DNA of 64,000 nucleotides from Thiocapsa marina 5811. Lineage in GTDB: Bacteria > Pseudomonadota > Gammaproteobacteria > Chromatiales > Chromatiaceae. The translations under genes and the position numbers were made by a program. The stretch covers positions 62,001 through 126,000 of the forward strand of contig NZ_AFWV01000014.1 of assembly GCF_000223985.1 (NCBI RefSeq). Reading direction: 5' to 3'. The notes under the pieces were generated by a model, which was not told the DNA's origin, searched no databases, and saw only the letters and a program-made list of their open reading frames with translations. Each line of letters starts with the position of its first letter. Position 1 is the first letter of the stretch. Of the stretch, positions 1 through 64,000 are shown piece by piece.

Positions 1-1638
1 TCCGTCCGGAAGACGCAGCTGCAAGCGCGTTTCGTCGTCCATCGCGGCGAGCGTCCGCGTCGAGAGGTCCACCTGATAGCGCCCGATCATCTCCACCAGC
101 AGCGGAAGCAGATCCACCCGTTGCCCGTCGACCTCCACGCCCAACCCCACGTCGAGCCAGTTGCCGCCCTCGTCCTCGGCGATGTCCATCTCCCAATCGC
201 CGATCTCGGCGACCCGAAAGTGGAAACCGTCCTCGATCTCGATCCGCCAACCCTGCGCCTCGAGATCGGGCAGCCCATCCTGCATGAAGTCGAGCCAGGT
301 TTCGGAGTCGGCGCGCTCGAACCAGAGTCCATCGGCCTCGGACGCCTCCGTCGCGCGGCGGAAACCAGACACCTCGAGCAAACCGATCGCGGTCTGTTCG
401 GCGTCGGGTCGCCGCTCGACCTCCACGAGCACGCCCTGCTCGACCCGGCGCAGCACCGGCGTGCGGTCGCGCGGATCGACACCGGTGCCGCCGTAGGCGA
501 AATCGAGCACGGCATGATGTGCCCACTCGGGCTGCCGCTGGATGCCCCAGTACCGTCCCACGCTGCTTGCCGCCAGATCGACGCTGCACAGACGCAGACG
601 CGGAACGGGCTCCTCGGAGTGGCTGCGACGGCGCTCCGGGCGCTTGGGCAGATGAACCAAGCGCCCTTTGAAACGCTCCCGCGCAGCCTCCTCCAACGCA
701 TCCACCGACTCGGGCGCAACCACCGGGGCCGCGGCCAAGACGCCGGCCTCCCGATCATCGAGGCCGGTCTCGAGCGGGCCGCAGTCGCCGGTCTCCGGAT
801 CCAGATACCAGGGCGGCGACATCGGCAACAGCAAGAGCCCCTGGCGATCGGTGTCGAGGATCACGTGCAACCGGGCATCCTCCGCGAGGCGCCACTCCAG
901 GCGCCCCGCAAGAGGGCCCGCGTCACGCAGGACCGGGCCATCGATCGAGCGCAGATAACCACGCCCGGTACGCGTCATCGCCGCCATGACATCCGCACCG
1001 GTCAGCGTATCCAGATAGGCGGCGGTCGGGTCGCCGCCGCCCCGCGCAACGGAGAGCAGCCCCATGATGCGTTGGTCTTCCGGACCGATGAAGCTGGCCT
1101 TGGAGTGACCGAGGAGATTGAAATCCTGCGGTTTACCGTAGCCGCCGGCGAGCAGCTGGCGCGCCTTCGCCGCACGGACCTGCGTGCGCCTGACCCCGAG
1201 GTGCTCCTGCGGATCGAGAAAATAGAGGATCCGATGGGGCTCTTCGGCGGGAACGCCCGTCGCACGCTCGATCTGATCGAGCCAGCTCTTTAATTGAAAC
1301 GGCAGTGCGCGCCCCGCGGCCGGCAGGTTTGCAGGCGTTGTCCGCGTACCCAGGGACAACAACACGGCCGCCACGTGCTTGCAGTTATACCCCACCGGAC
1401 AGGAGCATTGTCCGACCACCGTGAGGGCGCCGTCTGCCCGTTTGCCGAGTTGCACGATGCACTGATAGATCCGCCCGCCCGAGCCCCGCACCCGCCCCGT
1501 CACCAGCCCGCGCTCGGCGTCGTGATCGGCACTCAGGACCCGCCGTTCTTGGAGATAGCGCCGACCCCGTTCCAGGTAGGCCGGCGGAATCGCATCTTTC
1601 AGGGTTTCCGGATCGAGGTGCAGTAAAGCGGGAGGCAT
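1..1638 (-). CDS. SWIM zinc-finger protein, N-terminal part (probable SNF2-type helicase)
   Basis: This minus-strand frame is open from an ATG at 1638 to the window edge, giving 546 codons with no stop, so the 3' end is missing. The start of the protein reads MPPALLHLDPETLKDAIP. Residues about 76-90 contain QCSCPVGYNCKHVAAVL, a CxCx(n)CxH SWIM zinc-binding motif. The order SWIM finger followed by a long acidic and aromatic region is usual for the N-terminal half of bacterial SNF2/DEAD-like helicases that carry a SWIM domain. The helicase motor would lie beyond position 1 and is not seen here. SWIM domains bind DNA or protein; the role of these helicases is poorly known. The plus-strand open frames across this stretch are mirror reading frames. 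The family call is good for the SWIM motif and inferred for the helicase part. Confidence 0.75.
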   Translation of the reverse strand, partial: MPPALLHLDPETLKDAIPPAYLERGRRYLQERRVLSADHDAERGLVTGRVRGSGGRIYQCIVQLGKRADGALTVVGQCSCPVGYNCKHVAAVLLSLGTRTTPANLPAAGRALPFQLKSWLDQIERATGVPAEEPHRILYFLDPQEHLGVRRTQVRAAKARQLLAGGYGKPQDFNLLGHSKASFIGPEDQRIMGLLSVARGGGDPTAAYLDTLTGADVMAAMTRTGRGYLRSIDGPVLRDAGPLAGRLEWRLAEDARLHVILDTDRQGLLLLPMSPPWYLDPETGDCGPLETGLDDREAGVLAAAPVVAPESVDALEEAARERFKGRLVHLPKRPERRRSHSEEPVPRLRLCSVDLAASSVGRYWGIQRQPEWAHHAVLDFAYGGTGVDPRDRTPVLRRVEQGVLVEVERRPDAEQTAIGLLEVSGFRRATEASEADGLWFERADSETWLDFMQDGLPDLEAQGWRIEIEDGFHFRVAEIGDWEMDIAEDEGGNWLDVGLGVEVDGQRVDLLPLLVEMIGRYQVDLSTRTLAAMDDETRLQLRLPDG

Positions 1639-1811
1639 CGCGTGTCTTGAGTGTTACAACGAGAAAGCCGCGAGCCTACAACCTCGAGGCAGGGAGTGGA
1701 AGGCGTGTTAGAGGGTCGCTCGCCCTCGCTCCTGCGTGCCCGGCGCAAAGCGACACGGGCACGCAGGGCGAAGATCGGCTGCGATCGACCGCCCCCCTGG
1801 CGCCGCACCGA

Positions 1812-3479
1812 CTATGCCGCCCGGGCCTGTCGCGCCTCGCCGCGATTCAGCGCGGACAGGACGGCACCGAGCGAGGCGGCGACGGTATCCCGATCGATGG
1901 CGGCCCCGGCGATGCGCTGCGATCCGAGCTCGAGCTGCACATAGGCGATCGCCTCGGCATCCGTCCCCTCGCCGATGGCATGCTCCTGATAATCCAGGAT
2001 GCGCACCGGCTGGCCGCTCCAGCGCGACCAGGCATCGACGAAGGCGGCCATGGCACCCTCGCCTTCACCGCGCAGCCGATGCTCCCCGTCCGGTCCCGCG
2101 ACACGGGCCTCGATGACGTCGTGCCCGTTGCGATCCAGGCGATAGCCGAGCAGCCGGACCGGGGTTCGATCCACGACGAACTGCTCCATGAAGATCCGGT
2201 GGATGCTCGCGGCATCCATCTCCCCGCCGCGCCGCTCGCTTTGGGCCTGGACCAAACGGGCCAGATCGACCTGCATCCAGCGCGGCAGCGTGAGCCCGAA
2301 GTCGCGCTCCATGACGAACGCGACCCCGCCCTTGCCGGACTGGCTGTTGACCCGAATCACCGCCTGATAGCTGCGGCCCAGATCGCGCGGGTCGATGGGC
2401 AGGTAGGCGACCTGCCAAGGCTCCTCGTTGCTTTGCCGCATCAAACACTTGCGGATCGCGTCCTGATGACTGCCGGAGAAGGCGGTATAGACCAGCTCGC
2501 CCACCCAAGGATGGCGCGGGTGCAGCGCCGTCCCGGTACATTCCTCCACCACCCGGACGATCTCGTCCGGATCGCTCAGGTCCAGACCCGGATCGATGCC
2601 CTGGCTGTAGAGGTTCATCGCCAGGGTGACGATGTCCAGGTTGCCGGTGCGCTCGCCGTTGCCGAGCAGGGTCCCCTCGACCCGGTCCGCGCCCGCCAAG
2701 AGGGCCAGCTCAGCTGCCGCCGCGGCGCCCCCGCGGTCATTGTGGGTGTGCACCGAGAGGACGATCGCGTCGCGCCGCGAGATGTGCGTTGCAAAATACT
2801 CGACCTGATCGGCGAAGACGTTCGGGCTCGCGACCTCGACGGTCGCGGGCAGATTGACGATGCACGGCCGTTGCTGTGTCGGCTTCCAGACGTCCAGGAC
2901 CGCCTCGCAGACCTCCACCGCATAGTCCGGCTCGGTGGCCGTGAAGCTCTCGGGCGAGTACTGGAAGGTCCAGCGTGTCGCGGGCCGCCGCTGCGCCTCG
3001 CGCAACACCCACTCGGCACCCTGACGGGCGATCGCCGTCACGCCCGTACGATCCTGACGGAACACCCAGTCACGCTGAATCGGCGAGGTCGAGTTGTACA
3101 GATGGACGATCGCGCGCTTGGCACCGTCCAAGGCATCGAAGGTGCGGCGAATCAGGTCCTCGCGCGCCTGGACCAAGACCTGCACGGTCACGTCCTCGGG
3201 GATCTTGTCTTCCTCGATCAACCAGCGCACGAAGTCGAAGTCGGGCTGGCTCGCAGCCGGAAAGCCGATCTCGATCTCCTTGAATCCCATCTTGACCAGC
3301 AACGCCCAGAGACGACGTTTCTGGGCAACCCCCATGGGCTCGAGCAGCGCCTGGTTGCCGTCGCGCAGATCCACGCTCGCCCAGATCGGAGCCTGCTCGA
3401 CGATACGGCTCGGCCAACGGCGTTCGGGCAGATCCATCACTGGACCACGACGATACTTGCGGGAGTCAAAACGGGTCAT
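1812..3479 (-). CDS. leuA: 2-isopropylmalate synthase
   Basis: This is the first committed enzyme of leucine synthesis, condensing acetyl-CoA with 2-oxoisovalerate. The chosen ATG at 3479 gives 555 residues, the usual size for the long LeuA form. The open frame reaches back to 3656 but the extra part is low-complexity and lacks family similarity. The HMGL-like TIM barrel carries the metal/catalytic motif DLRDGNQ near residues 37-43 and the metal-binding SVHTHNDRG near residue 245. The glycine-rich segment EGTLLGNGERTGNLD follows. The C-terminal 130 residues form the LeuA dimerisation/allosteric domain, where leucine feedback normally acts. It is transcribed away from an Lrp/AsnC-type regulator, which makes leucine-responsive control plausible but unproven. 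I see no leucine-rich leader peptide upstream. Confidence 0.95.
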   Translation of the reverse strand: MTRFDSRKYRRGPVMDLPERRWPSRIVEQAPIWASVDLRDGNQALLEPMGVAQKRRLWALLVKMGFKEIEIGFPAASQPDFDFVRWLIEEDKIPEDVTVQVLVQAREDLIRRTFDALDGAKRAIVHLYNSTSPIQRDWVFRQDRTGVTAIARQGAEWVLREAQRRPATRWTFQYSPESFTATEPDYAVEVCEAVLDVWKPTQQRPCIVNLPATVEVASPNVFADQVEYFATHISRRDAIVLSVHTHNDRGGAAAAAELALLAGADRVEGTLLGNGERTGNLDIVTLAMNLYSQGIDPGLDLSDPDEIVRVVEECTGTALHPRHPWVGELVYTAFSGSHQDAIRKCLMRQSNEEPWQVAYLPIDPRDLGRSYQAVIRVNSQSGKGGVAFVMERDFGLTLPRWMQVDLARLVQAQSERRGGEMDAASIHRIFMEQFVVDRTPVRLLGYRLDRNGHDVIEARVAGPDGEHRLRGEGEGAMAAFVDAWSRWSGQPVRILDYQEHAIGEGTDAEAIAYVQLELGSQRIAGAAIDRDTVAASLGAVLSALNRGEARQARAA

Positions 3480-3905
3480 GCGGGTCTCCGAGAGCGAATT
3501 GCGAGTGTGCCGAAGCGGTCGGTCGCGTCGATGTCTGCGACCCGACGCGGTCGAATCGAATGTGATCCCCGAGGGCTGATTGCCGATGGCGCTCCTCGAC
3601 GGTCGGATCGTTCGCGCCCACGCCGAGCGAACGGCGGGGCGGAACCGTTTCGCCATGCCCCGGTAGGGGATTTGGCCGCTCCCGTCCCGGTAAGGATCCG
3701 GAGCCTGATGGGCAGGTGCCTCGTGAGCCCTTGCCGGAGTCGCGGCTGGTTGGCCGACGAAGATAGAATAGGCTCAACACGAACGCAGATGATTGCAAAG
3801 ATGCCTTACAAAAAGATCTCTTGCGCAATATACTGCTATTTTTTAGAAAAGATTCGGCAGATCGCCAATCTCGACCTCGCACGCCCGACGGGCCGGAGCA
3901 ACCCG
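3480..3905. promoter_or_regulatory. Divergent leuA / Lrp-type regulator control region
   Basis: This 426-base gap separates two divergent genes. The part next to leuA is GC-rich and shows no obvious attenuator or leader peptide. The part next to the regulator (about 3785-3865) is markedly AT-rich, with an A/T run around 3835-3850, and is where Lrp-family proteins could bind. No protein-coding frame here looks real. Confidence 0.5.
3806..3834 (+). promoter_or_regulatory. Sigma70-type promoter of the Lrp-type gene
   Basis: A TTACAA box at 3806-3811 and a TATACT box at 3829-3834 are separated by exactly 17 bases, close to the TTGACA-17-TATAAT consensus. Transcription would begin near 3841, about 65 bases before the ATG at 3906. 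Confidence 0.65.
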
Positions 3906-4370
3906 ATGAAGCTGGACCGTTACGACCGCCGAATCCTCGAGGAGCTGCAACGCGACGGACGTATCAGCAATCAGGAGCTGGCCGATCGCATCGGCCTCTC
4001 ACCCTCGCCCTGTCTGCGGCGTGTCCGAGCACTCGAAGAGTCCGGCATCATCCGCGGCTATGCGGCCCTGCTCGATGCCAAGACGCTCGGGTTGAACCTC
4101 ATGGCCATTCTCAGCATTTCGATGGACAAGCACACCCCGGAGCGCTTCGAGCGTTTCGACGCCGCCGTTGCGGTCATCCCCGAGGTGCAGGAGTGTCTCT
4201 TGATCACGGGACGCGATGCCGACTATCAGCTCAAGGTCATCGTGCGCGATATGGATGCCTACCAGGACCTGCTGCTCAACAAGATCACCCGCATCGAAGG
4301 GGTGACCGGCGTGCACTCGAGCTTCGTCCTGCGGCGGGTGGTCGAGCGCGCAAGTCTCCCGCTGGATTGA
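3906..4370 (+). CDS. Lrp/AsnC family transcriptional regulator
   Basis: A 154-residue protein starting MKLDRYDRRILEEL. Residues about 1-60 are the AsnC-type winged helix-turn-helix (RISNQELADRIGLSPSPCLRR), and residues about 65-150 are the RAM ligand-binding/oligomerisation domain ending in a typical VTGVHSSFVLRRV. The length matches the family. The nearest ATG with domain similarity (3906) was chosen; the longer open frame upstream, back to 1647, is a mirror of leuA. Its position divergent from leuA suggests control of branched-chain amino-acid synthesis, but Lrp paralogues sense many amino acids, so no specific effector is claimed. Confidence 0.92.
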   Translation: MKLDRYDRRILEELQRDGRISNQELADRIGLSPSPCLRRVRALEESGIIRGYAALLDAKTLGLNLMAILSISMDKHTPERFERFDAAVAVIPEVQECLLITGRDADYQLKVIVRDMDAYQDLLLNKITRIEGVTGVHSSFVLRRVVERASLPLD

Positions 4371-4498
4371 GGCCGAAGGCCCGAGGCCATGTGCGCCCGT
4401 GGGTCATCTGCGCGAGGCGCAATCGATCTTGACCTTGGCGCGGCGAGTGCATGAATCACGGCGAAGGCCTCATTCATCACAGAGGCGAGGAGAAACCC

Positions 4499-4888
4499 AT
4501 GAACGATCTAAGACTCCAAACCCAGACGCCACAAGGGACGACACGGGATCAAGAGCGCGCGCGCCGGCTCCGCGGTGTTCTGACGGAAGCGTCAATTCGA
4601 AACGAAAACGTCCTTTACGCCTGCACAAGGGGCATCAGCCAGAATAACGGATCGTTCGGATTTCGCCCCGCGTATCTCGACGGCGCGAGCGGCGAGGCGG
4701 TGCTGTCGCGCTTTGCGAACGGCACCCCGGCGCCCGTGCACCTACTCGACGGCCTGCCCGAGTCCTGGATTCTGGATCGGGATCACGAGGGGCACGTGAC
4801 CGCGACCCGCCCGGGCATCATCTCCGGATTCATCCGCGATGAGCGCTTCTACACGCGTGAAGAGGCGATCGCGGCAACCGCGCACTAA
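4499..4888 (+). CDS. Conserved-looking hypothetical protein, 129 aa
   Basis: The ATG at 4499 follows a clear GAGGAG Shine-Dalgarno element with 6-8 base spacing, so it is preferred over the in-frame ATG at 4451. The product begins MNDLRLQTQTPQ, is soluble, charged at the N-terminus, and contains aromatic and glycine-rich segments (NNGSFGFRPAYLDG). It has no signal peptide, membrane segment or catalytic motif that I recognise. It is convergent with the permease gene at 4968-6125. No function is proposed. Confidence 0.7.
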   Translation: MNDLRLQTQTPQGTTRDQERARRLRGVLTEASIRNENVLYACTRGISQNNGSFGFRPAYLDGASGEAVLSRFANGTPAPVHLLDGLPESWILDRDHEGHVTATRPGIISGFIRDERFYTREEAIAATAH

Positions 4889-4967
4889 GTCCGCCGGACC
4901 GATCCAACACTTTCTCCGCCGGTGCAGGGACGCACCACCTCCCCGGCCCGCGAACGCCGCCCCCTTC

Positions 4968-6125
4968 TCATGACACCCGATCGTTCGGGGCGTCCTGCTG
5001 GTTGCTCGAGCCGTGCTCCGGAACCGGCGTCGACGTCTCGGCCCCCGGACCGAGATCCTCGAAGACGGCATCGACATCGGGCAAGAGATCGGCGAGCTCG
5101 ACCCCGTAGACCTCCCAGATCGAGATGAAGAGCGAGGCGATCAGCGGGCCGATAAAGAGCCCGTTGAAGCCGAACATGAAGATGCCGCCGAGCGTGCTCA
5201 GAAAGATCATCAGCTCGTGCATCTTGGTGTCGCGCCCCACCAGGATGGGTCGGAGCACGTTGTCGAGGCTGCCGACGACCACCGCGCAGAAGAGCGCCAG
5301 TCCGATCGCGCTCCCCGTGTGCCCTTGCACGGCCAGCACGATGCACGCCGGCACCCAGACGAGCGCGGATCCAACGGCCGGAATGATCGACAAGACCACC
5401 ATGACGGTGCCCCAAAACACCGCGTTTTCGATCCCGGCAACGGCGAAGGCGATGCCGGCCAGCCCACCCTGCAGGAGTCCGATCAGCAGGGTCCCTTTGA
5501 GGGTGGCACGGGTCACCGAGGTGAATTTCTGAAGCATCACCCGCTCGTCGGCGCTCTTCAACGGCAGGTAGTAAAGGATCTTGCTCACCAGCTTGTGCCC
5601 GTCGATCTGCAGAAAATACATGCTGTAGAGCATCACGAACGCCATGAAGAAGAAGTTCAGGGTGCCCACCGTCAACGAAGAAAGCCCCCCGACGACAAAC
5701 TTGCTGGCGATCGTGGCCGCCTCGCCGAGACGCTCGATCAGGAGCGAGCGAAGCGGCAGAAGATTCTCGTAGAACGGCAAACCACGCATGCCTTCCATAA
5801 AAGCATCCGGATCGGCAAGCCGCTCCTTGAGCCAAGGAACGAAGGTTTGGGTCACATCGAGCGCCTGCCCCACCACGACCGCGACCAGCAACGACAGCGG
5901 GATCAACACGACGACCGCCACCACGAGGAGCGTCGTGATCGAGGCCAGACGCGGACTACCCCCCAGACGCGGCTGTAACCAAAGAAACAGCGGGCGTGCC
6001 ATCGCACTGAAGAGTCCGGCGAGAAAGAGCGCCATCAGGAACTGCTGAATCATCGCGAGAAAGAGTGCGGAGATTCCGAGCGCCATCAGAATGACGACCC
6101 ACTTATTCACAAGATCTTGATTCAT
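4968..6125 (-). CDS. AI-2E family transporter (PerM/YdiK-like permease)
   Basis: A 385-residue polytopic inner-membrane protein. The ATG at 6125 is preferred to the GTG at 6134 because it directly precedes the conserved N-terminus. Hydrophobic segments lie near residues 10-35, 60-85, 150-180, 205-240, 245-270 and 300-345, with the long amphipathic loop between segments 3 and 4 that marks the family. The stretch GLLQGGLAGIAFAVAGIENA and the late GPLIASLFISIWEVY are characteristic. Members have been linked to export of AI-2, to Na+/H+ antiport and to small-molecule efflux, so the substrate here is unknown. The C-terminal 35 residues are acidic and proline-rich. Confidence 0.88.
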   Translation of the reverse strand: MNQDLVNKWVVILMALGISALFLAMIQQFLMALFLAGLFSAMARPLFLWLQPRLGGSPRLASITTLLVVAVVVLIPLSLLVAVVVGQALDVTQTFVPWLKERLADPDAFMEGMRGLPFYENLLPLRSLLIERLGEAATIASKFVVGGLSSLTVGTLNFFFMAFVMLYSMYFLQIDGHKLVSKILYYLPLKSADERVMLQKFTSVTRATLKGTLLIGLLQGGLAGIAFAVAGIENAVFWGTVMVVLSIIPAVGSALVWVPACIVLAVQGHTGSAIGLALFCAVVVGSLDNVLRPILVGRDTKMHELMIFLSTLGGIFMFGFNGLFIGPLIASLFISIWEVYGVELADLLPDVDAVFEDLGPGAETSTPVPEHGSSNQQDAPNDRVS

Positions 6126-6174
6126 AAAACTCACTTATCCATTTGAAATAGGATGCGCGACGCCCGTGACGCGA

Positions 6175-7620
6175 TCAGGGAGCCCCGACACTGCGCAAAG
6201 GCCCGAACCTGGCTTCGAGGCGTGCAGCCGGCCTCTGGATCCATGACCCCAGATGAGCCTGGCCGGTCTCGTCGAGTCGACGGCATCCGTCTCCCGGCAA
6301 CAGGAGCGGGATCGCCCACGGGGGGCGAAACACCAAGGCGTTCATCGGTGTCGCCCAATCATCGATGATCGCCATCCAGGGCCATTGCAGCGCGTAGGGC
6401 TCCTCGGGCCCGAACGCCAAGCAGCTGGTCTCCGCGCTGGCCGTCGCGTTCATCAACCCGTGTGTCGCCGTCCACCAGGCGGCGGACTTCGCCGTCGCGA
6501 GCAATGCAATGGTCAGTGCGGCGGCGAGCACCAACCGCGCGAGACGAGGACTGCGGGGAACAGCCGCGAGCGCCGACGGGCGTCGAGCGATTCCGAGCGA
6601 GAGCCCCATCAAGAGCAACGCGATCGGGAGGACCAGCCCCGCCTTGAGCTTGATTCCCTCGCCGAAGAGGACATCGACGGCGACGGGGACACCCAATAGA
6701 GGCAGCAGCATAAAGGCTGGCCATAGCAGTCGGTCCTCGACAAGCCGGCGACCCCGCCGCCACCCGACAGCGAGACTCAGCGCCGCCAAGCCCCCCGAGA
6801 CCGCGACCCAGGTCAACAACAGGCCCTGCGGCAAGGTCTCGGGGAGCAGGTACCGGACGGCCGCATCCGGCTCGGCCAGCGAGCGCTCGTAGCCGGTGGC
6901 GCCGATCAGCGTCGAGATCACGCGCAAGACGGCCGACACGGCAAAGGCCGCGGCAATCCCGCTCCATGCGCGGGTCCAGGAGCGCTCGATCAGTCCTTCC
7001 GAACGGGCGTTCAAGAGCGCAACAATCGTCAAGAACCCCGCCAGCGCGAAGCCCAGCGGGTGCAGAAGAAGCAGCAAAGGGGCCAGGATAGCACCGTAGA
7101 TCAAGGTCAAACGACGATTCGGTGCCAGCGCCGCGAGGAGGACGAACGGCCAGACGAGGTACAGACTGAAAAGAAGCTCCGAGACCGCGGAGAAATTGAT
7201 CTGGTTGGCAACGAGAAAGAGCAGCGGGAACAGAATCAACTCCGGTCGGCGCTCGCGCACGATGAGCCAGCACGCGAGCAAAGAGCCCACGGGAAGAGCA
7301 ACATAGGTCAAGGAAAAGAGGTGACGCAGGAACCCGATATCCTCGGTCAGTCGGGTCGCAGCCAAGGTCGGGAGCTGCGCAAGAACCGAGCCGAGCCGAA
7401 GATTCGGAAAGACCGGAACACCGTCGATGGCGAGTTTAAAGAAGTAGTAGGCACCGTCGCCGAAGAGCGGCAGACCGACCAGCGCGATCGGGACATAGGC
7501 CAGCACGACAAGCGCAAGGCCGAGCTGCAGTGCCCGTCGCTCGGACAGAACACAGCGGCCGGATCCGGGCAGCGTATGCTCGGGTCTACTCGCAGAGGCA
7601 AACGCTTGGACGCTCGGCAT
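6175..7620 (-). CDS. Polytopic membrane protein of unknown function, 481 aa
   Basis: The ATG at 7620 ([15 protein letters not shown]) is chosen; the open frame continues to 8007 but overlaps the next gene in a biased, arginine-rich mirror. About ten to twelve hydrophobic segments span residues 30-400, including [19 protein letters not shown] and [20 protein letters not shown] soluble tail of about 90 residues follows, with [11 protein letters not shown] and several tryptophans. The topology resembles membrane glycosyltransferase or lipid-linked sugar enzymes of the GT-C type, but I see no diagnostic Asp-Asp or Asp-Glu motif in the first loop, only a GDGAYYF segment. The function is left open. 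Confidence 0.7.
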
Positions 7621-7679
7621 GGGATCGGGTCGACTCCGAAAGGGCGATCGACAAGACGGGCGTGACGCACCGCGTGCGG

Positions 7680-8351
7680 CTATCGTACCGTGAGTCGATG
7701 ATCGTTTGGCGGAACAAGCGAAGGATAGAGATCGGGCAAAGGCGGCGGCAGGGGCGGCGGCAGGACCGACGGCGTCGCCCCCCATTGCCGCGGCGGCTCG
7801 AGGAACCCGGGGTCGGGGAATCCGCCCGGTCCCGGAGGGCCGCCCGGCGGACGGCGCCCGGGATCGCTCGGGCTGCGCTCGGGCTCGGTCGGGCGGAAGC
7901 GATAGGGTGTCTCGCCCCAACCGAACGTGAAGTCCTCCGGCAGTCGACGCTCGCCACCAAAGACCCGGTCGTCTGCGTCTCGACCGGTGCCTGCTGCGCC
8001 GGGCCAATCCGTCGATCCGCTCTCGCGACTGTCGGTCCAGCCGCCGAAACGACGCAGCTCGCGCTTCTCGAGCGGGCGAAAGCGATAGCCATCGATCACC
8101 GAGCCTCCGTCGGGGAGTGCTCTGTAGCGCGAGAATCGGTTGTCGCGCCAGCCTGCCGGCGGCGTCGACGTGTCCGGTAAGGTGAAGGCTTGCGGGCGCG
8201 CCGCCTGACCCCTCGTCGCCGGGGCCGAATCGGCAACCGGCTCCCGGTCGCGTAGCGCAACGCCCAAGAACAGGAGGATCAAAGCGGTCGCGACGAAGGT
8301 CGCGAGGGAAACCGCCCCGACGATGACGGCGAGCTCAAATCGTTGATTCAT
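7680..8351 (-). CDS. Membrane-anchored proline-rich hypothetical protein, 223 aa
   Basis: The start [16 protein letters not shown] at 8351 places a single hydrophobic helix at residues about 7-32, so the rest probably sits in the periplasm. The middle carries repeated arginine/aromatic pieces ([28 protein letters not shown]), and the C-terminal 60 residues are extremely proline- and glycine-rich ([25 protein letters not shown]). No enzyme motif is visible. The 59-base gap to the downstream membrane protein gene allows co-transcription. It may be a cell-envelope scaffold, but that is a guess. Confidence 0.6.
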
Positions 8352-8709
8352 CAATGAACACCTGCCTCCCGATCGGCACGAAAGCCGAGACCGCGAGAGA
8401 CGGGGTCGCGTTGTCATCGAACAGCGACGTCCCGATCGCGTCTCCGCTATGGAACTGTCCTTTCGTCCCCTTAGAAATAGGCCGTCGATGCGCAATACGC
8501 AAGCGCTGCCGATGTTTGGAGCGACAAATCGTCGTCGATGGCGACCCGGTGCGAGCGTGTGCTCCGCATCATCGCAGTCGTTGCGGAGAAGAGCGGGTTC
8601 CAGGGACCGTCGCGACCATCACACGCTCGGCGAGCGGGCGGGCCGACGGAATGCTCACCCCCTCCGCACGTTGCATGGAACACTGCGCAGGCGATTGCCG
8701 GATCCGGAG
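8352..8709. other. Non-coding gap
   Basis: These 358 bases lie between the start of the proline-rich protein gene and the stop of the GGDEF/EAL gene, both on the minus strand. I see no convincing terminator, RNA gene, repeat or protein frame. Confidence 0.4.
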
Positions 8710-11700
8710 TTATCCGTCGAGACGCGCCGCAGGCATCGCCGACGGGCCCGGGCGGCCGAACAAATAGCCCTGAAAGGCACGGCAGCCATGTCCGGCCAAC
8801 CAATCTCGTTGAGCTTCGGTCTCGACCCCTTCGGCGATGACATCGAGTGCGAAGGTTTCACCCAAGGCGATGATGGTCCGCGCGATCGCCGCATCGTTCG
8901 CATTGGTCCCGAGATCCCGCACGAAGGAAAGATCGATCTTGAGCTCCTTCAACGGCAGCTGTCCGAGATCGTTCAGAGAGGAATAGCCGGTTCCGAAATC
9001 ATCGAGCGCGAAACTGATGCCCCGCGCCCCGAGCAGCGACATCTTCGCGATCGTCGCGTCGCGGTCGTCCAGCAAAAGATTCTCGGTGATCTCGAGCTTC
9101 AATCGATTGGGATTGCATCCGTGGCGATCGACCGCGGCGAGGACCTGCTCGACGAAATCCGGATGATGAAACTGCAGCGCACTGATATTGATCGCAAGCG
9201 TCAGACCGGCTGTTTCGGGCCGTTCGGACCACGCCGCCAGTTGCACACAGGCCATTTCCAAGACCCACCGACCCAGGGGCAAGATCGTCGCGGTCTCCTC
9301 GGCCAATCGGATGAAATCAGCCGGCTCGAGCAGTCCACGTTGCGGGTGTTGCCAGCGCAGAAATCCCTCCGCGCCGGTCACCAACCCCGCCACGTCGACC
9401 TGGCTTTGGTAATGAAGGAGAAACTCGCCGTGCTCCAAGCCGTGGCGCAGGCTCGTGGCGAGCGCTGCCCGAGCGGACACCTCCACCTGCATCTGCGGGT
9501 CGAAAAAACGCAGTGTGTCGCGCCCCGCCGCCTTGGCCCGGTACATGGCCATGTCGGCCTGCTTCATCAACTCCTCGACGCTCTTGGCGTGTCGCCCGAA
9601 GAGGGCGACACCCATGCTGGCCGAGCACCGATACTCGCGATGTTCAAACTCGCAGGGCGCACGCAGTGCTGCGAGCAGCTTTTTGGCAAGCACCTCCGCC
9701 TGGGACGCGGCCTCGTGCGTTCGAGCACTCAATCGCTCCAACATGACGACGAATTCATCGCCGCCGAGACGGGCGAGGGTGTCGGATTCGCGGATACACG
9801 AGGCGAGGCGCTTGGCCACCTGACGCAACAACCGATCGCCCTGATCGTGTCCCTGGGTATCGTTGAGCGTCTTGAAGTCGTCCAGATCGATGAAGATCAG
9901 AGCACCCGTGCGATGGTTGCGTCGGCTCGCCGCGATCGCGCGCTCGAGTCGATCCATCAGCAGCCGGCGGTTGGGCAGGCCCGTGAGCGGATCGAAAAAC
10001 GCGAGATGCTTGATCGCCTCTTCGGCCCGGAGTCGCTCGGTCGTATCCGTGACCAGCGCGACGAAGCGCGGCTCCACGCCGAGGAGCTGCAGGCGAATCT
10101 CGGCGGGGTAGCAGCTGCCGTTCTTGCGCCGATGCCGTGTCTCCAACACAACCTGGCTCTTGCTTCCTGCACGCAGCGGATCGAGCAAACGCGAAAAGGT
10201 CGGCTGATCATAATCCGGCATCAGATCCAATGGGGTCATCCGCAGGAGCTCGTCCATCCCGTAACCCAGGTTGGCGCGGGCGCCCTGATTGACCTGCTCG
10301 AAGCACAAGCGCTCCGGATCGAAGACATAGACCTCGGTCTGTGCCTTCTCGACGATCTCCCCGAGGCGACTGAGCGAGTCACTGGCCGCGCGCCGCGCGG
10401 AGATATCGGTGGTTGTTCCGATCATCCGCAGGGGCGTGCCGTCCGCGGCGCGCTCGACCACCTTGCCGCGCCCCAGAGTCCACAGGTAGAGGCCGTCTCG
10501 GCGTCGCAGCCTGTGCTCATGGTGAAAGGCCGCTGCGCGGCCACAAAGGTGATGGTCGATTGCATCGGTCAACGCCTGGACGTCCTCCGGATGCAACCGC
10601 TCCTTCCAGGCGTCGAGCCGTTCGCAGATGTCCTCCTCGCCGAGCCCCAGGATGCTCTTCCAGCGGGTCGAATAGAAGACCTTGCCGGTACGCAAATCCC
10701 AGTCCCAGACGCCGGCATCGCTGCCCTCGAGCGCAAATTTCCAGCGCTCTTCCGCGTCTGCCAGCTCGGCGATCGCCGCGTAATGATCGAGCGCGTAGGA
10801 GATATCCCGGGCCAGCTCGGCCAGCAAATCACGTGCGTCGTCGTCCAAGACGTCGCGTTCGCACGCATAGACGCTCAAGACCGCAAACACCCGCCCGCGC
10901 ATCGTCAGCGGAAGCGATGCCGAGGCTTGCCAACCGAAGCGTCGCGCCGACGCATGCCATGGCCGGGTGACCGGATCGGCTTGGAGGTCGAGGCTCCAAT
11001 AACCCTCGGCGCCGGCCATGACGCGCGCGAGGGGCTCATCGCTCGGATCGTCCGGCCCCATCGGCGAGGACAGCCCCGCGACCAGCTCGGCTCCGCCCTC
11101 GCCTTCTACAGCCAGACACTCGATTCGAGCCTCGCCTGCTCCCGCCCCCGGTCGGCCGATCCAGGCCATATCCAGGCCGCCTTGCATCACCAGCTCGCGA
11201 CAGACGATCGGCAGCAGCGTGCTCGGATCCTCGGAATGGATGATGGCCTGGTTGCATTCGGTGAGGATGCGATAGAGCCGCGTCAGTCGTTCGATCATGG
11301 CAAGACTCTTCTTACGTGCCGTGATGTCGTGCACGCACACCACGACCCCCTCCACGCTCCCCGCCTCGTCGCGCCACGGGATATAGCTCACCTCTCCCCA
11401 GCCGGTCCTGACACCTTGCCTCGGAAGCGGTGCCTCGTACACGATCGTTTCGCCGGCGAGACACGCCTCCAGGCGTGGTGCGACCTCCCGCGCGTAGAGA
11501 TCCCCATCCATGATCTCCTCCACGCGACGACCGATCACCTGCTCGGAGGTCAAGCCCCATGAGCTCAGATAGGACGCATTGACGGCGCGATACCGAAGAT
11601 CGCGATCCAGATAGGCAAAACGGTCTGCGCTCGCCGCGATCATGCGCCGAAAAAACGCCGGTTCTCCCGTATCCTCCGGCGGGCGGCCGCATCCCTCGAA

Positions 11701-11739
11701 AACGCACTCGCTCGATGATCCCGCTCCCGGTCTGATCAC
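8710..11739 (-). CDS. PAS-GAF-PAS-PAS-GGDEF-EAL protein (dual c-di-GMP enzyme)
   Basis: A 1009-residue soluble signalling protein. It starts with GTG at 11739 behind a GGGGAGG ribosome site six bases upstream. Approximate order: PAS 30-150, GAF 155-325, PAS/PAC 330-455, PAS 460-580, GGDEF 585-750, EAL 760-1005. The GGDEF half has an intact RLGGDEF near residue 660 and an RxxD inhibitory site (RESD) five residues earlier, so it should make c-di-GMP. The EAL half keeps EITE, DDFGTGYSS (near 913) and AEGVET, but the name motif reads EGF instead of EAL (GAEGFLRW near 790). The glutamate is kept, so phosphodiesterase activity is possible. No membrane segment is visible, so it senses cytoplasmic signals. 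Confidence 0.93.
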   Translation of the reverse strand: MIRPGAGSSSECVFEGCGRPPEDTGEPAFFRRMIAASADRFAYLDRDLRYRAVNASYLSSWGLTSEQVIGRRVEEIMDGDLYAREVAPRLEACLAGETIVYEAPLPRQGVRTGWGEVSYIPWRDEAGSVEGVVVCVHDITARKKSLAMIERLTRLYRILTECNQAIIHSEDPSTLLPIVCRELVMQGGLDMAWIGRPGAGAGEARIECLAVEGEGGAELVAGLSSPMGPDDPSDEPLARVMAGAEGYWSLDLQADPVTRPWHASARRFGWQASASLPLTMRGRVFAVLSVYACERDVLDDDARDLLAELARDISYALDHYAAIAELADAEERWKFALEGSDAGVWDWDLRTGKVFYSTRWKSILGLGEEDICERLDAWKERLHPEDVQALTDAIDHHLCGRAAAFHHEHRLRRRDGLYLWTLGRGKVVERAADGTPLRMIGTTTDISARRAASDSLSRLGEIVEKAQTEVYVFDPERLCFEQVNQGARANLGYGMDELLRMTPLDLMPDYDQPTFSRLLDPLRAGSKSQVVLETRHRRKNGSCYPAEIRLQLLGVEPRFVALVTDTTERLRAEEAIKHLAFFDPLTGLPNRRLLMDRLERAIAASRRNHRTGALIFIDLDDFKTLNDTQGHDQGDRLLRQVAKRLASCIRESDTLARLGGDEFVVMLERLSARTHEAASQAEVLAKKLLAALRAPCEFEHREYRCSASMGVALFGRHAKSVEELMKQADMAMYRAKAAGRDTLRFFDPQMQVEVSARAALATSLRHGLEHGEFLLHYQSQVDVAGLVTGAEGFLRWQHPQRGLLEPADFIRLAEETATILPLGRWVLEMACVQLAAWSERPETAGLTLAINISALQFHHPDFVEQVLAAVDRHGCNPNRLKLEITENLLLDDRDATIAKMSLLGARGISFALDDFGTGYSSLNDLGQLPLKELKIDLSFVRDLGTNANDAAIARTIIALGETFALDVIAEGVETEAQRDWLAGHGCRAFQGYLFGRPGPSAMPAARLDG

Positions 11740-11908
11740 AGCACGCCTCCCCTGAATCCTGGTCTCGGCGCAGCAACCGCTTATACGCCTTGGGCTCGTC
11801 TTCCGAACCGAAACTCCGAGTAGCCTTGTACGGTATGCTCGCCGATGGCCCGTACCGGCGCAAGTCCGCGCATCGGTTTACAAGTCAGTCGATTGTACGG
11901 GCGTTGAC

Positions 11909-14900
11909 TTATCCTGCGGCATCCGGCACAACGCGATTCCGACCGGTGCCCTTCGCACGGTAGAGCTGCTCGTCGGCCATCTCGAGCAATCGTTCCGGCT
12001 TCTCCCGATCATCGGCCATCAGCACGGCCACGCCGATACTGACCGTCACATGGTCCCCGACGGGAGAATCCAGGTGCGGGACCCCCAAGTCCTCGACCGC
12101 AACGCGCAGGGACTCCGCTCGACAAACGGCCCCCTCGATGTCGCAACCGGGCAAGAGGCAAACGAACTCCTCTCCACCGTAGCGAGCGAGCAAGTCGTGT
12201 CCGCGATTGGGCACGCCGACGAGTGCTGCGGCGACGGCCCGCAGGCACGCATCACCCTCTTGATGGCCATGACGATCGTTGTAGCGCTTGAAATGATCGA
12301 CATCCAGGAGGAGCGCAGCAAGCGGCGTGCCGTCGCGTTGCGCTCGGCGCCACTCGATGTGCAAGCGTTCGTCGAAAGCACGACGGTTCGCGATGCCTGT
12401 CAGCCCGTCCAAATAGGCCATGTTGCGCAGCAGGTCGGACTGCGCCTTGAGCGTCAGATGGGTTCGAACCCTCGCCCGGACGACCGCGGGATTGGCCGGC
12501 TTGCTGATGAAATCGACGCCGCCGGCCTCGAGCGCCTGGGTTTGATCGAGCGCATCGGTCTGCGCCGTGACGAACAGGACGGGGATGTCCGTCGTCGCCT
12601 CGTGCTGTTTCAGCGCGCGGCACACTTCAAGCCCGTCCATCCCCGGCATGACAACATCGAGCAGGATCAGATCGGGCGGTGCCCGGCGACAATACGCCAA
12701 TGCCTGCTCACCGGCGATGGCCGTAAACACCTCGCAATCGTCTTGAAAGATCCGACGCATAGCTTTGATCTGCATTGGCTGGTCGTCGACGATCAACACA
12801 TGGGGGCGGCGCGAATGGGGCCAGATCGGCGCGGAGGCCTTCGAGACGCCGCTGCTCTGCGTCGCCTCGGGCTCGTCCTGACCGGCGATCGCAGCGGCGT
12901 CGCGGCGCTCGAGCGCGTGACGACGCAGACGTTCCAGTTGCGCCTGCGCCTGCTCGAGCGACGCCTTCAGCTCGATACGCATCGCGCGTCCGACAGGAAT
13001 CCCTTGACTGACGGCACCATCGATCTGCGCAGCGATTGCGTTCAATCGCACGGCGCCGACGGTTCCCGCGAGGCCCTTCAGGGTATGCAGCATGCGACGC
13101 GCGCTCGACAGGTCGTCCTCGGCTTCAAGTCGCTCGACCACCTCGGCGAGACCGCCGCTCAACTCCTTCCGAAAGCCCTCGAGAAGATTGAGATAGAAGG
13201 CCTCGTCGCCGTCGGCATATTGCCGACCCAAGTCCAGATCGAAACCAGCCAGGGTCGCAGGGAGGCGAGATCCGGGGTCGTTGCGCCGAGGAGCCGCCGC
13301 GGAGCGCCCGGGCACGTCGAGGGGCTTGAGCCAGTTCGAAAGCGTCCGATAAAGGGCCCCGCTATCGATCGGCTTGGCCAGATGGGCCGCGACCCCCGCC
13401 GCCCGTGCACGCGCGAGATCCTCCTCCATCACAGCCGCCGAGAACGCAATGATCGGCAACTGCGGGTGCCGCTCGTGAATCACTCGCGTGGCCTCGAAGC
13501 CGTCCATAACCGGCATCTGCAAGTCCATCAGCACCAGATCGAAGGCGTGCGCATCGACCATGGCCACGGCCTCGGCCCCGTTGTTGGCAAGCGTGACCCG
13601 TGCGCCGGTTCGCTCGAGCAGGCGCCTGGCCACCTCCTGATTCAAGGCGTGGTCCTCCGCGACCAGGATCGATGCACCGTCGAACCGCGGCGGGCTCGTG
13701 CGCACCGATCCGACCGTGGTGCCGCGCGGCCGCATCTGCGGCGTGCCGACAGCGAGGGGGTGCGCAGACCCAGTGTCCCCGGGGATCGCCTGCAGACGGA
13801 GGCTAAAGCGGAAGGTCGAGCCCTGCCCTCGCACGCTCTCGACACCGATCTCTCCGCCCATCAACTCCACGAGCTGTTTCGAAATCGCCAGCCCGAGGCC
13901 GGTCCCGCCATACCGACGTGTGATTCCCGACTCCACCTGGCTGAAGCTGGCGAACAACAACCCCAGCTTGTCCGCCGGGATGCCGATACCGGTGTCGCGC
14001 ACCGAGAAGCCCAGCAAAACCGCATCCGGGGCCGGGACCGCGTTCCCCGAGCCCGCTCCCGCTGCCTGCGGACACACCTCGACCCGGACCTCGACCTCCC
14101 CGCTCGGGGTGAACTTGATCGCATTGTCCACCAGGTTCACGAGGATCTGGCGCAAGCGCCCGGCATCTCCGCGCAGGCGTGCCGGCACCTCCTCGGAAAC
14201 CTCGCAGACAAGCCGCAGCTCCTTGGCGCGGGCCCGTCGGGCGACGATCGCCTCCAGCTCCTGGAGCTGGTTGCGCAGATCGAATTCAACCAGGTCCAGA
14301 TCCAGCTTGCCGGCCTCGATCTTGGAGAAATCCAGGATATCGTTGATCAGGCCCAACAGGGAGCGGGCGCTGATTCGTGCGCTTTCGGCATAGTCGCGTT
14401 GCTCCTCGCTCAGCGCGGTATCGAGCATCAGCTCGAGCATCCCGATGACACCGTTCATCGGGGTACGGATCTCATGGCTCATGTTGGAGAGGAAGGCGCT
14501 TTTTGCGCGATTCGCGTCCTCGGCCCGCGCCGCCAGAACCGCCGCTTGCTCGGATGTCTCGGCGAGCCGCCGATTGAGGTCCAAGAGGACGCGCTCGCTC
14601 TCCTTACGCGCCGTGACGTCGCGCGCGACGGCGTAGACGCGGTCTTCATGCTGCCTGGCACGCCACTCGATCCACCGATAACCGCCGTTGCGGCAGCGAT
14701 ACCGGTTCTCGAAATTCAGCACCTCCTCGCCCGCGCGCCGTTTTTCGATCATCGCCAGGGTCGGCGCGAGATCCTCGGGATGAACCAGGTCCAGGAAGAC
14801 GCGCCCCTCGAGCTCACCGATCGGGTATCCCAGCACGCGCTCCCATTCCGGATTGAGTCGAACAAACCGGTTCTCGAGATCGGCAATACACAGAAGATCG

Positions 14901-15652
14901 CGACTGAAGGCGAAATAGCGGTCGAGCTCCTCGCTCTTCTCGCGCAGGCGTTGGCGCTCGCGCCCCAGCTCCGCTTCGGCCCGACGACGCTCGGTCAGAT
15001 CGATGACCATGGCGAGGAGCCGACACTCGCGCGGGTCGTCCGTCTCCCCGGGCAGCGCCGCCAGCTCGAGCTCGCCGAAAAAGCCCACCCCGTCGCGACT
15101 CGAAAAGGCGAGCTCGGCGACACTCGCACGACCGCCTGCGCAGGCCTGACGCATCGCATCGTAGAGGATCGACTCGCCGCTGCGATCGACAAGTCGCGTC
15201 AGATAATGGTGGCGCAGATGCCGCGTACTCAGGCCGAACAGATCGCCGGCGACACGGTTGACCTCGATAATTCGGCCGATACGATCGATGACCAGGCCGG
15301 CGATCGGCATGTCCGAGAAGAGGCGCAGATAGCGCTGTACGGCGCGTTCCGTATCCAGTTGAGCCGCACGCAGCTCGTCGTTCTGGATCTCGAGCTCGGC
15401 CTGATAGATCCGCAGGTTCTCGATCAGCTTCATCGGATCGACGTCGGACTGCGTCAGATTGCGTGTCGCCCATGCGAGATCGCCCTGCTCGAGCACCGCG
15501 CGGGCTTGCTCTTTCAGCGACGACGCCGCGTCCCGAGCCTCCCGGGTGAGACCGTCAGCCGAGCCTGCCGGCTTCGGGGTGCCGGAGCCCGTTGCCGAAG
15601 CCTTCTCGGTCGTCGAATCGGATTCGGTCCGCAGGGCATTGTCGCTGGTCAT
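11909..15652 (-). CDS. Hybrid histidine kinase-phosphorelay with C-terminal diguanylate cyclase
   Basis: A 1247-residue soluble protein containing an entire phosphorelay ending in a c-di-GMP synthase. Approximate order: PAS 100-225, PAS/PAC 230-350, HisKA with [10 protein letters not shown] (His near 393), HATPase 490-620 ([12 protein letters not shown]), REC1 665-780 (Asp in [10 protein letters not shown] near 708), Hpt 815-905 (HTLKGLAG, His near 855), REC2 950-1065 (Asp in [10 protein letters not shown] near 996), GGDEF 1075-1240 (YGGEEF near 1158). An RGHD inhibitory site sits five residues before GGEEF. All catalytic residues I can check are present. It is a paralogue of the protein at 21731-25408. 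It stands alone, with a 169-base gap to the next gene on the same strand. Confidence 0.93.
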
Positions 15653-15898
15653 GGGTCGATCATCCGAGGCTCTTCGTGCTCACGGCCACGACCGTCAATG
15701 GCGCGCGTGGAGCGTGCACCGCCCCGAGAGCATTCTCGACTGCTCAACGCGCGGCCGAGCGCAGCTTGCATCTGCCGACACCTTAGACCCGCCTGACCTC
15801 CCGGCCAAGCCCTACCCGGCAAAAAACAAGGTGCATTCATTGCAAAGCCAGCCGCGTGATCCGTCTCTGAAGATGCCGAAGATCCCGCCCCGCCGAGG

Positions 15899-16340
15899 TC
15901 AGGCGCGAATGACGTGAATGGAGCGCCCCCGGGGACTGATCCGGGTGGCGCTGTCGGTGCGTTCGGCGATCGGCGGCTGTCCGGCACGGCGGTCGAAGAT
16001 CACCAGCCAGCGGCTGTCCAGTCCCAAGCCGGCGAGATAGTCGTCGAGCTGGATCAGCCCCTCGGCGAGCGGATCGGGGCGGCCGTCGCGCCACACCTTC
16101 GGCTCCAGTCCCAGGGTCACCGCCCCATAGCGCAGACACAAATCCATGCGCCCCATGCCGATGGCGTATTCGCACTCCAGGGTGCCGCCGCCGTTGATGA
16201 CCCGGTGCAGGAAGGCCATGAGCACCAGATGCGGGGCGATCTCGTGATACGGGGCGCTTTTGAGCAGCGGCTCGCCGTGCCGGCGCCAGACGGCGAGGAA
16301 GGCATCGAGCAGCGCGGCCGGATCCAGTCGAGACGATCCT
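15899..16340 (-). pseudogene. C-terminal fragment of an AAA-ATPase / PD-(D/E)XK protein, probably cut by an insertion sequence
   Basis: Reading leftward from about 16340 to the TGA at 15899 gives some 145 residues with coding character: AFLHRVINGGGTLE, GMGRMDLCLRYG, LEPKVWRDGRPDP, LDDYLAGLGLDSRWLVIF. This matches the D...ExK core of a PD-(D/E)XK nuclease-like domain found at the C-terminus of AAA-type ATPases in Chromatiaceae (family knowledge, not searched). The ATPase half is absent: the frame runs straight into the upstream end of the transposase gene at 16356. No matching N-terminal half appears on the far side of the element, so a deletion accompanied or followed insertion. The ELK usually expected is EPK here. 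Confidence 0.65.
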
Positions 16341-16355
16341 GTGCAGGAGGACCCC

Positions 16356-17837
16356 ATGGCGACCATTGAACCGAGCTTGTTTGATTGGCGGGATGTCGAA
16401 GCGTGCAGCGACTTGGATCGCTTCTACCTGGCGCGGGATCATCTCCCGGATGCGCGGTTGCTGCAATACCTGGAGGTCATGCGCGGGCCTGGCCGCGACG
16501 ACTACCCGGTGGCGGCGATGTGGAATGCACTGATCGCCGGGGTGGTTTTCCAGCACCCCTCGTTGGAAGCACTGCTGCGCGAGCTGGCGCGCAACCCCGC
16601 GTTGCTGCAGGCGTGCGGCTTTGCGGTCTTGCCGATCCAGCGCAAACCCGTCACGCAGTTGGTGCGCGATCCGGCAAGCGGACGCCTGCAGGCGGTGCGC
16701 GAGGCGCCGGCCGATCCGCAGGCGGCGGTGCCCACCAGCTGGAGCTTCTCGCGTTTTCTCGCCAACGTCATTGAATTGGAGGAGACGTTGGGGATGGTGA
16801 CGGAGATGATCGGGGCCCTGCGCGAGCAGTTGATGGCGGCGTTGCCGGATTTCGGCTGTCATCTCGGCTATGACGGCAAGGCCATCGAGAGCCACAGTAC
16901 CGGGAGGACCAGTCGCACCACCGGGACAACCTCCGCTCCGGATGCCGATTGGGGTCAGCACGAAACCGGCGGGGTCGACGCGCGCACCGGCAAGGCTTGG
17001 AGCAAGGTCAAGAGCTGGTTCGGCTACGGTCTGCACCTGATCGCCGACACCCGCTACGAGATCCCCGTGGCGATGCACCTGACCCCGGCCTCCCACGCCG
17101 AGCAGCCCGAACTGCGGGCGATGATCAAGGAGCTGTTCGCCGAGACCCCCGCGTTGGCGCAGCGCTGCGGCGACTTCAGCGCCGATCGCGGTCTGGACAG
17201 CGCCGAGACCAAGGCGCTGTTGTGGGATGAGTACGGTATCCGCCCCTTGATCGACACCCGCGAGCTGTGGCGCGAGGAGAAGCAACACCCCGACGACGAC
17301 CCGTCCAAGCCGATCACGCGCCCCCTCTTCCCCGAGCGGGTCGACACCATCGTGCATACCGAAAAGGGCAGCGTCCACTGCATCTGCCCGCACACCGGCG
17401 TGCAGCGCGACTTGGCCTTCCAGGGTTTCGAGGCCGATCGCAACGCCCTGAAATACCGCTGCCCGGCCGCCGCCTACGGGCTCGACTGCCAAGGCCGCGA
17501 CGCCTGTCATCAAGCCGGCGGCGTCTCGCCCGGCGACTACGGGCGCATCGTGCGGATCCGCCTCGACGAGCACGATCGGCGCATCTTCGTGCCCACGCCC
17601 CACGGCAGTCCGAGTTGGCGGCGCGGCTACAACCGGCGCAGCGCACTGGAGCGGATCAACAACCGCATCGACAACAGCTTCGGCTTCGAGCGGCACTTCA
17701 TTCGGGGGCGGGCGAAGATGACCACCCGCGTCGGCTTGGCCCCGGCGGTCATGATGGCGATGGCCTTGGGGCATGTCCGGCAGGGGCGCATCGAACAGAT
17801 GCGCTCGTTGGTGCAACCGATTCCCTCGACCGGCTAG
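16356..17837 (+). mobile_element. DDE transposase of an IS1182-like insertion sequence
   Basis: A 493-residue transposase, intact from the ATG at 16356 behind a perfect AGGAGG (16345-16350). The N-terminal 100 residues (AMWNALIAGVVFQHPSLEAL) are of the DUF772 type. The DDE core can be followed: first Asp in HLGYDGKAIES, second in FSADRGLDSAETKALL, and the Glu in YNRRSALERINNRI, which fits the Y-x2-R-x3-E signature. A cysteine cluster (CPAAAYGLDCQGRDAC) lies between the second and third acids. IS1182 or a related IS4/IS5-like group is the likely family. Terminal inverted repeats were not resolved; the left end must be near 16325-16350 and the right end within 17838-18080. Confidence 0.82.
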
Positions 17838-18084
17838 AGTTTCCCGTTCGGTCCTCCCGGTCAGGCCGCCGCGACGTCGCCTGCGGGCGAGGCTGTTCGT
17901 CGCCAGGACTTATTGAGAGTGGATCGCATTTGCGAGCCCTGGCGCGCTGCCGGGCGTCCGCGACGCTGTGAAAAACCCGCCGTGCCGGCCGGCTTGACCC
18001 TCGACGATGCTCACCAGGTCCGGGAAAACGCAGCAGCGCAAATGGCTCACAGCGTCCTGGCCTTGCTGACGGCCCTCCCCGTCG

Positions 18085-19866
18085 CTAGGGTCCGACCGGC
18101 TGGACCGCCCGCCAGACCACCCGCTCCAGCCCGACGCCGACCACTGCAAACAGCCGCAGATCGGTCAGGCCGTAGCGGGCCCGTAAGGCGGCGCCGTAGC
18201 GTTGCGCCTGATCCCCGGCCTCCGTCAGTTTTGCCTGGATCAATGGCAGCGCCTCCAATTGCGCCGCGGTGGATTCACGCACCTGCTCCCCGGTCAGGCC
18301 CAGATCCTTCAGGCTTAGGTATTTGAATTCCAGCAACAGATCCAGGGCCTGAAACTGCCGCATATCGGATCGGACAATCAGGCTCAGATCGCTATAGCCG
18401 TGGTCCACCTCGGTTTCCGAGACCATCATGTACAGCCGGTCATCGAACAGCAGCGTGAGAAAGGCGATCTTCACCAGCAATTCATTGGTCCAACGATAAT
18501 CCCGATTCGAGAGCACCGGGAGATAACGCTGTTCGATAAAGGCGACCAACGGGGCCAAATCGCCCTTGAGATACACGGTTTCCGCCAGACGCGGGATGGT
18601 CTGGCGATCGTCGTAGGTGGGCAGCCAGAGCTCCCGCAACCGTTCGACATAGAGCGAGCGGGCCACCAGATTGGGGATGTTCAGGATCGCCTTGCCCAGC
18701 ACGCCGCGACCGGCAAAGGTCAGGACCCCGAAGTAATACAGCAGCGAGGCCATGAACGGCTGATCCTTGACCGCGGTCAAGACGTCCGCGACGCCAAAGC
18801 GCCGGGCCAGGCGCGGAATGATCACACCCTCCGCACCATTGAGCGCCTGAATCAACACCGCTTCGCCATGCGGAAGCTGCGCGATGTAAGCCAGTTTGCC
18901 GCGATCCATCGCCAGATTTTCGTCCAGCATTTCCTTTGGATAGCCACCATCAGTCTGCAAGGCTTTGAGAAAATACAGACTCAGAGTCGGGTTGTAGAGC
19001 CGCTCCCCGCCGGTTTCGCTGAAGCAGTAACCGTTGTAGAAGGTGCGCATGGTCTCCAGGGCCTCCGCCGCCGACCAGGAACCGCCTTCCACGGCCATGC
19101 GCGCCAGCACGGCGGCGATCTCCGGCTCGGTGAAACCGCACAGATCGTTGAACGTCGCTTTGAGATAGATATTCTCCCCGACGTTATAGCCGCTGGTCAT
19201 GTCGCTGAGGACGACCGGCGACACCCCGGTGATGAACACCCGATCCAGCCCTAAACCACCCGCCGCCGCTTTTACCGCCTTGAACACGGTTTTCAGCAAG
19301 CCCTCGCCATACAGGAGGGCTTCGTAATATTCTTGTTTACGGCCGGCCATCAGCACGTCGTTGGCGAAATTGTCGTATTCGTCAATCAGCAGATAGAGTT
19401 TGCGGCCGGCCGCCCGCGTCGCGCTCAGTAGCGATTCCAGCGACGAAATGGCGTTATCCGGGCGCAGCGTCACGGGCTGGGTGAGATGCGTTGCGTAATC
19501 GGCGGCAAACTGAGCCATGCGATCATTGAGATGCTGGTGCAACGCCGCTTCGATGTCCTTGATCTCTCCCTGCGCTTTGACCAGCGAGAAGTCCCATTTC
19601 ATCACGAAATACTGGTTGTGCCGTGGCGTGGGATTCCGGCCGATGGCCAGATGTCCAAACAGCGCCTCGAATTGCGCCGCCCGGTTCACATCGTAGTAGT
19701 GCTCCAGCATCGACAGCAGCAGGCTTTTGCCGAAGCGGCGGGGGCGGATGAAGATCAGTTGGTCCCCTGCGGCTTCGAGGAGGGGAATCCGATCGGTACG
19801 GTCCTGGTAGAAGTATCCGTCCTGGATGAGCTTGCCGAAATCGCTTAAGCCGTAAGGAAATCGCAT
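18085..19866 (-). CDS. AAA-ATPase-like protein with PD-(D/E)XK domain
   Basis: A 593-residue protein starting MRFPYGLSDFGKLIQDG at 19866; an in-frame extension to 20007 lacks similarity. Residues about 25-60 hold the family's P-loop variant RPRRFGKSLLLSML, and near residue 160 the Walker B-like LYLLIDEYDNFAND. Together these mark the AAA-ATPase-like family (PF09820). The C-terminal 150 residues contain a nuclease-like segment (QALDLLLEFKYLSL, with ExK) of the PDDEXK_9 type. Such genes are multicopy in anaerobes and phototrophs and are suspected mobile or defence elements; their role is not established. It lies beside the IS and a truncated relative, in a region of apparent gene turnover. Confidence 0.85.
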   Translation of the reverse strand: MRFPYGLSDFGKLIQDGYFYQDRTDRIPLLEAAGDQLIFIRPRRFGKSLLLSMLEHYYDVNRAAQFEALFGHLAIGRNPTPRHNQYFVMKWDFSLVKAQGEIKDIEAALHQHLNDRMAQFAADYATHLTQPVTLRPDNAISSLESLLSATRAAGRKLYLLIDEYDNFANDVLMAGRKQEYYEALLYGEGLLKTVFKAVKAAAGGLGLDRVFITGVSPVVLSDMTSGYNVGENIYLKATFNDLCGFTEPEIAAVLARMAVEGGSWSAAEALETMRTFYNGYCFSETGGERLYNPTLSLYFLKALQTDGGYPKEMLDENLAMDRGKLAYIAQLPHGEAVLIQALNGAEGVIIPRLARRFGVADVLTAVKDQPFMASLLYYFGVLTFAGRGVLGKAILNIPNLVARSLYVERLRELWLPTYDDRQTIPRLAETVYLKGDLAPLVAFIEQRYLPVLSNRDYRWTNELLVKIAFLTLLFDDRLYMMVSETEVDHGYSDLSLIVRSDMRQFQALDLLLEFKYLSLKDLGLTGEQVRESTAAQLEALPLIQAKLTEAGDQAQRYGAALRARYGLTDLRLFAVVGVGLERVVWRAVQPVGP

Positions 19867-20154
19867 GACGGGATCCCTCGCATCAGGGCTGGTTGGACTC
19901 CGATCATACCGGAAGCGCCGGTTTTCCGAAGTCGGCCATCTGCGCTCCGTCCGGAAGCGCGCATGCCGCCGGGTTGGGGCTCTCGACTGCAGCGTGCGCG
20001 GCGACATCCGGGCACCTGATCAATGAGTTTAAGCCGCGTACCAATCCACGATTCGGGGCGGAGGGCCGCACGTATCGAGCAACAAAAACCATTGAGGGCG
20101 AGCCTGGCGAGGCGCGTTGCGGCAGTGTGTATCGAGCGCCAACGGCGCGACCGA

Positions 20155-20225
20155 TGCAGCCCGGGGCTGCGCCCCGGGTTGCCATCAACCGAAATCCTTG
20201 AGCCCTGAAAGGGCGGTCTAAAGAT
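20155..20225 (-). repeat. REP-like repeat, inverted copy
   Basis: Contains a perfect GC hairpin, CCGGGGC-TGC-GCCCCGG (20161-20177), followed by CTTGAGCCCTGAAAGGGCGG. Read on the minus strand it gives CCGCCCTTTCAGGGCTCAAG, which matches the plus-strand copies at 20281 and 35811. Confidence 0.6.
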
Positions 20226-20280
20226 GTGCCCTGCCGGGCCGGGGCGTTTGTCACCGTTCGGCCCCTCCCTGAAACGCGCG

Positions 20281-20331
20281 CCTGAGATCACCATATCAAG
20301 GCGTTGGGCCGCCCCTTCAGGGCTTGAGCGG
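20281..20331 (+). repeat. REP-like repeat, direct copy
   Basis: CCTGAGATC followed by GGCCGCCCCTTCAGGGCTTG and AGC. The same order, CCTGAGATC...GGCCGCCGCTTCAGGGCTTA, is found at 35811-35870, 15 kb away. It faces the copy at 20155-20225, so the pair could fold into one large structure. Confidence 0.6.
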
Positions 20332-20792
20332 GCGGGACGCGGCGGTGGCCGACGCGGAGTGCTCGAGGCCGGTGAAACCCCGATCGGACACCCGGAGCCG
20401 CGTGGGCCGGCAACACCGCCTCTAAGCAAGCAGATCGCTCAGTTGAGGGTGAGGCTAGAGCAGTTGGAGACCGGAGCGACGTCGGTCACCGTTTGACGAC
20501 ATTGCACCCCCAGCCGTAATCCGAATGCCCCGGACCGACGGCGTGAGCGTCTCGAACCCCGACGCCGGACACGATCCGGATCCATCGCGAGGCTGCGCAG
20601 GCTACGAGCCAAGAATCGCCCCTTCGCACCTCGCGTGATCGTTATTAGAAATCGATTGATATAACGCAATCGTCGTGAGCGATGAGCGACATCGCAACAA
20701 ACGACTTCATGCGTCCATCACCGATCGCTAATCTAGCGTCAACCTCACGCGAGGGATGACGCAACAACCACTGAATACCTGGAGATCGACCC

Positions 20793-21446
20793 ATGACCAA
20801 CGAGACCATGACCGCCCCCGCCATGCCGCGTCTGAACGAGCCGGCGCCGGCCTTCGATGCCCCCACCACTCACGGCCGCAAGACCCTGGAAGACTATCGC
20901 GGCAAGTGGCTGGTGCTCTTCTCGCACCCGGCCGACTTCACGCCGGTCTGTACCACCGAGTTCATGGGCTTCGCCCGCCGCCATGCCGATTTCCAGGCGA
21001 TCGACTGCGATCTGCTCGGCCTTTCCATCGACAGCCACTACAGCCACGTCGCCTGGGTGCGCAACATCAAGGAGAAGTTCGACGTGGAGATCGGGTTTCC
21101 GATCATCGCCGATCTCTCCATGCAGGTCGCCAAGGCCTACGGCATGATCCAGCCCGGCGCGAGCGACACCTCTGCGGTGCGCGCCACCTTCGTGATCGAC
21201 CCGCAAGGCGTGCTGCGCGCGATGCTCTACTATCCGATGAGCAACGGCCGCTCCATCGACGAGATCCTGCGTCTGGTGAAGGCCATGCAGACCTCCGACG
21301 CCTACAAGGTCGCCACGCCCGAGAACTGGCAGCCGGGCGAGCAGGTCATCGTCCCGCCGCCGGGCAGCGTGGAGGAGGCGAACGCACGGGTCGCGAGCGA
21401 CGAGTACGACTGCGTGGACTGGTACTTCTGCAAGAGATCGCTCTGA
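20793..21446 (+). CDS. Peroxiredoxin (AhpC/TSA, Prx6-like)
   Basis: A 217-residue thiol peroxidase that reduces H2O2 and organic peroxides. The peroxidatic cysteine lies in PADFTPVCTTE near residue 51. The long C-terminal arm with PPPGSVEEANAR and DEYDCVDWYFCKRSL places it with Prx6/archaeal-type peroxiredoxins. The two C-terminal cysteines could act as resolving residues, making this a 2-Cys variant rather than a strict 1-Cys enzyme. The start MTNETMTAPAMPR follows a GGAG element; the in-frame M at residue 6 is an alternative. It is monocistronic, closed by a strong terminator at 21479. Confidence 0.92.
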   Translation: MTNETMTAPAMPRLNEPAPAFDAPTTHGRKTLEDYRGKWLVLFSHPADFTPVCTTEFMGFARRHADFQAIDCDLLGLSIDSHYSHVAWVRNIKEKFDVEIGFPIIADLSMQVAKAYGMIQPGASDTSAVRATFVIDPQGVLRAMLYYPMSNGRSIDEILRLVKAMQTSDAYKVATPENWQPGEQVIVPPPGSVEEANARVASDEYDCVDWYFCKRSL

Positions 21447-21478
21447 GCCTGCGCACGAAACGGGCTTGAACGGCGCAC

Positions 21479-21507
21479 AGCCCCGGCCGAAAGGCCGGGG
21501 CTTTTTT
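21479..21507 (+). terminator. Rho-independent terminator of the peroxiredoxin gene
   Basis: A perfect stem AGCCCCGGCC/GGCCGGGGCT with a four-base GAAA loop is followed by a run of T. It lies 33 bases after the stop codon. Confidence 0.9.
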
Positions 21508-21730
21508 GCGTTCGGGGCTTCTTGCCGTGAAGCCGCGAAGGTCCGGCACTCGCAGGTTGTGAAGCTCGGAGGCGAACGCGATCGACTGCAGCGGAGCATC
21601 TGAAACCGACGCCGTTCCGGATTCCGGGCGAGTCGATTGGCGTTCACCTGCCGGATCCTGGCCAAAACCTTCCCGAGCGAGTGACCATTCGGCGTACGCG
21701 AAATCCCTCTGACCGGCGGCATCTCGCAGG

Positions 21731-25408
<3,678 letters not shown>

Positions 25409-25967
25409 CCAGCAGGTGCATTTCAATCAGTCGGAGTTTGATGGAAATCACCACAAATTCACTCCATAGAAAAAAGACAACCTTCCAACGCCTTGAAACT
25501 CAACTCCTGCTTGAACTTAAAATGTGTACACCGCCGATTTCAAGTTAAGAATTGTAAAGCCATCGACCGATTTCATCTGAATCCTTCTGCCAGCAGTCCA
25601 ACGCAAGGCACGGAAGCTTCGGCTATGATTTCCACCATGGTCGATGACAGGATTACATCGGACGTCATACACGCCCTCTCCATCTTGGGCAGATCCAACC
25701 CGTCACGGGTGACGACATCACGCGCCGGGCATCTAGGGTATGGGTTGGGAGCCATAAGGTCGGTCATGGGAACCTACTCCCCGTTGTACAGGGCATACCG
25801 ACGCAGCGTCGGCACCAACTGCTTGAAGAAGCTGACGCCCAGCTCGTGTGCTGGATGCCGATGATGGGCCTCGACCCGACCGGCACTGAGCGCAAAAAAC
25901 AGCAGGGCCGCCCCGCCGGGACTTTCCGGCGGTCTTGAGGGAATGGGTTTCGAGATCGAGACTGCGC
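25409..25967. other. Intergenic region with a possible gene remnant
   Basis: 559 bases between the unknown protein gene (ending 25968) and the kinase. The minus-strand frame ending in TAG at 25776-25774 reads with coding-like character over some 50 residues (HPAHELGVSFFKQLVPTLRR, then YALYNGE and stop) but has no start or family match that I can name. The AT-rich part at 25440-25560 probably holds the kinase promoter. Confidence 0.3.
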
Positions 25968-26588
25968 CTACAGCCAGTCGTGCAACGCGGAGTCCCTCTG
26001 TAGGTCGTGGGGATCCGCATATCGCGAGGAGGCGCCTCGTGCGTGGTCGGCAATCTGCCGAAAGGCAGGATGCGAGGTCGCGACATAGTTCATGATGATC
26101 GCAGGCGCCAGGGTTGGCAAGATCTCGCGTCCGCCAGTATCAACGATCTTTTGCTTGACGCCGTGGAATGGCGAACCGCCGAGATACTTCTCGGAGTACG
26201 CCCGAAGAAGATCCGCATGCCTAAGCGTTGTGACGGAGGAGAAGTTCCGCCTCACATAGAAGAGCCCATGCGCTGAAAAATGGATCTCGTCGCGAATTCG
26301 GTAATCCTCGAGCCGATAGCGGTAGACGAGGATCGCTGCCGTCACGGGATTGGGAGAATGGATCGAATGTCCCGGACGACCGAGCACGTCGATGACCTTT
26401 TTCCGGGATTCGCCGAACTCGAATTTGCGATGGATCAGGATGGTACGGCTCGATATTAATGGAGAATAACTGGAAGACGATGCCAGCAACTGCGAGTACG
26501 CGGACACACGGTCATATTGCTCTCTGACCTGGTCTTCATAGCGAATCCGAGCACGACTTCGTCGAACAACGGGTAAGAAATCAAACAT
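25968..26588 (-). CDS. Hypothetical protein in the wecA-rfaH operon, 206 aa
   Basis: Third gene of a minus-strand run, starting MFDFLPVVRRSRARIRYEDQ, 64 bases after the rfaH-like stop. It is soluble, basic at the N-terminus, without signal peptide. The centre (FGESRKKVIDVLGRP followed by LVYRYRLEDYRIRDEIHF) faintly resembles the small SmpA/BamE-type fold, in which a glycine-containing helix precedes paired strands; this is only an impression. Its place beside WecA and RfaH suggests a part in polysaccharide production. The codon use is less GC-extreme than its neighbours and the gene may be recently acquired. Confidence 0.6.
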   Translation of the reverse strand: MFDFLPVVRRSRARIRYEDQVREQYDRVSAYSQLLASSSSYSPLISSRTILIHRKFEFGESRKKVIDVLGRPGHSIHSPNPVTAAILVYRYRLEDYRIRDEIHFSAHGLFYVRRNFSSVTTLRHADLLRAYSEKYLGGSPFHGVKQKIVDTGGREILPTLAPAIIMNYVATSHPAFRQIADHARGASSRYADPHDLQRDSALHDWL

Positions 26589-26652
26589 AGTTAACCGATA
26601 TTGAGGGGACGACAGGGACGTTGATGGGTGCGTTACTCGTCTTGCAAATGAC

Positions 26653-27165
26653 TCAGGCGGACCGAGCCAGGGAAGACAAGGGGAGCACGACTTCTGTCGG
26701 CCGGCCGAGAATCTGGATCAACAAACGCGCACGATCCTCGCCGTCATAGGCATCAAAGATCGCATCCAGCTCATTCAAGACCCCTGCGTTGACGCGAAGG
26801 ACCTGCCCCGGCTGAAATACGGGCTGAACCGGCGCCGTCGCGAGACGTTGCCGGATACACTCGATCAGTACGTCGGAAACAGGAAGCGGCTCGTTCCCGA
26901 ACGACACCAATCGGCAAACACCGAAGGTGGAGCGCAGCGGAGACCAATCGTCGATCCAACGGCGCAGCTGAATGAAGAGGTAGTTCGTGAAGAGCGAGTC
27001 TTCGACAGCCTGACGTTTTCCTTGCCGAACGCGTTCGAGCAGAATCCTTGGGTGATAGACGACATAGCCTTGACGCATGAGATTGATCTCGGCTCGTTGC
27101 GCTTGTCGCGGCTTGGACTGAACCACATACCAGCGAGCGGACTCGACGGGTTGCTCCTTGTCCAT
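26653..27165 (-). CDS. rfaH: RfaH/NusG-like transcription antiterminator
   Basis: A 170-residue NusG paralogue. The N-terminal NGN domain begins ARWYVVQSKPRQAQRAEINL and includes LFTNYLFIQL and STFGVCRLVSFGNEPLPV. The C-terminal KOW-like segment starts at FQPGQVLRVNAG. RfaH proteins bind RNA polymerase paused at ops sites and carry it through long polysaccharide operons. The ATG at 27165 overlaps the wecA stop by one base (TGATG), so translation is coupled; an upstream in-frame TTG is less likely. No canonical ops element (GGCGGTAGCG...) was found between here and the window genes. The symbol reflects the family; a specialised paralogue (LoaP- or UpxY-like) is possible. Confidence 0.85.
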   Translation of the reverse strand: MDKEQPVESARWYVVQSKPRQAQRAEINLMRQGYVVYHPRILLERVRQGKRQAVEDSLFTNYLFIQLRRWIDDWSPLRSTFGVCRLVSFGNEPLPVSDVLIECIRQRLATAPVQPVFQPGQVLRVNAGVLNELDAIFDAYDGEDRARLLIQILGRPTEVVLPLSSLARSA

Positions 27166-28265
27166 CAAGCAGCCTCCCTCTCGCTAAGGGCAACATGCCC
27201 GAGATTCCGTAAGTTTCGGCGTTTTCTGTATGACCAACGCAACACCCCCGGCACAATCCGATGCGACGCGAAGTAGAGACAAACAATCAGGAAAAAGGCA
27301 TAGAAGAGCATGGCTTCGGGGATGGAACGTGCCGTTGCCGAAACGGCAATCGCGGCCATGAGAACAGCGCCCGAAAGGATGACGCGCAGGGTGTTCTTCG
27401 GACATCCGAAAGCGCGCAACAGGTCATGGTGCAGATGCCGACGATCTGCCGCAAAAGGTGATCGGCCGCGCCGTATGCGTCGCGCCATGACGCCGAAGGT
27501 ATCCAAGAGCGGGATTGCGGTCAGCCAGAGGGCGGCAACCGGCGCGATGTCGGACGCCGTCGCTTGCGTGACCTCGATCATCGTCCAGGCCACCAGGTAT
27601 CCCATGAGCATGCTTCCGGCATCGCCCAAGAAGACGCGATGTCGCGTCACTCCGAGGATCCCCAGGTTATGCACAAGGAACGGTAAGAGTGCGATGCAAA
27701 CCAAGGCGACCGGCAGGCGCGACGTCTCCGCAACCCCGGGCATCGCAAGCACGCCTCCCAATGCGATCAACGCGAGCCCGCCGGCGAGCCCGTCCATCCC
27801 ATCGATCATATTGAAGGCGTTGATCATGCCGACGATCGCAATCATGGTCACCGGAACGGCCATGATGCCGAGCTCCACCGGACCCGTTCCGAAGATGTCG
27901 CCGAGCGAGTCGAGTCGGACATCCGTCCCGAAGATGAGCAGAAGCGCACTTGTCGCCTGACCGGCAAAACGGATGCGGACGCCGAGGTGAAAGCGATCAT
28001 CCATTGTGCCGACGACAACCAACACTCCGGCGCCAAGGAGCAGGAAAAGAGCGTGCGTACACAGCGGAAACCACCAAGAAGCGCCCGCCAGGATGCCGCC
28101 GTAGATCGCGATTCCCCCAACGACCGGGACCGGCACTGAATGGCGTTTGCGTCTTTGGTCGGGGCGGTCAATCAAACCCATACGATCAGCAAGTGGATGG
28201 AGGACGCGCAGAAGAATCCAGACCACGAGCAACGTCGATAGAAGGGAGACAAACACCCGCATCAT
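27165..28265 (-). CDS. wecA: Undecaprenyl-phosphate sugar-1-phosphate transferase (WecA-like)
   Basis: 366 residues with about ten or eleven membrane helices. This is a member of the MraY/WecA family, which transfers GlcNAc-1-P (or a related sugar) from UDP to undecaprenyl phosphate. Family motifs are visible: RKRHSVPVPVVGGIAIYGG near the N-terminus, MDDRFHLGVRIRFAGQ, NAFNMIDGMDGLAGG, and VFLGDAGSMLMGYLVAW. The late RRIRRGRSPFAADRRHLHHD is the WecA-type cytoplasmic loop with the HIHH-like metal element. The start is MMRVF at 28265. It leads an operon with rfaH and the 206-residue protein, so it probably begins O-antigen or exopolysaccharide assembly. Confidence 0.9.
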   Translation of the reverse strand: MMRVFVSLLSTLLVVWILLRVLHPLADRMGLIDRPDQRRKRHSVPVPVVGGIAIYGGILAGASWWFPLCTHALFLLLGAGVLVVVGTMDDRFHLGVRIRFAGQATSALLLIFGTDVRLDSLGDIFGTGPVELGIMAVPVTMIAIVGMINAFNMIDGMDGLAGGLALIALGGVLAMPGVAETSRLPVALVCIALLPFLVHNLGILGVTRHRVFLGDAGSMLMGYLVAWTMIEVTQATASDIAPVAALWLTAIPLLDTFGVMARRIRRGRSPFAADRRHLHHDLLRAFGCPKNTLRVILSGAVLMAAIAVSATARSIPEAMLFYAFFLIVCLYFASHRIVPGVLRWSYRKRRNLRNLGHVALSEREAA

Positions 28266-28394
28266 CTCGGCCCGGACTCATTGACTAGGGATCGCCAAGG
28301 AGATTAAGCGAACGGGCTTCAGTCATACAGTAAAGAAATGTGAATCGGCATGACGTTCTCGGATGACGCGATGAACATCGGGCGATGATCTTCG

Positions 28395-31300
28395 TCAGTC
28401 TCGGGGTCCGACAAAGGATTCCGCGATCGCGGCTCTAAGAGCACCGTGATCGATGGGTTTGCGCAGCACCAACGGCGCGTCCGGCAAGGCCTCGAGCGAG
28501 AAGGCCGACGGGGCTTGGCCGGTCATCAGGATCACCTTCAGATCCGGAAACGCTTGCGCCAGCGCGGCGCACAGGGCAGCGCCGTCGAGGACGGGCATCG
28601 CCAGATCCGACAACACCAGGTCGAAGTCGGCGTCGCGTCCCAAGAGATCGAGGGCGTCTTGGCCATTCTCGGCGAACGAGATCAGCATGCCGTCCAACAT
28701 CAGCAATCGCCCGACCGAGTCCCTGACACGCGGGTCATCGTCGACGACGAGGATCCGCAGCAGAGGCTTGGGCGGATCCTCGCGTGATGACCCCGGGGCG
28801 TCGAGCAGCGAGGATACTCGGGGGGCGAGCGGCATCAGGAGACGGAACTCGGTGCCCCGACCGACCTGCGAGGAGACGGCCAGACCCGCACCGGAGCGCG
28901 TGACGAACTCCTGCACCATGAACATGCCGAGCCCATGCCCGCGTTGTTTGGCCTTGGTCGAGAACAGCGGCTCGAAGAGCCTGTCGACGACCTCGTCTGG
29001 CATCCCGCACCCGGTATCGACAACGCGGATCTGGACGTACTCGCCCGGATCGACTTGACCGACCGCCAGCGGGACGGGGGCGTCCCACACGGCGGTCTGT
29101 GCGGCGATCAGCAGATCCCCGCCATCGGGCATCGCATCACGCGCGTTCAGGACGAGGTTCAGCAACGCGGCTTGGAGGAACGCGGAATTGCTCATGGCCG
29201 CGAGTCCGGGTTCGAGATCCAGCGTGAGGTTGATCTTGGCCGGGAGGATCTGTCTCAGGATCGTCACCAGCTCGCGAATCGTCTTCTCGAGCTCCACGCT
29301 CTTCGGCACGATGCCGCCTGCGCGACTGAGCGAGAGCATGCCCGAGGTGACGACCTTCGCTTGACCGAGCGCACTCTGGGTCTCTTCGATAACCTGAGCC
29401 ACCTCGGGATCGCCCTGCTCGCCGCTCAGGATGGCTTCCAGATAATAGAGGTTGGCGTCGATCACCCCGAGCAGATTATTGAAATCGTGCGCCACGCCGC
29501 TCGCCAGATGACCGATTGTCTCGCGCTCCTTCGCGCCGATCAGTGCGGCCTGAAGCTGCTCTTCGTGCTGCTGAGCGGCGATGCGCTGGCCGATCAGCCG
29601 AACCAGCTCTCGGTTCGGACCCGACAACGCGTCAATGTCGGCGCGTCCCCAAAACCTGATCACTAGGGCACTGACCCGACTGCCGGGTCCGGTCCACTGC
29701 AACGCCATGTGCAGACAGGAGACGTAGCCTGCCTGCCGAGCCCCATCCGGCAGCTGCGAGCCGACCAAGATGTGCGGGATACCGGGCTCGTGCGCGTCCG
29801 CGTCCAGCCCGACGCAGGCCTCGGGGATAGACCGGCCTTGCGCTCCATCGGCGTCCGGATAACGTGCGAGCGCGCGATAGGTTCGGTCCGATCCGATCGC
29901 TCCGACGTCGGCGGCATCCATGCCCAGCCCCTCGCACCCCAACTGCAGGATGGCGCGAAGCTCCTCGGTCGCCGGCAAGGCCTGGCTGGCCAGATCAACC
30001 AGCGATTCCAGGTTCTTGGTGTAGTGCATCAGCGTGGCCTCGAGCTCGCGCTTGCGCTCGGTCGCGGCCTGAATCTCGGTGATGTCTTCGACCATCCCGA
30101 GCGCCATGGGCCGATCATCGACCAGGCCGGGCAGCAAGACGACCCGCAGATCACCCCACACAATCGTCCCGTCGGCCTTGAGATAGCGCTTGGTCATTCG
30201 GTAGAGGCTGCGCTTTCCCGCCACAAGCTCCCGAAACAAGTCAAGCTCCGTCATCAGATCGTCCGGGCAGGTGAACTCGTCGAAGTGCATCCCGAGCAGA
30301 TCCTGCGGCGAATAGCCGAGAAACTCGCCGAGCACGCGGTTGGCCAGACTCACTCGCCCGTCGGGACCCGCGATCGCGATCCCGATGGGCGCATTCTCGA
30401 ACACCGCGCTCAGACGGGCCTCGCTTTCCTTGAGCCGCTCCTGTGCCCGATACCGAGCGGTGATATCGATGTCGGTACCACGGTATCCGAGCAACGTGCC
30501 GTCCTCGGCGACGACCGGGGCACCGTTGGTCAGCACCCAGATCGTCGAGCCGTCGGCGCAACGGAGGGGATTGCTGTAGTCGCTCAGGCGATCCCGGCGC
30601 CCGAAGAGCTGCAATGCCTCGGACTTCACGCGGGATCGCATCGATTCGGGCGTTAGATCGAAAAAGTGCTTTCGACCGACCAGCTCCTCGCGGCGGTAGC
30701 CGGTAACGGCCTCGGCCGCCGGACTGAGATAGGTGAAGAGACCTTCGGCGTCGACCTCCCAGTTGACGATCCGGCTCTGCACCGCGAGCTGGTCATAGCG
30801 CCGGTTGCTGTCGCGAAGCTCCGAGTAGATACGGGCGCGCTCGAACGCGCTCACCAGGATGCTGGCAAAGACCCGCAGGAAGCGGACCTCCGCCTCCGAC
30901 CAGTCCCGCGGCGCCTGCACCGCATCGAAACCGACGAAACCGATCAGGTGCTCATCCTGCAGCAGGGGCACCAGCACGACCGACAGGATCGCTTTGAACT
31001 GCAGGACCTCGCGCTCCATGGCCCAGGCCTCCGGGAGCTCCGCCACACGCGGGACGACAACGGCCTGTCCGGACTCGAGAAGCTGCATCGAGGCGGAAAA
31101 GCGCTCGATCGGCATCTGCTGCAGATGCCCGATCATCGGCTCGATCCCCGGGGCGACCCACTCATGGCTGTTGCTCATGGTGTCGGCAGCGCGATCGAAC
31201 CGGAACACATAGGCCCGATCCGACTCGGTGAAGCCGCCGAGCCGCTCGAGGGTTCGGTTGACCAGGGGGTCGAGATGCTCATCAAAGACTGCGACGAAGG

Positions 31301-33800
31301 CCGAGGCCAGCCCGAGCAGCTCGCGCTCGAGGGACTCGCGCCGCATCAGCTCGAGCTCGGCCTCTTGGCGGACGGTAATATCCTCATGGATTCCGGCCAT
31401 ACGCAGCGGCCGACCTTGCGCATCGCGCGCCGAGACGCGCCCCTGATCATGCACCCAGATCCAACGGCCGTCGTCGTGCAACATCCGCAGATCGCAACGG
31501 TATTGGTCGGTCTCGCCGCGGAGATGCCGCGCGACCGCGCTCTCGGACCTCGCGAGATCCTCGGGATGACAGAACATCTGCCAGGTCTCGATCGTGGTCG
31601 GCTCGAGATCCTCGAGGCGGCGGCCGATCATCTCGGCCCAGCGCGGATTCACCGTCAATGCATTGGTGACGAGATCCCACTCCCAGGTCCCGACCTGTGT
31701 CCCGGCGATGATGTCGGCGAGACGGCGACGCTCCTCCGCCAGCGCCGACTCGGCGGCCTTGCGCTCGGTGATGTCTCGCCCGATCCCGACGATCGTGTCG
31801 ACGCGGCCCTCCATGTCGAGCACGGCGCGGTCGAACCACTGCAAACACCGCCAACCCAGCACCGTTTCGGCGCGCTGCTCGATCCGACAGGTGTACGGCG
31901 GGTTCTGCAGCGCACGCATGGCCTCCGCCGTGCGTTCTCGGTCGTCCGGGTGGACACGCGGCATGAAATGATGGCCGATCAGCTCGGCCTCGTCGCGACC
32001 GAAGAGCCTGCAATAGGAGGGGCTGACATACTGGAATCGGCCTTGGGCATCGGTGCGGACCACCAGATCTTCGATGTTCTCCACGACCAGACGATAACGC
32101 TCCTCCTGCGCCCGCAAGGTATCCTCGACCGCGCGCTGCGAGGTGATATCGAGGGCAGTTCCGGAGAAACGCAACGGTGTTCCGTCATCGGCGAAATGCG
32201 CTCGACCTTCCGCGCGGAGAATCCGCTGCACGCCGTCGACACCCTGCACCCGATGCTCCACGGCAAAAAGACCATCGGGGCGGGTGAGGACGGCCTCCAT
32301 TGCCGCCCGCACGCGCACGCCATCCTCCTCGGGCACGACCGCGTAAAACGCCTCCAGGCTCGGCGTGACGGCGTCGGGCGCATACCCGAGCAGTCGAAAC
32401 CCCTCGTCGGACCAGGCGAGCCGGCCACTGACGTAATCGAAGTTCCAACTGCCGAGATGCGCGGTTGCCTGCGCCTCGCGCAGCGACGCCTCGCTCTCGG
32501 CCAACCGTGCGAAGCTCGCGGCGAGGCGGTTGGCCATGGCCCCGAAGGCGTCGGTCAGTGCCCGTCCTTCGGCCAAGAGCCCGGCCGACGGGATGGGCAG
32601 GGTCTCGCCCGCGACGACCCGAGCGGGCACCTCGACAGCGGTCTGCACGAGCTGTTTCAACGGACGCACCAGCAGCACGGCGAATCGGTCCGCCAGCAGG
32701 ATCGCGATCCCGGCGATCGCCAGCAGAAGCGTCAGCAGACGCAGCACCCTGCGCTGCAGCTCGTCGACCAGCGGGGCCGCACTGAGCTCGATCGACAGAC
32801 CCGCGCCCACTGTCGGGTCTGCAAGCGGCAGGGTCATGCGATAGCGCGCCTGCCGCCAGAGCGCCATCCGCGAGGGATGCCAATCCTCCGGCACGAGGAT
32901 CATCAGACCCTCGACCGCGGTTCGGACGACGCGCGTATGCGGCGCACCCGCGGTAGGCCCGATGCCCCCGAACAGCCCGATCGGACGGACCTCGAGCTTG
33001 GCGGAATCGGGCAGTGTGTTGCCGAAGAGCCGGGTCAGCTCCTGTACATGGCTCAGGATTCGGGCCGCTTCACTCGTAGTTGCGGGTGGGGCCGGGCCGA
33101 GATCGTGAATGGCGAGCACACCGAAAATCCTCAGGCGATCGGCGAGATCCTGCTCCAAGCGGCCCTTGAGATCGCGATTCTCCCAGGCAACAAGGAAGAT
33201 CGACGGCAGCAGAAACCCCGAGAGGAAGAGCGTGAACAACACCTCTCGTGTCGAGAGGCTGCCCGGGCGACCTCTCGCGGCGGCCACGGCCATGACCACC
33301 AGCCCCGCCAAGGCCGCGTTCAGGATACCGTTCAGGGACTGCTTGACCGCGACCACCAGGGTCTGGTGCCAGACCATCCCCATGACCAGACGATAGAAGA
33401 GCAGAACCAGGGGGACGCCGAGCAAAGCCCAATAGAGCACCACCGAGAGACCGAGCATCGGCACCTCGCGGCCGCGTCGTCGCGCGTGATCCCGATGCCA
33501 GCCCACAAAGGCCGCCTCGGCCAAAAAAATCAACAGCGCGAAGGGATGATCCCACAGAAGATAGGTGTAGGCCCCCGAGGCGGCTGCGACGATCAGGCCG
33601 GCACGGGTCCCGAGCCAGACAATGGCCAAGAGCACGGCCACGGATCCGAAGATGATCTGTAGGCCGAAGAAGAGCGAAAGATTGAAATGGTTGCCGACCA
33701 CAGCGAGCACGGCCAGCAGGACCGTGAGGGCCACGGTGTAGATCGGACTCATGGCCGCGCCGGGGCTAGCCGGGTCGGCGTGGCTGGACTGCTGTTTCAC
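28395..33800 (-). CDS. Giant membrane hybrid histidine kinase with five PAS and two GAF domains
   Basis: 1801 residues from a GTG at 33800, which has GGAG eight bases upstream. Order: about six N-terminal membrane helices (20-200), an extracytoplasmic loop (about 215-345), one more helix (350-370), HAMP-like linker (375-440), PAS 450-570, PAS 575-700, PAS 700-830, GAF 840-1000, PAS 1005-1130, PAS 1130-1255, GAF-like 1265-1410, HisKA with the HDFNN-type box (GVAHDFNNLLGV, His near 1436), HATPase 1530-1650 (KQRGHGLGMFMV), REC 1670-1790 (Asp near 1729 in LVLSDLAMPV). It follows the REC-EAL-REC gene by 77 bases on the same strand, so they probably form a two-component pair. Neither the loop nor the PAS domains reveal a ligand. 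Confidence 0.93.
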   Translation of the reverse strand: MKQQSSHADPASPGAAMSPIYTVALTVLLAVLAVVGNHFNLSLFFGLQIIFGSVAVLLAIVWLGTRAGLIVAAASGAYTYLLWDHPFALLIFLAEAAFVGWHRDHARRRGREVPMLGLSVVLYWALLGVPLVLLFYRLVMGMVWHQTLVVAVKQSLNGILNAALAGLVVMAVAAARGRPGSLSTREVLFTLFLSGFLLPSIFLVAWENRDLKGRLEQDLADRLRIFGVLAIHDLGPAPPATTSEAARILSHVQELTRLFGNTLPDSAKLEVRPIGLFGGIGPTAGAPHTRVVRTAVEGLMILVPEDWHPSRMALWRQARYRMTLPLADPTVGAGLSIELSAAPLVDELQRRVLRLLTLLLAIAGIAILLADRFAVLLVRPLKQLVQTAVEVPARVVAGETLPIPSAGLLAEGRALTDAFGAMANRLAASFARLAESEASLREAQATAHLGSWNFDYVSGRLAWSDEGFRLLGYAPDAVTPSLEAFYAVVPEEDGVRVRAAMEAVLTRPDGLFAVEHRVQGVDGVQRILRAEGRAHFADDGTPLRFSGTALDITSQRAVEDTLRAQEERYRLVVENIEDLVVRTDAQGRFQYVSPSYCRLFGRDEAELIGHHFMPRVHPDDRERTAEAMRALQNPPYTCRIEQRAETVLGWRCLQWFDRAVLDMEGRVDTIVGIGRDITERKAAESALAEERRRLADIIAGTQVGTWEWDLVTNALTVNPRWAEMIGRRLEDLEPTTIETWQMFCHPEDLARSESAVARHLRGETDQYRCDLRMLHDDGRWIWVHDQGRVSARDAQGRPLRMAGIHEDITVRQEAELELMRRESLERELLGLASAFVAVFDEHLDPLVNRTLERLGGFTESDRAYVFRFDRAADTMSNSHEWVAPGIEPMIGHLQQMPIERFSASMQLLESGQAVVVPRVAELPEAWAMEREVLQFKAILSVVLVPLLQDEHLIGFVGFDAVQAPRDWSEAEVRFLRVFASILVSAFERARIYSELRDSNRRYDQLAVQSRIVNWEVDAEGLFTYLSPAAEAVTGYRREELVGRKHFFDLTPESMRSRVKSEALQLFGRRDRLSDYSNPLRCADGSTIWVLTNGAPVVAEDGTLLGYRGTDIDITARYRAQERLKESEARLSAVFENAPIGIAIAGPDGRVSLANRVLGEFLGYSPQDLLGMHFDEFTCPDDLMTELDLFRELVAGKRSLYRMTKRYLKADGTIVWGDLRVVLLPGLVDDRPMALGMVEDITEIQAATERKRELEATLMHYTKNLESLVDLASQALPATEELRAILQLGCEGLGMDAADVGAIGSDRTYRALARYPDADGAQGRSIPEACVGLDADAHEPGIPHILVGSQLPDGARQAGYVSCLHMALQWTGPGSRVSALVIRFWGRADIDALSGPNRELVRLIGQRIAAQQHEEQLQAALIGAKERETIGHLASGVAHDFNNLLGVIDANLYYLEAILSGEQGDPEVAQVIEETQSALGQAKVVTSGMLSLSRAGGIVPKSVELEKTIRELVTILRQILPAKINLTLDLEPGLAAMSNSAFLQAALLNLVLNARDAMPDGGDLLIAAQTAVWDAPVPLAVGQVDPGEYVQIRVVDTGCGMPDEVVDRLFEPLFSTKAKQRGHGLGMFMVQEFVTRSGAGLAVSSQVGRGTEFRLLMPLAPRVSSLLDAPGSSREDPPKPLLRILVVDDDPRVRDSVGRLLMLDGMLISFAENGQDALDLLGRDADFDLVLSDLAMPVLDGAALCAALAQAFPDLKVILMTGQAPSAFSLEALPDAPLVLRKPIDHGALRAAIAESFVGPRD

Positions 33801-33877
33801 TCCTGTCGCTCCGCATTTGTATCCAAACGCGTCCCGGCGGCTCCCTGCCCTTGAAGGCCGGACCGAGCCGCCTGGCG

Positions 33878-35623
33878 CTACGAGACCTCGGCGCGGTCAT
33901 CGCTCTGCGGATCTTCGACCCGCCGCGGACCCGGCGAGCGCCCCGACGCGACGGGCGCACCGCCCGACGCGCTCTGATCCGGTCCGCCGATCAAACGCTC
34001 GAGCGTCGCTTCGAGGCGTTCCGGGGCAATCGGCTTCTGCAGAATTGCATCCGCACCCAAGACTCGGCACATATCCAGGACGTTGGTGTGGTGCCCGCGG
34101 ACCACATCACCGCTCACGGCAATGATTCGGGTGGATGGCGCGATTTGGCGCATCCGCTTGATCACCTCGAACCCGTCGAGCTCCGGCATGTAAATATCGA
34201 CAATCAGAACTGCGGGGGCAGTTTCTTCGCAGACCTGCAATGCGGTGCGTGCATCCGTGAAGGTCTCGCAGCGGTAACCCCAGGCCGTCACCATGCGTGC
34301 GATGGCATGCAGCATGCGTTGGTCGTCATCGACGACCATGATGGTTCGCCCGATCTCGCCCCCGATGATGCGCCCGGTCGGCTCGTCCGGCGCACGCGAA
34401 GGCTCCGCCTCCGGCTCCGGGTCCCGGTCAGGTTTAGACCCGGGTTCGGAATTGGCATCCGTCTTCGGCACGGAGAAGTTGCTCGCCAGCAACTCCGCTG
34501 TCATGGGCTTTCCGAACAGATAGCCTTGCGCGAAATCGACGCCTGCTTCGATCAACAATCGGCGCTGCGCCTCCGTCTCCACCCCTTCGGCAACCACCTG
34601 CAGCTCCAGCGTCTGACCGAAGCTGATCATGGCGCGCAACAACTTCAGCGCTTTCGGTGAATCGAACATCTCCGAGACGAACGACAGATCGATCTTCAGC
34701 GTGTCGAACGGGAGCTCGGCGACCGCCCGCATCGAGGAATAGCCGATCCCGAAATCGTCGATCGCCAACGACACGCCCATCAGATGGATCTGAGCCGCCA
34801 CGCTGCGCAAGATGTCGGGATAAGCGCTGGCAGCGCTCTCGGTCATCTCGATCTTGACGGCGCAGATTCCCCCGAGCCCGTCGACCAAGCGGCGCACCAA
34901 GACCAAGGCCCGTTCCTGCTGCAGGATCAGCGGCGAGAGGTTGACCGCGATGAAGGTCAGACCCGACGCGGCAAGCGTCTCGCGCGACTCGATCAGACGC
35001 TCGAACAGGGTCTCGGTGACCTCGTAGATGAGCCCGCTCGATTCGGCGAGCGGAATGAACTCCCCGGCACCGAGGATCTGTCCGCTCGGCAGCCGCAGGC
35101 GCGCCAGCACCTCCGCGCCCCTCAACCGCCCGTCGGCCGGCGAGACGATGGGTTGAAAATACGCGACGATACCGCCGCTCCGGATCTGCCATTCCAGATC
35201 CTGCCGAGTGATGCCGGCCCCGGCTTGCGGGTCTTGGTGCGGTCTTTGCGCTGCCGCCTTGACGCCCCTCTCCAGGATTGCGGGAAGATCCTTCACCATC
35301 CGGGACTTGGATACCGCCCCGAGGACCTCGATTCCGGTCGAGCGGGCGATGCGTCGCGCGGTATCGAGAAGATCGTCGCCATGCCCCGAAAGGAGAACGA
35401 CGGGAATCCCGGGATGGGTCTCGGCCAGCCAGTGGATGACATCGATGCCGTTCTCCCGCCCCAGACCGAGATCGAGGAGGACAAGCTCGGGAAGATCGGA
35501 CTCAAGCGCGGCCTTGAAGGAAGCGATCGATACATGGAAATCCACGGCATGCCCGAACCGCTTCAGGAAACGCCCCAGAACGGCCTCGATTCGAGGATCG
35601 TCATCAAGACACATCAGTCGCAT
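33878..35623 (-). CDS. REC-EAL-REC response regulator (c-di-GMP phosphodiesterase)
   Basis: 581 residues from the ATG at 35623, preceded by AAAGGAGAG. REC1 (1-125) has LDDDPRIEAV and the phospho-acceptor in LVLLDLGLG (near 50). EAL (140-390) has GAEVLARL (EVL for EAL, near 168), NLSP, KIEMTES, DDFGIGYSS (near 288), KIDLSF and AEGVET, so it looks catalytically complete. A proline/acid-rich linker leads to REC2 (430-550; VDIYMPELDG, Asp near 474). The REC-EAL half is of the RocR type; the extra C-terminal REC is unusual. The giant kinase downstream is its likely partner. A 195-residue paralogue lacking the EAL lies at 38220-38807. Confidence 0.93.
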   Translation of the reverse strand: MRLMCLDDDPRIEAVLGRFLKRFGHAVDFHVSIASFKAALESDLPELVLLDLGLGRENGIDVIHWLAETHPGIPVVLLSGHGDDLLDTARRIARSTGIEVLGAVSKSRMVKDLPAILERGVKAAAQRPHQDPQAGAGITRQDLEWQIRSGGIVAYFQPIVSPADGRLRGAEVLARLRLPSGQILGAGEFIPLAESSGLIYEVTETLFERLIESRETLAASGLTFIAVNLSPLILQQERALVLVRRLVDGLGGICAVKIEMTESAASAYPDILRSVAAQIHLMGVSLAIDDFGIGYSSMRAVAELPFDTLKIDLSFVSEMFDSPKALKLLRAMISFGQTLELQVVAEGVETEAQRRLLIEAGVDFAQGYLFGKPMTAELLASNFSVPKTDANSEPGSKPDRDPEPEAEPSRAPDEPTGRIIGGEIGRTIMVVDDDQRMLHAIARMVTAWGYRCETFTDARTALQVCEETAPAVLIVDIYMPELDGFEVIKRMRQIAPSTRIIAVSGDVVRGHHTNVLDMCRVLGADAILQKPIAPERLEATLERLIGGPDQSASGGAPVASGRSPGPRRVEDPQSDDRAEVS

Positions 35624-35752
35624 GTTGACTCTCCTTTCGGGACAAGACGTCGATCCCGACTGCTCGCCTGCCCTCGAGCGATGGCGGTTCACCCGGCGGA
35701 GTCAAGGCGCTTCGAGACAATAACGCATTAGGCCAAGCCAAACTCGATTGCT

Positions 35753-35773
35753 GCAAGTAAAGATTTATGAAGG
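35753..35773 (-). repeat. Short copy of the CTTTAC-type upstream repeat
   Basis: GCAAGTAAAGATTTATGAAG here matches CAAGTAAAGATTCGTGAAGG at 38958 and 40958. All three lie 125-155 bases upstream of minus-strand genes (35623, 38807, 40831), which makes a regulatory or mobile origin equally possible. Confidence 0.5.
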
Positions 35774-35810
35774 ACTTACCTGATTAAACCGCGCCCGGCG
35801 CGGTATGCAC

Positions 35811-35930
35811 CTGAGATCGACACATCAAAGGCACATCAAAGCGTTCGGCCGCCGCTTCAGGGCTTAAGCTGGATGGGGATCCTTAATCCCGGGGCGTCGG
35901 CCCGGGCTCGCATGGCGAGCCCCGTTGGGG
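35811..35930 (+). repeat. REP-like repeat, distant copy
   Basis: CTGAGATC, then GGCCGCCGCTTCAGGGCTTA, then a GC-rich palindrome (CCCGGGGCG...GGCTCGCATGGCGAGCCCCG). It corresponds to the pair of copies at 20155-20331. It fills the gap between the OmpR-type regulator and the REC-EAL-REC gene. Confidence 0.55.
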
Positions 35931-35942
35931 CATCGGAATCGG

Positions 35943-36650
35943 TCATTTGCTCTCGAGCCTCAGGCGGTAGCCGTGGCCTCGCACCGGCCAGATCACGAGC
36001 GTGTGGATGCCGCCGTCACGCAGCTTGCGCCGAATGTTGCCGATGTGAACATCGACCGTGCGGTCTTCCGGGGCCAAGGGCTCGCGGTTCAGCAACTGTG
36101 CGCGGCTCACGGCCCGTCCGTGCTGACGCATCAAGGTCGCGAGGATGCGGGATTCCGTCTCGGTCAAGCGCAGGGAGGCCCCGCTGGAGGTGTCGCTCAG
36201 GCTCATGGCGCTCGGGTCGAGCGTCAACGTGCCCAGTTGGATCGCGTCGTGAACGCTCGCCTCGAACGCATGTCGTCTGAGGACAGCTCGGATGCGTGCG
36301 AGCAGCTCCTCGATCTCGAAGGGTTTGGTGATGTAATCGTCTGCACCGGCATCCAATCCGTCGATGCGATCCTGGATGTCATCGCGTCCGGTCACGATCA
36401 TGACGGCCGCGGGGGTGGAACCGACAAGCTCGCGCGCCAGATCCATGCCGTCCTCCGCACCCAGATTAAGGTCCAGAAGCACAAGATCCGCGCCATCGTG
36501 ACGATAGAGGCGACGCATCTCGGATCCGTTGGCGGCGCTCGACACCGCGTAACCCGCTCGCGTCAGATGACGCGCAAGGACATGACCCATGCGCGGGTCG
36601 TCTTCGACGACGATAATGGTGGCAGGAATACTCGTCTCTCCCTTAACCAC
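35943..36650 (-). CDS. OmpR/PhoB-family response regulator
   Basis: 235 residues, a REC receiver (ATIIVVEDDPRMGHVL, phospho-Asp in LVLLDLNLG, TGRDD, and lysine in ITKPFE) followed by an OmpR-type winged helix (LRLTETESRILATLMRQHGR, TVDVHIGNIRRKLRD, PVRGHGYRL). The open frame starts with GTG at 36650; no ATG precedes the receiver. No cognate kinase is adjacent in the usual way, but the hybrid kinase and REC-EAL-REC genes follow on the same strand after 319 bases. Its targets are unknown; the CTTTAC-rich repeats upstream of three nearby genes are candidates to test. Confidence 0.92.
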   Translation of the reverse strand: MVKGETSIPATIIVVEDDPRMGHVLARHLTRAGYAVSSAANGSEMRRLYRHDGADLVLLDLNLGAEDGMDLARELVGSTPAAVMIVTGRDDIQDRIDGLDAGADDYITKPFEIEELLARIRAVLRRHAFEASVHDAIQLGTLTLDPSAMSLSDTSSGASLRLTETESRILATLMRQHGRAVSRAQLLNREPLAPEDRTVDVHIGNIRRKLRDGGIHTLVIWPVRGHGYRLRLESK

Positions 36651-36729
36651 GCAACGCCTGGAATGCGATGTTTTTGATAGGATCGGCCCCGGCAGACTTG
36701 ACGGCCGTTGAAGTCGGCGCGGTTTAAGA

Positions 36730-36769
36730 CCTTAAAAATATATCATTCTAAACCGTGTCTTCGCTAAGG
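36730..36769 (-). repeat. Inverted repeat left of the GNAT gene
   Basis: On the minus strand it reads CCTTAGCGAAGACACGGTTT then AGAATGATATATTTTT. It matches the plus-strand copy at 37536-37575 at 30 of 36 positions. The end of this repeat supplies the AAGGA that precedes the GNAT start at 36777. Confidence 0.6.
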
Positions 36770-36776
36770 ATTTTGG

Positions 36777-37442
36777 ATGCAACAAACATCGAAATCACTC
36801 GAAAACCTAGATCCTCCTCGGGAACCCGTCGCCGGCGTTGCATCGGAGGACTCCCCGTCCCCGAAACCGATGCCATGCCCCGTCGAGAGGGGCCCTGTCT
36901 CGTCCGGCGGAAAACAGGGCGATCATCAAGACTACGAGGGCTGTGTCGCCTGCGTCGATCCGGAACCCTTCGGCTTCGCAAGCTCGGATGGCTCGGCCGT
37001 CCCGTCGGGAGAATCCCCTGCGACACACGATGTCCGGATCGAGGAGAAGCCCTTGTCGGCACTGACGTCATCGGAACGTAATCGCCTGCGCATTTTAACC
37101 GACGGCACCGGGGACTCCCACATGCTTGCCGTTCTTCGCGAGCATCCGAAGCAGGCGCTGTGCTTCTTGGCGCGCTCGGAATCCGAGATCCTCGGCTGGA
37201 GCTTGGTGCGTTGGTTCAAACCCTTTTGCGAGCGACCTCGCAATGCGCATTTGAGCGTCTTCGTCGCGCCTGGTTGGCGACACTACGGGTTGGGACAGGC
37301 CTTGATCGAGGAAGCGGTGCAGCTCGCCGTCGCGCACGGACTGGTGGCCTGGGTGTACGCCGGCCGAAGCGATCAGCGTGATTTCTATCGCCGTTGTCCC
37401 TCGGTCGATCATATCAGCAACATACCCTTTCGAATGCGCTGA
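36777..37442 (+). CDS. GNAT-family N-acetyltransferase-like protein
   Basis: 221 residues from the ATG at 36777, which has AAGGA seven bases upstream. The first 85 residues are low-complexity, rich in Pro, Ser and Asp, and probably unstructured. The acetyl-CoA-binding GNAT fold covers about 90-221: EILGWSLVRWFK, then AHLSVFVAPGWRHYGLGQALIE, where RHYGLGQAL is the R/Q-x-x-G-x-G/A acetyl-CoA loop, and a final VAWVYAGRSDQRDFYRR. The substrate cannot be told from sequence. It is flanked by inverted repeats and followed by a transposase relic, so it may have been carried in. The true start could be further downstream. Confidence 0.75.
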   Translation: MQQTSKSLENLDPPREPVAGVASEDSPSPKPMPCPVERGPVSSGGKQGDHQDYEGCVACVDPEPFGFASSDGSAVPSGESPATHDVRIEEKPLSALTSSERNRLRILTDGTGDSHMLAVLREHPKQALCFLARSESEILGWSLVRWFKPFCERPRNAHLSVFVAPGWRHYGLGQALIEEAVQLAVAHGLVAWVYAGRSDQRDFYRRCPSVDHISNIPFRMR

Positions 37443-37496
37443 ACGAACGAAACCGGCTGAAACCATCCCGCGCGATCGTCGCTCGAGCCCGACTAC

Positions 37497-37520
37497 AAGG
37501 GGCGACTTAAGTCGTCCCTA
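37497..37520. repeat. Short palindrome related to the 33-bp inverted repeat
   Basis: The palindrome GGCGACTTAAGTCGTCCC resembles the core GACGACTTGCAGTCGTC of the perfect repeats at 42013 and 42199. It lies just after the GNAT gene. Confidence 0.45.
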
Positions 37521-38060
37521 CGGTGCATCCACGACCCTTAGCGGAGACGCAGTTTAAAATGATAAATTTTGGCTCTTGATGCATTCCAGACAGCTCGACG
37601 ACCAGCGCTGACAAGAGTGCCTGGAGGAGCCTCTTCCCGCGCGCACGACTGTTGTGGACGAACGGAAAAAAGCTCAGGTACATCGGGAGGTGTTCCCGGG
37701 AGATCCAGCGGTGAGGGCGCAGCCAGGAGCGCAACAACGACCAGGTGCCCTCGATGGTGTTGACGTGGACTTCATGGAAGCCATCACCATCCTCGTCGCG
37801 GGCGTATTCGCCGCGGCTGTGGCAGACGCTGTGGTGCTCGTAGCCCTATGCCGGCAAGCGTGCGTAGATATCATACTCATCGGTGTAGAAGCGCGTCCCC
37901 TCGGCTACGCAGGCGCGGATAATAGGTTCGATTGTCTTCTGTTGGACATTCTCCAGCATCCGCACCACCACCTCGCCGCGCGAGGGGTAAAGATTTGTGA
38001 AGAAAGGGCGCGATCGCCTCGGCGCAGACGGCGTCGATTCGCGCGATGGCCGTGGCTGGA
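37507..38060 (-). pseudogene. IS1595-family (ISXO2-like) transposase relic
   Basis: Minus-strand reading gives MLENVQQKTIEPIIRA, EGTRFYTDEYDIYARLPA, a TAG stop at 37848-37846, and then, in the same frame, GYEHHSVCHSRGEYARDEDG, HEVHVNTIEGTWSLLRSWLR, and FFPFVHNSRARGKRLLQALL. These are the second-Asp, HVN and ExT blocks of IS1595 transposases (DDE_Tnp_IS1595). Family members have tryptophan before GY, so one TGG-to-TAG change broke the gene. The N-terminal zinc ribbon and first catalytic Asp are missing or frame-shifted beyond about 38060. Confidence 0.8.
37536..37575 (+). repeat. Inverted repeat right of the GNAT gene
   Basis: Reads CCTTAGCGGAGACGCAGTTT then AAAATGATAAATTTTG, the partner of the copy at 36730-36769. 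It lies in the tail of the IS1595 relic. Confidence 0.6.
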
Positions 38061-38219
38061 CCCGGTGGGCCCAATAGCCTAGAGCGACCGACAACCGACC
38101 GGTCCCGCCCGATCGGAGGCCAAAGCCGATGTCAGGTCGAATGCGATGCATCGTTTCGGATGGGCCGAGAAGAGGAGATGCTCGGCCGCGCGTGCAATCG
38201 GATAGCCGGAGAACCGGAA

Positions 38220-38807
38220 TCAGTCGCGATCCGCGGGACCGACCAGGCGCTTGACGGTCGCCCGCAAGAGCCCGGCGCCGATTGGTTTCTCAAGAACGGC
38301 ATCTGCCCCCATAACGCGACTCATGTCGAGCACGTGGGTCCTCTTCCCGCAGCCCGCGTCCCCGCTGACGGCGAGGATGCTGGTTGGGCCAGCCATCCGC
38401 CGCATCCGTTTGATCACTTCGAACCCATCGATCTCCGGCATGTAGATATCGACGATCAAGAGGTCAGGCGCACTTTCCTCGGCAGCGAGGAGCGCGCGGC
38501 GAGGTTCGCTATAGGTTTCGCAGCGATAGCCCCAGGAGATCGCCAGGCGCGACGTGGCACGCAGCAAAAGCAGGTCGTCATCGACGACCATGATGCGAGC
38601 TGCGTCGCTACCAGGATAGCGGCCAGAGGATTGATCGACTGCTGCCGGGCGCAGGGCCCGATCGACAGGTCCGGAGCAAGGCGTGACGTTCCTCCGCTGC
38701 TCCTCGGCAGTCCCGGATACACCGAACAAGACTCCTCGGATAGGTTGCAGGAAACAACCCGATACCGCTTCGATCCGCGTGTCGTCGTCAAGGACGGTGG
38801 GATGCAT
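38220..38807 (-). CDS. REC-domain protein, EAL-less paralogue of the REC-EAL-REC regulator
   Basis: 195 residues from the ATG at 38807. The first 20 residues (VLDDDTRIEAVSGCFLQ) match the N-terminus of the regulator at 33878-35623 (CLDDDPRIEAVLGRFLK). After an unrelated arginine-rich stretch the protein resumes as that protein's second receiver: ARIMVVDDD, WGYRCETYSEPRRALLAAEE, LLIVDIYMPEIDGFEVIKRM (phospho-Asp near 117), and VMGADAVLEKPIGAGLLRAT. So it consists of an REC1 stub plus a full REC2. With no output domain it may act as a phosphate sink or decoy for the giant kinase, or be a decaying copy. The receiver active-site residues are intact. Confidence 0.75.
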   Translation of the reverse strand: MHPTVLDDDTRIEAVSGCFLQPIRGVLFGVSGTAEEQRRNVTPCSGPVDRALRPAAVDQSSGRYPGSDAARIMVVDDDLLLLRATSRLAISWGYRCETYSEPRRALLAAEESAPDLLIVDIYMPEIDGFEVIKRMRRMAGPTSILAVSGDAGCGKRTHVLDMSRVMGADAVLEKPIGAGLLRATVKRLVGPADRD

Positions 38808-38951
38808 GGTGACTCCGATGAGAAGGCCCCGTCGGAGCCTGTCCCTAAGCTCTATCCCGAACGGAATGGATCGGGTTGCATTAAGCCGGAACAGGTCGGC
38901 AGGACGATTCAACCGACATGGGTTTCACCACATTAGCCTCCTCCAAGACCC

Positions 38952-39120
38952 TTGGGGCAAGTAAAGATTCGTGAAGGCACCCTTGAGCCCTTGAGCTCTT
39001 TACAAGGCTTGATGTCCTGTCGTTGCTGGTAGAGCCCAGCGTAGAGGCTTGAGCCTCGAATCGTCTCCCGACACCCTGCCACCCTGCTTCTGCCTGCACG
39101 CATTCAGGCTTGAGCTCCGA
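38952..39120 (-). repeat. Diverged direct repeat, copy 1
   Basis: Shares CAAGTAAAGATTCGTGAAGG, TCGTTGC, AGCCTCGAA, CCCG..ACCCT and GCACGCATTCAGGCTTG, in order, with copy 2 at 40952-41122, exactly 2,000 bases away. It overlaps the last codons of the membrane/cNMP gene and lies upstream of the REC paralogue. Confidence 0.65.
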
Positions 39121-40831
39121 GAGCGGCGCTTGATGCCGTCGCGGTTGACCGTTGCCCCTGACGCAGCAGCAGTTCATCGATGACATCGACGAAGGCATTC
39201 ACTTTGGCAGCGAAGACGCCAAAGGCGATGGCGCGGAAACTCTCGTTCTCTGCGATCAGGCGATGGAATGCCTGCGACGGGAGCATCAAGACTTCAACCT
39301 CACCGTCCGCGACGCCCCGGGCCTGATAGCGGGTCGCGCTCATGAGGCAGGCCGTGGTCACGACGCAGCTATCACCAGGGCCGATCGTATAGAGTGGGAT
39401 CGGGGGCTGATCCGACGACGCAAGATGTTCGACTCGCAGACGTCCTTTCAGGATCAACAGGAAACCGCTGCAGAGATCACCCGGACGAAAGAGTGCCTGC
39501 CCGTTGGCAACCGAGACGCGTTTGCCGTTCCATGCCAAGGAGGTCTTGAGTTGCTCCGGCCAAGCGGGCGCGAGTGTAGCCAGAACAATTTGCGTCTCAT
39601 CGCTGCACTGCGCGCCTCCCGTCACCGGAGCGACTCCGTCGCCGCGCGCGGAGCGGCGCTGGTTGAAGCCAATGCGCAGCATCAACAGAATGGTGACCGC
39701 CTGCACCAGAAGCGCTAGGCCTGAAAGGGTCCAGTAGGTAAGCTCGAACTTCCCGATCAGCCCCACATTCACCAGGCCCTGGTTAACGAAAAAGTGCAGC
39801 ATGACGGCCATCGCAACGCCGGGACAGATCAGCACCCAACTGCCCGGCGAGATCTCACGTCCGAAGACATAGCGGCGAAAATAGCCTTGGCGTCGCAGGA
39901 CCGCCCAACCGAGCATCAGAAAGCTGATCTGGGCGCTGAGCAGCACCAACATGAGATCAAAGTGGTGAATGGCCGTGGCCTGATCGTCGAAATGAACCTC
40001 AGCCCCGTGCCCGAGGCGCACGAGCGCGATGGTCAACACCGTGAGGATAGGCACGCCGATCCAGAGGGTTGGAGCGGTTTCGGCATTGGCACCCGTCTCC
40101 ATCATCGAGCGCAGCCCAAGGACCATTTTTGCGGCACCGAGGAGGACAGCGACGACAATGAAGAAGGTCGACAGGACGTATCCCAGCCCGGCGATCCAAG
40201 GTGTGACACTCATGGCCGCAGGCGCACTGAGCCCCACGCCGACCATCACCAGCGCGAAGGCCGGGAGCATCTGTGCGAAACTGTTATTGCGCATGCAGTC
40301 GAAACCGCCCTGCGTAAGCACCCTCCCGTAGAAGTCCCCGAGCAGGCTCAACGCCCAGATCCCCACCAGAAAAAAGGCCGCAATGGCTGCCGGGAACAGC
40401 CATTCGACCACCGACCAAAGGCCGGGTACGAAGACCATCCCGAGGACGAAACCGACGTTGATGGTCATGGCCACGGTCAGCGGCAGGGCGAGCAATTGGG
40501 TTTCGGAGTTACCGGTCCGCAGCAGGCGAGCGGCATCGGTGCCGCGATAGCGCGCGAAGCGGACCAGGTTCCAGCCCAGCAGCCCCAAGTGCAGCAGCGC
40601 AAAGATCACAATGCCGGCAACGGCGACTGCGATGGCGCTCTGCAACGGCGTTGTCCCATTGGTAACGGCGACAATGATGTCTTCGAACACCGGGACCGGT
40701 CGATCCGGATGGGGTACCCAGAACAGGAGCCAGACATAGAAGTTGGCAGCCAACCCACCGGCACCGAGCGCGGCGAGGAAGTAGAGTGGCGAGTACTGCT
40801 CGTCCGACGCGTGCGGCGTCCGTGCTGCCAT
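39104..40831 (-). CDS. Polytopic membrane protein fused to a cyclic-nucleotide-binding domain (TsoY-like)
   Basis: 575 residues from the ATG at 40831, preceded by AGGAG at seven bases. Residues about 15-400 hold nine or ten hydrophobic helices (YSPLYFLAALGAGGLAANFY, NNSFAQMLPAFALVMVGVGL, ISFLMLGWAVL). The opening segment recalls the TsoY family of (seleno)proteins, a tentative match from memory; no in-frame UGA is present. Residues about 440-560 form a Crp/FNR-type effector domain (LFRPGDLCSGFLLILKGRLR, GPGDSCVVTTACLM) without a DNA-binding helix. Such a fusion suggests a membrane protein gated or tethered by a nucleotide or redox signal. It is a single gene, bounded on both sides by diverged direct repeats. 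Confidence 0.75.
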   Translation of the reverse strand: MAARTPHASDEQYSPLYFLAALGAGGLAANFYVWLLFWVPHPDRPVPVFEDIIVAVTNGTTPLQSAIAVAVAGIVIFALLHLGLLGWNLVRFARYRGTDAARLLRTGNSETQLLALPLTVAMTINVGFVLGMVFVPGLWSVVEWLFPAAIAAFFLVGIWALSLLGDFYGRVLTQGGFDCMRNNSFAQMLPAFALVMVGVGLSAPAAMSVTPWIAGLGYVLSTFFIVVAVLLGAAKMVLGLRSMMETGANAETAPTLWIGVPILTVLTIALVRLGHGAEVHFDDQATAIHHFDLMLVLLSAQISFLMLGWAVLRRQGYFRRYVFGREISPGSWVLICPGVAMAVMLHFFVNQGLVNVGLIGKFELTYWTLSGLALLVQAVTILLMLRIGFNQRRSARGDGVAPVTGGAQCSDETQIVLATLAPAWPEQLKTSLAWNGKRVSVANGQALFRPGDLCSGFLLILKGRLRVEHLASSDQPPIPLYTIGPGDSCVVTTACLMSATRYQARGVADGEVEVLMLPSQAFHRLIAENESFRAIAFGVFAAKVNAFVDVIDELLLRQGQRSTATASSAALGAQA

Positions 40832-40951
40832 GATGGGGCTCCTGAGTGACTACATCATAGGATTGAGAAACTTTGTATCTCGGGCAGGGATGGAGGCCAT
40901 GAGATCCATCAACAAAGTCGATCTAAGCCCCATTTATGGCCGTCAAGGGCT

Positions 40952-41122
40952 TTGGAACAAGTAAAGATTCGTGAAGGGCCAACCCTTGCGCGCGGTGCAT
41001 CTTGAGTCCTTTACAGATCTTTACTTCATATCGTTGCAGGTAAAGCTCAGCATAGAGACTCAAGCCTCGAAGCGTTTCCCGGTACCCTACCTCAGCCGGC
41101 ACGCATTCAGGCTTGTGTTCGG
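40952..41122 (-). repeat. Diverged direct repeat, copy 2 (with CTTTAC boxes)
   Basis: Lies in the 348-base gap upstream of the membrane/cNMP gene and matches copy 1 (38952-39120). It contains four CTTTAC or GTAAAG boxes within about 90 bases (40961, near 41008, near 41019, near 41041), which could be regulator sites. Nothing else was seen in this gap. Confidence 0.65.
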
Positions 41123-41179
41123 CAGCAAGCAATTGGCCGCCATGGCGCACCACACACCCGCCGTGGCGGTTTCTTTTTG

Positions 41180-41953
41180 TTAAGGACGCAGGGTATCCGA
41201 CTCAGCCTCTCGATAACGAATCGAGTCGCGTTCGAGCCGTTCGCGCAGGGCGCTCATCGCCTCTTCGAGCCCGCTACGCCCGCGAAAACCCAATCGAATG
41301 TAGGCATCATCGCCCATGTGAGGCAGGCTGAAGAGCTTGGCCTGCGGAAACCGCTCGCCGAGATCGCGCATCAACGGGATCAAGAGACTCTCCGGAACGC
41401 CGCGGAGTTCGAAGGCTCGCTCCTCGACGCGGGCCGAGACGCAGTAGAACCCATCCATGACCCATTCGGCCATCGGCCAGGCCATCTGGGGAAAACCCGG
41501 CAGAAACCAATGTCCGCGCAGCGAAAAGCCGGGGATCCGGTTGATCGGATTCGGGATCAGATCGCAGCCTGCGGGGAGATCCGCCATGAGGATGCGGTTG
41601 GGATAGGCCTCGGATCCGAACTTCTCCTCGAGCAGCGCTTTGGCTTCGGGATGACGCACCAGGTCCAGACCGGCTGCGGTCGCGGCGCATGCGCGAGTGT
41701 GATCATCGGGGGTCGCGCCGATCCCGCCACACACAAACACCGGGTCGGGGCGCCCCATCGAAAAGCGCAGATGGGCGACCAAGACCTCGGGTTCATCCGG
41801 GAGCAACCAGTGCCAGGCCAGCTCATGACCGCGCTCGCCGACCATCCCCTTGAAGGCGCTCAGATGAGCATCGACGCGGGAGCCATTGAGGATCTCGTCG
41901 CCGATCACGATGAGGCCGAAGGCGATCGGTGGGCGGAGCGGACGCGTTGACAT
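41180..41953 (-). CDS. Molybdopterin-binding domain protein (CinA/MoaB-like)
   Basis: 257 residues from the ATG at 41953 (MSTRPLRPPIAFGLIVIGDE); an in-frame extension to 42013 lacks similarity. The MoCF-binding fold is shown by GLIVIGDEILNGSRVDAHL, VFVCGGIGATPDDHTRA and NPINRIPGFSLRGHWFLPG. It is like the N-terminal (COG1058) half of CinA and lacks the C-terminal deamidase domain. Stand-alone forms are common in proteobacteria; their reaction is not settled, with nucleotide pyrophosphatase or molybdopterin binding both proposed for relatives. It stands alone between a repeat-rich gap and the pnp terminator. Confidence 0.85.
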   Translation of the reverse strand: MSTRPLRPPIAFGLIVIGDEILNGSRVDAHLSAFKGMVGERGHELAWHWLLPDEPEVLVAHLRFSMGRPDPVFVCGGIGATPDDHTRACAATAAGLDLVRHPEAKALLEEKFGSEAYPNRILMADLPAGCDLIPNPINRIPGFSLRGHWFLPGFPQMAWPMAEWVMDGFYCVSARVEERAFELRGVPESLLIPLMRDLGERFPQAKLFSLPHMGDDAYIRLGFRGRSGLEEAMSALRERLERDSIRYREAESDTLRP

Positions 41954-42012
41954 AGGGAGATGGCCTTTGTGTTCTCGACTCGTCGACAGATCGTAGCACT
42001 TCGCGCCGCCCA

Positions 42013-42045
42013 CCCGGGATAGACGACTTGCAGTCGTCCTCTTCC
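42013..42045 (+). repeat. Perfect 33-bp inverted repeat, left arm
   Basis: Begins CCCGGGATAGACGACTTGCA and ends GTCGTCCTCTTCC. The exact reverse complement stands at 42199-42231. Each arm contains its own palindrome (GACGACT-TGC-AGTCGTC), so hairpins are nested. Confidence 0.85.
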
Positions 42046-42198
42046 GCCGTCCCGACGGCCGGCAGGTTTGCGGTCAACGGGAAGCTCTCGCGAACCGCGT
42101 TGAACGCTCGTCGGCTGGCCCAGGGAGGCGCTTTCACGACGGGCGGGGGTCGAACGCCGGCGCGAGCGCCATGAGGTGCCTTACTTCGGTCTGGTCAG

Positions 42199-42231
42199 GG
42201 AAGAGGACGACTGCAAGTCGTCTATCCCGGG
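42199..42231 (-). repeat. Perfect 33-bp inverted repeat, right arm
   Basis: Begins GGAAGAGGACGACTGCAAGT and ends CGTCTATCCCGGG, the exact reverse complement of 42013-42045. The arms are separated by 153 bases. This could be the pair of ends of a small non-autonomous element. Confidence 0.85.
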
Positions 42232-42381
42232 GGATGTCGCCGCTTCGCGGCGACCGTTGGCGTCGCTACCGGCCGATCGTCTGCGAAAGGCACGACTGGC
42301 ATGTCGGGGCGTGTCGGGGTTTCTTTCCGACACGTTGCCGAGCGACGTGAAATCCGAAAAACAGGCGCCTATTGAAGATAC

Positions 42382-42408
42382 AAAAAAGGGGCCATCGGCC
42401 CCTTTTGG
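42382..42408 (-). terminator. Rho-independent terminator after pnp
   Basis: On the minus strand AAAAGGGGCC-GAT-GGCCCCTTTT forms a strong stem followed by T residues, 22 bases past the pnp stop. It ends the rimP-to-pnp transcript. Confidence 0.9.
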
Positions 42409-42429
42409 ATACGCCATCAGACCGGGCAG

Positions 42430-44529
42430 TTACTCGCCGGGCTCGATCGCCTTCATGCTCAGACGGATGCGGCCTTGCTTGTCGACCTCGAGGACCTTCA
42501 CACGGACCTGATCGCCTTCGGAGAGCTTGTCGCTCACGCTCTGAACGCGCTCCTCGCAGATCTGGGAGATGTGCACCAGACCATCGCGGCCGGGCAGGAT
42601 GGTGACGAAGGCGCCGAAATCCATCAGGCGTGCGACACGACCTTCATAGATCTTGCCGACCTCGACATCGGCCGTGATCAGACGAATCCGCCGCTTGGCT
42701 TCCTCGCCCGCGGCCTTCTCGACCGAGAAGATCTTGACCACGCCCTCGTCGTTGATGTCGATGGTGGCACCGGTCTCTTCGGTGATGGCGCGGATGACGG
42801 AGCCGCCCTTGCCGATGACGTCGCGGATCTTCTCGGGATGGATCTTCAGCTCGATGATGCGCGGGGCATGCTCGGACATCTCGGTGCGGTGTGCGCCGAT
42901 GACCTTGTTCATCTCGCCGAGGATATGCAGCCGGCCGGCCTTCGCCTGATCGAGCGCGGTCTCCATGATCTCGGCGGTAATGCCTTCGATCTTGATATCC
43001 ATCTGCAGGGCGTTGATGCCCTCGGACGTCCCGGCCACCTTGAAGTCCATGTCGCCGAGATGATCCTCGTCGCCCATGATGTCGGTGAGCACGGCGAAGG
43101 CATCGCCTTCCTTGATCAGGCCCATCGCCACGCCGGCCACCGGCGCCTTGACCGGCACGCCGGCGTCCATCAGCGACAAGCTGGTGCCGCAGACGCTGGC
43201 CATGGAGCTCGAGCCGTTCGACTCGGTGATCTCGGAGACCACGCGCACCGAATAGGGGAACTCTTCGATGCTCGGCATGACGGCGAGGACGCCGCGCTTG
43301 GCCAACCGGCCGTGGCCGACCTCGCGCCGCTTCGGCGAGCCGACACGACCCGTCTCGCCCACGCAGAAGGGCGGGAAGTTGTAGTGGAGCATGAAGTGCT
43401 CGCGCCGCTCGCCTTCCAGCGCGTCGATGATCTGCGAATCACGCTCGGTGCCCAAGGTCGTGATGACCAGCGCCTGGGTCTCGCCGCGCGTAAAGAGCGC
43501 CGAGCCGTGGGTGCGGGGCAGCACGCCGGTGCGGATCGTGATGGGACGCACGGTCACGTTGTCGCGGCCGTCGATACGCGGGTTGCCGGCGATGATCGAG
43601 CCGCGTACGGTGGTCTTCTCGAACTTCTCGATCGCGCCCATGACCTGCTGCTCGGTCCAGACCGGTGCGTCTCCGCCGCACAGGTCGGCGACGACGGAGG
43701 CACGCACCGCATCCAACGCTGCATAGCGGTCCTGCTTCTCTTTGATGCGATAGGCCTCGGCGATGCGATCGCCGCAGGCGCTCGCGACGGCCTCGGCCAG
43801 ATCGGTATCGGCCGGCGGCGGGGTCCAGGCGATCGGCGGTTTGCCCACCTCGGCCGCAAGCTCGCGGATCGCCTGAATCGCAGGCCTCATCTGCTCATGA
43901 CCGAACAACACGGCGCCGAGCATGACCTCCTCCGACAGGCCCCGCGCCTCGGACTCGACCATCAAGACCGCCTTTTCGGTGCCGGCAACGATCAGGTCGA
44001 GATCCGAATCCGGACCCACCCCGACCACCGCCGGATTGAGGATGTACTCGCCGTTCTTGTAACCCACACGCACCGCGCCGATCGGTCCGTTGAACGGAAC
44101 CCCCGAGACCGCCAGTGCGGCGGAGACGCCGATCATGGCCGGGACTTCGGGATTGACCGCGGGGTTCAGCGACTTGACCGTCGCAATCACCTGGATCTCT
44201 TGCCGGAAACCCTTCGCGAACAGGGGTCGAATCGGGCGATCGATGAGCCGCGAGGTCAGGATCTCGGTTTCGCTCGGACGCCCCTCGCGACGGAAGAAGC
44301 CGCCCGGAATACGTCCGGCGGCATAGGTCTTTTCTTGATAATCGACGGTCAAGGGCAGGAAGTCGCGCACCGCGCCGGGGCGCTTGTCCACGACGACCGT
44401 GACCAGAACAACCGTATCGTCCACGTTGACCATCACGGCGCCGTCGGCCTGGCGCGCGATCTCGCCGGTCTCGAGGGTGACCGTCTGGTCACCGAGCTTG
44501 AACTGCTTAACGATAGCTTTGGGAATCAC
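42430..44529 (-). CDS. pnp: Polyribonucleotide nucleotidyltransferase
   Basis: 699 residues, standard length for this phosphorolytic 3'-to-5' exoribonuclease of the RNA degradosome. Two RNase PH-like cores are present ([20 protein letters not shown] in the first; the second has [20 protein letters not shown] and [16 protein letters not shown], with the catalytic Asp pair). A KH domain ([20 protein letters not shown]) and an S1 domain ([19 protein letters not shown]) follow. The start is GTG at 44529 (GTG-ATT-CCC), with GAGG eight bases upstream. It follows rpsO, with a long stem-loop between (44658-44693) of the kind cut by RNase III in enterobacterial pnp autoregulation. Confidence 0.98.
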
Positions 44530-44657
44530 AAGTAGATCCTCGGGGTATGTGGTCCGTCGTAGCGCCGGGCCTTGGACCCCTGCACCTTAGACGCGCCCGC
44601 TGGCGCTTCGGTGGCAGGGCTGTGCGTCGGTGCCGCCGGCGGCATCCCTTCCGCGGG

Positions 44658-44693
44658 GAGCGGGCGGGCCGGGCGTCTCCCGACCGCCCGCTC
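44658..44693 (-). other. Stem-loop in the rpsO-pnp leader
   Basis: GAGCGGGCGG pairs perfectly with CCGCCCGCTC across a 16-base loop. There is no T-run, so it is a processing or attenuation structure rather than a simple terminator. The corresponding E. coli hairpin is cut by RNase III in pnp autoregulation; the same role here is inferred from position. Confidence 0.55.
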
Positions 44694-44711
44694 GCCGAGT
44701 CGGGAGGCGTG

Positions 44712-44981
44712 TCAGCGGCGCAGGCCGAGACGCGTGATCAGCTCGCGATAGCGGTCGAGATCCTTGCGCTTGAGATAGTCGAGCAGCTTGCGACGGGAGT
44801 TGACCATACGGACCAGACCGCGGCGCGAGTGGTGATCGTGCTTGTGCTCTTTGAAATGCTCGGTGAGCTGCAGGATGCGCGCGGTCAGGAGCGCGACCTG
44901 CACCTCGGGGGACCCCGTGTCGGTATCGGCGCGACGGTAGTCTTCGACAATCTGTTTCTTCTCGGCTGCGGTCATTGTCAT
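44712..44981 (-). CDS. rpsO: 30S ribosomal protein S15
   Basis: 89 residues, exactly the usual size. The sequence [20 protein letters not shown], then [20 protein letters not shown] and [20 protein letters not shown], is typical S15, which binds the central domain of 16S rRNA early in 30S assembly. The start MTMTAAEK has CAGGAG upstream. It lies between truB and pnp, the conserved order in gammaproteobacteria. Confidence 0.98.
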
Positions 44982-45178
44982 TGGTGGTCTCCTGGTTCGG
45001 TGATGGAGAGAAAAAAGGTCCTGGTCCGTCTCCGGCGGGGAGAGGGATGGATCGCCCCGACAATGACATCAGGGGATCGGACCGTGGTTTGAAACGTTTT
45101 TCGAGTCGTCGAGTGCCGCGCGGGGGCACCGCTTCCCGGCTTTTTCGCCGGGCGCGGCGCCTGCGGCGCTCTACGATT

Positions 45179-46096
45179 TCAAATCAGCCTCTTGGGCTGA
45201 ACGCGCCCGTCGTCGAGGATACTGCCGACGCCGACGAAGATCTGCGACGGATCATAGAGGCGAACGAGTCCCTCGGTCGGCGCTTGCGGGATCAAGACCG
45301 CCTGACCTTGCCGGAGGTAAAAGGCCGCATCGGCGGACAGTCGCACCGCCGGCCAGTGACCCAGGGCACTGTCGAGCGGCAGGAGCAGCGCGTCCAGACC
45401 GGCCATGTCCTCTTCGCCTGCCATCGCTTCGATCCGGTCCAGACCGACGAAGGGACCGGCGGTTTCCGCGTAAGGTCCCACGGCGGTGCGGCGCAGTCCG
45501 CTGACATGCGCACCGCAGCCCAGCACACGACCGATATCCTCCGCAAGCGTCCGCACATAGGTGCCTTTGGAGCAGTGCACGTCCAGCTCGATCTCCGGCA
45601 GATCGATCGAGAGCAGATCGAGCGCGAAGATCTGAATCTCGCGCGGGGTGCGCTCGACCTCCAGGCCTTGCCGGGCGAGTTTGTAGAGCCGTTGCCCCTG
45701 GTGCTTCACCGCCGAGTGCATCGGCGGCAGTTGCGAGATGGTCCCGAGAAAGCCGAGCAACACCTCGCGCACGCGCGCCTCGTCGATCCCGACCACCGGC
45801 TCGTCGGCAAGGATGTCGCCCTCGGCATCGGCGGTCGTGGTCGTGACGCCCAAGCGCACCCGCACACGATAGCGCTTGTCCGCATCCAGCAGATAGGCGG
45901 AGAACTTGGTCGCATCGCCCAGACAACAGGGCAAGAGCCCGGTCGCCAAAGGGTCCAGGCTTCCGGTATGCCCGGCCTTGGCGGCGCGGTAGAAGCGCTT
46001 GACGCGCTGCAGGGCGTCGTTCGACGACAGACCCAGCGGTTTATCCAGCAAGAGGATGCCGGTGACATCTCGGCCTGTATTACGACGGCGTCCCAT
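45179..46096 (-). CDS. truB: tRNA pseudouridine(55) synthase
   Basis: 305 residues from the ATG at 46096, which overlaps the end of rbfA. TruB makes pseudouridine 55 in the T-loop of tRNAs. Visible motifs: GILLLDKPLGLSSNDALQRV, AGHTGSLDPLATGLLP with the catalytic Asp, and CSKGTYVRTLAEDIG. The C-terminal part has the PUA-like segment (LSADAAFYLRQGQAVL). An upstream in-frame start at 46129 would overlap rbfA further and is less likely. Confidence 0.97.
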   Translation of the reverse strand: MGRRRNTGRDVTGILLLDKPLGLSSNDALQRVKRFYRAAKAGHTGSLDPLATGLLPCCLGDATKFSAYLLDADKRYRVRVRLGVTTTTADAEGDILADEPVVGIDEARVREVLLGFLGTISQLPPMHSAVKHQGQRLYKLARQGLEVERTPREIQIFALDLLSIDLPEIELDVHCSKGTYVRTLAEDIGRVLGCGAHVSGLRRTAVGPYAETAGPFVGLDRIEAMAGEEDMAGLDALLLPLDSALGHWPAVRLSADAAFYLRQGQAVLIPQAPTEGLVRLYDPSQIFVGVGSILDDGRVQPKRLI

Positions 46097-46493
46097 CAGC
46101 TTGCAGCTCCTCCGGGTCGGCGTCTTCACGCGTGGATGTGTCGGATCGCCCGACCGCTTGCGAGATCAGTGCCGCAAGGCGCTCGCCTTTACCGATGGAC
46201 TCGTCGAACACGAAATGCAGCTGCGGGATGGTCCGAAGACGAACGCGCTGTGCGAGCCCGTGACGGAGGAAGCCGGCAAGCTTCCCGTTGAGCAGACGCG
46301 TCTGCTCGGCCGCCTCGTCGTCCGTCGGGAAGCATGTGAAGAAGACCTTGGCGTGCGCCAGATCCCGGGTGACCCGCACCTCGTGGACGGTGATGTTCGC
46401 CAGGCGCGGATCATTCACCTCGTCGCGCACCAGCGTGGAGAGCAGACGCTTGAGCTCCGCGCCGATGCGTTCGGTACGATCGAATTCCTTCAT
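46080..46493 (-). CDS. rbfA: 30S ribosome-binding factor A
   Basis: 137 residues with the RbfA KH-like fold (RTERIGAELKRLLSTLVRDE, NDPRLANITVHEVRVTRDLA, KVFFTCFPTDDEAAE, LRTIPQLHFVFDESIGKGER). It aids late 16S rRNA maturation and cold adaptation. It starts four bases after the infB stop and overlaps truB by 17 bases, so translation is coupled. The tail after residue 118 is acidic and variable. Confidence 0.97.
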   Translation of the reverse strand: MKEFDRTERIGAELKRLLSTLVRDEVNDPRLANITVHEVRVTRDLAHAKVFFTCFPTDDEAAEQTRLLNGKLAGFLRHGLAQRVRLRTIPQLHFVFDESIGKGERLAALISQAVGRSDTSTREDADPEELQADGTPS

Positions 46494-46497
46494 CCGA

Positions 46498-49245
46498 TCA
46501 GATCTCGCGAGCCCGCTCGGTCCGCTCGAAGACCTCGATCTGGTCGCCCGGCTGTACGTCGTTGTAGTTCTTCACGCCGATGCCGCACTCGACGCCGTTC
46601 TTCACCTCGCTCACGTCGTCCTTGAAGCGGCGCAGCGACTCGAGCGCGCCCTCGTAGACCACGACGTTGTTGCGCAGTACGCGGATCGGGCTGTTGCGCC
46701 GGATCACGCCCTCGGTGACCATGCAGCCGGCAACCGCGCCGAACTTCGAGGAGCGGAAGACGTCGCGCACCTGAGCCAGACCGATGATCTCTTCGGTCAC
46801 GATCGGACTGAGCAGGCCGGAAATGGCCTTCTTCACGTCGTCGATCAGCTCGTAGATGATGCTGTAGTAGCGCAGGTCGAGACCCTTCTCCTCGATCACC
46901 CTGCGTGCCGCGGCATCGGCGCGGACGTTGAACCCGAGCAGGATGGCGTTGGATGTCACGGCCAGGTTGGCGTCAGACTCGGTAATGCCGCCGACGCCGA
47001 CCGCGACCAGCGCGACCTTGACCTCTTCGTTGCCGAGCTTGAGCAAGCTGTCCTTGAGCGCCTCGAGACTGCCTTGTACGTCGGCCTTGACGATGAGGTT
47101 GACGCTCTTCTGCTCGCCGTCCTTGATCTGAGCGAAGAGCTGATCGAGGCTGACGCCGCGTTGCTCGTCGAAGCGGCTCTGACGCGAACGTGCCGAACGG
47201 AATTCCGCGACCTCGCGCGCCCGGCGCTCGTCGGCGACGGTCATGACGTCGTCCCCTGCGTAGGGCGTGCCCGATAGACCCAGCACCTGGACGGGGATGG
47301 ACGGACCCGCGGCCTCGATCGGCGCTCCGGCCTCGTCGAACATGGCTCGAACGCGACCGTACTCGCCGCCGCTGACGATGATGTCGCCACGCCGCAAGGT
47401 TCCGGACTGGACCAAGACGGTCGCGACCGGACCACGGCCCTTGTCGAGACTGGACTCCACGATCGTACCCCGGGCGGGGCCGTCGACGGCTGCCTTGAGC
47501 TCGAGCACCTCGGACTGCAGCAAGATACCGTCGAGAAGATCGTCGATGCCGTCGCCGGTCTTGGCCGAGACCTGCACCATCATGGTATCGCCGCCCCACT
47601 CCTCGGCGACGACCTGGTGCTGGGTCAGCTCCTGCATCACCTTGTCGGGATGGGCATCGGGTTTGTCGATCTTGTTGATCGCGACGATGAGCGGCACACC
47701 CGAGGCGCGGGCATGCTGAATGGCCTCGACGGTCTGCGGCATCACGCCGTCGTCCGCCGCGACCACCAGGATGACGATGTCCGTCACCTTGGCCCCGCGA
47801 GCGCGCATCGCCGAGAAGGCGGCATGGCCGGGGGTATCGAGGAAGGAGACCGTCCCCTTGGGCGTCTCCACGTGATAGGCGCCGATATGCTGGGTGATCC
47901 CGCCCGCCTCGCCGGAGGCGACACGGGTGCGGCGGATGTAGTCGAGCAACGAGGTCTTGCCGTGGTCGACGTGACCCATGATGGTGACGACCGGCGGACG
48001 CGGCACCATCTCGGCCTGCTCCACCTGCTCCTGGACCTCTTCCATCAGCACGCCTTCGGCGTCGCGCTCGTCGGCGCGCACGGCCGTGTGACCGAGCTCC
48101 TCGACGACGATGGTGGCCGTGTCGCGATCGAGCGTCTGGTTGATGGTGACCATGACGCCCTGCTTGAAGAGCTCGCGGATCACCTCGGATGCCTTCACCG
48201 ACATGCGGCTGGCGAGCTCGCCGACCGAGATGGCCTCGGGGATCTCGACCTCGCGAACCACCGGCGCGGTCGGTTTCTGGAAGACATGCTTGTCCTGCAG
48301 CTGCGGCTTGAGCGTCTTCTTCTTCCGACGCAGTCCGCGACCGGCGGAATCGCCGCCCGCGTCGATCTCTTCGTAATCGGCACCCGGAACCACCGCGGTC
48401 TCGCGGCCACGCGAGCTATCCTTGCGCCCGGCCTTTTTGACCGATCGCTCCTTCTCGGAAAGCTCTGCAGGCTTCTTCTGTGCAGCCTTCTTCGACTTCG
48501 CGGGCTCTGCGCGACGGGCGACAACCGCCGTTTCAGGCGCCTCTTCCACGTCGTCGTTCTCGGGAGCGACTGCAACGCTGGCGGCGGCCTGCGCCGCGGC
48601 CTCGGAGGCAAGGCGCTCGGCCTCTTCGGCTGCACGGGCAGCCTCGGCTGCACGTCGCGCTTGCTCCTCGATCCGCCGCTTCTCGTCTTGCTCGCGCGCT
48701 AGACGTTCCTGCTCCTCCTGCTCGGCGAGCCGGCGTGCCTCCTGCTCGGCGCGCAAGGCCTCGAGCTCGATGCGACGACGCCCGCCGTCATGCGCAGGTG
48801 CAGACGAGGAGGACCGCTCGCGCTGCGGCCGCGCACGCTCGACGGCCGGCCGCTGCTGGGCAGCGGCGGCGGACGGCGGCGGGACAGGTTCATCGGCTCG
48901 CTTCACGTAGGTGCGCTTGCGACGCACCTCGACGCTCACGGTCTTCGCCCGTGCGGCGGGGGTGGGTCGAGCACTTCCGACATTTCCCCGTGGAGCCGCC
49001 GCAGGCTGGCGCAGCTCGCTGACCGACTTGCGCTTGAGCGTGACTTGACCGGGCGCGGTGCCGCTGTCGGCTTCTGCCTTGCCGTGGCTGCGACGCAGAT
49101 AGCCGAGAAGCTGGAGCTTCTCCTGCTCCGTCAAGGTAGTCTCCGCGTTTTCAGCGGTGATACCTGCCTCGTTCAACTGTGTCAGGAGGCGCTCAACCGG
49201 GATGCCGACCGTAGAGGCGAGTTGCTTGACCGTGACTTCACTCAT
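46498..49245 (-). CDS. infB: Translation initiation factor IF-2
   Basis: 915 residues. The N-terminal IF2_N segment begins [20 protein letters not shown]; residues about 100-290 are a highly charged Ala/Glu/Arg coiled region of low complexity ([15 protein letters not shown]); a second IF2_N-type element follows ([20 protein letters not shown]). The GTPase core has G1 [10 protein letters not shown]3 DTPGHAAF and G4 NKIDKP, and then domains II-IV ([18 protein letters not shown]). It places initiator tRNA on the 30S subunit. No internal start for a short form was examined in detail. Confidence 0.98.
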
Positions 49246-49263
49246 GAACTGACCTTTATTCCT

Positions 49264-50766
49264 CTATTCCTGCGGGGCGTCCGCGAACCAGGGCTCGCGG
49301 GCCTTCATGATCAAGCGGGCCGCACGCTCGCGGTCCATCCCGTCGATATCCAGCAGGTCGTCGACCGACTGCTCGGCGAGATCCTCGACTGTGGCCACGC
49401 CGCGTTCCGCAAGGGCATAGGCCAACGGCTCGTCCATCCCGTCCATGTCCAAGAGATCCGTCGCCGGATCCCGCGTCCCGTCCTCCTCGGTGGCGATGGC
49501 GCGGGTCAACAGCACGTCGTTCGCACGCTCGCGCAGCAACTCGATGGTCTCGTCGTCGAGCTCGTCGATCGCCTGCATCTCGACCAAGGGCACGTACGCC
49601 ACCTCGTCGACCGTACTGAAACCCTCTTCCACCAGGATCGCCGCGAGATTCTCGTCGACACCCAGCTGCTCCATGAAGTTCTGGACCGAGCGAACGGCCT
49701 CCTGCTCGCCCTTGGCCGCCGCGTCCTCCTCGTTCATCACGTTGAGCTCCCAGCCGGTCAGTTGACTGGCAAGGCGCACGTTTTGACCGTTGCGTCCGAT
49801 CGCCTGCGCAAGGTTCTCTTCCTTGACCGCGACATCCATGCTGCGCGCCTCTTCGTCGATGACGATCGAGACGACATCGGCCGGGGACATGGCGTTGATG
49901 ACGTATTGGGCGGGATTGTCGTCCCACAGAATGATATCGACGCGTTCGCCGTTAAGCTCGTTGGAGACGGCCTGCACGCGCGAGCCGCGCATCCCGACAC
50001 AGGCGCCGACGGGATCGATGCGCGGGTCGGTGGTCCGTACGGCGATCTTGGCACGGGAGCCCGGATCGCGCGCCGCACCCAGGATCTGGATCAGCCCCTC
50101 TCCGACCTCCGGTACCTCGAGCTTGAACAGCTCGATCAGCAGCTCCGGGGCGGTTCGACTGACGAACAGCTGCGGCCCCTTGGGCTCGGAGCGGACGTCG
50201 TAGAGATAGCCCCGCAGGCGATCGCCGGGGCGCACCGACTCGCGAGGAATCACATGGTCGCGCGGCACCAGTGCCTCGGCGTTGCTGCCGAGATCCACCA
50301 TGATGGTGCCGCGTTCGGCCTTCTTCACGATGCCGGTCACCAGCTGGCCTTTGCGCTCGCCGAAGGCCTCGACGATCTTCGCACGCTCGGCCTCGCGCAC
50401 CTTCTGCACGATAACCTGCTTGGCGGTCTGGGCCGCGATGCGACCGAACAGCTCGGAGTCGATCTCCTCCTCGATGAAGTCGCCGGGGCCGAGCTCGGGC
50501 TCGAGGATCTGCGCAGCGGACTCGGTAATCTGCCGCGACGGCGCCTCGAGCACACCCTGCTCGGGATCGGGAACGATCTCCCAACGCCGGAAAGAGCGGT
50601 AGTCGCCGGTCTTGCGGTCGATCGCCACGCGCACGTCGATCTCCCCGCCGTGTTTCTTGCGGGTGGCAGACGCCAGTGCGGCCTCGATGGCCTCGAAGAT
50701 GACGCCTTCGGGGACGTCCTTCTCGTTCGAGACCGCCTCCACGACCATTAAGATCTCTTTACTCAT
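49264..50766 (-). CDS. nusA: Transcription termination/antitermination factor NusA
   Basis: 500 residues. The N-terminal RNA-polymerase-binding domain begins [20 protein letters not shown] and is followed by an S1 domain ([20 protein letters not shown]), KH1/KH2 ([38 protein letters not shown]), and two acidic C-terminal repeats ([36 protein letters not shown]) that in E. coli contact the alpha subunit and lambda N. The ATG at 50766 has GAGGTGG upstream. It is the second gene of the operon, 153 bases after rimP and 18 before infB. Confidence 0.98.
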
Positions 50767-50919
50767 TCCACCTCATCCGACTCAAAAGATCCGGCTCGCA
50801 ACAGGGTCGTGCCGATACGATCGACAACCGACGTCCGCGTCGACCGAATGCGGCTACGCCGATCCGACATACATCGGCCCGGCATTCCACCGATCCGGCA
50901 CAACGCTGACCCGACGACG

Positions 50920-51378
50920 TCAATAGACGGGGACAAGCCGGGCGATCTCGATCCGATTCACGGGGATCGCCCAAACACGACCGTCTGCCTCGAGGTTCAG
51001 GATGCCCTCTTCGCATCCGCGAAGAATCCCTTCCAGATTGCGTCGCCCTTCGAGCTTTTCGCTCAATCGAACCTTGGCGCGCGAGCCCTGGAACCGCCGA
51101 AAATGCTCGGGAAACACCAGCGGCCGATCCATCCCCGGCGAGGAGACCTCGAGGTCATAGCGCCCCTGAAGGGGGTCTTCGACGTCCAGAACGGCGCTCA
51201 ACTGGTCGCTCACGGCCGCACAATCGTCGAGCCCGATGCCGCGCTCGTGATCGATATAGACCCGCAGCGTAGCCCCGCTCGCGCCGCGCTGAAACAGCTC
51301 GACACCGACAAGCTCGTAGCCCAGAGGTTCGACCACCCCGCGGGCCAATTGGCAGAGACGACTCTCGGCAGGCTCCAT
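50920..51378 (-). CDS. rimP: Ribosome maturation factor RimP
   Basis: 152 residues, first gene of the operon. RimP assists 30S assembly. Visible motifs: CQLARGVVEPLGYELVGVEL, LRVYIDHERGIGLDDCAAVS, VSDQLSAVLDVEDPLQGRYD, LEVSSPGMDRPL. The ATG at 51378 (MEPAESRLCQ) follows AAGGG at six bases; the open frame extends to 51606 without similarity. A terminator-like hairpin stands just ahead of its ribosome site (51397-51418). No tRNA gene precedes it, unlike metY in E. coli. Confidence 0.96.
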   Translation of the reverse strand: MEPAESRLCQLARGVVEPLGYELVGVELFQRGASGATLRVYIDHERGIGLDDCAAVSDQLSAVLDVEDPLQGRYDLEVSSPGMDRPLVFPEHFRRFQGSRAKVRLSEKLEGRRNLEGILRGCEEGILNLEADGRVWAIPVNRIEIARLVPVY

Positions 51379-51396
51379 CGAACGCCCTTCAGAAAC

Positions 51397-51418
51397 AAAA
51401 ATTGGGCCATTGGCCCAA
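51397..51418 (-). terminator. Terminator-like hairpin immediately before rimP
   Basis: On the minus strand TTGGGCC-AAT-GGCCCAA is followed by TTTTTG, a good intrinsic terminator, ending 19 bases before the rimP start codon. It could be an attenuator of the rimP-nusA operon. Confidence 0.7.
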
Positions 51419-51620
51419 CGACTTAAAGAATCCGCCATCAACCCGGCACAATCGAATGCACCGCGACGACGGCCTCGTCGTCGGATGGCCGCTGCACCGG
51501 CGCGATCCCGGACCATGAGAACCGACTTCACGTGCGAGACGCTGGACAGGTGACACCCGGCGGACCACCCTGCGAAGGAGACCGCCGACCTGAAGCTCGG
51601 CAGCAATGAAAGGCCCGAGA

Positions 51621-51645
51621 TAAAAAAACCCCATCGAAGGGGTTC
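51621..51645 (-). terminator. Terminator of the candidate small RNA
   Basis: On the minus strand AACCCC-TTCGAT-GGGGTT is followed by TTTTTTTATC. It is a compact, convincing intrinsic terminator that does not follow any recognised gene. Confidence 0.8.
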
Positions 51646-51700
51646 TTATGAAACGCCGACCTTCTTAAGGTGTTCGTGGGAGACTTCATCCACGAAGCCC
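51621..51700 (-). ncRNA. Candidate small RNA between sprT and rimP
   Basis: A transcript of roughly 75-80 bases is bounded by a strong promoter (51705-51733) and a strong terminator (51621-51645). Its body folds into TTCGTGG/CCACGAA (seven pairs) before the terminator stem. A short frame inside ends with SHEHLKKVGVS and stop but lacks a normal start codon, so I favour an RNA. I do not recognise a known family. Confidence 0.45.
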
Positions 51701-51704
51701 TTGG

Positions 51705-51733
51705 AGTGTATCCCGTTCGACTTTGATCCGCAA
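51705..51733 (-). promoter_or_regulatory. Sigma70-type promoter for the candidate small RNA
   Basis: On the minus strand TTGCGG (51733-51728) and TACACT (51710-51705) are separated by 17 bases, a near-consensus pair. The start would be near 51698. Confidence 0.6.
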
Positions 51734-51945
51734 GGTTGTCGATCGAGAAGAAGAGTCGGCGCGACCTATCGACCGAAGCGACGCGACGAGCGGCGAACCT
51801 CCCGCCCATTGCCAGACCGGCATTATCCGTGCAGTCTCCGAGCGCGGAAAGAACCAACGCGGCGAACCCTCGGGAGCCCGGCGCCTGAATGTCGACCGAC
51901 CACCAGCCAAGCCATCGAGACACGGAATACGACGACGAGGATCCG

Positions 51946-52488
51946 ATGACAGGCAAATCGATCACAGGCGGGACGATGGCGATCCCCGCCGAGCACGCCG
52001 CAGCCCGTACCGGAGCGCTTTTGCGCGAAGCGGAAACCTGGCTGCACCTCGCCATGCCTCAGGTCGAGATCCGATTCGACCTTCGAGGGACCGCGGCAGG
52101 ACAGGCGCGGATGCGAAACGCATCCTCCGCGATCATCCGCTACAACGCGACGCTCTTGGACCTGCACCCGACGGAGTTTATCGCCGAGACCGTGCCGCAT
52201 GAGGTCGCCCATGTCGTTGCGTTCGTGCAACACGGACCGCGTATTCGTCCACACGGCCCGGAATGGCAAGCCGTCATGCATTATTTCGGTGTCGAGCCTT
52301 CACGCTGTCATCGCTACGACGTTTCCCGGCTGCGCACCCGATCCCTGCAACGATTTCTGTACCGGTGCAGCTGCGGCACGCACGAGATCAGCAGCATTCG
52401 TCACAATCGAATCTGCCGACAGGGAACCGTCTATCTCTGTCGCCGCTGCCACCAACCCCTGCGGCACGAGATCGACCTGCGAGGGTAG
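51946..52488 (+). CDS. sprT: SprT-like zinc metalloprotease family protein
   Basis: 180 residues from the ATG at 51946, with GAGG upstream; an earlier in-frame ATG at 51889 is possible. The HExxH zinc site appears in VPHEVAHVVAFVQHGPRIRP, followed by the SprT-type HGPEWQAVMHYFG. The C-terminal zinc ribbon is visible as YRCSCGTHEISS...CRQGTVYLCRRC. SprT/SPRTN relatives include a DNA-protein crosslink protease in eukaryotes; the bacterial role is unclear. The gene is divergent from the candidate small RNA and rimP operon. Confidence 0.9.
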   Translation: MTGKSITGGTMAIPAEHAAARTGALLREAETWLHLAMPQVEIRFDLRGTAAGQARMRNASSAIIRYNATLLDLHPTEFIAETVPHEVAHVVAFVQHGPRIRPHGPEWQAVMHYFGVEPSRCHRYDVSRLRTRSLQRFLYRCSCGTHEISSIRHNRICRQGTVYLCRRCHQPLRHEIDLRG

Positions 52489-52495
52489 AGGACCG

Positions 52496-52606
52496 AAACC
52501 GCGTCCAGGGTGGAACGTGCCGTTTTCATTGTGTATCGGGCTTAAGGATTTTCCCGACCTTTGCGGAGACGGAGACGCGCTTTAAAAATCACTATTTTTG
52601 AGCGCG
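52496..52606 (+). repeat. AAACCGCG-type intergenic repeat, copy A
   Basis: Starts AAACCGCGTCCAGGGTGGAA, then GTTTTCA, GTATCGGGCTTAAGGATTTT, TTGCGGAGACG, and an A/T tail (CTTTAAAAATCACTATTTTT). It matches copy B (55423-55538) over about 75 bases at roughly 80 percent by eye. Confidence 0.7.
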
Positions 52607-52696
52607 AGGCGGACATTCCGCCTCGCGCAGGCCCGCAACCGAGCGACTCATCCGCACGTCCGCTTGAATCCGGATGCGGCGGAGCCTCCGGCAAGG

Positions 52697-53719
52697 CTAT
52701 CGCTGATAAACAGGCGCGCCGTAGCTCGGTCCGAAGGCCGGCCCGTACGCCGGTCCGTAAGCGGGATAACCTGCCGGTGCGGACATCGGGGCGGGCATCT
52801 GCATCTGCTCCCAGTACTCGCGAGCTCTCTGGTCGGCAGCGCGCCGCATGCTTTCATGCTCGGCGATCATGCGCGCACGATACTGAGCGGCACTTTCGCG
52901 GCGACCTTCGAACGCGGGGGCAACGACGGGCGGCGCAGGCACGGCCTCCGCCCGGGCGAACGGCTGGGGCACGACCGGCACCGGCGCAAAACCCGGTGGG
53001 ATCGGTGCAGGCGTCGGTGCTTCGGCCGATGCAGATGCCGTTTCGGCCGTTGACTCGCCTCCCAGCAAAGACTCGGCGAAAACGGTCGCCTCGGCATCTT
53101 TCAGCGGCGGGGCATCCGTCGTCTCGGCGGAAGCGGATTCCACGGCCTGCGCCTGCGGATCAGACTCCGGGGGGAGCGCCCGAGCGGCTGACGTCGCGGG
53201 CAACGGGGCCGAATGACGGTTGAACGCGGAGGCTGCCGGACGCTCTTCCGTGACCTGTGTGGTCGCCGGGCTGGCGACGGCGTCCTGCGGGGCGGCGCTC
53301 ATCTCGACGACGGCCGGCGGTGCATCGGCGGAAGCGCCGGCAACCGGCTCGGCCTCGGCGACCTCGGCAGGCACCGTCTCGGACGCAAGCTCGTCGGCGC
53401 TCTGCGGCTCGGCTGTGCCCGTCAACTCCTTGACCTTTGCAACGACCTGGTTGAAGCCGTCGGTCCCGGCGGCGGTGACGTCCGCGATCACGGTCTCCGC
53501 GGAGGACGTCAAGTCGCCGATCTTGTCTTTGATCTTCTGGAAGCCGTCGGCTTCCATGCTGCTCTCGTCGGTCACCGCGGCCTGTGTCGTATCGGCGGTG
53601 GAGTCACGCTCGGCCGAGCTCAGATACAGGTAACCGAAGGCAATCACGACGGCCCAAAGGGACAACTTGGGGATCCAGCCGAGACCGGAGCGTTTGGGTG
53701 CAGTTTCCTCGGTGGCCAT
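52697..53719 (-). CDS. Membrane-anchored Ala/Pro-rich hypothetical protein, 340 aa
   Basis: Start MATEETAPKRSGLGW at 53719 with AGGAG upstream. One hydrophobic helix at residues about 17-35 (LSLWAVVIAFGYLYL) anchors a long low-complexity region rich in Ala, Glu, Pro and Thr (about 45-260). A helical segment (YRARMIAEHESMRRAADQRA) and a C-terminal tail of repeated YGPAYGPAFGPSYG units follow. Periplasmic placement is likely. No catalytic motif is visible. The GPxYG tail resembles aggregation-prone surface or envelope proteins. No gene follows it in an operon. Confidence 0.65.
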   Translation of the reverse strand: MATEETAPKRSGLGWIPKLSLWAVVIAFGYLYLSSAERDSTADTTQAAVTDESSMEADGFQKIKDKIGDLTSSAETVIADVTAAGTDGFNQVVAKVKELTGTAEPQSADELASETVPAEVAEAEPVAGASADAPPAVVEMSAAPQDAVASPATTQVTEERPAASAFNRHSAPLPATSAARALPPESDPQAQAVESASAETTDAPPLKDAEATVFAESLLGGESTAETASASAEAPTPAPIPPGFAPVPVVPQPFARAEAVPAPPVVAPAFEGRRESAAQYRARMIAEHESMRRAADQRAREYWEQMQMPAPMSAPAGYPAYGPAYGPAFGPSYGAPVYQR

Positions 53720-53869
53720 TTCGGATTCTCCTGAGAAAGCGATAAGTTAAGGGACCGCTATGGTATCAGAGTTTCCTGATGTACTTAAACACCTTGCGCA
53801 TCCGACCGTCGGCCGGGAGCAATCCGGCGCCCCGCGGCCGAGACCCGGCCGAGCGCCTGAACCGACCGG

Positions 53870-54610
53870 TTACCCCGCCGTTGCGACGATCCCGAGCACC
53901 TTGCGCACATGCCCGACACAGGTGCGCAGATGGGACTCGATCTCGGCCATCGTGATCGCCCCCTCGCCCTTACCCGCCGCCCAGTTCACGACGAACGCGA
54001 GGCTCGCGTAGCACAGCCCGAGCTCCCGCGCGATTCCGGCCTCCGGCATTCCGGTCATCCCCACCAGATCGCAGCCGTCGCGCTCGAGTCGGGCGATCTC
54101 GGCAGTCGTCTCCAGACGCGGCCCCTGGGTCGCGGCGTAAACGCCGTCCTCGATCGCCGGGTGTCCGGATTCGGCACAGGCCCGAATCAAGACTCCGCGA
54201 AGCTCTTCGCAGTAGGGCGAGGTCATGTCGACATGATCCAACGCGTCTTGCTCGCCGTCGTAGATGCTGTGCTCGCGCCCGTAGGTGTAATCGATGAGGT
54301 CGTGCGGGACCGCAAGCGCCAGCGGAGCGAAGCGCGCACCGATCCCGCCGACCGCCGCCAGCCCGACGACGCGATCCGCGCCCAAGGCGCGCAGCGCCCA
54401 TAGATTCGCGCGGTAATTGATCCGATGAGGCGGCAGCCGATGGCCTGCGCCGTGACGCGGCAGAAAAAGGATCTCGGCGCCGTCGAGGCGCCCGATCGCG
54501 ACCGGCGCGGAGGTCTCCCCGAAAGGGGTTTCGACGCGCCGCGACGCCTCGATCTCCAAGGCGGGAAAATCAGAAAAACCGGATCCACCGATGATGGCGA
54601 GAAGGCTCAT
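53870..54610 (-). CDS. S-methyl-5'-thioinosine phosphorylase
   Basis: 246 residues of the MTAP/PNP family (LLAIIGGSGFSDFPALEI, FLPRHGAGHRLPPHRINYRA, GVYAATQGPRLETTAEI, GCDLVGMTGMPEAGIARELG). The size and the GGSGF-type phosphate loop match the proteobacterial MTI phosphorylases that split methylthioinosine into hypoxanthine and methylthioribose-1-phosphate. A plain MTA phosphorylase is the alternative. The product hypoxanthine is the substrate of Hpt, encoded 1 kb away on the same strand. Confidence 0.88.
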   Translation of the reverse strand: MSLLAIIGGSGFSDFPALEIEASRRVETPFGETSAPVAIGRLDGAEILFLPRHGAGHRLPPHRINYRANLWALRALGADRVVGLAAVGGIGARFAPLALAVPHDLIDYTYGREHSIYDGEQDALDHVDMTSPYCEELRGVLIRACAESGHPAIEDGVYAATQGPRLETTAEIARLERDGCDLVGMTGMPEAGIARELGLCYASLAFVVNWAAGKGEGAITMAEIESHLRTCVGHVRKVLGIVATAG

Positions 54611-54676
54611 GCGTTTACCAGGTCAGGAGTTGACTCGAAATGGCCGCGCAGTCTAGCGGAGGGTGGCGTAGAAGCC

Positions 54677-54703
54677 AAAAAAAGGCGCCGCAAGGCGCCT
54701 TTT
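54677..54703 (-). terminator. Terminator after the hemerythrin gene
   Basis: On the minus strand GGCGCC-TTGC-GGCGCC with flanking A and T tracts (AAAAGGCGCC...GGCGCCTTTTTTT) forms an intrinsic terminator 50 bases past the hemerythrin stop. It lies upstream of the methylthioinosine phosphorylase gene. Confidence 0.85.
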
Positions 54704-54752
54704 CGGGGATCGTCGAGCGCGTTGACGCCCGACTCTCGGACTGACGGGTGGC

Positions 54753-55229
54753 TTAGACCGACGGATTGAGCGAGCCCGTGTCACCTTTTCGGGATCGATC
54801 GGTGAAGATGCCGATCTCGATCAATTTCGGAAAGAGGACCTGCTCTTCGCGATCGATGCGCTTGTCGACCATATCGAAGATCTCGTGCGTTTCGGCAAGA
54901 AAATCCTCCGTGAAGTTGAAATCGCAGTTCTTCAGCCAGTGCTTGTGGTAATCGTCGAAGGTCTTGCGTAATGGCTTCTCCCCGCTGATGAAGCCCCAGG
55001 CGATCGACTTGACCTTAGGGTCTTCATGGATGAGGAGGGTCGGGTAGAGGCTACGATCCTCGTCGGCGAGGTGGCTGCGCACCTTGGTGCCCAAATCGCA
55101 CAACAGCTCGTAAGCGGTTTTTGCATTCGGGCGAATGCGCAGCTGCTCGGGCGTGAGAAGCGATCTGAGATCCTCGATCATCTGACGCAGCTCGCCATGG
55201 GTGTGGCGGTAGTCTTCCAGGGTCGGCAT
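54753..55229 (-). CDS. Hemerythrin HHE-domain protein
   Basis: 158 residues forming a four-helix bundle. Iron ligands fit the pattern: His in YRHTHGELRQMIED, His/Glu in VRSHLADEDRSLYP, His in DYHKHWLKN and Glu in DREEQVLFPKL. Bacterial HHE proteins bind a di-iron centre and sense or carry O2, NO or iron, which suits a microaerophile or phototroph. It is monocistronic with its own terminator. A regulatory or storage role cannot be chosen from sequence. Confidence 0.85.
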   Translation of the reverse strand: MPTLEDYRHTHGELRQMIEDLRSLLTPEQLRIRPNAKTAYELLCDLGTKVRSHLADEDRSLYPTLLIHEDPKVKSIAWGFISGEKPLRKTFDDYHKHWLKNCDFNFTEDFLAETHEIFDMVDKRIDREEQVLFPKLIEIGIFTDRSRKGDTGSLNPSV

Positions 55230-55422
55230 ACGGCATCCTCCGATTGTTATGGGTTGTGCGGTCGTCGCGGCCCGCAGGACGACGAAACCGCCGCCGCCCC
55301 GGGGAGGACTGCATCACGCTGAAGCAACACTCGGATCAGGATGTATACCAAAGCTCAAAAGGTGTCAAAAAGCGGGCACTTATATTCCCGTTTCAACAAA
55401 TACCCATAAAGCCGCTGCGCAT

Positions 55423-55538
55423 AAACCGCGTCCAGAGTGAAACGCGGCGTTTTCAATTTGTGTCGGGCTCAAGGATTTTTCCGAGCGTTGCGGTGACGTG
55501 GTTTAAAATTTAATATTTTTTAATACTTTAAAACCGCG
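55423..55538 (+). repeat. AAACCGCG-type intergenic repeat, copy B
   Basis: Starts AAACCGCGTCCAGAGTGAAA, then GTTTTCAATTTGTGTCGGGC, TCAAGGATTTTTCCGAGC, GTTGCGGTGACG, GGTTTAAAATTTAATATTTT. It lies in the 382-base gap between the hemerythrin gene and hpt, which otherwise shows nothing. Related pieces occur at 36730, 37536, 52496 and 63961. Confidence 0.7.
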
Positions 55539-55611
55539 CCAGCTCCACACGTCGTCAAATCTCCCGGGGCTGATCCCATCCAAAGACACCGCATATCGCG
55601 CGGGGCGCGGT

Positions 55612-56163
55612 TTAGACGTCCTCGTCCGCCACCGCATAGATCCCGGCGGCGTTTCGAAAGTAGTCCTTGTAGTCGAGCCCGTAACCGTAGAGATAACGGT
55701 CCGCCACCTGCACACCGACGACATCGGCCTCGCAGGCGTGCTCGCGCTCCTTGGACACCAGCACCGCGGTATGCACGCTCGCAGCCCCGTCTTCATGGCA
55801 TGCCTCGACGATTCGATGCAGCGTGATACCCTCGTCGAGGATGTCGTCGAGCACCAGAACATGCTCGCCGCGGATGGCATCCGACGGACGGTAGCGCCAG
55901 ACGATCTCCCCGCCGCTGGTTCGGCCTTGATAGCGACTGGCGTGGACATAGTCGACGCGCAATTGAAACCGCAGCCGAGGAAGCAAGAGACCGGCGACAA
56001 AGACCGCTCCCGTCATGACGCAAAGCACCAGCGGATCCTTTCCGGCGAGACGCTCGGTGATTGCCGCGGCCATCCGGTCGAGCGCCGCATCGATCTCCTC
56101 CGGCGTGACCAGTTGTTGCGCGCGCGCAGCGACGGCGTCGTAGTCGTTCGGGTCGAGCTTCAT
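55612..56163 (-). CDS. hpt: Hypoxanthine-guanine phosphoribosyltransferase
   Basis: 183 residues. The PRPP-binding loop is VLVLDDILDEGITLHRI, and the N-terminal purine/PRPP elements include PLVLCVMTGAVFVAGLLLP. It converts hypoxanthine or guanine and PRPP to IMP or GMP. Its ATG (56163) overlaps the nagZ stop (56160) in an ATGA junction, so the two are translationally coupled. It can use the hypoxanthine made by the phosphorylase at 53870-54610. Confidence 0.93.
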   Translation of the reverse strand: MKLDPNDYDAVAARAQQLVTPEEIDAALDRMAAAITERLAGKDPLVLCVMTGAVFVAGLLLPRLRFQLRVDYVHASRYQGRTSGGEIVWRYRPSDAIRGEHVLVLDDILDEGITLHRIVEACHEDGAASVHTAVLVSKEREHACEADVVGVQVADRYLYGYGLDYKDYFRNAAGIYAVADEDV

Positions 56164-57236
56164 CCAGTTGCCTCCGGGTCGGTCGGGTCAAGGAGCCCCA
56201 GATCGAGCGTCTCGAGCCCCTCGAGAAGAGCCACACACCGCACTGCGCGCTGCCACTCGGGCTGCTCGTGCAGGCGCGCGCGCTCATGCTGACCGCGGCC
56301 GTGCATCCTGAGAAGACGCAGCTCCGCCGCGGGGTCGTGGTGATCGGCGAACGCGTCGAGGACCTCGAGCGCCGCCGGGCGATTGTTGCAGACCAGCAGC
56401 ATATCGCAACCGGCAAGCGAGGCGGCGCGAGCGCGCTCGACCGGGCCACCCTCGGACGCCGCAGCACCCATGCTGAGGTCGTCGCTGAAGATGACCCCCT
56501 GAAAACCAAGCCGGCCGCGCAGGATGTCGCGCAGCCAGATCGGCGAGAAGCCGGCCGGACGACCGTCGACGGCCGGGTACAGGACGTGCGCGGGCATGAT
56601 CCCTTCGAGCGCGTGCGCGATGAGACGCTCGAACGGGATCAAGTCATTCATCAACAAATCGGTATACGGCCTTGGATCGACCGGGAGATCAAGGTGCGAA
56701 TCCACGCTCACACCGCCGTGCCCCGGAAAATGCTTGCCCACGCCGGCCATGCCGGCGCGACGCACCCCGTCGAGCCAGGCGAGCGCGAGATCGCCGACCG
56801 CACGCGCCCGGCTCCCGAAGGCGCGATCGCCGACCACCGGATTCAACCCCCGATCCAAATCGAGCACGGGCGCGAAGCTGAAGTCCACGCCGACCGAGCG
56901 CAACTCCGCGGCCATCAGCCAGGCCACCGACTCGCAACTGGCGCGGGCCTCTCTGGGATGGCGACCGTAGAGCTCCGCAAAGTGGCCCGCCGGCGGCAGC
57001 CGCGTAAACCCCTCGCGAAAGCGCTGCACCCGCCCGCCTTCTTGATCGACGGCAACCAAGAGATGCGGCTCGCGCAGGCCGTGTATCTCGGCGGTCAGCT
57101 CGGCGAGCTGCGCGGGCGAGACGAAATTGCGCGCGAAGAGGATGAGCCCCCCGACCGCGGGATGGCGCAACAGCTCGCGGTCCTCGGCATCGAGCGCCGT
57201 TCCCCCGACATCGAGCATGACGGGACCCAAAGACAT
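56160..57236 (-). CDS. nagZ: Beta-N-acetylhexosaminidase (glycoside hydrolase family 3)
   Basis: 358 residues. NagZ removes GlcNAc from anhydromuropeptides during peptidoglycan recycling in the cytoplasm. The family signature KHFPGHGGVSVDSHLDLP with the flexible-loop His, and the nucleophile Asp in GVIFSDDLSMGAAA, are clear. Substrate residues appear in VAVDQEGGRVQRF. Start MSLGPVMLDVGG at 57236. It is the first gene of a pair with hpt and is divergent from the lipoprotein gene. Confidence 0.95.
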   Translation of the reverse strand: MSLGPVMLDVGGTALDAEDRELLRHPAVGGLILFARNFVSPAQLAELTAEIHGLREPHLLVAVDQEGGRVQRFREGFTRLPPAGHFAELYGRHPREARASCESVAWLMAAELRSVGVDFSFAPVLDLDRGLNPVVGDRAFGSRARAVGDLALAWLDGVRRAGMAGVGKHFPGHGGVSVDSHLDLPVDPRPYTDLLMNDLIPFERLIAHALEGIMPAHVLYPAVDGRPAGFSPIWLRDILRGRLGFQGVIFSDDLSMGAAASEGGPVERARAASLAGCDMLLVCNNRPAALEVLDAFADHHDPAAELRLLRMHGRGQHERARLHEQPEWQRAVRCVALLEGLETLDLGLLDPTDPEATG

Positions 57237-57492
57237 CGACTAGACCTCCGTTCCCGGACAATACCGGCATCGCGACCGGGGGCCGTTGTAACACAGCAAC
57301 AGCCTCGCTCCTAGGGCGATTGCGCCGGAGCTGCGCGGCCCGGCCCCGGACCGCTATCATAGTGCCCGCCAGCGAGCGTCCCCACGCGCCGGCAGGGCCT
57401 CGAGGCAGGTGTTCATCAGGCGCCTGCCGGCCACTGCGCGCGCATCCCCTATCCAATCCAGCCGACGTCCAACCCAGTAGAGGTCTTCGTCT

Positions 57493-58080
57493 ATGTCGTA
57501 CCGCCGCCTTCCGCACCTGCTCGTCGTCCTCTATGCACTCTTCACGGCGAGCTGCGGCTCCAATCCAACCTCCGCGCCTGTCGAGACCGCAACCGGGATC
57601 GGCACCTCCGGGGCGCGAGCGCCGGCAGCGGCCCCGGCACGAGCGCCGTCCAGAGTCCGTGCGACGGCAGACGGCGAGATCTACGACGGCCCCCCTGCGC
57701 TCGCGATCGCTCCGGTCGTCGACGGTCGCGCCGCGGCCTCTCCCGAGGTCTCGCGCTGGTGGATTCAGAAAATCATGGCGGAGGACCTGGACCGCACCGA
57801 CATGTTCGCCGGCGTCATCGCGCTCGAGCATGCCTCCGAGGCCCACGAGGGAGGTGTGCTCGTCCAACCGGCCCTGACCGGATTGACCTGGACCCGTCCG
57901 GATCAGCGCAGCGGGACCATCGCCATGCGGATCCGCGCCAGCGACACCGTCACCGGCCGTGTACGCCTGGACCGTGTCTATACTGCCTCTTGCAGCAACT
58001 GCAGGGTATCGCCGGGCCAACCCGCCGTCGCGGGCCCCTTGGGCGTGTTGATGCAGGACGTGGCGAAGGATCTTCGCTAG
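57493..58080 (+). CDS. Predicted lipoprotein of unknown function, 195 aa
   Basis: The signal peptide ends in a lipobox: hydrophobic LLVVLYALFTAS then Cys at about residue 21. The mature part has an Ala/Pro-rich spacer followed by PPALAIAPVVDGRAA and a globular domain with MRIRASDTVTGRVRLDRVYT and a CSNC pair near the end. No known family is recognised. It is convergent with the PDZ protein gene and divergent from nagZ. An outer-membrane location is likely from the lipobox. Confidence 0.7.
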   Translation: MSYRRLPHLLVVLYALFTASCGSNPTSAPVETATGIGTSGARAPAAAPARAPSRVRATADGEIYDGPPALAIAPVVDGRAAASPEVSRWWIQKIMAEDLDRTDMFAGVIALEHASEAHEGGVLVQPALTGLTWTRPDQRSGTIAMRIRASDTVTGRVRLDRVYTASCSNCRVSPGQPAVAGPLGVLMQDVAKDLR

Positions 58081-58170
58081 CGCAGGGGCCGGGACGTTTC
58101 GCGAACCGCTCGTTCCCGAGACGCCACTACGGAACGACTCGACGCAACCGCAAGCTCGGCTTGCCCGGGC

Positions 58171-59070
58171 TCAACGGTCGGGCTCGACCCGGGCGGAATT
58201 CAGGGTCACGCCGAGCGGCCCACGGGGGATCCAGGTCTCCACGACCCGCCCCCCGCGGCGGACCCGCACCGCAACCTGCTCGCCGTACTCGCCCTCGGTG
58301 GTTTTCCTGCGCAGCTCCGAGAAGTCGAACAACCGCTCCTCGGCGTAAGCCTCGATCAGGTCGCCCGGTTGCAGACCCGCGATCTCGGCGGCGGATCCGG
58401 GGATCACGGAATCGATCTTCACCCGGTTCTCCTCCCCCGTGGCAAAGAGGTAGCGATCGTAGATCTCGTCGCCGATCTCTTCACGAAGCGATCGCGCATC
58501 GGCGTTGATCCGAGACAGCTCCTCGCGATACTCCGCGCTCCCGAGCCAACCTTCCCGAATCGCCTGATCGCGCAACGAGAGTCGTTCCAGCGAGCGCTGC
58601 GCCTCGCGCAGAACCAGATCCTCGGCCAAGCCCGGATCCACGCCCGCGGCCACGAGTGCACCGCGCCGCTCCTCGGCGGTCCGCGGTGCCGGCGGCCGTG
58701 TCTCGTCGGCGGCCTTCGCCGCCGTCTCCGAGGCACTCAGGACGCGAGTCAAGCTCTGCTCCACGCTCGACAGGCGAACGCGCAGATCGGTGATCTGCGA
58801 CTCCAGGCTCCTGAGCGCCTGCGGCGTCGGCGTATCGCCCGCGGAGACCGTCGGCACGTCCGGCGGCATCTCCGCGGGCGCGGCGGCGCCTTCGGTCACA
58901 CCGAGCGCGGTCGGGATGTGCTCGTCCGTCTGCTCCTCGACGAAAGCGTCGGTCTCGGATCGCGCCGACGGCGCGGGTTCGTTCAGGGCGATGTAGCCGG
59001 CGACGGCAACGGCGCCGAAGAAAGCGCCGAACGCGAAGCCGGCGGATAGAAGACGAGCGGCTGATTGCAT
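58171..59070 (-). CDS. Membrane-anchored PDZ-domain protein, 299 aa
   Basis: Start at the ATG 59070 (MQSAARLLSAGFAFGAFFGA); an upstream in-frame start at 59112 adds 14 unlikely residues. A hydrophobic helix covers residues about 5-28. A short coiled-coil (QALRSLESQITDLRVRLSSV) precedes a helical, charged section (about 125-195). The C-terminal PDZ domain (about 205-290) carries IDSVIPGSAAEIAGLQPGDL and VRVRRGGRVVETWI. The layout resembles type II secretion GspC-like or DegS-like anchors but has no protease. It is divergent from ftsH, suggesting but not proving an envelope quality-control link. Confidence 0.75.
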   Translation of the reverse strand: MQSAARLLSAGFAFGAFFGAVAVAGYIALNEPAPSARSETDAFVEEQTDEHIPTALGVTEGAAAPAEMPPDVPTVSAGDTPTPQALRSLESQITDLRVRLSSVEQSLTRVLSASETAAKAADETRPPAPRTAEERRGALVAAGVDPGLAEDLVLREAQRSLERLSLRDQAIREGWLGSAEYREELSRINADARSLREEIGDEIYDRYLFATGEENRVKIDSVIPGSAAEIAGLQPGDLIEAYAEERLFDFSELRRKTTEGEYGEQVAVRVRRGGRVVETWIPRGPLGVTLNSARVEPDR

Positions 59071-59321
59071 TGCATCGATCTCCGGTGTCTGGACGTGAGC
59101 CTGCGACCGCAACCGATCCGCCGCGTTCCCGAGAGGATCGAGCCGCCGAACAAGGGCGTACGCTTGATCATCGAACCGTCAAAACTGGTAAGCTCGTGTC
59201 GGTCATCGACCGCGGCAGCGTTTCCGTTGGTTTTCGGACCCATGCCCCGATGTACCCGCCAATGGCGTAAGGCAGAGCGTGGCGCTCCAGCCGAGCGATG
59301 GTCAACGAGGACAGCCTGAGA

Positions 59322-61247
<1,926 letters not shown>

Positions 61248-61297
61248 TCAAGGCCCTCGACGGCCCACTCCCGCCCATCGGACGGGCGCACGAAATC

Positions 61298-61332
61298 AAG
61301 CCCTCGCAATCGATTGCGAGGGCTTTTTTGTT
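61298..61332 (+). terminator. Terminator after ftsH
   Basis: AAGCCCTCGCAATCG pairs with CGATTGCGAGGGCTT as a continuous inverted repeat, followed by a T-run. It lies 51 bases past the ftsH stop. Confidence 0.92.
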
Positions 61333-61421
61333 TTATACTTCAGCCCGATCGATCGAGCGCCCCGGCCTTGACAACAAGGCCTCGGGGCACCCTCCGGAAA
61401 CCCCATCAGGATCCCGACAAC

Positions 61422-62012
61422 GTGCCTGCGCCCGCGCTCGTCCTTGCCTCGACTTCGCCCTATCGGCGCCAACTCCTGGAGCGTTTGGGCCTGCCGTTTA
61501 CGAGCGCCGCTCCCGATATCGACGAACGACGTCGTCCCGGCGAATCCCCGCAGGTCCTGGTCCTGCGCCTGGCCGAGGCCAAGGCGAGGGCGATCGCGCC
61601 GACGCATCCGAACGCGCTCGTGATCGGCTCCGATCAAGTCGCCTGTATCGAGGACGACGTCTTGGGAAAGCCGGGCGACCGCGCCATTGCCGTTGGTCAA
61701 CTGGAGCGAGCCTCGGGGCGGACGGTCGTCTTCCAGACCGGTTTATGTCTGCTCGACACGTCAAGCGGGCACGCGCAAACCCTCGTCGAACCCTATCGGG
61801 TCCATTTCAGACGGCTTGATCGGCGGCAGATCGAAGCCTACCTCGATCGTGAGCAACCCTTCGATTGCGCCGGCAGCTTCAAGTCGGAGGGATTGGGAAT
61901 CGCGTTGTTCGAGCGCCTTGAAGGAGATGACCCCAATACCTTGATCGGCTTGCCGCTCATTCGTTTGATCTCATTACTCGAATCAAAAGGCATACATCCG
62001 CTGAGCGCCTAG
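61422..62012 (+). CDS. yceF: Maf/YceF-family nucleotide pyrophosphatase
   Basis: 196 residues starting with GTG at 61422 ([20 protein letters not shown]), with AGGA eight bases upstream. The open frame continues to 61314 but would run through the terminator. Maf-family motifs: [69 protein letters not shown]. The pattern is closest to YceF, which hydrolyses 7-methyl-GTP, rather than the dTTP/UTP-cleaving Maf. It seems to have its own transcript. Confidence 0.9.
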
Positions 62013-62399
62013 CCAAGGACGCAGATCCGGGTCGAATTCAAACGTTTTGCACACGCATCGCATTCGCGCGCAATCGCGGTGATCAATTAGCCTATCACAC
62101 TGAAATATATGAGATTCGATAGAGAAAGCTCAAGCGTTTTCAAGAATAAGAGACTGCCGAGCAGCATCAAGAAAGAAGGCGCTCGCCGTGCAATCGTCCA
62201 TTGCAAAGACGGCTATCGTGAGCCAATATCAAACCGTCACCGAACAGACTGTATCGAACGCCTTGACCGAGTCGTCGGTGCCGCTGCCCATTCGCATGGC
62301 ATTGCACCTGCCCCGAACGAGCCGGCACACCCATTCGGAGCATCCGCCGTCGCGGGGTTCAAGGCGCGCCGGGATCACGCTCGAGAGGACATGCGGACC
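62013..62399. other. Non-coding gap before the transglycosylase gene
   Basis: 387 bases. The region at 62060-62130 is AT-rich and may hold the promoter for the transglycosylase. An open frame continues through it upstream of the chosen start but has no signal peptide or similarity. No repeat or RNA gene was seen. Confidence 0.4.
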
Positions 62400-63962
62400 A
62401 TGCCGACCTATCAGATCAGTTACAGAGGCCTGTCATTCCTGCTCTTGTCGATTGCTCTGCTTGCCTTGGGGGGCTGCGGCGGCGACGGCGGTCAGCGCGA
62501 TGCCGGGGTGGAGGGCTGGACCCGAGGCGAGGTGGTTGCAGGCTCGGAGACCTTCCCCGTGCCGGCCGAGATCCAGCCCAACGTCGACTTCTGGCGTCAC
62601 GTCTACGGGATTTGGGGGCGCAGCGATGTCGCGATACACGACGACCGGTACATGGACGTCATCTACGAGGTCGTCAAACTGCCCTCGCCCATCAAGGAAG
62701 GCTACACGGACTCGCAGCGCGAGCTGGTGCGCTCCCGGACGGACGCCTACAAGGGCCAGCTCCGGCTGCTCGAAGAGCGCATGCGAACCGGACAGAGCCT
62801 CGGCAGCGGCGACAAGGCGCTCCTGGCAAAATTCGAGCAGTCCGGCGGAGGCCGGAGCGCGATCTACGGGTCTGCGGATCGCGTGCGCAGCCAACGTGGT
62901 CTGCGCGAACGTTTCCACCGCGGCGTGGAGATCAGCGGGCGCTACGACACCGCCTTCCGGGAGATCATGCGCAGTCACGGTGTCCCGGAGGATCTCGCCT
63001 ATCTCCCGCACGTCGAATCCTCGTTTCAGACCAATGCCCGATCCGGCGTCGGCGCCGCGGGCGTGTGGCAGTTCATGCCGGCAACCGGGCGGATGTACAT
63101 GAATGTCGACGGCACCGTCGACGAGCGACTCGATCCCATCACTGCGGCGGACGGCGCGGCGCAGTATCTGTCCCAGGCCCATCGCCGCCTCGGGAGCTGG
63201 CCGCTCGCCATCACCTCCTACAACCACGGCCAGGGCGGTATGGCGAACGCCAAGGCGCAACACGGCAACGACATCGGCGCCATCGTGAAGAACTACCGAG
63301 GTCAGTACTTCGGCTTCGCATCGCGAAACTTCTACGCCGAATTCATCGCCGCTCGCGAGGTCACGCGCAACGCCGATCGGTATTTCCCGGAGGGCGTCCG
63401 CCCGGAGGAGCCTTGGCCCCACGAGCGACTGGTCCTTCAACACGCCATGCCGGTGGAGCACCTCGCCGGACACTACGGCGTGTCCCCGTATCGCCTCGCC
63501 GACCTAAACATGCATTGGCGCGACCCCGCACGCGACGGGCGTGCGTATCTGCCCCCCGGCAGCACGGTGTGGCTCCCGGCCGGAACCAAACGGCGCGTCG
63601 CCAGCCATCCGCCGCCGGTCTCCAATACGATGGTCGCCCGTGCCGAGCCCAAGGCATCGCCGGTGGCTCGTCAGGCCATTGCCAAGGTCGATCGGCCCGT
63701 CGCCAAACCGACAACCAAGTCGACGGCCTCGGCGAAGCCCGCGGCGAAAGCGCCCGCCAAGCAGATCGCCAAGTCATCCGCCGCTCAAACGTCGAAAAAA
63801 TCGACCAGCGCGGCGCGCTACCATGTCGTGAAGCCGCAGGAGACGCTCTATCGCGTCGCGGTTCAGAACGGCATCACGGTCGCCGAGCTGCGCAAGCTCA
63901 ATAAGATGCGGCCCGACGACAACAAGATCCGTCCGGGACAGAAGCTCAAGGTCAGCATTTAA
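62400..63962 (+). CDS. MltD-like membrane-bound lytic murein transglycosylase (SLT + LysM)
   Basis: 520 residues from the ATG at 62400; ATG 62391 is an alternative. The signal peptide ends in a lipobox (SIALLALGGCGG), so this is an outer-membrane lipoprotein. The SLT domain includes HVESSFQTNARSGVGAAGVW, with the catalytic Glu in VESSF, then QFMPATGRMYM and SYNHGQGGMANAKAQHG. A degenerate LysM-like stretch (LQHAMPVEHLAGHYGVSPYR) and a Lys/Ala/Pro linker lead to a clear C-terminal LysM (YHVVKPQETLYRVAVQNGIT). It cleaves glycan strands to 1,6-anhydro products, which could feed NagZ. Confidence 0.92.
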   Translation: MPTYQISYRGLSFLLLSIALLALGGCGGDGGQRDAGVEGWTRGEVVAGSETFPVPAEIQPNVDFWRHVYGIWGRSDVAIHDDRYMDVIYEVVKLPSPIKEGYTDSQRELVRSRTDAYKGQLRLLEERMRTGQSLGSGDKALLAKFEQSGGGRSAIYGSADRVRSQRGLRERFHRGVEISGRYDTAFREIMRSHGVPEDLAYLPHVESSFQTNARSGVGAAGVWQFMPATGRMYMNVDGTVDERLDPITAADGAAQYLSQAHRRLGSWPLAITSYNHGQGGMANAKAQHGNDIGAIVKNYRGQYFGFASRNFYAEFIAAREVTRNADRYFPEGVRPEEPWPHERLVLQHAMPVEHLAGHYGVSPYRLADLNMHWRDPARDGRAYLPPGSTVWLPAGTKRRVASHPPPVSNTMVARAEPKASPVARQAIAKVDRPVAKPTTKSTASAKPAAKAPAKQIAKSSAAQTSKKSTSAARYHVVKPQETLYRVAVQNGITVAELRKLNKMRPDDNKIRPGQKLKVSI

Positions 63963-64000
63963 ACCGCGTTCAGAGGGACATTAACGGAATTTGAGCGAGT
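63960..64000 (+). repeat. AAACCGCG-type intergenic repeat, partial copy
   Basis: AAACCGCGTTCAGAGGGAC after the transglycosylase stop matches the first 18 bases of copies A and B. It runs off the window. Confidence 0.45.

Follow-up and report, generated by a model that had tools for sequence, protein, structure and literature searches.

Genes and direct repeats at the locus

The window, a 64,000-nucleotide stretch of DNA that was analysed as a whole, contains a cluster of signalling and exopolysaccharide genes. An OmpR-family response regulator with receiver and winged-helix domains (Response_reg and Trans_reg_C; 35943..36650, minus strand) is encoded inside this cluster, and it is proposed below as the candidate reader of a short direct repeat. 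Other minus-strand genes code for a REC-EAL-REC protein (33878..35623; likely ATG at 35623, in an ORF that opens at 35692), a REC protein without EAL (38220..38807; likely ATG at 38807), and a fusion of a TsoY-family membrane protein with a cNMP-binding domain (TsoY-cNMP; 39104..40831; domain and NCBIfam matches). Domain matches also identified, on the same strand, a hybrid sensor kinase (PAS, GAF, HATPase, REC; 28395..33800), a WecA-like glycosyl transferase of family 4 (27165..28265) and a PAS/hybrid histidine kinase carrying REC, Hpt, and GGDEF domains (21731..25426); the ORF next after the WecA-like gene is of the NusG family and RfaH-like (26653-27168). The REC protein is 45% identical over 223 residues to the C-terminal part of the REC-EAL-REC protein and, since the two proteins are related, their promoters may share ancestry. 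Membership of TsoY-cNMP in the TsoY family was supported by model NF047644 (497.6 bits, cut-off 150, residues 13-387), and the selenoprotein model NF047643 gave 65.9 bits, below its cut-off of 250. TsoY is listed in PMC13188914. The cNMP-binding domain is C-terminal in the fusion. Of the 38 relatives searched, G096 alone yielded a full-length match (94%), the others showing partial matches to each half. Two further arrangements were observed nearby. A GNAT acetyltransferase gene (36777-37442) is flanked by 47-bp inverted repeats (83%; 36735-36781 and 37524-37570) and looks like a small gene-carrying mobile unit; sequence related to 36660-36806 is present in G096 and G103. A perfect 33-bp inverted repeat (42013-42045/42199-42231) lies upstream of a CinA-like gene, and pieces of it also occur in G097 and G098.

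The earlier note had described two diverged direct repeats of about 170 bp, 2,000 bases apart and beginning with an identical sequence. Self-BLASTN of the 28-46 kb part of the window recovered this pair on the minus strand (38944..39112 versus 40944..41115; 71.7% identity in 180 columns, E 6.4e-22), a repeat search recovered it as separate blocks, and the 20-mer CAAGTAAAGATTCGTGAAGG is letter-identical in both copies (38958-38977 and 40958-40977). Copy 1 precedes the REC gene and at its far end overlaps the 3' terminus of TsoY-cNMP; copy 2 lies between the CinA-like gene and TsoY-cNMP. The four CTTTAC/GTAAAG hexamers previously noticed in copy 2 are present at 40961, 41009, 41019, and 41040.

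The core shared by these copies is a direct repeat whose period is 10 bp, reading CTTYAC-N4-CTTTAC along the minus-strand genes and GTAAAG-N4-GTRAAG on the opposite strand; it thus has the tandem direct half-sites with a period of about 10-11 bp of OmpR/PhoB operators. Allowing up to three mismatches, GTAAAGATTYGTGAAG matched the window seven times against 0.27 expected, a number reached in none of 100 shuffles. Six of these sites were found by both pattern and profile searches, all on the minus strand: CTTCACGAATCTTTAC in the promoters of REC (38961..38976) and TsoY-cNMP (40961..40976), CTTCATAAATCTTTAC in that of REC-EAL-REC (35757..35772), CTTCACAAATCTTTAC at 37987..38002, ATTCACATTTCTTTAC at 28330..28345, 64 bp before the WecA-like ORF, and CTTTACAATTCTTAAC at 25544..25559, before the gene for the GGDEF hybrid kinase. 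The seventh, CTTTACAGATCTTTAC (41009..41024, plus strand), runs in the opposite direction within copy 2 and was not among the profile matches at E<=2; it has the same letters in G103 and G098, and is variable in G097, and in copy 1 only a half-site is left at its position. The earlier note had reported a recurrence of the core upstream of REC-EAL-REC, which was found at 35757, and the site at 37987 is a further recurrence that it did not list. It had also placed the cores 125-155 bases upstream of minus-strand genes, in agreement with distances of about 134, 154, and 130 bases from the likely ATG codons at 35623, 38807, and 40831, respectively.

The site at 37987 is orphaned, with no obvious target gene in this genome. 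The sequence diverges 14 bases past the repeat, into a weak match to an IS1595-type transposase (22.3 bits against a cut-off of 27), and the site probably stands beside an IS remnant. Its counterparts in G096 and G103 precede a gene for a sigma-54-type response regulator, which in G096 stands next to a GvpL/GvpF (gas-vesicle) gene. Of 30 forward sites, 18 have a TAA[TAG] motif 23-27 nt past the repeat and 12 do not; as a raw count, this spacing is suggestive only, and it would set the repeat immediately before the -35 region.

Distribution and conservation of the repeat

The genome containing the window (G000; genus Thiocapsa, 5.59 Mb in 62 contigs) was searched for other copies. Exact GTAAAGATTNNTGAAG has four matches genome-wide, all inside the window; one mismatch adds one more, and the reversed-pattern control gave one. 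Among 96 genomes of the family, the exact sequence occurs in two (four matches in G000 and one in G037; none in the controls). The looser pattern CTTYACN4CTTTAC gave 22 matches in 8 of the 11 genus genomes, 15 of them at cluster genes, and three with the reversed control. The seven matches outside cluster genes are distributed among G000 and G023 (one each, within the same coding gene), G071 (one), and G096 (four: three in one repeated stretch, plus one more).

A profile of the repeat, R1, found six sites in G000 at E<=2, all within 15.4 kb (25543-40976 of the window). Three of these six belong to its training set, and each of the remaining three shares all 16 letters with a trained site. Across the 11 genomes, it gave 27 matches at E<=2 in seven genomes, 22 of them at cluster genes; the remaining five all belong to G096, four being within about 14 kb of a copy of the regulator or of REC-EAL-REC and one elsewhere. 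No R1 match at E<=2 was obtained in G023 and G102, where neither regulator nor REC-EAL-REC was found at the thresholds used. Since 150 of the 413 first-look candidates were scored in G000, and since R1 misses a trained site of G071 and the window site at 41009, absence from the rest of the genome can be claimed for strong sites alone. A matrix built from the 11 REC-EAL-REC sites alone gave the seven window sites its highest scores (29.2 to 18.0; next 16.5), recovering those at 28330 (WecA-like gene) and 25544 (GGDEF hybrid kinase). The predicted regulon is almost wholly confined to one signalling/exopolysaccharide cluster. The earlier note had named random scatter over the genome, with no link to gene starts, as the outcome that would speak against a regulatory role; the matches show the opposite, being clustered at gene starts. 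The idea of a shared control element is well supported by this conserved repeat before gene starts, whose best genome-wide matches are confined to the cluster. A genome-wide repeat family was rejected, as the exact core is confined to the cluster; in genus relatives, the full element was found at this locus only, besides short low-scoring pieces.

The repeat is present upstream of REC-EAL-REC in 10 of 11 Thiocapsa genus copies and in the Chromatiaceae MAG SJ691. Among the 15 upstream sequences aligned, it is absent from G100, from Thioalkalivibrio (L081), and from Halochromatium (L084), and Thiodictyon (L082) has the looser form TTTTACAGTTTTTTAC. G100 lacks the repeat yet contains relatives of both the regulator (59%) and REC-EAL-REC. 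In nine chosen upstream sequences, no other 16-base stretch is as well conserved as the repeat, whose mean pairwise identity is 0.83, versus 0.62 downstream and 0.43 upstream of it. Related sites following the hybrid kinase occur in G101, G096, G071, G097, G098, and G103. The site just after this kinase precedes the WecA-like gene in G000, G101, G071, and G097, the longest WecA-like ORF opening upstream of the site in G071 and G097. G103 has two such sites, one before a NusG-family-like gene and one before a gene for a 206-aa protein; a matrix search of G099 did not find a site of the WecA type. The GGDEF kinase site is conserved in G101 and missing in G096 and G103 over the stretches that aligned.

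Several peculiarities of G096 were also noted. It contains three REC-EAL-REC loci (L072, L073, and L074), each with the repeat upstream; at least one is split over frames, and one is fused or truncated. Three near-identical stretches with CTTTACATTTCTTTACTTG (L231, L235, and L238) lie before one type of gene, whose product is by eye a putative secreted trypsin-like protease, for which Pfam found no family; two of them lie no more than about 14 kb from a copy of the regulator or of REC-EAL-REC. At L197 (G096:C1:2779048), the gene about 200 bp downstream of CTTTACGAACCTTTAC is by eye a putative REC-HD-GYP gene.

The candidate regulator

The reading we favour, with a probability of roughly 0.6, is that an OmpR-family response regulator with a cluster-restricted regulon, likeliest the one encoded at 35943, uses the core as its operator. 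The core is very probably an operator; granted this, the regulator at 35943 is probably its reader, as judged from sequence. The closest solved structure to this regulator is BaeR (E 1.3e-34). None of the named NCBIfam regulators among the 25 models listed reaches its cut-off (PhoB 166 bits/cut-off 296, BaeR 143/380, OmpR 140/331, CpxR 114.2/341). At E<=1e-60, the regulator has matches in 9 of the 11 genus genomes, and REC-EAL-REC in an equal number; this linkage of regulator and sites would look the same if one locus had simply been co-inherited. The earlier note had suggested control by this OmpR-type regulator, which linkage and family make plausible, but a box was found in only 1 of 10 of its own promoters: the strict repeat is present in G098, a variant in G097, and none in G000. 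General autoregulation is therefore not supported.

It is rather unlikely, although the best placed of the alternatives, that the repeat is a response-regulator box read by a different OmpR/CpxR-type regulator encoded elsewhere, the regulator at 35943 acting on other sites. Apart from the scarcity of boxes before the latter's own gene, this explanation would account for the resemblance to the CpxR consensus. According to PMC12802237 and PMC5063474, the CpxR box is a direct repeat GTAAA-N5-GTAAA with a 10-bp period, usually placed 50-200 bp before start codons. An exact match to it occurs at some of the sites, such as CTTTACAAATCTTTAC of G098 and G096, and GTGAA at others. In addition, a GTAAAGAAAGGTAAAG site in G071 precedes an unlinked response regulator/kinase pair. 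However, that unlinked regulator had no match at a strict E<=1e-60 among the 10 remaining genomes of the genus, including G000, and the sites gather around the regulator at 35943 and its relatives. As for CpxR itself, a search for an orthologue that might read the box found none at the strict threshold of E<=1e-60, and the linked regulator does not qualify as CpxR, with 114.2 bits against the curated cut-off of 341.

If the regulator at 35943 is the reader, two tandem CTTTAC hexamers, 10 bp apart, would act as its operator, closely followed by a -10-like TAA element. Bound there head-to-tail, a dimer of the regulator would recruit RNA polymerase, i.e., it would activate rather than repress. 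The predicted regulon probably comprises the GGDEF hybrid kinase, the WecA-like glycosyltransferase, REC-EAL-REC, its REC paralogue, and the TsoY-cNMP fusion. The regulator would control these genes, with the WecA-like gene as part of an operon, and might thereby take part in c-di-GMP signalling and the formation of surface polysaccharide.

Duplication of the control region and comparison with known systems

The control region is present twice in G000, flanking TsoY-cNMP on both sides. It is single in G103, where it lies between the CinA-like and REC genes and TsoY-cNMP is absent from this place, and single in G097 and G098, between the CinA-like gene and the response regulator, with its first repeat degraded. 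In G096, copy 1 is retained and only about 40 bases of copy 2 are left. Because the element is single in G103 and G097/G098 and double around TsoY-cNMP in G000, the 170-bp copies are supported as duplicates of one promoter/control region. This region, originally beside the CinA-like gene, was duplicated, and different genes were acquired downstream. G103 may represent the ancestral state or may have lost TsoY by recombination between copies. In a comparison made for signs of such recombination, the element of G103 is nearer to copy 2 at 15 informative sites and to copy 1 at seven, which is no significant difference (p 0.13); counts including the flanks are larger, mostly mirroring flanking orthology. 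The earlier note had offered a control element and duplication scars as alternatives. Both hold in part, and they do not exclude each other.

A stronger version, in which the copies would be scars of a mobile or recombining cassette with TsoY-cNMP between direct repeats and the core would be of little import, seems improbable. It would fit the bracketing of TsoY-cNMP in G000, the single copy without this gene in G103, and the near deletion of copy 2 in G096, and the probable IS remnant and inverted repeats nearby reveal rearrangement. Nevertheless, conservation of the core extends to unduplicated sites ahead of other genes, and the informative sites of G103 gave no significant sign of recombination between the copies. 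A structured RNA (leader or small RNA) common to both genes was rejected as very improbable: blocks outside the core, such as CAAGCCTGAATGCGTGCCGG, are conserved across six aligned elements, but folding was no better than that of shuffles (z -1.71 and 0.07), the single Rfam match (17.3 bits) was far from its gathering score of 70, and the core, upstream of a -10-like element, falls outside the expected transcript.

With the core taken as the operator of the regulator at 35943, the duplicated control region would place the TsoY-cNMP and REC genes under common control. More tentatively, this regulator may own a portable promoter module, in which copying of the 170 bp with its two opposed tandem boxes recruits genes and the regulon grows. 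Its recruits would be TsoY-cNMP, the EAL-stripped derivative of REC-EAL-REC and, in relatives, the sigma-54-type regulator by the gas-vesicle genes; if so, c-di-GMP, polysaccharide, and buoyancy would be joined in a single circuit. An unexplained repeat is turned into a testable operator with a small predicted regulon in purple sulfur bacteria, which would tie together c-di-GMP turnover, polysaccharide initiation, and the TsoY-cNMP protein. Two of its targets, the GGDEF kinase and the WecA-like operon, were predicted from REC-EAL-REC sites only, and the local regulon would have been broadened via promoter-region duplication. A narrow, title-level literature search yielded no title describing this operator or its predicted regulon.

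A cluster-restricted tandem operator of the OmpR family is of a known type; its target set and the duplicated promoter region are uncommon. The CpxR box of E. coli and Pseudomonas aeruginosa is likewise a GTAAA-N5-GTAAA direct repeat with the same period, whereas the second half here is often GTGAA, and the CpxR regulon comprises dozens of envelope genes while that predicted here comprises one cluster. Tandem operators of the PhoB/OmpR family also have head-to-tail half-sites, next to a -10 element as is suggested for the repeat here, and a regulator with Response_reg and Trans_reg_C domains, but the Thiocapsa regulator fits no named family among the 25 models listed. Cluster-situated response regulators with local regulons are encoded amid their own presumed targets, and the Thiocapsa regulator gene sits in the same way among its own. 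Unlike in those systems, the targets here would bring c-di-GMP enzymes together with polysaccharide initiation and the TsoY-cNMP fusion, and the box has reached an additional gene through duplication of the promoter region.
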